Of a DNA stretch of 36,657 nt, positions 1 to 36,657 are shown piece after piece (the stretch's first letter is position 1; each line of letters starts with the position of its first letter). The DNA comes from Verrucomicrobiota bacterium. Its GTDB lineage: Bacteria; Verrucomicrobiota; Verrucomicrobiia; Limisphaerales; SIBE01. The notes under the pieces are model-generated. The model was not told where the DNA came from, did not search any database, and saw only the letters and a program-made list of their open reading frames with translations. The stretch lies in assembly GCA_021733945.1 (NCBI GenBank), contig JAIPJX010000038.1, positions 1 to 36,657 of the forward strand, in the 5' to 3' direction. A program made the position numbers and the translations under genes.

Positions 1-1448
1 TCCACTGTCGTGACACGGGGAGCCGCAAGCACATCCGTCCCCCCGCGCTGTTCCAAACGGGTCCTTAACGTCTTTGTCTCGTCCGCAGTCAATACACGCG
101 CGAGGGTCAGGGTTTCGAATTGGTCCAGAATCACGTTTTGTGGATATTTCAGACGCGCGAGGAATTCTTTTGCTGCGGGCGATGCCGTGGAGGCTGGTTG
201 GCGGGAGGCGTCATCTGCCAAATCACGCAGGGGGCTGCCGACGGGCTCTTCCGAAGGAGTGAATCCGGACAGCTCGATGAATCGCGCCTCCAGATGGATC
301 TGGATCGGGTTGGAGACAACCTTCACGGGTGAAACGTCCGATCCCGCCTGCGGCGGCTGTGGATTCTCGCCGGAGATTTGCGCATCGGGCGCGCCCGGCA
401 CAGGGCTTCCACCCATGGGAAGAACCAGCAGTCCAGCAACCAGAATCAGCACGATTGATTTCATTGGAACACCGACAGCCCGCCCCCCCCGGAAGTGCAT
501 CAGCCGTTCAATGCGGTGGCGGAGGTGGCTTTTGGTTTCAACGATTCCCAGCAGACCGAGGGAGAAGACGGAGGGTCGGACCGCCTCACGCGCGACCTTC
601 AAAAGAGCGGGAGCGTACGCATCCGCATCCACATGCAGACTCGCCATCACGCGGTCATCAACCGCCTCCTCACGGATCTGCCGGATTCGGGAATTGGCCC
701 ACCAGAGCAGAGGATGCCACCAGTAGGCAATCTGTTGGAGGGTTTGAATTCCGTTCACCCAGAGGTCGCCTCTCTGAATATGCGCCAACTCGTGGATCAG
801 CACGGCCTTCAGAGCCCGGGAGTCCAGATGGTGAATCAGATCTCGGGGCAACAGGATCACAGGCCTCAGGAACCCACACACGCACGGGGTCGGGACCCCA
901 GCGGACAGGCGCAGACTCACCGGACGGTGCACGTTCTGCGCCGTGCGCAGGGCGCGCAACAACACTTGGTCGGCCTCCGGCGCGGGTTGCGACTCGCGAA
1001 TGATCCCTCGAATCCGACGATAACGAAGCGCCACGGCAAACCCCAGTCCCACCATCCCCAGAATGTACACCAGGCCAACGGTGCTGATCGACGACTTCGA
1101 ACCGGACGGTTCCGTCGCCGACCGGGCGTCTCCGGCGACCGGTTCCTGCTCGACCGGCAGGGATTCCGTCCGGACCCCGGGTTCGCCCGCAAAGAAATTG
1201 GACATCAGGCCGATCTGACGATCAACCGGAATCCAGTAGGCCATCGCCGTGGGCAGGGCCAGGGTTGGGGGCAACGCGAGTTTAACCGGCAACAACAACC
1301 AGGCGGCATGGCGAATCTCGGCCCGGATTTTTTTTCTGAAAAGACGGTCAAAAAGAAAAAGCCCCACGATGAGCAGGCTTGACTGAACAAAAACGCTCCA
1401 GGCCGATGTTACTAACGGGAGGTTCTCAGAACTGATGTAATGGGTCAT
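1..1448 (-). CDS. M56-family (BlaR1/MecR1-like) membrane metallopeptidase with secretin-like tail, C-terminus cut by window edge
   Basis: Read by hand on the minus strand, open from ATG at 1448 to the left edge (482 codons, no stop). The N-terminal half has hydrophobic segments near residues 15-33, 48-72 and 122-141. A zinc-peptidase motif HELAH lies at 219-223 with the downstream glutamate in REEAVDD (about 260), and a further membrane segment lies near 330-346. This is the M56 layout of BlaR1, which in known systems cleaves or inactivates the BlaI repressor after sensing a signal. A penicillin-binding sensor domain is not visible. Instead residues about 383-482 contain IHLEARFIEL and a stretch ending TDVLAAPRVTTV, which resembles the secretin-type beta domain seen in PVC proteins. 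It starts 18 bp after the blaI-like stop, so the two genes are probably co-transcribed. No clear Shine-Dalgarno was seen. The signal sensed is unknown. Confidence 0.85.
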   Translation of the reverse strand, partial: MTHYISSENLPLVTSAWSVFVQSSLLIVGLFLFDRLFRKKIRAEIRHAAWLLLPVKLALPPTLALPTAMAYWIPVDRQIGLMSNFFAGEPGVRTESLPVEQEPVAGDARSATEPSGSKSSISTVGLVYILGMVGLGFAVALRYRRIRGIIRESQPAPEADQVLLRALRTAQNVHRPVSLRLSAGVPTPCVCGFLRPVILLPRDLIHHLDSRALKAVLIHELAHIQRGDLWVNGIQTLQQIAYWWHPLLWWANSRIRQIREEAVDDRVMASLHVDADAYAPALLKVAREAVRPSVFSLGLLGIVETKSHLRHRIERLMHFRGGRAVGVPMKSIVLILVAGLLVLPMGGSPVPGAPDAQISGENPQPPQAGSDVSPVKVVSNPIQIHLEARFIELSGFTPSEEPVGSPLRDLADDASRQPASTASPAAKEFLARLKYPQNVILDQFETLTLARVLTADETKTLRTRLEQRGGTDVLAAPRVTTV

Positions 1449-1466
1449 GGCGTTTATGGGAGGGGG

Positions 1467-1871
1467 TTAGCCACGGCCGGGCGTTTTGTTGACGTCCCTT
1501 TTTTTCGTTTGAATCAACAACTCGATTTTGTCGAGTTCATCGGATGTCAGGTCCCGGGTATTGAGCAGGCATTCCACCATTGGTGTGAGGGCCCCATTAA
1601 ACGCGTTCTTCAAGGCGTACATCAACTCCCCCCTCTGGGCCTGGCGCGGCGTTGCAACCGCCCGATAGGTCGTCATCTTCCCGAGCTTTTTCGCGGCCAG
1701 CAATCCCTTGACCACCATGCGATCCATCAAGGTTCGTACCGTGCTGTAGGTCCATCCCGTTTCGCCCTCCAAGACCGATTGAATGCCCGGTGCGGTACAC
1801 GGTTCCCCGGCCCAGACGGCCTTGATGATTCTCCATTCGGCTTCGGTCAATTCAATGGGTTTCTTGCTCAT
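1467..1871 (-). CDS. BlaI/MecI/CopY-family winged-helix repressor
   Basis: A 134-residue protein. The start was set at the ATG at 1871 (MSKKPIELTEAEWRI) because the family begins there. An upstream in-frame extension to 1934 would run through the operator region. The sequence TEAEWRIIKAVWAG, followed by GWTYSTVRTLMDRMVVKG, is the classic BlaI winged-helix DNA-binding region, and the C-terminal helices would form the dimer. BlaI-family repressors bind TACA-TGTA dyads and are inactivated by a linked M56 peptidase, and such a gene follows directly. Two matching dyads lie upstream at 1913-1924 and 1943-1956, so autoregulation is likely. Resistance to beta-lactams cannot be inferred. In this phylum such pairs are numerous and their targets mostly unknown. 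Confidence 0.9.
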   Translation of the reverse strand: MSKKPIELTEAEWRIIKAVWAGEPCTAPGIQSVLEGETGWTYSTVRTLMDRMVVKGLLAAKKLGKMTTYRAVATPRQAQRGELMYALKNAFNGALTPMVECLLNTRDLTSDELDKIELLIQTKKRDVNKTPGRG

Positions 1872-1912
1872 GTCAGTTCGATGGATTTCGGATAACTTGC
1901 GGGCACGATAAT

Positions 1913-1924
1913 CTACATACGTAG
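1913..1924. promoter_or_regulatory. BlaI-like operator 1
   Basis: CTACATACGTAG has CTAC/GTAG arms around four bases and resembles the TACAnnTGTA operator of BlaI/MecI repressors. It lies 41 bp upstream of the repressor start. On the minus strand it falls between TTGCCA (1934-1929) and ATTATC (1912-1907), 16 bp apart, so bound repressor could block a promoter there. The promoter elements themselves are weak. Confidence 0.55.
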
Positions 1925-1942
1925 AGAATGGCAAGTTTAAAC

Positions 1943-1956
1943 TTTACATCTGTAAA
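1943..1956. promoter_or_regulatory. BlaI-like operator 2
   Basis: TTTACATCTGTAAA is a palindrome with 6-bp arms (TTTACA/TGTAAA) around a CT centre and matches the BlaI/MecI operator consensus closely. Its centre lies about three helical turns from the centre of operator 1. The spacing and the position between the repressor gene and the divergent gene at 2127 suggest control of one or both. Confidence 0.65.
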
Positions 1957-2126
1957 GAACCCGTGACGTGGCTCCAAATGCTCTGGAGATCGCCGAGTTC
2001 GGCAGTAGAAGAAGCAAGCCCTCCGTCGGCACCTGCTTCTCAGACACGCTCCAAGAAAAATTCTGCCATGCACCAGCCGCCCCGGAGCCAAAGAAAAACA
2101 TTGGGATCGTATGCCGGGAAGGAGTA

Positions 2127-4472
2127 ATGTTTGGTATGCAGCCGTTGAACCAGAGAGATGATCGAGCGGGTCGGGCCTGCCAAGCGCCAACGGCGCGGGT
2201 TGCTTCCCGACACGGGTTTCTGTTTGATTGGGGAGGATGGATTCACGCCCTATGGAATGGCGGATTGTGTATCCTGGTTCCGCTCCTTGGTTTTGCCGGT
2301 TGCGCGAACCGCCCGACCTCCGTATCCGAAGTCCCCCGGGTTTCGGGGCCCATGGTGCAAGCCGGAAAGGCTGATTTGAACGACCCGCCTCCCGTGAGGA
2401 TCCAGGCTCAGGAACAAATCCCGGCGTTCACCGAGCCGGAGCAGCCCGCAACGGCGAAGGCGGCAGAGGTCCCATCGATCCCGCAGCCGACCGCACCTTC
2501 GGAGGAAACTCCGATCGAGATTTCGGAAGGAGTCGCGGAGCTTGCGGATCTGGCGCAATCGGGGGTGAACACGGAGGTCATGCTCGCCTTCGTGGAAGCT
2601 CACCAGGGATCGTTTGACATGGACAGTGCGGCGATCGTCTATCTGGTGGATTTGGGAATTCCGGAGAACGTCATCACCCAGATGATCCGGAAAGGGGTCG
2701 GCGAAAATTCAAAAGAGCAGGTCGCCGAATTGGAATCCAAACTTTCCGAATCCCTGGTCGTGAATCCGACCGAAAATCCGACCGATACTTCAGGCACCGA
2801 GGCAGTCGCAAAAAAACAGGAGCCCGGGCAACCAGTGCCGGATCCTGCGGCGGTCGTTCCGGATGCTCCCGGTGTGGCGATTGAAGCGGCCCCCTCCTTC
2901 CAGCCGGGACAGGCATCCGCTGCGGGGGAAGTCGCGAAATCCGAGCCGGTGCCGACGGCGGTCTTTCAGTCCAGCCTTTCGCCGTATGGGACCTGGGTGG
3001 ACATTCCCGGCTACGGACCTTGCTGGCAGCCAACGGCGGCGGTGGTGAATCCCGGGTGGCAGCCGTATTTCGACAATGGGAGTTGGTACTACACGTCTTC
3101 CGGCTGGTACTGGCATTCGAACTACAGCTGGGGTTGGGCACCGTTTCACTACGGGCGCTGGCACCGCCATCCGGCGCGCGGTTGGTTTTGGATTCCCGGA
3201 TCGACGTGGGGCCCGGCCTGGGTGACCTGGCGGTACTCGGACGCGTATGTGGGTTGGGCACCGCTTCCGCCGGGTGCCTACTATTACGGTGGATCCGGGC
3301 TTCGATTTGGTTCGATCAACGTGGGCGTTGGTTTCGATTTCGGACTTTCCTATGTGCATTACGGATTTGTGCCCTACGGCTATTTCTGCGGGCCATCGCC
3401 CTGGCGTCACCGCCTGCCGCGTGAACGGGTCACCCAAGTCTACAACCAGACGACCATCATCAACAATTACACCGAGGCACCGGACCGCACCGTCATCCAC
3501 AACGGGCCTTCCCGCGTTGCCGGCCGGCCGTTCCGCGGCGACGCGCAGATCCGGACGGCCTCCATTCGGAACCTGCCCATGAACAATTCCGAGCAGGCAC
3601 GGCCGGGCCAAATCCAGCGCCGCGGAGGGGAGGCCGTGATTTACCGGCCTGATCTGCGGACGATGGAAGCACGGAGGGCGGTTTCGGATAGACGCGAGGA
3701 ACTGAGGGTTCCTGGAGGAGTGGCGGGTGAAACAGCGGCACGCGGGACCGGACGATCGTTGTCGCCCGAAGGTCGCGGCAGTCAGCTGCGCCCGCTGCAA
3801 CGCCGGGAAACCACCACCCGACGAACGGCGATTCCCACCCGACCGGAAGGAACTGCGCCTTCCTCCGCGTTTGACAGGCCCGCCCCGGTCCGGCGGACGC
3901 CTTCGGCTACCGCCGGTGCCAACTCCGATCGGAGGCTATCAACCATCGGTCGACCGACACCGCTGCAACTCGGGGACAGCGATCGGCGGGATGCCTTGAG
4001 GAACCTCGACAGAAGTTCACAGCCATCGGCAGCGGTCCCGTCTTCGCGCGGGCCACGACAGGAGCTGGGCGCTCCCAGCTCAATCAACCGCCCCCCGGCC
4101 GGGTTGCCGGATCGAAATCGGCAGACCATCCGGAGGGAACCGTTGCTGACGCCGAATGCACTGAATGAAAGGAACAACACGCGGACACCCGCACGAGCGC
4201 CTTTTGGAGAAACCAGAAATCAGCCGGGCAGCCTTTACACCCCTCCGCCGAGGCCCGCGCCGCCAGATCGCTCGGCTCAACCGATCCAGCGAACGGTTCC
4301 GGACCAAATTGCCCCGGCCCGACGGGCCGCTCCTCCGGCGTCCTCGGAGTTCCGCAGCGTGCCGTTGCAACAGGGACCACCGCCCCAAATCATCACCCCG
4401 TCCCAGCTCACGCCTTCGCCACGATCCCCAAGCCGTTCCGGGAGTTCGCGTTCAGAACGAAAACCGAACTAG
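2127..4472 (+). CDS. Trp/Tyr-rich (DUF6600-like) putative lipoprotein with Arg/Pro/Ser-rich tail
   Basis: The start chosen is the ATG at 2127, or the in-frame ATG at 2136, because GGGAAGGAG sits just upstream at 2116-2124. The open frame itself extends further up with a GTG at 1968. The protein has about 781 residues. A hydrophobic stretch ends in LLGFAGC (Cys about 59), a plausible lipobox, although the leader is unusually long. Residues about 80-280 are acidic and Pro-rich. Residues about 286-383 carry a dense run of aromatic motifs (YGTWVDIPGYG, WGWAPFHYGRW, GWFWIPGSTWGPAWVTW, YVGWAPLPPG), as in the DUF6600/YXWGXW-type proteins common in Verrucomicrobia and other Gram-negatives. The last 400 residues are Arg/Pro/Ser/Thr-rich low complexity. 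The function is unknown, probably envelope-associated. It is divergent from the blaI-like gene and shares its operator region. Confidence 0.75.
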   Translation: MFGMQPLNQRDDRAGRACQAPTARVASRHGFLFDWGGWIHALWNGGLCILVPLLGFAGCANRPTSVSEVPRVSGPMVQAGKADLNDPPPVRIQAQEQIPAFTEPEQPATAKAAEVPSIPQPTAPSEETPIEISEGVAELADLAQSGVNTEVMLAFVEAHQGSFDMDSAAIVYLVDLGIPENVITQMIRKGVGENSKEQVAELESKLSESLVVNPTENPTDTSGTEAVAKKQEPGQPVPDPAAVVPDAPGVAIEAAPSFQPGQASAAGEVAKSEPVPTAVFQSSLSPYGTWVDIPGYGPCWQPTAAVVNPGWQPYFDNGSWYYTSSGWYWHSNYSWGWAPFHYGRWHRHPARGWFWIPGSTWGPAWVTWRYSDAYVGWAPLPPGAYYYGGSGLRFGSINVGVGFDFGLSYVHYGFVPYGYFCGPSPWRHRLPRERVTQVYNQTTIINNYTEAPDRTVIHNGPSRVAGRPFRGDAQIRTASIRNLPMNNSEQARPGQIQRRGGEAVIYRPDLRTMEARRAVSDRREELRVPGGVAGETAARGTGRSLSPEGRGSQLRPLQRRETTTRRTAIPTRPEGTAPSSAFDRPAPVRRTPSATAGANSDRRLSTIGRPTPLQLGDSDRRDALRNLDRSSQPSAAVPSSRGPRQELGAPSSINRPPAGLPDRNRQTIRREPLLTPNALNERNNTRTPARAPFGETRNQPGSLYTPPPRPAPPDRSAQPIQRTVPDQIAPARRAAPPASSEFRSVPLQQGPPPQIITPSQLTPSPRSPSRSGSSRSERKPN

Positions 4473-4502
4473 ACCGAATTCGATCAGGCGAAAGTCCGGG
4501 GA

Positions 4503-4787
4503 TCAGGAATCACCCTTGGCACGGAGGGCCTCTTTCTTTTCCTCGAGTTCGGCTCGCAGCGATTTGCGGTCGCTCGCAAGCTGACGGTTGAGCTGGTCCA
4601 GAGCTTCGTGATCACCCGTGGCGACCGCCTTGGCGAGCTCGGCGTTCAGGAAGATCTCGCGTTCAGCAATCTTCGCGGCGTACTTTGAATCCAGCTCGGC
4701 GAGTTTCGCTTTCTGGGCATCGGTGAGGGTGGTTTGGGGAGCACTCTTGCTCAGGCGCTCCATGGCGAGTTCGTAGGAAGATTTCAT
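4503..4787 (-). CDS. Small charged coiled-coil protein of unknown function
   Basis: A 94-residue protein rich in Ala, Glu, Lys and Leu. It has no signal peptide or membrane segment. Residues about 20-90 read as a continuous amphipathic helix (LTDAQKAKLAELDSKYAAKI, then NRQLASDRKSLRAELEEKKE), so a coiled coil is likely. It lies 55 bp downstream of the TPR gene on the same strand and convergent with the lipoprotein gene, whose stop is 30 bp away. I do not recognise a named family. Its helix-only composition would fit a small cytoplasmic scaffold or a chaperone-like protein, but that is a guess. Confidence 0.65.
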   Translation of the reverse strand: MKSSYELAMERLSKSAPQTTLTDAQKAKLAELDSKYAAKIAEREIFLNAELAKAVATGDHEALDQLNRQLASDRKSLRAELEEKKEALRAKGDS

Positions 4788-4842
4788 CGGGTTTCGAGAG
4801 AGTCAGTGCGTGGATTGGTCCGGTCTGCAGACTTGCGCCGGT

Positions 4843-5289
4843 TCAGGGCCGACCCATGGGCGCGTTCTTTTTCCACGGCATATCGGGAAATTTTTCAGGC
4901 GGTTTCATCCTGGGTGCCGGAGGGGCGGCCATCTTGAGTTCTGAAGAATCCTGCCCGGCGGGCGGGGGCTCGGGATTCCTCCAGGAAGCGATGCGGGCCT
5001 GCAAACCGTGGTGTTCGGCGGTCGTCTTGTCCCCGCTCTTCATGTAGAACAGGGAAAGATTGGTATGCACCAACGGGTCTTTGGGGCGCATTTTTTCGGC
5101 TTTGTGGCCCTCGGCAACCGCGAGCTCGAAGTCACCCATCCGGCAGTGCGCCATGCCGAGCGAGAGTTGAGCGTCAAAATAGCTGGGATCGTCCCTGAGA
5201 ATGGATTGAAATGCAGCGATCGCGGCCGGGTAATCGGCCGCGCTGAACAGGTACATTGCTTCGTCGTATCGATCCTGAAGAGACTCCAT
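4843..5289 (-). CDS. TPR-repeat protein
   Basis: A 148-residue protein beginning MESLQDRYDEAMYLF at the ATG at 5289. The frame stays open upstream to 5715 but would then overlap the HAD gene on the other strand, so the short form is preferred. About three tetratricopeptide units are visible (YLFSAADYPAAIAAFQSIL, AQLSLGMAHCRMGDFELAVA, HTNLSLFYMKSGDKTTAEHH). TPR arrays bind partner proteins. The C-terminal 45 residues are Pro-rich and end in KKFDMPW-like basic sequence. It is probably the first gene of a two-gene unit with the coiled-coil gene. The partner is not evident. Confidence 0.75.
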   Translation of the reverse strand: MESLQDRYDEAMYLFSAADYPAAIAAFQSILRDDPSYFDAQLSLGMAHCRMGDFELAVAEGHKAEKMRPKDPLVHTNLSLFYMKSGDKTTAEHHGLQARIASWRNPEPPPAGQDSSELKMAAPPAPRMKPPEKFPDMPWKKNAPMGRP

Positions 5290-5415
5290 AATGGTTTTGA
5301 CAATCCATGCTATCGCACCATTGTAATCAGCGCGCAAGTGTGGACTTCGAGGTCCGTCGGGAGAGGGAACGTCTGTTCGGTCCGGCCAATCCCCGGGCCC
5401 ACTCGCAATTTTCTT

Positions 5416-6228
5416 ATGCAGCCATTGCCCATACGCATCATATCGACCGACTTCGACGGCACGGTGCATTCGGATTTCGATGAACCCGCGGTTCCGGAGG
5501 GTCTGCAGCGCATGCTCGCGGAACTGCAGTCCAAGGGAGTGGTTTGGGTGATCAACACCGGACGCGAGATTGGAAGCCTCATGGAGACCCTGCGCGGGTC
5601 CCGGGTGGGTGTCCTGCCCGATTACCTGGTGACCGTGGAACGGGAGATTCACGTGCGCAAAGGATCCGGATACGTTGCGTTGGAGGAATGGAACAAGGGC
5701 TGCACAGCCGCTCATGAAACTCTTTTCCGGAGAATCCTCCCCACCCTCCCGCCCATCATTGAGGCGATCAACAACCGGTTCCAGGCCCGGGTTTACGAGG
5801 ATTTATTCTCGCCGCTCTGCCTGATTGCAGCGAACAACGAGGATTGTGATCAGATCTGCGAGTTTCTGGAAGTCCTGTGGCGGGAGGAACCGGAAATCTC
5901 GGTGGTACGCAACAGCATCTACGCCCGGTTGAGTCACTCGGATTACAACAAAGGGTCCGCTTTGAACGAAATCGGCCGCCTTCTGGGCGTTGGATCCGAA
6001 CAAATTGTCGCCGCAGGGGATCACCTGAACGATCTGCCCATGTTGAAGCGATCCAGCGCCCGATGGCTGATTGCCCCGCACAACGCGGTGGAAGCCGTCA
6101 AAAAGATTGTTCGCGAGCAGGATGGCTACGTCAGCACGGAACGGTGCGGAACGGGAGTGGCCCAGGGACTGATGCACTGGATGCGGCATTTGGGAGAGCA
6201 CTGGATGCCCGAAGAATGGGCTGTCTAG
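5416..6228 (+). CDS. HAD-superfamily (type IIB, Cof-like) phosphatase
   Basis: A 270-residue protein. The start ATG at 5416 places the first catalytic motif near the N-terminus, as is usual. Motif I is STDFDGTVHSD (nucleophile Asp 12, acid/base Asp 14). The conserved lysine region is YNKGSALNEIGRLLGV, and motif IV is AAGDHLNDLPML (GDxxND). A cap domain of about 100 residues lies between them, as in the C2-capped IIB subfamily that includes sugar-phosphate and sucrose-phosphate phosphatases. The exact substrate cannot be read from the sequence. It is divergent from the TPR gene with 126 bp between them. Confidence 0.85.
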   Translation: MQPLPIRIISTDFDGTVHSDFDEPAVPEGLQRMLAELQSKGVVWVINTGREIGSLMETLRGSRVGVLPDYLVTVEREIHVRKGSGYVALEEWNKGCTAAHETLFRRILPTLPPIIEAINNRFQARVYEDLFSPLCLIAANNEDCDQICEFLEVLWREEPEISVVRNSIYARLSHSDYNKGSALNEIGRLLGVGSEQIVAAGDHLNDLPMLKRSSARWLIAPHNAVEAVKKIVREQDGYVSTERCGTGVAQGLMHWMRHLGEHWMPEEWAV

Positions 6229-6329
6229 TTGCCGCGCAAGGGTTTGAAGAGAATTCACAGGATCTGCATGGAAATCTCATGCTTCACATAAGTCTGTCCT
6301 TATCAAAGACATATAGATATCATAATCGT

Positions 6330-6357
6330 TTGACAGGCGAATAAGAGGTGCTAGTGT
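6330..6357 (+). promoter_or_regulatory. Candidate sigma70-type promoter for the kor genes
   Basis: TTGACA at 6330-6335 is followed after 16 bp by TAGTGT at 6352-6357. This lies in the 240-bp gap ahead of the korA-like gene, about 110 bp from its start codon. The -35 box is perfect and the -10 box matches only three consensus positions. The same layout recurs ahead of rpmB, rpoZ and rho in this window. Confidence 0.45.
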
Positions 6358-6468
6358 GGACTCACAAACACGTGACACGCGTCGAACATCGCAACGGAAA
6401 GCCTTCTCAACGCATCCGCATCTCTTTCTCTCGACAAGTGTCGTCGCATCTCTCATACAAACTACTCA

Positions 6469-8292
6469 ATGAACGAAGCAGTTGAAGCCGCTCCATCAGC
6501 GGACAGTGGCGGGAAAACGAAAAAGCTTACTGAAGCCGTCATCCGAATTGCGGGCAATTCACAGGATGGAATTCAGGCTATCGGTGGATTTCTAGCCCGC
6601 CTGGCAGGGCGTAGCGAGCAGGAGGTCATGACGTTCATGACCATTCCATCGACGATTTCCGGGGGACCCTCGATATTCCAGGTGCGCATCGGAACGGGCG
6701 AAGTGCTCAGTGCCGGCGATGAAGCCGATGTGTTGCTGGCCTTCTACCAGCATTCCTACGAAAACCACATCGCCTCGCTGAAACCGGGCGGGATCGTGCT
6801 GTTCGACAGCGATCATGTTGAACCCAAACCGGAATTCGAAAAGAATTACCGGCACGTCGGTGTGCCGATTTCAAGCCTGACCGTCGAAGCCATCGGGGGA
6901 ACCGCGCGGGACAAGGGAAAGAACATTTTCACCCTCGGATTGGTGGCCAAGACGTTTCATCTGGACGTGCCCAAGCTCACCAAACTCATCGGGGAACGGT
7001 TCGCAGGCAAGCAGGAGAGCATTCTGAACAATGCGCTCACGGCGTTTCATGCCGGCTACGGCTATTCGCTGGGAGACCTGCTGGAGACCTTTGCTTTTGC
7101 AGAGAGCCAGAAACGGGATGGAACGCAGGTCGTGATGAACGGCAACGAGGCATTGGCCTTCGGCCTGATCACTGCGGGCGTACGGTTCGGTGCGGGTTAC
7201 CCGATCACCCCGTGGTCCGATGTCATGGAGATCCTGCGCCGGGAACTGCCGAAATACGGAGGCATGTTCATTCAGTGCGAGGACGAGATTGCTTCGGTCT
7301 CCATGGCTTTGGGCGCAAGCTACGCCGGGAGAGTCGCGGTCACGGGATCCAGCGGTCCGGGCATCTCCCTGAAGACGGAGGCCATCGGCTGGGCTGTCAT
7401 GGGAGAAATCCCGCTCATCATCTGCGACATCCAGCGCGGGGGCCCTTCCACCGGCCTGCCGACGAATGTGGAACAGTCCGATCTGAACATTGCGGTCGGT
7501 GGCGGACACGGAGATTCCCCGAGGGTGGTTGTCGCGGCGTCCGATGTGGAAGACTGCTTCTACACGGCGATTGAGGCGGTGAACATCGCCCGGAAATACA
7601 GCGTCCCGGTCTTCATCCTGAGTGATCAGGCCATTGCAACCCGAATTGAAGCGTTCGCAGAGCCGAAACTCGAAACGCTCTTTCAGGATATTTCCCCGGA
7701 CTTGAGCCCGGTCCCCACCCACAAGCCCTACGACCTGACCGTCGCCGATGGGGTCACCCGTCACGTCGCTCCGGGAACCCGGATCGAGAGCGGCAAGTAC
7801 CCGATTGTCACCGGATTGGAACATGACGAGATGGGGCACCCGACCGGTTCTCCGAAGCTCCACGTGCAGATGGTGGCCAAACGAAGGCGCAAACTGCAGA
7901 CCCTCGCCTCCACGATCGAGATTCCCAAGGTGTATGGCGGAGATGAAGGCAAGGTGCTTCTCGTCGGTTGGGGGTCGACCAAGGGTCCCATCCGCGAAGC
8001 GGTGGACCGCGCACGGGCGGCCGGAGACAGCGTCTCCTCGCTGCATATCCGGCACATCAATCCGCTCCCGAACGGCTTGGAGACGATTTTCAAGAAATTC
8101 ACCCATGTGCTGGTCGTGGAAATGAACGACGAAGGCCTGTATGGATCCGGGCAGTTTGCCACCATCCTGCGAGCCCGCTACTGCGATCCAAAGATCCGGA
8201 GCATCACGAAGACCGACGGTTTAACCTTCAAGATCCGGGAGATTTTGGAGCGTGCCGCACCTTATGTTCAGGGAGAGGCCGCAAACGTCTGA
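6469..8292 (+). CDS. korA: 2-oxoacid:ferredoxin oxidoreductase, fused gamma-alpha subunit (KorA-like)
   Basis: A 607-residue protein. Residues about 20-195 form the gamma (PFOR/POR-gamma) domain, containing AGNSQDGIQAIGGFLA. The alpha (pyrimidine-binding) domain follows from about 218, with AGYPITPWSD (242-251), the EDEIASVSMALGAS segment and TGSSGPGISLKTEA, all hallmarks of the 2-oxoglutarate/2-oxoacid:ferredoxin oxidoreductase alpha subunit. The enzyme converts a 2-oxoacid, CoA and oxidised ferredoxin to acyl-CoA and CO2, or runs in reverse. The gamma-alpha fusion is the usual KorA form. The beta subunit follows 35 bp downstream. No delta ferredoxin subunit is encoded nearby. 2-Oxoglutarate is the most likely substrate, but pyruvate or branched oxoacids are not excluded. 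No Shine-Dalgarno is visible before the ATG. Confidence 0.92.
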   Translation: MNEAVEAAPSADSGGKTKKLTEAVIRIAGNSQDGIQAIGGFLARLAGRSEQEVMTFMTIPSTISGGPSIFQVRIGTGEVLSAGDEADVLLAFYQHSYENHIASLKPGGIVLFDSDHVEPKPEFEKNYRHVGVPISSLTVEAIGGTARDKGKNIFTLGLVAKTFHLDVPKLTKLIGERFAGKQESILNNALTAFHAGYGYSLGDLLETFAFAESQKRDGTQVVMNGNEALAFGLITAGVRFGAGYPITPWSDVMEILRRELPKYGGMFIQCEDEIASVSMALGASYAGRVAVTGSSGPGISLKTEAIGWAVMGEIPLIICDIQRGGPSTGLPTNVEQSDLNIAVGGGHGDSPRVVVAASDVEDCFYTAIEAVNIARKYSVPVFILSDQAIATRIEAFAEPKLETLFQDISPDLSPVPTHKPYDLTVADGVTRHVAPGTRIESGKYPIVTGLEHDEMGHPTGSPKLHVQMVAKRRRKLQTLASTIEIPKVYGGDEGKVLLVGWGSTKGPIREAVDRARAAGDSVSSLHIRHINPLPNGLETIFKKFTHVLVVEMNDEGLYGSGQFATILRARYCDPKIRSITKTDGLTFKIREILERAAPYVQGEAANV

Positions 8293-8327
8293 CATTTGGG
8301 GCAAACTGATTTTAATTCTTTCACTTT

Positions 8328-9269
8328 ATGAGTGCGACTTCGATGGAAACGCCACGACAGACAACGGTTGCAGGTGCCGCTCCGGCCGCACCTTTCGACA
8401 GAAAACCCTTGACGAAAAAGGACCTTGCCGCCGACCAACCCACGTGGTGCCCGGGGTGCGGTGATTTCTCCGTCCTGGCCCTCTATTTTAAGCTGATCGA
8501 GAAACGAAAGCTCTGGCACGAACGGATCACCACCGTGGCAGGGATCGGTTGCTCCAGCCGGTTCCCCTACTTTGTGCAGGGGCATGGCGTGCACTTTATC
8601 CACGGGCGCGCACTCCCGTTCGCCAGCGGCGTTTCGCTCGCGCGACCGGACCTGCATGTGTTTGCGTTTGGTGGCGATGGAGACGCGTTCTCCATTGGCG
8701 GCAATCATTTTAATCACACGGCCCGCAAGAACATCAAAATGACCTACGTGGTCATGGACAACTGGGTGTACGGCCTGACCAAGAAACAGACCTCCCCCAC
8801 CTCCCCTATTGGATTCAAGAGCAAGACTGACCAATGGGGGGCATTGGACCGGCCGATCAATCCGATGAAACAGGCCATTTCCGCGGGAGCCACCTTCGTC
8901 GCGCGCACCACGCACACCAACCCGAGCCATGTGCTCCAGATGATGGAAGCGGCCATGGACCACGATGGATTCAGTTTCATCGAATGCCTCAGTGAATGCG
9001 TTGAATTCTACGAGGGAGCTTTTGACGCCTCCAACCCGCGCAAGGGCGGCGCATTCAACCTGGTGCCGGAGGATCATGATGTGACCAATGAAATGGCCGC
9101 CTACAAGCTGGCCGACGTTGGATTCCCAGGCCATTTCGGTGTGTTCTACAAGTCATCCCAACCCACCAAGAACGCCAACGAAGCCAAGGTCAGCGCCAAG
9201 CTCCGCGAAAAGGTGGCTGGGCTCAAGGATTGGCAGATTCTGCAGAAGAACTTCGATCTCTTGAAGTAG
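8328..9269 (+). CDS. korB: 2-oxoacid:ferredoxin oxidoreductase beta subunit (KorB-like)
   Basis: A 313-residue protein. WCPGCGDF (Cys 41, 44), Cys 75 in GIGCSSRFP and Cys 224 in the ECLSECVEFY segment are the expected ligands of the [4Fe-4S] cluster. GGDGD (115-119), followed by NWVYGLTKKQTSPTS, is the thiamine-diphosphate and Mg binding signature. It completes the heterodimeric enzyme with the upstream gamma-alpha subunit. A second in-frame ATG (Met 6) is possible. The pairing, order and short spacing indicate one transcript. The acceptor ferredoxin must be encoded elsewhere. Confidence 0.93.
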   Translation: MSATSMETPRQTTVAGAAPAAPFDRKPLTKKDLAADQPTWCPGCGDFSVLALYFKLIEKRKLWHERITTVAGIGCSSRFPYFVQGHGVHFIHGRALPFASGVSLARPDLHVFAFGGDGDAFSIGGNHFNHTARKNIKMTYVVMDNWVYGLTKKQTSPTSPIGFKSKTDQWGALDRPINPMKQAISAGATFVARTTHTNPSHVLQMMEAAMDHDGFSFIECLSECVEFYEGAFDASNPRKGGAFNLVPEDHDVTNEMAAYKLADVGFPGHFGVFYKSSQPTKNANEAKVSAKLREKVAGLKDWQILQKNFDLLK

Positions 9270-9275
9270 CTTCTT

Positions 9276-9788
9276 ATGCCGATTTACGAGTTTGCGTGCA
9301 CCAAATGCCGGGTCATCTTCAGCTTCCTGTCCAAACGAATACAGCCTGAAGGTCTGCCCCGCTGCCCCAAGTGCGGCAATAAAAAACTCCAGAAACAAAT
9401 GAGCGCCTTCGCGGCGATCCGGAAATCTCCCGAGCCTGCCTCAGGCGCTGAAGGACCTGCCGGAGAGGACGGACCGATGCCCGATTTCGATGACCCCCGG
9501 GTCATGCGTGCCATGGGGGAGATGGAGCGGGATATGGCCCACCTGGACGAAAACAATCCCAAACATATGGCGCACATGATGCGCAAGATGAAGGATCTGT
9601 TGCCCGACGGAGTCATGCCCAAGGAGATGGACATCGCGATCAAGCGCCTCGAGGCCGGGGAGGACCCCGAGAAGATCGAGGAGGACATGGGCGACATCCT
9701 CGGAGATTTTATGGGCGAAGGGGAACACCCGGGTGGTTCGCCTCGTGGCGGCGGCTTTTCCAGGGATTCCGGGCTCTACGATTATTAG
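9276..9788 (+). CDS. FmdB-family zinc-ribbon protein with acidic Met-rich extension
   Basis: A 170-residue protein starting six bases after the korB stop. The N-terminus MPIYEFACTKC with later CPKCGN forms the CxxC...CxxC zinc ribbon of the FmdB family, a putative regulatory ribbon originally named from the formamidase locus. Residues about 60-150 are acidic and methionine-rich (ERDMAHLDENN, KHMAHMMRKMKDLLP), and the tail is Gly-rich. The extension is longer than the typical 60-110 residue family member. Its role is unknown. Its tight linkage to the kor genes and to the NUDIX gene suggests co-transcription. Confidence 0.85.
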   Translation: MPIYEFACTKCRVIFSFLSKRIQPEGLPRCPKCGNKKLQKQMSAFAAIRKSPEPASGAEGPAGEDGPMPDFDDPRVMRAMGEMERDMAHLDENNPKHMAHMMRKMKDLLPDGVMPKEMDIAIKRLEAGEDPEKIEEDMGDILGDFMGEGEHPGGSPRGGGFSRDSGLYDY

Positions 9789-10250
9789 ATGCCGCACATT
9801 CACGAGAAAATCGATTTCACCGTCGCGATTTTCATCGTCGATCATGCCCGGCTTCTGCTGATTCATCACCGGGGCCTCAACAAATGGCTGCCACTCGGAG
9901 GCCACATCGAATTGGATGAAGACCCGGAAGCGGCGGCTCTTCGGGAAGCGCGCGAGGAAAGCGGCCTGGAGGTTGAACTCTTGGGAGAACGTCCCCCGAC
10001 CACAAGCGAAGGAACCCGGGCTTTGATCTCCCCCAGATTCCTTGACATTCACCGAATCAACGACACCCACGAGCACGTGGGTCTGATCTACTGGGCCCGA
10101 CCGATCAAGGGTTCCGTCACGCTCGCGGAATCCGAACACCACGCGATTCGCTGGTGCGACCGCGAGCAACTTTCAGAGTTAAGCCCGCCTCTCACAGAGG
10201 CCGTGCGTTGGTATTGCCTGAAGGCGCTCCAGGAAATCCCCAACCACTGA
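9789..10250 (+). CDS. NUDIX hydrolase
   Basis: A 153-residue protein whose ATG directly follows the TAG of the zinc-ribbon gene, so translation is probably coupled. The Nudix box runs over residues 38-60: G38, E44, R52-E53, E56-E57 and G59 fit Gx5Ex7REUxEExGU, which binds Mg and positions a diphosphate for hydrolysis. The substrate (a nucleoside diphosphate linked to another moiety) cannot be assigned. The N-terminal HEKIDFTVAIFIVD and the central HEHVGLIYWA are typical for small MutT-like housekeeping members. Confidence 0.92.
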   Translation: MPHIHEKIDFTVAIFIVDHARLLLIHHRGLNKWLPLGGHIELDEDPEAAALREAREESGLEVELLGERPPTTSEGTRALISPRFLDIHRINDTHEHVGLIYWARPIKGSVTLAESEHHAIRWCDREQLSELSPPLTEAVRWYCLKALQEIPNH

Positions 10251-10293
10251 ATCCTCGGCCCGCCCCCGATCTTCTCTCCACACCCTTCGCAAC

Positions 10294-11238
10294 CTAATAC
10301 GCTTCGGGCACCAGTGTCTGATCCTTGAATGGAGGTCGGATATATCCCGTGTCCGTCTGACGAGGCGGCAACTTGATCGGTTCCGGGGTCAAATCCTTGT
10401 AGGGAATCATCCGGAGCAGATGATGGATGCAATTCAAGCGCGCGTGCTTCTTGTTGTCCGCGTTGACGACGTACCACGGGCACTGCTTGATGTCTGTGTA
10501 CGACATCATTTCATCCTTGGCTCGCGAATAATCCTGCCAGCGGCGTCGTGATTCCAGATCCATCGGACTGAGTTTCCAGCGTTTGGTGGGATCCTTGATC
10601 CGGTCCTTGAACCGCTTTTCCTGCTCCTCGTTGCTGACGGAAAACCAATACTTGATCAGCACGATGCCCGATCGGACCAGCATTCGTTCAAACTCAGGGC
10701 AGGAATGTAAAAATTCCTGGTGTTCGGGTTCCGTACAAAACCCCATGACCCGCTCCACACCGGCACGGTTGTACCAGCTCCGATCAAACAGAACCATCTC
10801 GCCCGCAGCCGGCAGGTGCGGCACATAACGCTGGAAATACCACTGCGATTTCTCCCTTTCGGTGGGCGTGCCCAGGGCGACCACCCGGCAGACACGCGGA
10901 TTCATGCGCTGGGAAATACGCTTGATGACGCCCCCCTTCCCTGCTGCATCGCGGCCTTCGAAAATCACAACCACCTTGAGACGCTCGTGTTTGATCCATT
11001 CCTGAAGTTTCACAAGCTCCACCTGTAGTCTCGTGAGCTCCTTGAGGTAGCGTTTCCCTGTCAATTCCTTCTCCTCGCCCGCCTTCCCAATCGATTTGGA
11101 TTCCTTCGGAGGAGCTGAAACCGCCTCGCCGTTCTTGCGCTTGGCCGAGGAATGGGTTTCCCCCCCCTTCTTTCCGTCGGCAATCGTGACAATCACCTGG
11201 GAGCCGCCGCTGTTCTTCCGGTTCTTCTTGATTTTCAT
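10294..11238 (-). CDS. ppk2: Polyphosphate kinase 2 (PPK2)
   Basis: A 314-residue protein. The start was placed at the ATG at 11238 (MKIKKNRKNSGG), which has GAGG about five bases upstream, rather than at the earlier in-frame codon at 11289. The Walker A is EGRDAAGKGGVIKR (about 94-107). The lid/Walker B region FDRSWYNRAGVERVMGF and the KDRIKDPTKRWKLSPMD segment are signatures of PPK2, which transfers phosphate between polyphosphate and nucleoside di- or monophosphates. One PPK2 domain of normal length suggests class I. The first 60 residues are a lysine-rich, probably disordered extension. It is convergent with the NUDIX gene. Confidence 0.93.
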   Translation of the reverse strand: MKIKKNRKNSGGSQVIVTIADGKKGGETHSSAKRKNGEAVSAPPKESKSIGKAGEEKELTGKRYLKELTRLQVELVKLQEWIKHERLKVVVIFEGRDAAGKGGVIKRISQRMNPRVCRVVALGTPTEREKSQWYFQRYVPHLPAAGEMVLFDRSWYNRAGVERVMGFCTEPEHQEFLHSCPEFERMLVRSGIVLIKYWFSVSNEEQEKRFKDRIKDPTKRWKLSPMDLESRRRWQDYSRAKDEMMSYTDIKQCPWYVVNADNKKHARLNCIHHLLRMIPYKDLTPEPIKLPPRQTDTGYIRPPFKDQTLVPEAY

Positions 11239-11396
11239 AAGGTCCTCAGAGGTTTGAAATGGCACCGCGAAGATCCCTTCGCAGCTCAACGCTGTTTTTC
11301 GGAGTCAACCGATCACGAGCAGTCTCTCCAAAACCCTCCCGGGAAACTACCCAAATCTTGTCCATGCCCCACCCTTACTTGAGAAGCCCCCGAAGA

Positions 11397-12629
11397 TCAG
11401 TTCCCCGATTGCGCGAGATCCACGATGGCCAACACATTGAGCAACGCTTTGGGAACGAACGAATCCAGATCGACGTATTCCGGTTCCTTCGTTCCGTCTG
11501 CGCTTCGTTCGGAACAGTGATCGTTGTCTCCCCAGGGTCCGAGGCCATCGATGGTGGGTGCGAGGTCCCACAAAAGATTGCCGTCGCTCAGCCCCCCGCG
11601 TTCCTCCACCCCGACCTCCATTCCGATTCGTTCCCCGGCGTTCCGCCAGATTTCGAACAGACGGTCGGACCCGGGATTACGCGGCCATGGACGGCTTTCA
11701 TCCAGAATCGTGACCTCAAGCCGGCACCCGAACCGGTCGGCCACGCTCCGCACCTCCCCCTCACCCGCCAGCGCCATCAGCTGATTCATGGCGTCAGAAT
11801 ATACCTCCGGGCTGAACGCCCGAAATTCGCCTTCGGCAAACGCCTCGTGCGGCACCCGGTTGAATGCGCCGCCGCCGGAAATCGTGCCGACATTGAAAGT
11901 AAGATCGCGTCGCAGATCCGTGAGATTTGCCACCTTTTGGATCGTGTGCGCCAACTGAACCGCGGCATTTGCGCCGTGCCGATGTTTGCCTCCAGCATGA
12001 GCCCCGCGTCCCGTTGCCGTGATCCGCCATGTCGCACGCCCTTTGCGTGAGGTGACCAGGAGCGGCTGACTCCCCAACCGGCCCTCCGCTTCAAAAACCA
12101 GCGCGGCCAGTGTGTTCCGATCCATCCGTTCGGAACAATGTTCACCAAAATCCTTCGAGAGCGTCTCTTCGGAGGAGTTCAGGAAAAGGTGCCACGCCGT
12201 TTTTTCAAAAACCTCCGGAAAATGATCCTTGAGCGTGGCGAGCACCAACCACATCATCACGGTGCCCCCCTTGATATCGTGAGTGCCGGGACCGTAGATC
12301 CGGCTGCCTTCCTGGTTCCAGTGAAAATTGTTCCGAATCTCCTCTTCCGGAGGAAAGACGGTGTCCAGGTGGGAGACCATGGCAATGGATTGAGCCGCAC
12401 CGCCCGGGCGGTTTAGAAAAAGATGAGATCCCCAATCTGGATTGGTGGAGGGAACGAATTCGGAGGAGAAACCAAGGGGAACGAAGGATTCAGCAGTGAA
12501 ACGTCCCAACCGGTTCACGCCGTCTGGATTGCCGGTGTAACTGTTGATACCGACCATCCGTCGAAGCATGTCCAAGGCCTCCGGCATCCGGGCGGCCAAT
12601 GAATCCTCCAGCAATGCGCGTTCTTGCAT
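11397..12629 (-). CDS. M20-family zinc metallopeptidase (glutamate carboxypeptidase/ArgE/DapE-like)
   Basis: A 410-residue protein. SHLDTV (His 87, Asp 89), GTHDIKGG (Asp 118), the catalytic pair in NSSEET (Glu 153-154), EAEGR (about 180-184) and the late GDNDHCSERS histidine match the two-zinc M20 active site. The dimerisation or lid domain lies between about 195 and 310 (ATGRGAHAGGKHRHGANAA). The family removes C-terminal amino acids or deacylates amino acids. Here the substrate is unknown. There is no signal peptide, so it is cytoplasmic. No neighbour clarifies its pathway. Confidence 0.9.
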   Translation of the reverse strand: MQERALLEDSLAARMPEALDMLRRMVGINSYTGNPDGVNRLGRFTAESFVPLGFSSEFVPSTNPDWGSHLFLNRPGGAAQSIAMVSHLDTVFPPEEEIRNNFHWNQEGSRIYGPGTHDIKGGTVMMWLVLATLKDHFPEVFEKTAWHLFLNSSEETLSKDFGEHCSERMDRNTLAALVFEAEGRLGSQPLLVTSRKGRATWRITATGRGAHAGGKHRHGANAAVQLAHTIQKVANLTDLRRDLTFNVGTISGGGAFNRVPHEAFAEGEFRAFSPEVYSDAMNQLMALAGEGEVRSVADRFGCRLEVTILDESRPWPRNPGSDRLFEIWRNAGERIGMEVGVEERGGLSDGNLLWDLAPTIDGLGPWGDNDHCSERSADGTKEPEYVDLDSFVPKALLNVLAIVDLAQSGN

Positions 12630-12741
12630 AAGCTGAAGTTTGGAATGCCTCCATCAGCGAGCTCGGAAAGCAACCCGCTGGAAACTGGAAATGATAGGAA
12701 TCGCCTGAAGTGAAATCGACCAAACGATCCAATTCGAACCG

Positions 12742-12957
12742 TTACCTGAGACGCCAGACAATGCGCGCTTTGTTCAGATCGTAGGGGGACATCTCCAATT
12801 TCACACGGTCACCCACTGTCAATCGGACCCATCGTTTGCGCATTTTACCGCAAATCGTCGCCAGCACGAGGTGCTTGTTGCTTAACTCAACACGAAACAT
12901 GGTGCCTGGCAACACGGTCTCGATCCTGCCCTCGACTTCAATAGGTTGTTCTTTCAT
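12742..12957 (-). CDS. infA: Translation initiation factor IF-1
   Basis: A 71-residue protein starting MKEQPIEVEGRIETVLPG. The ATG at 12957 is preferred over the TTG one codon upstream. The S1-like OB fold of IF-1 is clear (PGTMFRVEL, HLVLATICGKMRKRWVRLTVGDRVKLEMSPYDL), which occupies the ribosomal A site during initiation. The usual IF-1 phrasing is 'GKMRKxxIRILxGDxVxVExSPYDLTxGRI'. Here the end is NKARIVWRLR, slightly divergent but complete. It stands next to the RRM gene with 126 bp between, not in the usual ribosomal-protein cluster. Confidence 0.93.
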   Translation of the reverse strand: MKEQPIEVEGRIETVLPGTMFRVELSNKHLVLATICGKMRKRWVRLTVGDRVKLEMSPYDLNKARIVWRLR

Positions 12958-12984
12958 CAAACTTCACTAACCCCCGAAGGGGCA

Positions 12985-13015
12985 GCTTCGGACGGGAAAC
13001 CGCCCCGCCCGAAGC
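12985..13015. other. Stem-loop in the leader of infA
   Basis: An imperfect inverted repeat with a 12-position stem (GCTTCGGACGGG against CCCGCCCGAAGC, one A-C mismatch) and a 7-base loop. It lies between the RRM gene terminator and the IF-1 start, ending about 28 bases upstream of the start codon on the minus strand. It could be an infA leader structure. It lacks a T-run on the minus strand, so a terminator is less likely. Confidence 0.5.
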
Positions 13016-13024
13016 AAACTACCC

Positions 13025-13057
13025 AAATAAAAAAGTGAGGTCCGGGTAACCCGGACC
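13025..13057 (-). terminator. Rho-independent terminator of the RRM gene
   Basis: On the minus strand an 8-bp stem (GGTCCGGG/CCCGGACC, loop TTA) is followed by TCACTTTTTTATTT. It begins 27 bases after the RRM stop. Stem, tight loop and T-tract fit an intrinsic terminator, separating the RRM gene from infA. Confidence 0.8.
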
Positions 13058-13083
13058 CCAAATTCGTGAATCAACTGTGGGAA

Positions 13084-13455
13084 TTAGTAGCGGTTTCTGC
13101 CGCCGCCGCCGCCACCGCCGCCGCCATAACCACCACCGCCGCCGCCGCCACCACCGCCACTGCGACGACCGCCGCCACCACCACCGCCACCACCAGGTGC
13201 GCGTTCTTCACGCGGACGAGCAATGTTTACCGTCAAGTTGCGTCCTCCGAGGGCGGCGCCATTCATCGCCTCGATTGCTTTTTCAGCCTCTTCAGGACTG
13301 CTCATAGTCACAAATCCAAAGCCACGCGGACGACCGGTCATCCGGTCTGTCATTAAGTTCGCTTCAATGACCGTGCCGTGAGCGGCAAACGCGTCTTGAA
13401 GATCGTTCTCAGTTGTATCAAAGGAGATATTACCGACAAATAATTTCGTACTCAT
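13084..13455 (-). CDS. RRM-domain RNA-binding protein with glycine-rich tail
   Basis: A 123-residue protein. Residues 1-80 form one RNA recognition motif with RNP2 (KLFVGNIS) and RNP1 (RGFGFVTM). The rest is Gly-rich with interspersed Arg and Tyr and ends GRNRY. This is the layout of bacterial cold-inducible Rbp proteins of cyanobacteria and other phyla, which bind single-stranded RNA. The 290-bp upstream region is AT-rich in part, with a TATAAAT box on the minus strand at 13632-13626, about 170 bases from the start. A long 5' leader is therefore possible, which would fit cold regulation. The encoding GGC/GGT repeat region (13085-13190) is low complexity. Confidence 0.93.
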
Positions 13456-13746
13456 TCTATCCTGCGCTGCGTATGGCTAACCGTTGCTTTCTTCAGACTG
13501 TTCCCGACCGCCGGGTTTAAAATCATCACCGAACCGTGTTCACCTGAAGATTCACCATGCCTTGAAAGTGACGAGCCATACGACAGGGCTCTTTACTATC
13601 TTCATTCCCCGGGAAAATGCAAAGTATTTATATTCTTTTTTTTAACCTCTTCCATAAGCACCCCCCACCGCTCGCCCTACCGACTCAAATCACGCACCTC
13701 CCGACTCTTCATATATCCCTGGAAACACGCGTTTTTAAAGGCTAGA

Positions 13747-14823
13747 ATGCCCTTCATGAACCGACGTTCCTTCCTCCGTTCGAGCCTGGGTTTGGGTGCG
13801 TTAGCCTCCTTCTCCGCTTCCACCGCGGTGACCGTTATCGGCCAGGAACCTTCCCGCAGCGGACTTCTCCGGCTCGGTTTTCTGGGCATGACCCATCCCC
13901 ACGCTGCCGGCAAACTCAAGGCCGTTCTTAATTCCAAGGCGTATGACTTGGTGGGAATCTGCGACGACCGGAACTCCGTCCGCCAGCGATTCGCCGACTC
14001 GCCCGCATCCTTTGTCTCCCGGAAACACCTGCTCGGCACGGCCGAAGTGGTCGCCGTCGAATCGGATGTCGAGAACCATGCCGCGGACGCCCGAGCGGCG
14101 CTGGAAGCGGGTTGCCACGTGCACCTGGAGAAGGCACCCACCGCTTCCATGCGATCCTTCCGCGATCTTGTTGACCTGGCCAGATCCCGCAAACGCCTCC
14201 TGCAAATGGGTTACATGTGGCGCTACCATCCCGCGATCAACGCCGCTCTCGAAGCCGCCAGAAACGGCTGGCTCGGGACGGTCTACCGGGTTCGCGCAAC
14301 GATCAATACCGACATCCCTGCCGATCAACGGGCGGCCCTGGCGAAGTTCCGGGGTGGAATGATGTTCGAGCTCGGAGCGCACCTCATAGACCCGGTCGTG
14401 CGACTCCTGGGCAGGCCGGAGACGGTGACGGCCCACCTGAAGCAGACCGGCACCGCCCCGGACAACCTGGCCGACAACACGCTTGCCGTGTTTGAGTATC
14501 CGAACGCACTCGCCACGATTTCCAGCGCCACGCCTCAACCCGGGGCGTCCGCACAACGTTCCCTCGAAATCCAGGGAACAAACGGCACCGTGAGGATCAG
14601 CCCTCTGGAACAACCGGTTTTCAGAATCTCCCTGGCCCGGGCGGCAGGCCCTTACCCCTCCGGTTCCCAGACCGTTCCCATGCCACCCTACGCGCGCTAC
14701 GTTCCTGAACTCGAGGATCTGGCGGATGCCATCCGCTCCGGCCGCCCTCTGAGGATCACTCCGGAAGAGGATCTCCTCGTTCACGAAAGCCTCATGCGGG
14801 CCTGCGACATGGAGGCGGACTGA
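13747..14823 (+). CDS. Tat-exported Gfo/Idh/MocA-family oxidoreductase
   Basis: A 358-residue protein. The N-terminus MPFMNRRSFLRSSLGLGALASF is a twin-arginine signal (RRSFL), so export folded with cofactor is expected. The alternative start is Met 4. The NAD(P)-binding fold contains LGFLGMTHPHAAGKL, an altered glycine motif, and the hallmark EKAP (normally EKP) sits at about 128-131. YMWRYHP and GMMFELGAHLIDPVVRLLG match the C-terminal sugar-binding domain. The family oxidises or reduces sugars and inositols. PVC genomes contain many Tat-exported copies. It is convergent with the ThuA protein eight bases away. The substrate is unknown. Confidence 0.88.
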   Translation: MPFMNRRSFLRSSLGLGALASFSASTAVTVIGQEPSRSGLLRLGFLGMTHPHAAGKLKAVLNSKAYDLVGICDDRNSVRQRFADSPASFVSRKHLLGTAEVVAVESDVENHAADARAALEAGCHVHLEKAPTASMRSFRDLVDLARSRKRLLQMGYMWRYHPAINAALEAARNGWLGTVYRVRATINTDIPADQRAALAKFRGGMMFELGAHLIDPVVRLLGRPETVTAHLKQTGTAPDNLADNTLAVFEYPNALATISSATPQPGASAQRSLEIQGTNGTVRISPLEQPVFRISLARAAGPYPSGSQTVPMPPYARYVPELEDLADAIRSGRPLRITPEEDLLVHESLMRACDMEAD

Positions 14824-14831
14824 GCGCGCCC

Positions 14832-17800
14832 TCAATTTGCCTGAACGCGCCGGGGCGGTGCCCCAACCAACGGTTGCGTGCTCCTGAGATAGGCAAACAA
14901 ATCCCTCACCTGCTGTTCGTCAAACAACCCCATCAGGCCCTCGGGCATGAGTGACATGCCGGCCGCCTTCATTTCCAGAACGTTTGATTTCTCGATCAGG
15001 ATGTTTTGGCCGTCGAGCCCCCGGAGCACGATCATCCGATTGTCTTTCTCGGCCAGAAACCCCGCAAACGAGCGGTCGTCCTTGGTTTCCACCAGAAAAT
15101 TCTCGTAGCCTTCCCGGATCTCCGCGCTTGGATTGACGATGCTCAGGAGCATGTTCTCCAAATCATCCCGCTGGAACACCGTCAGGTCGGGCCCGATCCG
15201 ACCTCCCTGTGCAAAGAGGGTATGGCACTGCGCGCATGCATTCCCGAACAACGTCCGGCCATTGTATGGGTCTCCGATCCCAGCCCGGACCACCTCGGCC
15301 AGCCGGTGGATCTCACCCTCCATCTGGGCAGTGGTCGGGGTGCCCGTATTCCCCCAGGTCTGCTCCGCAAGCGCCACCAATTCCGGATCCCGATGAAGTT
15401 TGATCTTGCGCACCGTGTTCAACGGCACCGACTCCTTCGGAACCACCCCCGAACGAACCGCCTCAACCAACTGCCGGGACCAGGTGCCCCGGCTCGCAAG
15501 CAGCGTCTGGGCCGAAGTCAGCGTGTCCCGATCCAGCTGCTTGTACAGCTCGAGCACATCGCGTCCGATGGCCGGGTCATCGAATTGTGACAACGCCGTG
15601 AGAGCCGCCTTGCGCACGGCCGCAGGCCCCGGCTCCCGGAACGCGCGCACCAAAGCAGGCACACTGCGCGCGAGTTTGACTTCCCCCAGAATAGCCAGGA
15701 ATTCAAGACGCTGCGTCATCGGCGCACCGGAATCGACCACTGCCGCAAGAGCCGTTTCAACCGCCACCGGGTCCCCCTGCCTCAGACCAAACCCAACAGA
15801 ACCCAGTCCGTGCCGGGCCATCGCCCTCGACAGCTCGGCCGGCAATCCACTCGAGGCGCGCCCCTTGAACCCTTCCTCGAAGCCCGCGAACAGAATGCGG
15901 CTCTGTTCGGCACCTGGCGAACGATCAAACAGGGCGGCGCACGTCATGAGGTCCTGTCGGGACCCCGATTGCGCGTAGCGCCGGGCCAGTCGCTCCAGAA
16001 CATGTTCCTTCATGATGCCAGACTCCCACACCGTGGGATCCTTCAGGAACTCAAGCAGCACCCCACGGTCCAGCTCGGCCTTCGACTCAATCGCCCACCA
16101 GAGAAGCAGTGGGATGCGCTTGTCCAACCGGTCTTCGTCCCAGGTCAACAATCCGCGAACCATGGCCAGGCATTCGGCGGCCGGCAACCGGCGCGCGGTG
16201 CAGGCCAGTTGCACACGGGTTTCGAGATGACTCTCCGCTCGGGTCGCCTGAATCAATCGCGCCGCAATTCTCGGGGAAACCGACTTTTCGTTTCCCAGCA
16301 GCTGGATCGCCCAAAGACGAACGAAGGGCTCCGGATGATCCAGCGCGGACAGGGCGGCCTCTTCGGTGAAACCCCCACAAAGGTGCAGCGCCCAGAAGAG
16401 CTCCAGCCCCGTCTGTCCGGAATTCTCACGGATGGCCTTCTGGAGCGCAGGCACTACCGATGCATCCTTTCGGTCCGCAAGGAGCCGCAGGGCCGTCTGC
16501 CGAAACCATTTGTTCCCGTGCCCGAGCAACCCCACCAGTTCGGAGGAAGACATCCTGCCCAGATCGAACGGTTGAACCGGCCGGGCCCCCTTGGCCTTGA
16601 GCCGGTAAATCCGGCCGTTTCGCGGATCGATCCGTCCCTCATGATTCCGGTAATGGTTGACCTGCTGATCATACCAGTCGCAGACGTAGACCGCGCCATC
16701 GGGCCCCACCTTGATGTCCACCGGACGGAACCAACGATCCTGGCTGAGCACGGGCCATCCGAGGTCTTCGGTCCGAAAGGTCGATTGATCGGTCAGGACC
16801 CGGCTCAAGACAACACGTCCCTGGATTGGTTCCACCCCGAACAGGCTTCCGCGGTACCGGTCCGGAAGCGCCCCCCCGTCATAGATCACGAAATTATGGG
16901 TGAACCGCTCGACCGCGGAATGTTCCATGTCTTCAAAAAAACCAAACGCGTAGGGGTTCGAAAGAGGTCCATGTTTTTCAAAACCCTTTCGCAGATACCC
17001 ACCCTGCACATAGTGAAACCCGCGCGTGTCGCCTCCGTTGTGCCCGGAATAAATCCGGCCTTTCTCATCGATCTCAACTCCGAAGGTGTTGCCGCCCCCT
17101 TCGGCGAAGAATTCGTACCGCCGACTCTCGGGATGATACCTCCAGATCCCCTGCCCCTGGGAATAGACCGGCGGCTCATCAATTCCGGGCCGTGTCACCC
17201 GCGCCGTGACGGTGCTGCCCTGAGCCCCGTACAACCATCCATCCGGCCCCCACCGCAGACTGTTCACCACCGAATGCGTGTCCTCCAACCCGAATCCCGC
17301 GAGGTGCACTTCAGGATCCGCGTCAGGGACATCATCGTCATTGGCATCCGGATAAAAAAGCAGATGCGGAGGGTTCAACACCCAGACCCCTCCCCTGCCG
17401 CGCTCGACCGAGGTCACAATATTCAGGCCTTCCAGGAAGGTTTTGTGGGAATCCAGAACCCCGTCCCCATTGGTGTCCTCGTGAATGGTGATCCGATCCA
17501 GCCCGGGAAAATGATTGGGAGGTGCCGGGGAAGACCGGTCGTACACCGCTCTCCAGACACTGTCGCGGCTGACCATTTTCAATCCCGCAGGCCAGGGATA
17601 CTGTCTGTATTCCACCACCCACATCCGGCCGCGTTCGTCGAAGTTCAGAAACACCGGTTGCTCGATGGTCGGCTCGGAAAGCACCTGTTCAAACTCCAGA
17701 TCATTCCAGACCTGGAACTGCGCAGCCGATTCGGCCGGAGAGAGAGGTTTCGAGTCCGGAGGGGCCTCCTGCAACACAGGCGCAGCGGCGGGCTTTGCGG

Positions 17801-18602
17801 CCGCCGGGGCGGCCCCGGCATTCGGATCCACCGGCTGGGCGGGACGATCGAGCGCCCAATCGATCGCGTTGCGCAACAGGAGTCTGAACGAAGCGCGTTG
17901 AAAGTCTTCCGGATGGCCAAACGAGGAATAAAACACACGAGCCTGTTTCGGACCGTACCGATGGGTCCAGGCGATCGGTTCCGCCGGTTTGTCAGGAGTC
18001 GATCCGAACAACACAGGTCTGGCTCCAGCCACCAACGGACTGACCCGGTAAAGCGAACCGCTCGAACGCAGCGTGTCCAGGTCGATCCCCTTCAGGATCG
18101 AATCGTTCTCCATGCCGGGGGCGACCCGCACCCTCACCAGTGGTCCCTCCCCATGGTGCCCGCCGTAGTGCCCTCCCAACACCTCGGGATCGAACCCGGG
18201 CCACAGTGCTCGTCCTTCGGGAATCGGTTCCCCTCGCGTCGCAAACGCGTGGCTGGCGGTCCGAATCGCGACCAGCGGTTTTCCGGCCGCCAGATGATTC
18301 CTCACGGCGGTCAATTGAGCTTCCAGCGGACTCCGTCGGCGCACGCTGACAAAAAGAAGATCCGCCCCGGGTAATACCCGGTCCAATCCAGCAAAATCAT
18401 TTTTGTCACTCCCCGGTGCCTGCACAATGGTCACGCGGTAACCCGCCGGCTCGAGATCGGATCTGGCAAACTCAGGCAGTGTTTCCCAGGTTTTATATTC
18501 ATCCTCCCCGATCATGAAGACCAGATGGGGTGGCTGCGCAGCCGCAAGGCCCGACAGGGCGAAGGCGCAAAAAAGAACGGCGAAACGAAGTCGGTTGCTC
18601 AT
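14832..18602 (-). CDS. Secreted ThuA - PVC membrane dehydrogenase - HEAT - cytochrome c fusion
   Basis: A 1256-residue protein with a signal peptide (residues 1-22, ending LSGLAAAQ). Residues about 24-265 are a ThuA-like trehalose-utilisation/glutamine-amidotransferase-type domain (LVFMIGEDEYKTWETLPEF, GGHYGGHHGEGP). After an Ala/Pro linker (265-300) comes a PVC-type membrane-bound dehydrogenase beta-propeller (FLNFDERGRMWVVEYRQYPWP, TNGDGVLD, WGPDGWLYGAQG). HEAT-like repeats fill about 680-1080. A C-terminal cytochrome c domain has CAQCH at about 1123-1127 and a probable distal Met in SLMPEGLM. The fusion is typical of Planctomycetes and Verrucomicrobia and is presumed to oxidise sugars or related compounds in the periplasm and pass electrons to its own haem. 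The substrate is not known. Confidence 0.93.
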   Translation of the reverse strand: MSNRLRFAVLFCAFALSGLAAAQPPHLVFMIGEDEYKTWETLPEFARSDLEPAGYRVTIVQAPGSDKNDFAGLDRVLPGADLLFVSVRRRSPLEAQLTAVRNHLAAGKPLVAIRTASHAFATRGEPIPEGRALWPGFDPEVLGGHYGGHHGEGPLVRVRVAPGMENDSILKGIDLDTLRSSGSLYRVSPLVAGARPVLFGSTPDKPAEPIAWTHRYGPKQARVFYSSFGHPEDFQRASFRLLLRNAIDWALDRPAQPVDPNAGAAPAAAKPAAAPVLQEAPPDSKPLSPAESAAQFQVWNDLEFEQVLSEPTIEQPVFLNFDERGRMWVVEYRQYPWPAGLKMVSRDSVWRAVYDRSSPAPPNHFPGLDRITIHEDTNGDGVLDSHKTFLEGLNIVTSVERGRGGVWVLNPPHLLFYPDANDDDVPDADPEVHLAGFGLEDTHSVVNSLRWGPDGWLYGAQGSTVTARVTRPGIDEPPVYSQGQGIWRYHPESRRYEFFAEGGGNTFGVEIDEKGRIYSGHNGGDTRGFHYVQGGYLRKGFEKHGPLSNPYAFGFFEDMEHSAVERFTHNFVIYDGGALPDRYRGSLFGVEPIQGRVVLSRVLTDQSTFRTEDLGWPVLSQDRWFRPVDIKVGPDGAVYVCDWYDQQVNHYRNHEGRIDPRNGRIYRLKAKGARPVQPFDLGRMSSSELVGLLGHGNKWFRQTALRLLADRKDASVVPALQKAIRENSGQTGLELFWALHLCGGFTEEAALSALDHPEPFVRLWAIQLLGNEKSVSPRIAARLIQATRAESHLETRVQLACTARRLPAAECLAMVRGLLTWDEDRLDKRIPLLLWWAIESKAELDRGVLLEFLKDPTVWESGIMKEHVLERLARRYAQSGSRQDLMTCAALFDRSPGAEQSRILFAGFEEGFKGRASSGLPAELSRAMARHGLGSVGFGLRQGDPVAVETALAAVVDSGAPMTQRLEFLAILGEVKLARSVPALVRAFREPGPAAVRKAALTALSQFDDPAIGRDVLELYKQLDRDTLTSAQTLLASRGTWSRQLVEAVRSGVVPKESVPLNTVRKIKLHRDPELVALAEQTWGNTGTPTTAQMEGEIHRLAEVVRAGIGDPYNGRTLFGNACAQCHTLFAQGGRIGPDLTVFQRDDLENMLLSIVNPSAEIREGYENFLVETKDDRSFAGFLAEKDNRMIVLRGLDGQNILIEKSNVLEMKAAGMSLMPEGLMGLFDEQQVRDLFAYLRSTQPLVGAPPRRVQAN

Positions 18603-18791
18603 AATGCTCGGGTCAGGTGTTTTGAGAAGCCGGAACCGATGGGACCCGGCTCACGGCCCGCCGGTTGCGCCCCCTGCGTCTTGATCGGTTTAATCGGTTT
18701 CCCAGAATACTCATACAGGTGGTGTTCCCCGCCATTCAACCGGATTGGGACGAAATTCTCGAACGAAATCTTCGGCAAATCTCAACTTCAT

Positions 18792-18818
18792 GAGGAGAAT
18801 TCAATGGCGCTTCTCCTC
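18792..18818 (+). other. Hairpin enclosing a Shine-Dalgarno and an ATG of an 8-codon reading frame
   Basis: GAGGAGAA (18792-18799) and TTCTCCTC (18811-18818) are perfect 8-base arms with an 11-base loop. The loop contains ATG (18804), which follows the GGAG at a good distance and opens an 8-codon frame ending in TAG at 18828-18830 (MALLLRLE). It lies 84-110 bases ahead of the CDGSH gene start. A masked ribosome site or leader peptide is possible. No homology supports it. Confidence 0.35.
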
Positions 18819-18901
18819 CGGTTGGAGTAGATCTGGGGTTCGCTGCGGTCATGCAGCATTGGAAACGCAAGGCAAACATTCAACCACGGGAAGAACTGAC
18901 T

Positions 18902-19135
18902 ATGGCAGGCTGGCAAAATCATCCATTCGGAATCGAGGTCAAGGCGGGCGACATCAAAGCGTTCTGCATGTGCGGCAAGGCCGGGACCGGTCCATTCTGC
19001 GATGGATCCCACTCAGGCACCGGGATCACGCCCAAAGTCGTGAAGTTCGACGCGGACAAAACGATTCATGCCTGCGGCTGCCTCGAGTCCAAGGCCCGCC
19101 CCTACTGCGACGGCAGCCACGCCTCCCTCGGTTAA
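18902..19135 (+). CDS. Double CDGSH iron-sulfur protein
   Basis: A 77-residue protein starting MAGWQNHPFGIEVKAGD at 18902, with GGAAG about nine bases upstream. Two CDGSH units are seen: Cys 22, 24, 33 and His 37 (FCMCGKAGTGPFCDGSH), and Cys 58, 60, 69 and His 73 (ACGCLESKARPYCDGSH). Each fits CxCx8CxxxH and would bind a [2Fe-2S] cluster with 3Cys-1His ligation, the mitoNEET type. Tandem units in one small protein resemble the CISD3 class. The role is probably electron transfer or cluster handling. It is cytoplasmic by sequence. Confidence 0.93.
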   Translation: MAGWQNHPFGIEVKAGDIKAFCMCGKAGTGPFCDGSHSGTGITPKVVKFDADKTIHACGCLESKARPYCDGSHASLG

Positions 19136-19176
19136 TCCGGGCGCCAAACCCTTTCAAACCCGCAAGTTTCGTTGTC

Positions 19177-19749
19177 ATGAAGAACTGGATCTCATCCTAC
19201 ATCGACGCGCAGAAGAAAACCCTCGACTCAATTTCTCCGGACGCGGTCGAATCCCTGGTGCACCTGCTCAAGAAGACCCTGCTGGAAGACCGGCAGCTTT
19301 TTGTGTTCGGCAACGGCGGCAGCGCCGCCAACGCCTCGCATTTCGCCACCGATCTTGGGAAAGGTTCCTCGGACAAAATCGGCCGCCGGTTCCGGGTCCT
19401 GTCGCTCAACGACAACGTGAGCTGGCTGACGGCGATCGGAAACGATTATTCCTACGAGGACATTTTTCTGCGGCAACTCCAGAACTACGCACGGCCCGGC
19501 GATGTCGCCATGGCCCTGAGCGTCAGCGGCAACTCGCCCAACGCCGTCAAGGCGATTCAATGGTCGGCTGCCAACGGCCTCACCACGGTCGCACTCGTGG
19601 GCAAGAGCCGGGGCCGGCTGGCAGACCTGGCGTCGAATGTCCTGGTTGTCGATTCGGATCATTTCGGACGCGCCGAAGACGCACAGATGGGAATCTGCCA
19701 CCTGCTCTGCTATGCGTTCATGGAAATCCCGAACCTGATCAACGAGTAA
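19177..19749 (+). CDS. SIS-domain phosphosugar isomerase, GmhA-like
   Basis: A 190-residue protein. The start is the ATG at 19177 (MKNWISSYIDAQKK). The frame is open upstream to 18745 but there overlaps the CDGSH gene and lacks homology. FVFGNGGSAANASHFATDL (43-60) and ALSVSGNSPNAVKAI are the sugar-phosphate binding SIS motifs of sedoheptulose-7-phosphate isomerase (GmhA/DiaA family). GmhA makes D-glycero-D-manno-heptose 7-phosphate for lipopolysaccharide or S-layer glycans. Other SIS proteins of this length exist, so the substrate is tentative. It is 41 bp downstream of the CDGSH gene. A CAGGGGGG/CCCCCCTG hairpin follows the stop. Confidence 0.85.
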   Translation: MKNWISSYIDAQKKTLDSISPDAVESLVHLLKKTLLEDRQLFVFGNGGSAANASHFATDLGKGSSDKIGRRFRVLSLNDNVSWLTAIGNDYSYEDIFLRQLQNYARPGDVAMALSVSGNSPNAVKAIQWSAANGLTTVALVGKSRGRLADLASNVLVVDSDHFGRAEDAQMGICHLLCYAFMEIPNLINE

Positions 19750-19762
19750 TCCCCTCCCGGAA

Positions 19763-19786
19763 CAGGGGGGCAACCTCCCCCCCCTG
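19763..19786 (+). terminator. GC hairpin after the SIS gene, no T-tract
   Basis: CAGGGGGG (19763-19770) and CCCCCCTG (19779-19786) form an 8-bp stem with an 8-base loop, 14 bases after the stop. No T-run follows, so it would have to act as a U-less or Rho-assisted terminator, or as 3'-end protection. Confidence 0.4.
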
Positions 19787-19807
19787 CCACCCTCGCGGGT
19801 TGACTGC

Positions 19808-20779
19808 ATGCGGCCACCGAGTATCCTCCGCCGCATGAACAACACAAACCATTCCTGCCAAGGACATTCACGTCCCGCACATCCCGGCGCCCCCCGGGGC
19901 TTCGAAAGACCGGGCTCAGGGGACCGGGCCACCCGACGCTTCTCCTCCCTGCTTGTCGCGGTGATCCTCACCGGAGCCCTGAACGCAGCGGACAAGGGTC
20001 AATACACCCTCTTGAATCCAACTCCGGATGAACAGATGCGCCCCCTGAGCACGGACCGTCCGGACAAGACCGAGAGCGCCTACACCCTGGATGCCGGCCA
20101 TTTCCTCGTGGAAGCCGATTTCTTCACCTACGCCTACGACCGGCACAACGTCGACCGCAGCAACACGAAAGTCGAGACCTGGAACGTCGCGCCCGTCAAC
20201 CTCAAGGTGGGACTCCTGAACAATGTGGATCTCCAGCTCATCCTGACTCCTTATACCTCGATTCGCCGGACCGACCACACCACGGGGACCGTCGGACGAC
20301 AGGAGGGCTTCAACGACCTGATCCTGCGATCCAAGATCAATGTGTGGGGAAACGACGACGGACGAACGGCCCTGGCCCTGATGCCCGTGGTCAAAATCCC
20401 AACCAACCAGGACAACCTGGGCAACGGATCGGTGGAGGGTGGCCTGATCGTGCCTATGGCCGTCGCACTCCCGGGAAACTGGGGAATGGGATTGATGACC
20501 GAAGTCGACATCGTCCGCGACGAGGTTGGAGGGAGTTATCATCCCGAATTCATCAACACCATCACGTTTGGCCACTCGATTGTGGGCAATCTGGGTGGTT
20601 ACCTGGAGTTCTTCGCTCTGGTCAATGAGCAGGACACCTCCAACTGGGAAGGCACCGTGGACCTGGGCCTGACCTATGCGATCAACGAAAACATCCAGCT
20701 GGACGGCGGGGTGAACATCGGAGTGACCCGGGCAGCCGACGACTGGAACCCGTTCGTCGGGATCTCCTGGAGATTCTGA
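19808..20779 (+). CDS. Putative outer-membrane beta-barrel protein (phenol-degradation MetA-like / transporter)
   Basis: A 323-residue protein if started at 19808, or 314 residues from the ATG at 19835. A signal peptide with a long n-region is followed by FSSLLVAVILTGALNAADKG, giving likely cleavage after LNA. Mature residues show STDRPDKTESAYTLDAGHFLVEADFF, then alternating short hydrophobic strands (LKVGLLNNVDLQLILTPY), and a terminal aromatic strand GISWRF. Ending in Phe is the signature of BAM-inserted outer-membrane proteins. The N-terminal PDKTES region is characteristic of a MetA-pathway/transporter-type family. No transport substrate can be inferred. It lies 58 bp after the SIS gene. 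Confidence 0.8.
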   Translation: MRPPSILRRMNNTNHSCQGHSRPAHPGAPRGFERPGSGDRATRRFSSLLVAVILTGALNAADKGQYTLLNPTPDEQMRPLSTDRPDKTESAYTLDAGHFLVEADFFTYAYDRHNVDRSNTKVETWNVAPVNLKVGLLNNVDLQLILTPYTSIRRTDHTTGTVGRQEGFNDLILRSKINVWGNDDGRTALALMPVVKIPTNQDNLGNGSVEGGLIVPMAVALPGNWGMGLMTEVDIVRDEVGGSYHPEFINTITFGHSIVGNLGGYLEFFALVNEQDTSNWEGTVDLGLTYAINENIQLDGGVNIGVTRAADDWNPFVGISWRF

Positions 20780-20797
20780 AGCGCAGAAGCCGGTTTC

Positions 20798-20822
20798 GCA
20801 GCGGGGCCCGGGGCCCCGCTGC
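20798..20822 (+). terminator. Perfect 11-bp GC hairpin after the outer-membrane gene, no T-tract
   Basis: GCAGCGGGGCC and GGCCCCGCTGC form a perfect 11-bp stem around a CGG loop, 18 bases after the stop. The following bases are GGGCCCCTCACACC with no T-run. It is a probable 3'-end structure, like those at 19763 and 24539. Confidence 0.5.
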
Positions 20823-20866
20823 GGGCCCCTCACACCCACGCACAGCCGCCCAAAGACCAAGCTGAA

Positions 20867-21688
20867 ATGGTAGAAATACATTATCTCGACACATTCGATT
20901 CCCCCGCACTTGAGCCCTATCGTTCGCTGCGCCGACGCAAGGACATGCAGCGGGAGCATTTGTTTGTGGCCGAAGGTTCCAAGGTCATCCGGCGGCTTCT
21001 GGACAGCCCCTACGCTTACGAGCTGGTTTCATTCCTGATGACTCCCGAATGGCTCGAAGAACTTCGACTCGAATTGGAAGTCCGCCCCGAACAGATCCAG
21101 GTGTATGTGACCGATAAAAAGGGGATCGAGCAGATCATCGGACATTCCAGTTATCAGGGGGTCAAGGTTTTCGCCAAGGTCCTCAACCCTCCGGATCTGG
21201 ACACGGTGCTGGAGGCCAGCTCCTCGCCCCGACTCTTTGTAGCCTGCGACGGCTTGGCCAACGCGGAGAACATGGGCACCGTGGTGCGCAACAGCGCCGC
21301 GTTTGGGGCGGACGCACTCCTGATCGGCGAGACTTCCTTCAGTCCGTTTCTCACGCGGACAATCCGGGCCTCCATGGGCACCGTCTTCGATCTGCCGGCC
21401 GTGCATCTGGACAATCTTGTCGACAGACTCAAGGACCTGAAATGGAAAGGTTTCCAGGTATTGGGAGCGCATCCCCACACCGACAGGAAAACCATCGCGC
21501 AGGCGGACTATTCGGGCGACGTCTGCATCGTGTTGGGAAGCGAAGGCCACGGCATCAGCGAAGGGGTGCAGGCGGTTTGCAATGAACTGGTGGCCATTCC
21601 GATGTCCGGAAACGTCGATTCGTTGAACGTGGGGAGTTCCGTCGCTGTTTTTCTTTACGAAGTTGCCCGGCAACGCGGGCGAATGTAA
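20867..21688 (+). CDS. SpoU/TrmH-family RNA 2'-O-methyltransferase
   Basis: A 273-residue protein. The N-terminal substrate-binding region (REHLFVAEGSKVIRRLLDS) is followed by the SPOUT fold: motif 1 ANAENMGTVVRNSAAFGADAL, motif 2 CIVLGSEGHGISEGV, and motif 3 IPMSGNVDSLNVGSSVAVFLYE. These bind S-adenosylmethionine in the knotted trefoil. The family methylates ribose 2'-OH of rRNA or tRNA. The exact target (such as G2251 of 23S or a tRNA position) is not readable. The start codon at 20867 follows a weak leader. Its neighbour rpmB is translational, which fits. Confidence 0.92.
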   Translation: MVEIHYLDTFDSPALEPYRSLRRRKDMQREHLFVAEGSKVIRRLLDSPYAYELVSFLMTPEWLEELRLELEVRPEQIQVYVTDKKGIEQIIGHSSYQGVKVFAKVLNPPDLDTVLEASSSPRLFVACDGLANAENMGTVVRNSAAFGADALLIGETSFSPFLTRTIRASMGTVFDLPAVHLDNLVDRLKDLKWKGFQVLGAHPHTDRKTIAQADYSGDVCIVLGSEGHGISEGVQAVCNELVAIPMSGNVDSLNVGSSVAVFLYEVARQRGRM

Positions 21689-21814
21689 TAGCCAACCCCG
21701 GAACACGAGAGTTCGAGGGCGGAAAAAACCCGGCGAAACCGCGTTGAGCACGGCTCAGATCCGGCTTCGCAGACCGCTCCCGACAATTTCCTCCACATTC
21801 TGTTCCTTTTGTGC

Positions 21815-21842
21815 TTGCATGATGAATCGATCCGACTAGGGT
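21815..21842 (+). promoter_or_regulatory. Candidate promoter for rpmB
   Basis: TTGCAT (21815-21820) and TAGGGT (21837-21842) are 16 bp apart, ending 31 bases before the rpmB start. The spacing and the TAG-type -10 match the kor, rpoZ and rho candidates. Confidence 0.45.
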
Positions 21843-21873
21843 CTCCGTTCTTTACTTAGAAGAAAAGCTGACT

Positions 21874-22143
21874 ATGGCACGAATCTGTGAGTTAACTGGC
21901 AAGGGTCCCATTAAGGGCCGACGAATTATCCGAAGCGGTAAGGCGAAGAAAAAGGGCGGTATCGGTATGCACGTTACCGCAACGACCAAGCGTCGTTTCT
22001 TCCCCAACCTCCAGCGCGTGAAGGCTGTCATTGACGGCGAGGTCCGCTACATCCGCGTTTCGACAGGCGCCATCAAGAAGGGTTTGGTGATCAAACCGCC
22101 CAAGCGCACCTGGAAGAAGCCCGGCACGGCCAAGAAGGCCTAG
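21874..22143 (+). CDS. rpmB: Ribosomal protein bL28
   Basis: An 89-residue protein starting MARICELTGKGPIKGRRI, the L28 signature. The basic core GIGMHVTATTKRRFFPNLQRVKA and the RVSTGAIKKGLVIKP segment complete the family fold. It is a structural protein of the 50S subunit. One N-terminal Cys is present but the paired CxxC zinc ligands of C+ paralogues are not, so this is the zinc-independent type. It is followed by a strong intrinsic terminator at 22203-22234. Confidence 0.96.
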   Translation: MARICELTGKGPIKGRRIIRSGKAKKKGGIGMHVTATTKRRFFPNLQRVKAVIDGEVRYIRVSTGAIKKGLVIKPPKRTWKKPGTAKKA

Positions 22144-22202
22144 TTGCGCATCTCCTCAGGCTCCCTGGTGCGCCTGATGGAATCGCAACCCTCAAATCGA
22201 TC

Positions 22203-22234
22203 TCCCCGGTAATCCCGGGGATTTTCTTTTTTTT
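22203..22234 (+). terminator. Rho-independent terminator of rpmB
   Basis: TCCCCGG and CCGGGGA (7-bp stem, 5-base loop TAATC) are followed by TTTTCTTTTTTTT at 22222-22234. It lies about 60 bases after the stop. This is the clearest plus-strand intrinsic terminator in the window. Confidence 0.85.
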
Positions 22235-22353
22235 GGACGCTTCTGCCCCAGCCGGGTCGCCTGAGCTTCCCGTGGATTCGGGCACCTCAAGGAATCTGTG
22301 AACGGTCGCCAGCAAGGGAACCCGCCCCGCGGAACCGCGAGAGCGTCGGCAAC

Positions 22354-22463
22354 CCGTTAAAAAAGTAGGAGCCGACGTCAGGAGGCTCTGCAATACCTAA
22401 AGATACCCGGGAAATCAGAGTCTCGTGACCTCGCCTCCTGCAAGATCTGGAGTTTTTTAACGG
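22354..22463. other. Nested three-stem palindrome, possible structured RNA
   Basis: CCGTTAAAAAA (22354-22364) pairs perfectly with TTTTTTAACGG (22453-22463). Inside it CAGGAGGC (22379-22386) pairs with GCCTCCTG (22433-22440), and CTCTG (22386-22390) with CAGAG (22416-22420). The three stems are collinear and nested. An alternative pairing exists: CGTCGGC (22344-22350) with GCCGACG (22371-22377), which would exclude part of the outer stem. It lies 4 bases downstream of the SmpB stop on the minus strand and after the rpmB terminator. A minus-strand transcript would end in TTTTTTAACGG. No known RNA family was recognised. Confidence 0.55.
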
Positions 22464-22467
22464 TCTG

Positions 22468-22923
22468 CTAGGCCCGCTTCTGGTGATGCATCACGATCCG
22501 TTTGAGCTCCCGGTCGGATTCCCGCTTCTTCACCGTGTCCCGCTTGTCGTATTCAGCCTTCCCGCGGCCAACCCCCAGGGCGACCTTGATTTTGCTGCCC
22601 TTCCAGTAAAGCGACAGGGGGATGACCGTATTGCCCTTGATCGCGGCAAGCTCGAACAGTTTTCGAATCTCGCGCTTGTGAAGGAGCAGCCGACGGGAAG
22701 CTTTCGGGTCGTGATTGAGAAGATTGCCGTGGGTGTACTCGTCGATGTGGGCGTTGTAAAGAAAGACACCCTTTTCCTCGACGCGGGCGAAAGCATCGCG
22801 AATCTGCCCCTTGCCCGCCCGAAGCGCCTTGACCTCCGTGCCATGCAGCACAATGCCGGCCTCGAAGGTCTCGATGATATGGTAATCCCGACGCGCTTTC
22901 GAGTTGCTGAGCAGATCTGGCAT
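22468..22923 (-). CDS. smpB: SsrA-binding protein SmpB
   Basis: A 151-residue protein of normal length. ARRDYHIIETFEAGIVLHGTEVKALRAGKGQIRDAF, NHDPKASRRLLLHKREI and GVGRGKAEYDKRDTVKKRESDREL are canonical. SmpB delivers tmRNA to stalled ribosomes. The Asp/Lys-rich C-terminal tail that mimics the tRNA anticodon is present. It lies 59 bp after rpoZ on the same strand. No tmRNA gene was found in the window. Confidence 0.96.
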   Translation of the reverse strand: MPDLLSNSKARRDYHIIETFEAGIVLHGTEVKALRAGKGQIRDAFARVEEKGVFLYNAHIDEYTHGNLLNHDPKASRRLLLHKREIRKLFELAAIKGNTVIPLSLYWKGSKIKVALGVGRGKAEYDKRDTVKKRESDRELKRIVMHHQKRA

Positions 22924-22931
22924 AGCTGCAG

Positions 22932-22986
22932 GTAAACGTACGCCAGCGGCCTCGGGATGACCCGAAGGCCGGATACCAGCGTTTAC
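22932..22986 (-). other. Intercistronic nested hairpin between rpoZ and smpB
   Basis: Outer arms GTAAACG (22932-22938) and CGTTTAC (22980-22986) enclose a GC-rich inner hairpin at 22948-22970 (GGCCTCGGG against CCCGAAGGCC, one bulge). The outer arm overlaps the rpoZ stop at 22983-22985. No T-run follows. It may affect mRNA stability or partial termination between the two genes. Confidence 0.4.
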
Positions 22987-23231
22987 TGACCGGGTGTGGA
23001 CGGTTCCACACCCACCATTTCAAATGGCTCCAAAAGCTCCCAGGTGAATTTACCTTCGATGATCTCGAGCATCGCGATGTCAGCCGCTCCCAGGCCAGCT
23101 GTCTCGAGGATGAGTGGACGACTTCCAGGACCGCTGGAGGTCAGTTGACGGACACGTTTGGAAACCAGGTTAACCAGAATATTCGGGTTACCCACTATCT
23201 CCAGCGCCTTTTTGCAGATTTCGCTATTCAA
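22983..23231 (-). CDS. rpoZ: RNA polymerase omega subunit (RpoZ)
   Basis: An 82-residue protein. The start codon is TTG at 23231-23229, supported by AAGAGG at 23244-23239 with seven bases between. The sequence NILVNLVSKRVRQLTSSGPGSRPLI, with DIAMLEIIEGKFTWEL, matches the omega/Rpb6 fold that stabilises beta-prime. It lies in a divergent gap from the dehydrogenase gene, and smpB follows on the same strand. The bacterial omega is typically 70-100 residues, so it is complete. Confidence 0.88.
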   Translation of the reverse strand: MNSEICKKALEIVGNPNILVNLVSKRVRQLTSSGPGSRPLILETAGLGAADIAMLEIIEGKFTWELLEPFEMVGVEPSTPGQ

Positions 23232-23604
23232 ATTTGAACCTCTTATTAATTCCCAACAGAGCTCGCTACGCTACCGGTTGCGAGTCACAAAGCAACAGAA
23301 AAATAACGCCCCCGGTCGTTTTTTTCCAATCCGGACCCGCGACGCAATCAGCTCCCACCCCGGCATCCCCACCAACGTGAGGCGGATAACCGGTTTCCCG
23401 GCCACGCGGAATCCCACCCCCTGCCCCCCAAAAAATCTCATGCCGAAAACGGGCCCCACGCAGGGAGGGCCGGGGTTCAAAAAAGGCGTGGCACCGGAGC
23501 CCGTCTAGTCTATTCTCCGCAGCGGTTTCCCAATATCGGTGGACCGATCGTGATGTGACAAACTCACAGACGAGGGGCGAACACTTAAACCTCAGGAAAG
23601 AACT
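23232..23604. other. Divergent intergenic region between rpoZ and the dehydrogenase gene
   Basis: This 373-bp gap contains the rpoZ ribosome site (23244-23239) and a candidate rpoZ promoter on the minus strand (TTGTGA 23290-23285, 16 bp, TAGCGA 23268-23263). The remainder includes GC-rich and C-run sequence. AGGAAAG at 23594-23600 is the probable ribosome site of the plus-strand gene. No gene or RNA was recognised in the middle. Confidence 0.6.
23263..23290 (-). promoter_or_regulatory. Candidate promoter for rpoZ
   Basis: On the minus strand TTGTGA (23290-23285) and TAGCGA (23268-23263) are separated by 16 bp. The predicted start would leave a leader of about 25 bases before the TTG start codon. 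The layout matches the kor and rpmB candidates. Confidence 0.4.
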
Positions 23605-24513
23605 ATGGCAGAAACAATTGGAATTGTCGGAGTAGGACGTATGGGCGCGAACATGGCGCGCCGTCTGAAGGACTGCGGCTACAAGATCAGCGCCGTCTAC
23701 GACGTGCAGAGCGCTGTGGCGGAAAAACTCGCTGACGAACTCAAGGCCGAGGCGTGCACCAGCCTCGCCCGCGTCACGGAGCTTTCCAGCATCATCCTCA
23801 CCGTCGTCACGGACGACAAGGCGATGTACAAGATCTTCGGCCCCGCCACCAAGGGCGACACGCTGCTGAAGGGCGCCAAGGGCAGGCTGTTCATCAACTG
23901 CGCCACCGTCTCCCCTCAGGTGCATGTGGATGTGGAACGACTCGCCGGCAAGGTCGGCGCCGCAGCACTGGAAACCTGCATGGCCTCCAGCATCACCCAG
24001 GCCCGCGAAGGTTCCCTCTACCTGATGTGCGGCGGCAAGGAAGAAACCTTCAAACGCGCCGGAAAACTGCTGGGCAACCTCAGCTCCTCAATGCGTTACA
24101 TCGGCACTGCCGGCAAGGCGGCCCAGGTCAAGGCCCTGGTCAACATGGTGATGAACATCAACACCGCAGCCCTGGCCGAGGGCCTGGCCCTCGCCGATGC
24201 GCTCAAGCTGGATCTCAACACCGTGCGCGAGGTGTTTTCACAAACCGGCGCCAACTCCCGCGTCCTGCAAACCGACGGGGAAGACATGCAGAAACGCGAT
24301 CATGACTGCTACTTCTCCGCATCACACGCCGCCAAGGATTCCGGCATCGCCCTGAATCTCGGCAAGGAAAAGGGCCTGACCCTGCCCCTGGCCGCCGCGA
24401 CCAAACGACAGTATTCCCGGATGGTGAAGGAAGGCCTGGGCGAACTCGACAAATCGGGCATCGCTGAACTCACCTTCAAAGGCCGGGGTCCCAAAAAGAA
24501 GAAAACGAAGTAA
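23605..24513 (+). CDS. 3-hydroxyisobutyrate dehydrogenase-like NAD(P)-dependent oxidoreductase
   Basis: A 302-residue protein. The Rossmann motif is GVGRMGANMARRL (GxGxxG at 9-14). NCATVSPQ is the substrate-binding region, and GTAGKAAQVKALVNMV contains the catalytic Lys (about 176) and Asn (about 180) of beta-hydroxyacid dehydrogenases. The protein is an NAD(P)-dependent dehydrogenase of a beta-hydroxyacid, such as 3-hydroxyisobutyrate, tartronate semialdehyde or 6-phosphogluconate-like acids. The substrate is unknown. The C-terminal KGRGPKKKKTK is a lysine tail. AGGAAAG precedes the ATG at 23605. A hairpin at 24539-24565 closes the unit. Confidence 0.9.
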   Translation: MAETIGIVGVGRMGANMARRLKDCGYKISAVYDVQSAVAEKLADELKAEACTSLARVTELSSIILTVVTDDKAMYKIFGPATKGDTLLKGAKGRLFINCATVSPQVHVDVERLAGKVGAAALETCMASSITQAREGSLYLMCGGKEETFKRAGKLLGNLSSSMRYIGTAGKAAQVKALVNMVMNINTAALAEGLALADALKLDLNTVREVFSQTGANSRVLQTDGEDMQKRDHDCYFSASHAAKDSGIALNLGKEKGLTLPLAAATKRQYSRMVKEGLGELDKSGIAELTFKGRGPKKKKTK

Positions 24514-24538
24514 GACCCGCAAGCGTCAAAACGAATCA

Positions 24539-24565
24539 GGGTGTGGGCCCCCGGGGCCCACACCC
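24539..24565 (+). terminator. Perfect 12-bp GC hairpin after the dehydrogenase gene, no T-tract
   Basis: GGGTGTGGGCCC and GGGCCCACACCC form a perfect 12-bp stem with a CCG loop, 26 bases after the stop. No T-run follows. Its form matches 20798-20822. Confidence 0.5.
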
Positions 24566-24689
24566 GCCCCGGCACGTCTCGCCGGGTTTTGCTGGCAGGA
24601 AACCGGCCTCCTGCCAACCACCCAAAAATCCCGACCCAAGAACCACTCACCGTTGGTCCAGCAGGGCTGGCTGAAGCCACGAACATCCG

Positions 24690-26993
24690 ATGTCACACCA
24701 TCAAATCCAAAAAGACTGGCTCGCAAAACTCAAGTCAGCCATTCCATTCGGCCTGGGTCAGACCAAACCCCACCATTTCCGCGACATGTCCGGCATCGTC
24801 TGGAAGAACCGCGACAACCTCGGCTACGCCTGGAAGGTTCTCAGCCGCGGAGTCTGCGACGGATGCGCCCTGGGAGTGACCGGATTTCACGACTGGACCA
24901 TCAAGGGCGTGCACCTGTGCATGACCCGGCTCAACCTGCTTCGCTTAAACACCATGCCCGCCCTGGACGCAGGCGCGTTGTCCCAGGTCCGCCCGCTGCA
25001 GGGATTGAGCAACGCTCAACTGCGCGAACTCGGCCGACTTCCCTACCCCATGCTGAGGGAAAAGGGAGAAACCGGATTCCGAAGAATCACCTGGGAGGAG
25101 GCTCTGGAGCGGATCGCCAGAAGGATCCGTGCGAGCGATCCCAAACGGATCGCCTTCTTTCTCACTTCGCGCGGCATCACCAACGAAGTCTACTACGTGG
25201 CGCAGAAAGCCGCCCGGCTGCTCGGCACCAACCACGTCGACAACGCGGCGCGTCTCTGTCACTCTCCGTCCACCGGTGCCATGAAATACGCTCTCGGAGT
25301 CGCCGCGACCACCTGCAGCTACAAGGACTGGTACGGCACGGATCTCGTCGTGTTTTTCGGTGCCAACCCGGCCAACGACCAGCCGCTCTCCACCAAATAC
25401 CTCCACGAAGCAAAAAAACTCGGAACCAAGATCGTGATGGTCAACCCCTATCGCGAGCCCGGCATGGAACGGTACTGGGTGCCCTCCACCGTGAGCAGCG
25501 CGCTCTTCGGATCGGACCTCATGGATTACTGGTTCCCCGTATCGCAGGGCGGAGACATTGCCTTTCTCTACGGCGTGTTGAAGGTGCTCTTCGCCAAGGG
25601 CTGGGTGAACTCCGAATTCATCGACAGTTCGACCGAGGGATTCGCCGAACTCAAGGCCCGCACCGAGGAACTCGACTGGGCAACCCTTGAAAAACGCGCC
25701 GGATTGCCCTGGCGCAGCATGGCCGAGTTCGCCGACCTCATCCGCGACGCACGCAACGCCGTGCTGGTCTGGAGCATGGGCATCACCCAGCACCGGTTCG
25801 GCGGGGACGCCGTTTCCATGATCCTCAACCTCGGTCTGGCTCGAGGCTATGTCGGACGGGACAAGAACGGCCTCATGCCGATTCGCGGCCATTCCGGAGT
25901 GCAGGGAGGCGCCGAGATGGGCGCGTATTCGACCGCCTTTCCCGGCGGCAAACCAATCACTCCGGAAAACTCAAGGGCACTCTCCGACGCCTACGGTTTC
26001 GACGTGCCGGACTGGACCGGGGCACCCGCCACCGAAATGGTCGAAATGTGCGATCGCGGTGAACTGGACCTTTTCTACTGCGCCGGCGGAAACTTTCTTC
26101 GCACCCTTCCCGAACCCGATCATGTCGCACAAGCCCTGGGCAAGGTGCCCCTGCGGGTCCATCAGGACATCATCCTCACCGACCAGATGCTCGTGGACGG
26201 TCCTGGAGACGTCCTCCTGCTTCCCGCAAAAACCCGATACGAACAGGACGACGGCGGCACCGAAACCACCACGGAACGACGTGTCTTGTTCAGCCCCGAA
26301 ATCCCGCGTCAGGTTGGCGAGGCACGCGCCGAGTGGAAGATTTTCCGGGACATCGTCAATGCCGCCTATCCCGAGCGCGCCTCCCTGATGGGGTGTGAGA
26401 CCGGGGCGGCCGTGCGGGAGGAGATTGCCCGGATTGTTCCCTTTTACGACGGCATCCAAAAGCTCACCAAGGGCGGGGATCAGTTCCAGTACGGCGGACC
26501 ACACCTCTGCGCCGGGGGACAATTCGCAACGCCGGACGGCAAGGGCCATTTTCGGACCGTGGCGCTGCCCCCGAGCGCCCCGGGCGAAACGAGCGTTCCC
26601 CCGGCCGAAGAAGGACTTTGCGAACCCAACGGCACCAGAAGCCCGGGGCCCGGGGATGAGCCCACTTTCTTCTGCAGCACGCGGCGGGGAAAACAGTTTA
26701 ACTCGCTGATTTACGCGGAGACCGATCCGATCACAGGCGCCGGGCGCGATGCGGTGTTCATGAACGTCGAGGATGCCTCCGCCCTGAAGCTTCGGCAAAA
26801 CGACCGCATCAGCCTGGTCAATGAGTTGGGGCGGTTCGAAGGCCGCGTTTTCCTGGCGCAGATCGCCAAAGGCAACCTCCAGGTCCACTGGCCCGAGGCC
26901 AACCCGATCATCCGGCGAGGCGTCAACGAGGTTCTCGGCGGCGTGCCCGACTACAACGCGCGCGTTCGGGTGGAACGGACCGGCGCTCCCTGA
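24690..26993 (+). CDS. FdhF/YdeP-type molybdopterin-dependent oxidoreductase
   Basis: A 767-residue protein. The N-terminal RGVCDGCALGVTGFHDWT...HLC (Cys 56, 59, 77) is the cluster-binding region of the YdeP-like branch. The sequence NAARLCHSPSTGAMKY has Cys 190 where FdhF has selenocysteine, the likely metal ligand. FFGANPANDQPLSTKYL, SMGITQHRFGGDAV and RGHSGVQGGAEMGAY match the bis-MGD domains. The molydopterin dinucleotide domain near the C-terminus has FNSLIYAETDPITGAGRD. It is formate-dehydrogenase-like, but several YdeP members have no proven formate activity, so the substrate is open. The sulfurtransferase partner FdhD follows 21 bp downstream. No iron-sulfur electron-transfer subunit is encoded nearby. 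Confidence 0.9.
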   Translation: MSHHQIQKDWLAKLKSAIPFGLGQTKPHHFRDMSGIVWKNRDNLGYAWKVLSRGVCDGCALGVTGFHDWTIKGVHLCMTRLNLLRLNTMPALDAGALSQVRPLQGLSNAQLRELGRLPYPMLREKGETGFRRITWEEALERIARRIRASDPKRIAFFLTSRGITNEVYYVAQKAARLLGTNHVDNAARLCHSPSTGAMKYALGVAATTCSYKDWYGTDLVVFFGANPANDQPLSTKYLHEAKKLGTKIVMVNPYREPGMERYWVPSTVSSALFGSDLMDYWFPVSQGGDIAFLYGVLKVLFAKGWVNSEFIDSSTEGFAELKARTEELDWATLEKRAGLPWRSMAEFADLIRDARNAVLVWSMGITQHRFGGDAVSMILNLGLARGYVGRDKNGLMPIRGHSGVQGGAEMGAYSTAFPGGKPITPENSRALSDAYGFDVPDWTGAPATEMVEMCDRGELDLFYCAGGNFLRTLPEPDHVAQALGKVPLRVHQDIILTDQMLVDGPGDVLLLPAKTRYEQDDGGTETTTERRVLFSPEIPRQVGEARAEWKIFRDIVNAAYPERASLMGCETGAAVREEIARIVPFYDGIQKLTKGGDQFQYGGPHLCAGGQFATPDGKGHFRTVALPPSAPGETSVPPAEEGLCEPNGTRSPGPGDEPTFFCSTRRGKQFNSLIYAETDPITGAGRDAVFMNVEDASALKLRQNDRISLVNELGRFEGRVFLAQIAKGNLQVHWPEANPIIRRGVNEVLGGVPDYNARVRVERTGAP

Positions 26994-27014
26994 GATCACC
27001 ATGCCTTCACCTGG

Positions 27015-27854
27015 ATGAACCCGCATCGACCATCCGAACGGGCCGTTGGAGGAACGCAAACAAAGGTCTGGTCCTGGCCCGAAGACGCTCCACCCCATTC
27101 CGGAACCGACACCGTCGCCCGTGAGGAACCTTTGGAAATACGGGTTCGCGGACAGTCGGTGGCCGTGACCATGCGCACTCCGGGACAGGACGAGGAGCTC
27201 GCGGCGGGTTTCCTGTACACGGAAGGCTTGATCCGGAATCGGGATGACGTCACCGGCATTTCCTTCTGCCGGCAGGGCGAAGCAACGGATCACACGAACA
27301 CCCTCAATGTTTTCCTAAACGCCGCCGTCGAGTTCGATCTCGAGCGGGTGACCCGCCATTTCTACGCTTCCTCCAGCTGCGGCCTCTGCGGCAAGGCTTC
27401 CATCGACTCCATCCATCAGCTCTTTCCTCCGATCCAATCCGACACCAGAATCTCACCCTCAACACTGCTCGCCCTTCCAGACCGCTTGCGCGCCGCCCAA
27501 CCCATCTTCGACGCCACCGGAGGACTGCATGCGGCGGGCCTCTTTGATTTGGACGGCAAACCGATTTGCGTCCGTGAGGATGTCGGACGGCACAACGCCG
27601 TCGACAAAGTCGTGGGTGCCGGGTTTCTGGGAAACACGCTCCCCTATGCGGATAGGATCCTGTTGGTCAGCGGACGGGCCTCGTTTGAAATCATGCAGAA
27701 GGCGCTCGCAGCGCGCATTCCGATCCTTGCAGCGCTCTCGGCACCCTCCAGCCTGGCGGTCGAGGCTGCAATCGACAGCGGGCAAACCCTGATCGGCTTC
27801 CTGCGCGACCACAGTTTCAAGGTGTATTCGCACCCGACCCGGGTTTCCTCCTGA
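27015..27854 (+). CDS. fdhD: Formate dehydrogenase accessory sulfurtransferase FdhD
   Basis: A 279-residue protein. The CGLCG motif (Cys 122 and 125 in ASSSCGLCGKASIDSI) is the sulfur-carrying pair. Other family signatures are REEPLEIRVRGQSVAVTMRTPGQDEELAAGFLYTEGLI, DVGRHNAVDKVVG and VSGRASFEIMQKALAARIP. FdhD passes sulfur from cysteine desulfurase to the molybdenum cofactor of formate dehydrogenase and is essential for its activity. Its position directly behind the molybdoenzyme fits. It ends 14 bp from a convergent gene. Confidence 0.95.
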   Translation: MNPHRPSERAVGGTQTKVWSWPEDAPPHSGTDTVAREEPLEIRVRGQSVAVTMRTPGQDEELAAGFLYTEGLIRNRDDVTGISFCRQGEATDHTNTLNVFLNAAVEFDLERVTRHFYASSSCGLCGKASIDSIHQLFPPIQSDTRISPSTLLALPDRLRAAQPIFDATGGLHAAGLFDLDGKPICVREDVGRHNAVDKVVGAGFLGNTLPYADRILLVSGRASFEIMQKALAARIPILAALSAPSSLAVEAAIDSGQTLIGFLRDHSFKVYSHPTRVSS

Positions 27855-27868
27855 AGATCTGCGCGTGC

Positions 27869-28279
27869 CTATTTCTCCGGCAACTCCGGCATACGCGCCG
27901 CCGGGGCACCCGAAGATGGAGGCGCCGGAGCCACCTTCGCTGAATCCGAATAATTGGTCGGGTTAAAATATTTGGCCAGCACCTGGTTAAAGTCCGGGTG
28001 GACCTTCGAGAACTCAATCAAGCTCGCCCGGAATTCGCGCATGATGGGCACGCTGTTCGCCTCGTAGTTGACGACATACTCGTTCAATTGATGCACCTGC
28101 GCCCGCACAAGGCTCACCTCGCGCAGAAGGAAAACCGACAGACTTCCGGTCAGAATGACCAGGGCGACGAGCGTGCCGTTCATCAGGCTGCGCAACGACT
28201 GATACGCGGCTCGAAGATCGTCGGCTTCCGCCTGGGAGGATTGATACTGGGGAGGAGTCACCCGTTCTGAAGATTCCAT
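27869..28279 (-). CDS. Small single-pass membrane protein of unknown function
   Basis: A 136-residue protein. A hydrophilic N-terminus (1-30) is followed by one membrane helix (about 34-53, NGTLVALVILTGSLSVFLLR). The 55-110 region (VRAQVHQLNEYVVNYEANSVPIMREFRASLIEF) is likely helical and the C-terminus is Pro/Ala-rich. It is six bases after the stop of the upstream small membrane gene. The pair probably form one transcript and may act together. I do not recognise a family. Confidence 0.75.
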   Translation of the reverse strand: MESSERVTPPQYQSSQAEADDLRAAYQSLRSLMNGTLVALVILTGSLSVFLLREVSLVRAQVHQLNEYVVNYEANSVPIMREFRASLIEFSKVHPDFNQVLAKYFNPTNYSDSAKVAPAPPSSGAPAARMPELPEK

Positions 28280-28285
28280 GGTGTC

Positions 28286-28561
28286 TTATTGGTTGGCGCC
28301 CCCGGCGGCGTCTTGTTGCTGCATTCGAATGCCCACGCGCTCGAGAATCGGGCGGATGGCCGGGTTTTGCTGACCGTAGGCCGCCGCATCGTTGGCCAGA
28401 TTTTGAAACATGGTCCGGTTCCGGTTGATTACCGTCGTCTGGTATTGAAGGTCGCGCGCTTCGCGCACATAGCGCACATACGTGTAGGAAAGCCCCCCGG
28501 CGGTCAGGGCACCCAGGAACACCATCACCAGCAGGAACATACCAAAAGGATTCTGTTTCAT
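28286..28561 (-). CDS. Small membrane protein of unknown function
   Basis: A 91-residue protein starting MKQNPFGMFLLVMVFLGALT at 28561. An upstream codon at 28600 is in frame but adds residues without family look. One membrane helix (about 7-29) is followed by a charged region (YVREARDLQYQTTVINRNRTMFQNLANDAAAYG), probably periplasmic or cytoplasmic coil, and a Gln-rich end. It lies 64 bp after apaG and six bases before the next gene. The organisation resembles a small membrane pair. The function is unknown. Confidence 0.75.
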   Translation of the reverse strand: MKQNPFGMFLLVMVFLGALTAGGLSYTYVRYVREARDLQYQTTVINRNRTMFQNLANDAAAYGQQNPAIRPILERVGIRMQQQDAAGGANQ

Positions 28562-28625
28562 AATTCGAGATGCCCATCTGTAAACCAAGACTCCGTCCAA
28601 TCCAATGCAGAAATGGAAAACTCCC

Positions 28626-29018
28626 TCAGCAGATCATCGGCGGAACGATCATTTCAAACCGCGGAATGCGCGTCACCACCTTGCGCCCGTCCGAATCGAC
28701 ACCCAGATAACTGCCTTCGGCAACGGCTGAATGGGTGTCCAGCAGATGAAAGCTGTTGTAGCTGAATTTTTCGCCCGGCTCGATTTTCGGGAACTGTCCA
28801 ACAACCCCGTCCCCCTCCAAGACCGTCAGTTCCCCCTCCGAATTGGTGACCACCCACTTCCGTCCCATCACCGTAAAATCCCGGTCCGTATCGTTGTGAA
28901 TGCTGATGAAATAGACGAAACAATGGGGACGATCCGGCGGCGTCGAAGCCTGGGCATGGTACATCACCCGATCAACCGTGACGGTCAGTTTCTTTGGTTC
29001 CAGAAAGTCGGGATTCAT
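28626..29018 (-). CDS. apaG: ApaG-domain protein
   Basis: A 130-residue protein. FVYFISIHNDTDRDFTVMGRKWVVTNSEGE and GDGVVGQFPKIEPGEKFSYNSFHLLDT match the ApaG/DUF525 beta-sandwich (the HN motif followed by the xGxGVVGxxPxxxPGExFxYxS stretch). ApaG in enterobacteria is linked to Co2+/Mg2+ efflux and Ap4A control, and the domain also occurs in F-box proteins. The biochemical role is unsettled. It heads a minus-strand run of three genes. Confidence 0.88.
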   Translation of the reverse strand: MNPDFLEPKKLTVTVDRVMYHAQASTPPDRPHCFVYFISIHNDTDRDFTVMGRKWVVTNSEGELTVLEGDGVVGQFPKIEPGEKFSYNSFHLLDTHSAVAEGSYLGVDSDGRKVVTRIPRFEMIVPPMIC

Positions 29019-29145
29019 TCGTATGCCTTTCTAATCGGGCAAGCAGCCAATCGGTTCAAGCAAAATCCGATCCGATTTCAAACCCGCTCCAGCCCCGCAG
29101 CAGCACTCGGCAGGGCCCCTCACCGTCATTCGGCCATATCCAGCC

Positions 29146-29187
29146 CAGTACAACCTTTTGTTGCAGGTGCAACAAAAGGTTGTACTG
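29146..29187. repeat. Perfect 20-bp inverted repeat with 2-bp centre
   Basis: CAGTACAACCTTTTGTTGCA is followed by GG and its exact reverse complement. It lies in the divergent apaG/beta-CASP gap (29019-29312). There is no T-run beside it. The 20-bp perfect stem, AT-rich against the surrounding GC-rich sequence, suggests a mobile palindromic repeat, an operator or a hairpin. No flanking direct repeats or gene were found. Confidence 0.85.
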
Positions 29188-29312
29188 CCGCATCTCCCGG
29201 GGAACGGGTTGGCGACGTCCTGGTTTCGCGCACTGCCGCGCCGCCTCACGCCCTCGGGCGTTTCACCTTTTCATTTGCAATCCCTCCGACTCCGTGTTTG
29301 ATCGGGCGCGCT

Positions 29313-30707
29313 ATGAAGGTCCATTTTCTGGGTGCCACGCGCACCACCACCGGCTCAATGTACCTGCTCGAAGTCAACGGGCAGCGGCTTCTTCTGGAAT
29401 GCGGCCTTTATCAGGGACGCCGGGCGGACACCTTGGAACGAAACCGTCGACTGCCTTTCCAGGCCGAAAGCATCGACGCGGTGATTCTGAGCCACGCGCA
29501 CATTGATCACTGCGGCAACCTGCCCAATCTCTGCCGCCAGGGGTTCACCGGGAACATTTACTGCACCTTCGCCACACGCGATCTGGCCAGCATCATGCTC
29601 GAGGATTCCGCGGAGATCCAACGCGCGGACGCCGAGTTTGTCTCCCGCAAAAGAGCCAAACTCGGGCAGCCTCCCGTTGAACCGCTCTATTCGCAGGAAG
29701 ATGCCGAACAGGCCATCCGCCAGTTTGTCGCTCTGAACTACGACCGCCCCCTTCCGGTTGGCGACGGCGTGACCGTGACGTTCCGGGACGCCGGCCACAT
29801 CCTGGGTTCCGCACAGGTCGTCCTCGACATCCGCGAAGGGAACCGCAGGTTCCGCTACCTGTTCAGTGGAGACGTCGGGCGCGGCGGGGACGAAATCCTG
29901 CGCGACCCGCAGGTGGTCGAGGATGTCGATTTCCTTCAGGTGGAAAGCACCTACGGAAACCGGGAACATTCGCCCAAGGCCGATGCGCACGACCACATCA
30001 GCCGGTTGGTTCGCGAAACCCTTGATCAGAACGGCAAGGTCATCATTCCGGCCTTTTCCGTGGGACGCACCCAGGAGATCGTATACACCCTGCACCAACT
30101 GTCCCTGGCGGATAAAATTCCCAAGACACCCATTTTCGTGGACAGCCCGCTCAGCGTGAACGCCACCGAAATCTACAGGCTGCACTCGGAATGCTTCAAT
30201 GCGCGGACCCACCGGTTTCTGCGGGAGACCGCCAATCCGTTCGGCATGGAGAACCTCACCTACATCCGTGAGGTGGCGCACTCCAGAAAACTAAACGAAC
30301 TGAAGGACCCGGCCGTGATCATCAGCGCCTCGGGCATGTGCGAGGCGGGTCGCATCCGGCACCATCTCAAGAACCACATTGGATACACCAACAACCTGAT
30401 CCTCTTCATCGGGTACTGCGCGGAGCATACCCTCGGGGCCCAGATCCTCAACGGACGAAAATCCGTGAACATCTTCGGGGAACCGCACGAGGTCCGGGCA
30501 AAGGTGGCGTCGATCGATTCGTTCTCCGGACATGCCGACAAGCACGAACTCAGGCGGTATGTGGACGCGCTGGGGCGCAGCGTCAAACGGATCTCCGTCA
30601 TTCACGGTGAAGGCACCCAATCCCTGGCGTTCGCCGAGACTTTGGGCGGCGCGTTGCCGCAGGCAACCGTGTTCGTGCCTCAACCGGGAGAGATCGCCGA
30701 TTTCTAA
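29313..30707 (+). CDS. Beta-CASP metallo-beta-lactamase-fold RNase
   Basis: A 464-residue protein starting MKVHFLGATRTTTGSMYLLE at 29313, the family start. An open upstream frame is not conserved-looking. HAHIDH (61-66), the aspartate-bearing SGDVGRGGDEIL, and the beta-CASP motifs SASGMCEAGRIRHHL and DSFSGHADKHEL define the family of CPSF73/RNase J-like nucleases. The active site would bind two zinc ions and cut RNA. Bacterial orphan members (YsgC/RpaB-like) are common. The exact substrate is unknown. The GRTQEIVYTLHQL segment is typical. It is followed after 45 bp by the TonB-like gene. Confidence 0.93.
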   Translation: MKVHFLGATRTTTGSMYLLEVNGQRLLLECGLYQGRRADTLERNRRLPFQAESIDAVILSHAHIDHCGNLPNLCRQGFTGNIYCTFATRDLASIMLEDSAEIQRADAEFVSRKRAKLGQPPVEPLYSQEDAEQAIRQFVALNYDRPLPVGDGVTVTFRDAGHILGSAQVVLDIREGNRRFRYLFSGDVGRGGDEILRDPQVVEDVDFLQVESTYGNREHSPKADAHDHISRLVRETLDQNGKVIIPAFSVGRTQEIVYTLHQLSLADKIPKTPIFVDSPLSVNATEIYRLHSECFNARTHRFLRETANPFGMENLTYIREVAHSRKLNELKDPAVIISASGMCEAGRIRHHLKNHIGYTNNLILFIGYCAEHTLGAQILNGRKSVNIFGEPHEVRAKVASIDSFSGHADKHELRRYVDALGRSVKRISVIHGEGTQSLAFAETLGGALPQATVFVPQPGEIADF

Positions 30708-30752
30708 GCCCGGAGTTGCGGCAGCGCCACGACTCCGGCATCCTGTCCCGGA

Positions 30753-31793
30753 ATGATGTCTACCGAACTCAGCTCCCGTTGGGAGGACTGGACCACGAAC
30801 CCCGTGGTCCGAGCCCTCGCCCTCTCGCTGCTGATTCATCTTCTGGTCTTCGGGGTCATCGAGGCCGGATATCGCATGGGCATGTGGAAGGTCACCCTCG
30901 TCCCGATTCAATGGACGCAGGACGCCCCCCTGAGGGATTCCGACAAGACTGCCGAAAACGATCCGGCCTCCAACGAAATCCCCATGGTGTTTGTGGAGGT
31001 GACCCCTTTCCAATCAAGTGAGACACCACCGGAGACGGCAAAGTTTTATTCTTCAGAAAACTCGCTGGCCGGCAACCAGAAGACCGACGTCGAATCCGAC
31101 GTGCCGGAAATCACAGGCACTCAGGACAAGGTCCCCAAGACGATCGACGCACCCAAACCCGTCCCGGCAGCCGAGCCCGAGCCGCTGCCGCTGCAGCCTT
31201 CGCCCCAAACAGCGGCGGTTCCGGAAGCCCAACCCCCAACCCCGGCCGAGACGGAGGTGGAACCCGAGCCCCCTGCCGATCCCGGAGACATGCGGATGGA
31301 AACACCAACCCGCAAAACCATTTTCCCGCCGCCGGCCATCAGCACGGCAACACAACCGAAACCCGAAGAGCGCCCGCGTTACCGTAAACTTGCAGACGCA
31401 CGAGCCGCGCAATCGGCGCTGGCAGGCGAGAAGATGAAACAGGAGGGCGGCGTCAAACGGTATTCCATCGAAGGCCTGGACGTCCGCTCGACGCCGTTTG
31501 GCGGGTATGACCGGGCGATCATCGACGCGATTCAAAAACGATGGTTTGATCTTCTGGATCAAAGGGACTATAGTCGAAGCGGTTCAGGAAAGGTGGTTCT
31601 ATCCTTTAGGTTAAACGTCGATGGATCCGTGACCGGGCTGCGCGTCATGGAGAGTCAGGTGAACGAAATTCTTTCCCTCCTCTGCCAGCGGGCTGTGCAG
31701 GATCCCGCGCCGTATGGACCCTGGCCACCGGGCATGCGGAGGGCGGTGGGTGCCAACTACCGATTTGTCCGGTTCACATTTCACTACGAGTGA
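30753..31793 (+). CDS. TonB-like energy-transducing periplasmic protein
   Basis: A 346-residue protein (start at 30753, or Met 2). One N-terminal membrane anchor at about 19-37 (VVRALALSLLIHLLVFGVI) is followed by a Pro/Glu-rich region of about 150 residues. The C-terminal domain (about 255-346: YDRAIIDAIQKRWFDLLDQR, GKVVLSFRLNVDGSVTGLRV) has the alpha-beta look of the TonB/TolA C-terminal domain. It would span the periplasm and transmit energy to an outer-membrane receptor. No exbB/exbD lies nearby. TolA-like function is an alternative. Confidence 0.8.
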   Translation: MMSTELSSRWEDWTTNPVVRALALSLLIHLLVFGVIEAGYRMGMWKVTLVPIQWTQDAPLRDSDKTAENDPASNEIPMVFVEVTPFQSSETPPETAKFYSSENSLAGNQKTDVESDVPEITGTQDKVPKTIDAPKPVPAAEPEPLPLQPSPQTAAVPEAQPPTPAETEVEPEPPADPGDMRMETPTRKTIFPPPAISTATQPKPEERPRYRKLADARAAQSALAGEKMKQEGGVKRYSIEGLDVRSTPFGGYDRAIIDAIQKRWFDLLDQRDYSRSGSGKVVLSFRLNVDGSVTGLRVMESQVNEILSLLCQRAVQDPAPYGPWPPGMRRAVGANYRFVRFTFHYE

Positions 31794-31809
31794 GTCGATA
31801 AAATAAGTG

Positions 31810-31837
31810 TTGCACAACGCGGGTTTTACATTAACTA
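31810..31837 (+). promoter_or_regulatory. Candidate promoter for rho
   Basis: TTGCAC (31810-31815) and TAACTA (31832-31837) are 16 bp apart, about 150 bases before the rho start. The following leader would be about 150 bases, and long leaders are common for autoregulated rho genes. Confidence 0.35.
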
Positions 31838-31986
31838 TCTACTGTCACAGGTCTAACCAGCTGAACCCTAGGGTGGGTTCGGAGACTATTTCGGGTCAGC
31901 GGTTCTCCCTAATTCAAGTTTCACGAGTTAGCAGCGCATTGCCTATTTGTTGGCGTAGACCTATCAGCTATTGAACACAGAAACGT

Positions 31987-33114
31987 ATGAGTAAAGCGTC
32001 GAGCACGGCGTCCGAGTTTGGTTCCGGATTCCTCGAAATTTCCGAAAAAGGTTTTGGATTCCTGCGGTCTAGGGAAAATCATTTCCAACCAAAACCGACT
32101 GACATCTTTGTCACTCCGGACACAATCAAGAAGAATTTTCTCCGCGAGGGATGTCTGGTTGGAGGCCCCACCCAACCTCCCCACCGGGGCACCAGTCCGC
32201 AACTGCGCGAGGTGGAGATGGTCAATGAAATGCCTTTCTCCGATTACACCAAGGCAATGCGCTTCGAGAATCTCACCACGATTGATCCGTTCGAAAAGTT
32301 CAATCTCGAGACCTCTCCCGACGAACTGGAAACCCGCATCATTGATCTGGTCACCCCGATCGGCAAGGGCACCCGCGGATTGATCGTGGCTCCGCCGCGG
32401 ACCGGTAAAACCACCATCCTCAAGCAGATCGCAAATGCGGTGACCATCAATCACCCCGAGGTGCATGTGATGGTCCTTCTGATCGACGAGCGCCCCGAGG
32501 AAGTCACCGATTTCCAGCGCTCCGTGAAAGCCGAAGTCGTCGCCTCGTCCAATGACATGGACCTCGAGACGCATGTGCGCCTTTCCCGGTTCATGATCGA
32601 ACGTTGCCGCCGCATGGTCGAGTCCGGCCGCGACATTTTTGTTCTTCTGGATTCCATCACCCGCGTGGCCCGCGCCTACAACAGCGTGCACGGGGGCAGC
32701 GGCCGCACCATGACGGGCGGCGTCGATGCCCGTGCTCTCGAAATGCCGCGCAAGATGTTCGCCTCGGCCCGCAAGATTGAGGAAGGGGGCTCCCTCACCA
32801 TTCTCGCAACCGCTTTGGTGGATACGGGTTCCCGGATGGATGAACTGATCTTCCAGGAGTTCAAGGGCACGGGCAACATGGAGCTGATCCTTGATCGCAA
32901 ACTTTCCGACCGACGCCTGTTCCCTGCCATTGACATTCCCAAGAGCGGCACACGCAAGGAGGAAAAACTTTTTGATCCCAAGCACATCGAGGCCATCCGA
33001 AAACTCCGGCGCACGATGGTCGATCTGAATCCCATCGAGGCAATGGAGACCCTGAACGCGGCTCTCAAGAAGCAGAAGACCAACGAAGAGCTGCTCACCA
33101 AACTTGCGGGATAA
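31987..33114 (+). CDS. rho: Transcription termination factor Rho, short form
   Basis: A 375-residue protein. Residues about 10-60 are the OB/cold-shock-like RNA-binding domain (GFLEISEKGFGFLRS). The ATPase domain carries Walker A APPRTGKT (135-142), VLLIDERPEEVTDF, the TGGVDARALEMPRKMFASARKIEEGG region and the FKGTGNMELILDRKLSDRR secondary-site segment. E. coli Rho has 419 residues. This one lacks the N-terminal helical Rho_N extension, since an in-frame stop (31972-31974) precedes the ATG. It would load on RNA and terminate transcription. The 93-bp gap to the WYL gene holds a hairpin at 33129-33170. Confidence 0.96.
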   Translation: MSKASSTASEFGSGFLEISEKGFGFLRSRENHFQPKPTDIFVTPDTIKKNFLREGCLVGGPTQPPHRGTSPQLREVEMVNEMPFSDYTKAMRFENLTTIDPFEKFNLETSPDELETRIIDLVTPIGKGTRGLIVAPPRTGKTTILKQIANAVTINHPEVHVMVLLIDERPEEVTDFQRSVKAEVVASSNDMDLETHVRLSRFMIERCRRMVESGRDIFVLLDSITRVARAYNSVHGGSGRTMTGGVDARALEMPRKMFASARKIEEGGSLTILATALVDTGSRMDELIFQEFKGTGNMELILDRKLSDRRLFPAIDIPKSGTRKEEKLFDPKHIEAIRKLRRTMVDLNPIEAMETLNAALKKQKTNEELLTKLAG

Positions 33115-33128
33115 AAACCGGCTTCCAT

Positions 33129-33170
33129 TCGAAGCGGACCTGACTTCCTCGGGAACCGCCGCCGCTTCGA
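33129..33170 (+). other. Stem-loop after rho
   Basis: TCGAAGCGG (33129-33137) pairs with CCGCTTCGA (33162-33170) across a 24-base loop, 15 bases after the rho stop. No T-run follows. It could be a weak terminator or a 3'-end structure, separating rho from the WYL gene. Confidence 0.4.
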
Positions 33171-33207
33171 GAGCTCTCAGTCAAACAGCCCTCGCCGATT
33201 CCCTTCC

Positions 33208-34212
33208 ATGAACCCAGGGGACAGGGCTCCGCTCCCGGCCACGCGTCCTCCTCTGGAACGAATGCTGCGCATTCACCAGCGGGTTCAATCAGGCAAATTT
33301 CCAAACGCATCCACACTCGCCCGCGAGCTGGAGGTGAGCACCAAGTCGATTCAGCGCGATTTGGAGTTCATGCGCGACCGTCTCGGTCTGCCACTCGAAT
33401 ACGACGGACGGCGTTTTGGTTACTTCTACACCGGGGAGGTCAAATCATTCCCCACCCTCCAGATCACCGAGGGCGAACTGATCGCCCTGCTCGTCGCTGA
33501 AAAAGCGCTCCAGCAATACCGTGGCACCAGCTTTGAACGCCCCATCGTCAGCGCGCTGAAGAAGATGGCCTCCTCTCTGCCGGACACCATCTCACTGAAT
33601 CTGGCCGAGTGGGATCAGAGCATCTCCTTCCGCACCAGCGCAGAGCCGGTCCTTGACATTGAAACCTTCGACGCACTGACACGGGCCGCCGCCCGACACG
33701 AGCAACTCGTCATTCACTACCGGAAGCCGGGCCGCAAGACCGTCGAGGCCAGAACGGTCGACCCCTACCACCTGGCCAACGTGAACGGCGAATGGTTCCT
33801 GTTCGGGTTCGACCACCTTCGCAACGACATCCGCACCTTCGCGCCAGCCCGGATTGTCCGGGTGGAACCGACGGGCACCCGGTTCAAGAAGCCTCAAAAC
33901 TTCTCGCTGCAGGAACGCCTCAGCCAGAGTTTCGGCGTGCATTCCGGCACCGGCCAGCACGACATCCGAATCCGGTTCAGTGGATTCGTTGCAGACTATA
34001 TCCGGGAAAAAAAATGGCACCCCTCCCAACGCCTGATCGAACTGGAGGACGGCGGCGTCGAACTTCGACTCCAACTTTCCAGTCTGGTCGAAATCCAGCG
34101 CTGGGTTCTCACCTGGGGAGGCAGCGCCGTCGTGATCGCCCCGCCTGAACTCGCACGCGACGTCCGCGCAGCGGCCAGGGCCATCCTGAAACAACACCCC
34201 GCCAGCGACTGA
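33208..34212 (+). CDS. WYL-domain HTH transcriptional regulator
   Basis: A 334-residue protein. The N-terminal HTH (about 12-70: FPNASTLARELEVSTKSIQRDLEFMRDRLGLPLEYD) is of the YafY/DeoR type. The WYL domain (about 150-230) contains the core VNGEWFLFGFDHLRNDIRTFAPARI, and a C-terminal WCX-like extension follows. WYL regulators sense nucleic acid or small ligands. In Actinobacteria, PafB and PafC are WYL regulators encoded with the pupylation genes and control the DNA-damage response. Here the gene lies 70 bp upstream of the proteasomal ATPase on the same strand, so a similar relation is possible but unproven. Confidence 0.88.
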   Translation: MNPGDRAPLPATRPPLERMLRIHQRVQSGKFPNASTLARELEVSTKSIQRDLEFMRDRLGLPLEYDGRRFGYFYTGEVKSFPTLQITEGELIALLVAEKALQQYRGTSFERPIVSALKKMASSLPDTISLNLAEWDQSISFRTSAEPVLDIETFDALTRAAARHEQLVIHYRKPGRKTVEARTVDPYHLANVNGEWFLFGFDHLRNDIRTFAPARIVRVEPTGTRFKKPQNFSLQERLSQSFGVHSGTGQHDIRIRFSGFVADYIREKKWHPSQRLIELEDGGVELRLQLSSLVEIQRWVLTWGGSAVVIAPPELARDVRAAARAILKQHPASD

Positions 34213-34282
34213 GTCCTCCCGGCAAACACGGGAAAAGGAACTCCCGGTTTGCAAATCCGAAAGGTCGGGTTAAGTTCCACGC

Positions 34283-35992
34283 ATGGCTGAGCCGAAGAAA
34301 AGGTCGGCCCCACACCAGGGGGAAACCACAAAGGCAAACGGAGGCAATCCGCCTCTGGAGCCGCTCACCGGGCATCTGTCCCGGGAAACATTGGAATCGC
34401 TCTCGACCCTGCAGTTCATCGACCTGATTGCCACGCGCCTTCCACCGCGCCACCTGTCGGTTCAAGACCTGTTCTACCTGCGTGACCGCATTGCGGACCT
34501 GGAAGAAACCCACGCCCAGGCCCAGGAGGCGCTGATCCAACTGGATGCCATCGTTGAGAAACTCCGGGCACCGGCCTTCCGCGTAGGCACCTTCCTCATG
34601 CCGGTCGATCCGGACCTGGCCCACGTCTGCCTGGCAGGCAGTGACTACGTGTGTCGCATTGATCCTGGCATTCCGACCGGAGCGCTTCAGGTGGGCCAGC
34701 GCGTGCTCTGCAACGAAGCCTTCGCAATCGTCCAGTCCCTTGGGTACGAAAAAAATGGCCCCATCGTCCGTGTCGACGAACTGCTCTCGGAGGGACGCCT
34801 GCGCATCGGCCAGGAAACCGGGCTGGCACCCCTGATCCTGGTCCGTTCGGCCCTGCTGGCCAAGGAAAAGATCAAACCAGGAATGGAGGTGCGCCTCGAC
34901 GGCAACCAACGGGTTGCCTTGGAGGTCGTGGGAAACGGCAAACGAATCGATCGATCGCTGGAGACCGTGACCGAACTGCCCTGGGAGTCCATCGGCGGCC
35001 AGGATCAGGCCGTGCAGGCGATCCGGGACACCATTGAACTGCCCTTCGTGCACCGCGCCCTGTATCAGCGGTTCGATCATTCCATTCCCAAGGGCTTCCT
35101 GCTCTACGGCCCGCCGGGCTGCGGCAAGACAATGCTCGGGAAAGCCACCGCCTACAATTTGAGACAACAGGTGCGGCGCCACACACGCATCGATCGCGAG
35201 GAGTTTTTCCTCCATATCCAGGGCCCCGAGATCCTCAACATGTGGGTCGGCGAATCGGAGCGCCAGGTCCGCGATCTTTTCGCTCAGTGCCGCGAACAGG
35301 CTGCCGAAGGAGCCCTTGCCTTTCTATTCATCGACGAAGCCGAATCGATTCTCAGCACCCGACGGGCCGGCCGCTACCAGAGCGTGCTCAGCACGCTGGT
35401 CCCGATGTTCTGCACGGAAATGGACGGATTGGAACCGCTCCAGAACGTCGTGGTCATCCTCGCCTCCAACCGGGCGGATCTGATCGATCCCGCGATCCTC
35501 CGCCCCGGGCGCATCGATCGCAAGATCAAGGTGCACCGGCCCGACCGTGACGGGGTGCGCCGGATTTTCGAAATTTACCTGCGAGACCAGTTGCCTCTGG
35601 CAGAAAGCAGCGCCGCCCTGGCCCAGGCCGCAACGGACGCACTGTTTGCCCGCACGGACGAGAACCAGTTTCTCGAAGTCCTGTATCGCAGCGGCCGGCG
35701 CGAGGTGCTCCACCGCGGCGATCTGGTGAGCGGAGCCATTGTCGCGGCCATTGTGGAACGGGCCAAGAGCCTGGCCATCCGGCGCTCCATCCAGACCTCG
35801 GCCGAAACAGACATCACCCGCGAAGATCTCATCCAGGCGTTCGAGATGGAGTATGCGGAAAACGATCTGTTCCCTACCGGCGACATCACCGAGGACTGGT
35901 TGAAGCTGACCGACCTTGATCCCGACAACGTCATCCGGCTCGGCCCCATCCGCAACCCGGCCCGCAACCACCCGGGTCGGCGCATCATCTGA
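34283..35992 (+). CDS. arc: Proteasome-associated AAA+ ATPase, ARC/Mpa type
   Basis: A 569-residue protein. A disordered N-terminus (1-50) is followed by a coiled coil (about 58-95, LSVQDLFYLRDRIADLEETH) that in Mpa binds the modifier. OB domains follow (about 98-225), then one AAA+ module: Walker A GPPGCGKT (276-283), pore loop WVG (321-323) in LNMWVGESERQVRDLF, Walker B FLFIDE (347-352), sensor SNR (395-397), and arginine fingers in LRPGRIDRK. The Mpa-typical segment NQFLEVLYRSGRREVLHRGDLVSGAIVAAIVERAK and YAENDLF...EDW also align. It would unfold tagged proteins and thread them into a 20S protease. The C-terminus is HPGRRII without the QYL tail of actinobacterial Mpa. The dop gene follows 56 bp downstream. 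Confidence 0.93.
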   Translation: MAEPKKRSAPHQGETTKANGGNPPLEPLTGHLSRETLESLSTLQFIDLIATRLPPRHLSVQDLFYLRDRIADLEETHAQAQEALIQLDAIVEKLRAPAFRVGTFLMPVDPDLAHVCLAGSDYVCRIDPGIPTGALQVGQRVLCNEAFAIVQSLGYEKNGPIVRVDELLSEGRLRIGQETGLAPLILVRSALLAKEKIKPGMEVRLDGNQRVALEVVGNGKRIDRSLETVTELPWESIGGQDQAVQAIRDTIELPFVHRALYQRFDHSIPKGFLLYGPPGCGKTMLGKATAYNLRQQVRRHTRIDREEFFLHIQGPEILNMWVGESERQVRDLFAQCREQAAEGALAFLFIDEAESILSTRRAGRYQSVLSTLVPMFCTEMDGLEPLQNVVVILASNRADLIDPAILRPGRIDRKIKVHRPDRDGVRRIFEIYLRDQLPLAESSAALAQAATDALFARTDENQFLEVLYRSGRREVLHRGDLVSGAIVAAIVERAKSLAIRRSIQTSAETDITREDLIQAFEMEYAENDLFPTGDITEDWLKLTDLDPDNVIRLGPIRNPARNHPGRRII

Positions 35993-35995
35993 ACC

Positions 35996-36052
35996 ATGCA
36001 CCGGCCGCAAACCAACCCGCACCGTGCCGCCAAAATCGCCACCCGCGCATGA
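35996..36052 (+). other. 18-codon reading frame overlapping the dop start
   Basis: ATG at 35996 opens a frame of 18 codons (MHRPQTNPHRAAKIATRA) that ends in TGA at 36050-36052, overlapping the dop ATG at 36049 as ATGA. It fills the ARC-dop gap exactly. Such overlaps support translational coupling. The peptide has no recognisable homology and may be chance. Confidence 0.3.
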
Positions 36053-36657
36053 GTTCCCAGGTCATTCAGTTCGGGCTTGAAACCGAGTTCGGCATCGCTC
36101 TGGACGGGGACGCCGAAGTGGACGTGGTGGCGGAATCGATTGCTCTGGTTCGCAGCGCCACCCAACCCGGAGTGCCCATGCGCTGGGATTACGGGAGCGA
36201 GGACCCGCATCGGGACATGCGCGGTTTTCGGGTGCACGAACTCCGCCAGGACACCGACGAAAGCGGCTACGCCGCGAGGGACTCGGAACGGGAACTCAGT
36301 TTCGTGGAAATCAAGAGTGACCTGGTTCTGGGCAACGGCGCGCGGTTTTACAACGATCACGCGCACCCGGAGTACTGCACTCCCGAATGCCAGTCCATTT
36401 CCGACCTGATCGCGCACGACCGGGCCGGCGAACGCCTCGCCATGACCAGCGCCAGGCACCTGTCCGACGAACGATCCCGACTGGTGCGACTCTATAAGAA
36501 CAACACGGATTTTCTGGGGCACAGCTACGGTTGCCACGAAAACTACCTGCTCCCGCGCTCCCTGCCATGGCAGACGCTCACCTCCGCCATCGAGTCCTTT
36601 CTGGTGACACGCCAGATCTACGCCGGGGCCGGGAAATTCGCCATCGAGGCCGAGGAC
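36049..36657 (+). CDS. dop: Dop-type Pup/UBact deamidase-depupylase, N-terminal part (cut by window edge)
   Basis: The first 203 residues, with no stop before the window edge. GLETEFGI (9-16) carries the Mg-binding ExE. RWDYGSEDPHRDMRGF (45-60) is the Dop-specific stretch ahead of the Dop loop. NGARFYNDHAHPEYCTPEC contains the catalytic Asp (about 103). RLYKNNTDFLGHSYGCHENYL and VTRQIYAGAGKF complete the glutamine-synthetase-like carboxylate-amine ligase fold. The RWDY...RGF block is found in Dop and not in the PafA ligase, so Dop is the better call. The region between RGF and NGAR is longer than in mycobacterial Dop. Dop deamidates the C-terminal Gln of the modifier and also removes the tag. 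The modifier should follow downstream. Confidence 0.9.
   Translation, partial: MSSQVIQFGLETEFGIALDGDAEVDVVAESIALVRSATQPGVPMRWDYGSEDPHRDMRGFRVHELRQDTDESGYAARDSERELSFVEIKSDLVLGNGARFYNDHAHPEYCTPECQSISDLIAHDRAGERLAMTSARHLSDERSRLVRLYKNNTDFLGHSYGCHENYLLPRSLPWQTLTSAIESFLVTRQIYAGAGKFAIEAED

Follow-up and report, generated by a model that had tools for sequence, protein, structure and literature searches.

The right-hand end of the window (that is, of the whole stretch of 36,657 nucleotides analyzed here) almost certainly carries the first half of a complete and intact UBact protein-tagging and proteasome operon, which breaks off inside dop and continues, as its second half, on another contig (C70) of the same assembly. 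The genes follow the order ARC-Dop-UBact-PrcB-PrcA-PafA, as they do in most of the relatives, and PrcB, Dop, PafA and ARC all retain their catalytic residues. This is a further case of a published system and not the discovery of one, since UBact was named in 2017 by Lehmann et al. (doi 10.1016/j.bbrc.2017.01.037; as cited in PMC5751360 and PMC12751074) for Gram-negative bacteria, Pup/PafA-like genes had been noted in Verrucomicrobia in 2008 (PMC2588565), and Gram-negative 20S subunits, those of Verrucomicrobia included, were reported in 2017 by Fuchs et al. (PMC5666114). Ordinary as a system, the locus owes its value to its completeness, its intactness and a simply testable difference in docking: it represents a ubiquitin-like system that has hardly been studied (no experiments on any UBact system were found in the openly accessible literature), with every gene located and ready to be expressed and tested.

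Assembly context and the probable join of the two contigs

The source assembly amounts to 5.4 Mb in 225 contigs and is approximately 90% complete. The initial annotation, made from the letters of the window, had placed three co-directional genes, for a WYL regulator, an ARC/Mpa-type ATPase and a Dop homologue, at its right edge, and had expected a modifier, 20S alpha and beta subunits and a PafA-type ligase just downstream. The three genes are indeed there (Table 1), with similarities that are not due to chance, no modifier, protease subunit or ligase lies within the window, and all four of the expected parts were found on C70, no more than 3.1 kb past the Dop stop, so that the roughly 10 kb of downstream sequence, whose emptiness the annotation had named as an argument against itself, turned out to be anything but empty.

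A search of the assembly for the Pup_ligase family returned three sites, namely the window end, the start of C70 and a full copy deeper in C70, with profile positions 3-179 covered at the first and 184-440 at the second. Both contig ends share the bases GGAC (the window closes with GAGGAC and C70 opens with GGACCGC), and the dop frame merged across the junction reads ...AIEAEDRFVSHGF... Plain concatenation yields a Dop with exactly one surplus Asp in comparison with 22 other Dops, from which it follows that the merged protein, gap-free in the alignment at 506 aa, is missing no residue. It is thus very likely, though not proven, that the dop of the window and the start of C70 are one gene and that the contigs adjoin, the basis being the 4-base overlap and the continuity of the protein rather than sequencing reads.

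The Dop call of the initial annotation holds, as the fragment within the window (Pup_ligase, 197.5 bits) scores higher with the Dop model TIGR03688 than with the PafA model TIGR03686 (163 vs. 118 bits), and for the joined protein a search gives E=4e-99 with Acidothermus Dop (4b0r) vs. E=6.1e-64 with the nearest PafA. When aligned with 4b0r, it keeps the Dop segment RWDYGSEDPHRDMRGF as well as the catalytic Asp103.

Table 1. Features of the UBact operon and its upstream neighbor (window positions unless C70 is given)
Feature	Position	Strand	Evidence or remark
WYL regulator, 334 aa	33208-34212	same as arc	Pfam WYL 68.7, WCX 64.4, HTH_11 26.8 bits
arc, ARC/Mpa-type proteasomal AAA+ ATPase, 569 aa	34283-35992	+	First gene of the UBact operon; TIGR03689 E=1.2e-124
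ARC long N-terminal helix, residues 59-95, expected coiled-coil	34457-34567	+	AlphaFold2 model; aligns with Mpa coiled-coil region
ARC Walker A GPPGCGKT, residues 276-283	35108-35131	+	Invariant in 25 aligned ARCs
ARC pore loop 1 W-V-G, residues 321-323	35243-35251	+	Aligns with F-V-G of Mpa
ARC beta-grasp hairpin loop R-S-G, residues 469-471	35687-35695	+	Aligned to Mpa ANGDK
ARC C-terminal tail, residues 556-569, ending R-I-I, without penultimate Tyr	35948-35989	+	Alignment; model
dop, first 203 codons (depupylase/deamidase-like)	36049-36657	+	Remainder at C70 (L004) 2-916; 506 aa when joined
Dop catalytic Asp103 in NGARFYNDHAHPEY	36355-36357	+	Aligned to Asp of NGARLYVDHAHPEY in 4b0r
UBact modifier, 56 aa, MPDQSRKTRPTTPRPSGGGDGPSSPKVDKPNVDELLKRMRKVDPDQAKRYRQRTGQ	C70 930-1100		13 bases past Dop stop; NF033388, PF20513
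PrcB (20S beta)	C70 1097-1870		Proteasome subunit match
PrcA (20S alpha)	C70 1867-2604		TIGR03691 E=2.5e-12
PafA ligase, 466 aa	C70 2601-4001		TIGR03686 match across residues 3-456

The modifier, the 20S subunits and the ligase

A small modifier of about 50-70 residues with a Gly-Gly-Glu/Gln-like end had been predicted, and the protein found has 56 residues and the C-terminus RQRTGQ, an ending shared by 58 of the 82 distinct UBact modifiers compared, the other 24 ending in RQRTGE and none in anything else. Its scores (82 bits with NF033388, cut-off 35; 83.2 bits with PF20513, cut-off 27.8) settle a point on which the initial annotation had named both Pup and UBact: as PF20513 matches and no hit to the Pup model PF05639 turns up in the source assembly, the modifier is UBact and not Pup. 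Across the 388 genomes drawn from the phylum, no credible PF05639 match was seen, the lone one (G118, inside a 963-aa frame, 28.8 bits) being judged a chance hit, just as a second UBact match in G024 was traced to a chance KAMKHVDPDLA stretch in a cytochrome-c-like protein (1044-aa frame).

Thr38 of PrcB falls on residue 1 of mature Rhodococcus PrcB in the alignment, and equivalents of Asp17 and Lys33 are present. PrcA is divergent, having no Pfam match and staying, at 46.8 bits, under the cut-off of TIGR03691; a profile built from 22 PrcA orthologues, however, matches actinobacterial alpha subunits at E values of approximately 1e-20. PafA has its Asp67 aligned to the catalytic Asp and is devoid of the Dop-loop segment. 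Four-base ATGA overlaps join UBact, PrcB, PrcA and PafA, which suggests translational coupling of these genes in one operon. A sugar ABC transporter gene set starting at C70 4115 lies outside the UBact system.

One might also suppose that these genes are orphan or decaying pupylation paralogues, left with neither modifier nor protease and kept for some other use, a supposition for which the window, taken alone, does provide grounds (it has no modifier, protease subunit or ligase), and for which the single Dop/PafA homologue reported in Planctomycetes (PMC7947786) might be seen as a precedent. Yet on the adjoining contig the modifier, PrcB, PrcA and PafA come next, linked by the 4-base overlaps and with intact active sites, and the gene set is conserved over many genomes, which makes the supposition barely credible and, if the two contigs do adjoin, refutes it; the loss of active-site residues, which the initial annotation had mentioned as the mark of orphan paralogues, is not seen, the catalytic residues being in place.

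Distribution among relatives and in public genomes

UBact scores above the Pfam cut-off in 26 of the 58 close relatives, all eight genomes of the source family among them, and in 10 of the 388 genomes drawn across the phylum; its distribution is, therefore, patchy. ARC was present in all nine UBact-positive genomes tested and in none of the seven UBact-negative ones, one weaker AAA match (G011, 210 bits) having been left out of this count. A scan of public genomes gave 148 UBact-encoding stretches, 80 of which were kept; these come mostly from records labelled Verrucomicrobia, with a few from Gemmatimonadetes, Latescibacterota, Omnitrophota and others, labels that may be wrong where metagenome bins are concerned. 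The closest stretch among the 80 kept belongs to Verrucomicrobia bacterium casp150-mb.181.

Some UBact loci seem to be without PrcA and PafA (e.g., L060, L063, L117 and L123), and a reduced form of the system was considered for them and rejected, as the parts are elsewhere in the genome: a whole-genome search of 17 genomes with such clusters found at least two Pup_ligase matches in 14 and one in the remaining three, along with PrcA in 16, meaning that the clusters are split and not reduced. Similarly, the seeming loss of ARC beside UBact in G012, G028, G029, G040 and G044 was dismissed, ARC being found elsewhere in the genome (together with Dop in three of these).

Relation to known systems

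Membership of the UBact system is indicated by a modifier that scores far above both curated UBact cut-offs (PF20513 and NF033388) and by Dop, PafA, 20S alpha/beta and ARC homologues in one locus of a Gram-negative phylum; nothing seen here excludes it. With the actinobacterial Pup-proteasome system (Pup, Dop, PafA, Mpa/ARC, PrcA and PrcB), the locus shares homologous enzymes and protease, the same expected chemistry and a small modifier ending in Gly-Gln or Gly-Glu. It differs, however, in that the UBact modifier has the invariant end RQRTG[QE] and no PF05639 match, whereas Pup ends in GG[EQ]; in that the UBact-type ARC has no GQYL tail and carries RSG[RK] rather than ANGDK in its hairpin loop; in that PrcA and ARC do not reach the cut-offs curated for the actinobacterial models; and in that there is no dedicated pafBC-like neighbor. 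The PrcA and PrcB of armatimonadetes, nitrospirae and verrucomicrobia were described by Fuchs et al. as a subcluster apart from the actinobacterial ones (PMC5666114), a description with which the subunits found here are consistent.

The ARC ATPase and its probable docking on the 20S core

The identification of the second gene as an ARC/Mpa-type ATPase has held up, as, apart from its TIGR03689 match, it shows Pfam matches to the proteasomal OB domains (OB_N, OB_C) and to AAA, and its closest solved relative is Mpa of M. tuberculosis both by sequence (E of about 2e-90) and by fold (7pxc, Foldseek E=9e-37). An AlphaFold2 model built with 25 aligned sequences was used for domain content only (pTM 0.52), its global TM to Mpa being poor (0.28) because the domains are loosely placed. 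In this model, the N-terminal helix expected to be the coiled-coil that would bind the modifier has a pLDDT of about 75-85 for the greater part, with a drop to 53 around residues 91-100, and the C-terminal tail is flexible and of low confidence. Pore loop 1, whose aromatic-hydrophobic-Gly motif pulls the substrate, reads WVG in 43 and WLG in 12 of the 55 distinct ARCs.

Mpa docks by its C-terminal GQYL, the Tyr of which contacts PrcA Arg26 and the carboxylate of which can pair with Lys52 (PMC8755798, PMC9599533, PMC11953334), and the loop ANGDK of its beta-grasp hairpin touches the H0 helix of the 20S alpha ring (PMC9599533). The 55 distinct complete ARCs that UBact genomes yielded are all without a Tyr in the last four residues, the C-terminal residue being Val in 30 and Ile in 25, following an invariant EDW block, and each of them carries RSG plus a subsequent R or K in the hairpin loop. 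On the side of the partner, the equivalent of Lys52 is Lys in all 67 distinct PrcA sequences, and the column aligned to Mtb Arg26 is mostly Gly, with Arg in only three; the column beside it has Lys or Arg in 47 of the 67, and, as the alignment may slip by one residue, a basic side chain near the position of Arg26 may still be present in UBact-type PrcA.

From these alignments, we infer that the UBact ARC would dock without a tyrosine while keeping the carboxylate-lysine contact. Such docking seems reasonable, since neither the PA26 tail, in binding to archaeal cores (see PMC10055539), nor Cpa, in binding to the core of mycobacteria (PMC6466877), makes use of the tyrosine. We lean, with some reserve, towards a docking mode distinct from both HbYX and GQYL, in which a Tyr-free Val/Ile tail would place its carboxylate on the invariant PrcA Lys, the Arg would have been lost and the basic RSG[R/K] hairpin would grip the H0 helix. 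No published mention of the difference in ARC tail and PrcA pocket was found in the literature covered, which excludes most subscription journals and the 2017 UBact paper. The docking Tyr is regularly absent and the pocket on the partner is changed, which sets these proteasomes concretely apart from the mycobacterial one and makes the docking rules of the proteasome testable in a second bacterial lineage.

Proposed mechanism

Gene content and order, homology, intact active sites, co-occurrence and the lack of the Tyr are what the sequences show; all the biochemical steps outlined here, as well as the docking mode, are proposals. By homology with pupylation, Dop would by deamidation convert the terminal Gln of UBact (RQRTGQ) into Glu, which PafA, using ATP, would join to lysines of target proteins, and Dop would presumably also remove UBact tags. 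The N-terminal helices of a hexameric ARC would then bind the UBact helix, the Gly-rich N-terminus of UBact being threaded into the pore, and ARC, docked on the alpha ring most likely without Tyr (C-terminal carboxylate on the PrcA Lys, RSG[R/K] hairpin on the H0 helix), would unfold the target and pass it on to the 20S core, which would be built of PrcA and PrcB rings with seven-fold symmetry and in which the target would be cut by PrcB Thr38 (Thr1 once the 37-residue propeptide is lost).

It is on such grounds that we infer proteasomal degradation of UBact-tagged proteins. Tagging might instead serve mainly as a regulatory or reversible mark, to which the proteasome would be a secondary partner or one that acts independently: Dop is at hand for tag removal, and in some actinobacteria pupylation has been retained with the proteasome absent. 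Tags that do not lead to degradation are conceivable. The operon of the modifier nevertheless also encodes ARC together with the two 20S subunits, and the 20S alpha subunit is still there in 16 of the 17 genomes with a split UBact cluster, which renders a mainly regulatory role quite improbable and leaves degradation as the preferred reading.

The WYL regulator upstream of arc

The one claim of the initial annotation that failed is that the WYL regulator belongs to the locus. That it might serve the tagging operon as a dedicated regulator, and so be the equivalent of PafBC in Gram-negative bacteria, is an understandable thought, given that 70 bases separate its gene from arc, which lies downstream on the same strand, that it adjoins arc in all members of the source family, that its closest solved relative is PafBC (E=1.2e-12) and that pafBC adjoins pafA in actinobacteria (PMC8223512). 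Orthologues, however, occur in 52 of the 58 relatives irrespective of UBact, including most of the UBact-negative ones (e.g., G054 and G032, at 71% and 69% identity), several of them next to rho, and in many UBact-positive genomes the gene is away from arc; its presence, therefore, does not track that of UBact, and a dedicated role seems unlikely.

The gene comes after rho in the UBact-free G054, G015, G049 and G050, as it does in the source genome, and in the UBact-positive G029 and G044 it lies by rho and away from arc. Order-wide presence without UBact and the pairing with rho rule it out as a member of the locus, its resemblance to PafBC is what the common WYL fold would give, and a regulatory role in the UBact operon, conceivable though it is, is not indicated. 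In a simple scan of positions 33050-36100 for promoters and terminators, nothing resembling a promoter turned up, and the terminators, every one on the opposite strand, were about as frequent as expected by chance, an outcome that is uninformative. A regulator label assigned on position alone is likely to be an annotation error, which is corrected here: in the source family, the UBact operon adjoins an older rho-WYL pair.

Operon organization

In five UBact-positive related genomes (G029, G044, G012, G028 and G040; stretches L138-L142), the gene for the Mpa-type ATPase, arc, lies apart from the UBact cluster, being accompanied at its distant position by dop in three of the five, and the UBact operon has therefore been split up in several lineages.

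Conserved segments of UBact and PrcB

In the alignment of UBact from L004, the contig on which dop continues, with its relatives, both the start of the modifier (MPDQ.QKTRP) and its Gly-rich stretch show strong conservation, more than would be expected of an N-terminus that served solely as an unstructured threading segment. The PrcB propeptide has a conserved GDF(L/V/F).LL motif in the relatives listed and is variable among them outside it; the motif may have a role in assembly. A weak UBact-like stretch (24.9 bits) within a 1044-aa cytochrome-c-like protein of genome G024 (L057, contig C125) was deemed a chance match.

Flanking genes

Directly 3' of pafA on L004 there is a sugar-type ABC transporter set, a close homologue of which was not found in the pafA neighbourhoods of relatives examined. 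The rho-WYL pair of the window was found again in several related genomes, with UBact either present or absent.

Coordinates of the features discussed
Feature	Location	Strand and order
rho and WYL regulator gene pair	window 31987-34212	same strand; rho, then WYL
UBact start	L004 930-960	
PrcB propeptide	L004 1097-1207	
Sugar-type ABC transporter set (periplasmic binding protein, ATPase, permease)	L004 4115-7829	same strand as pafA
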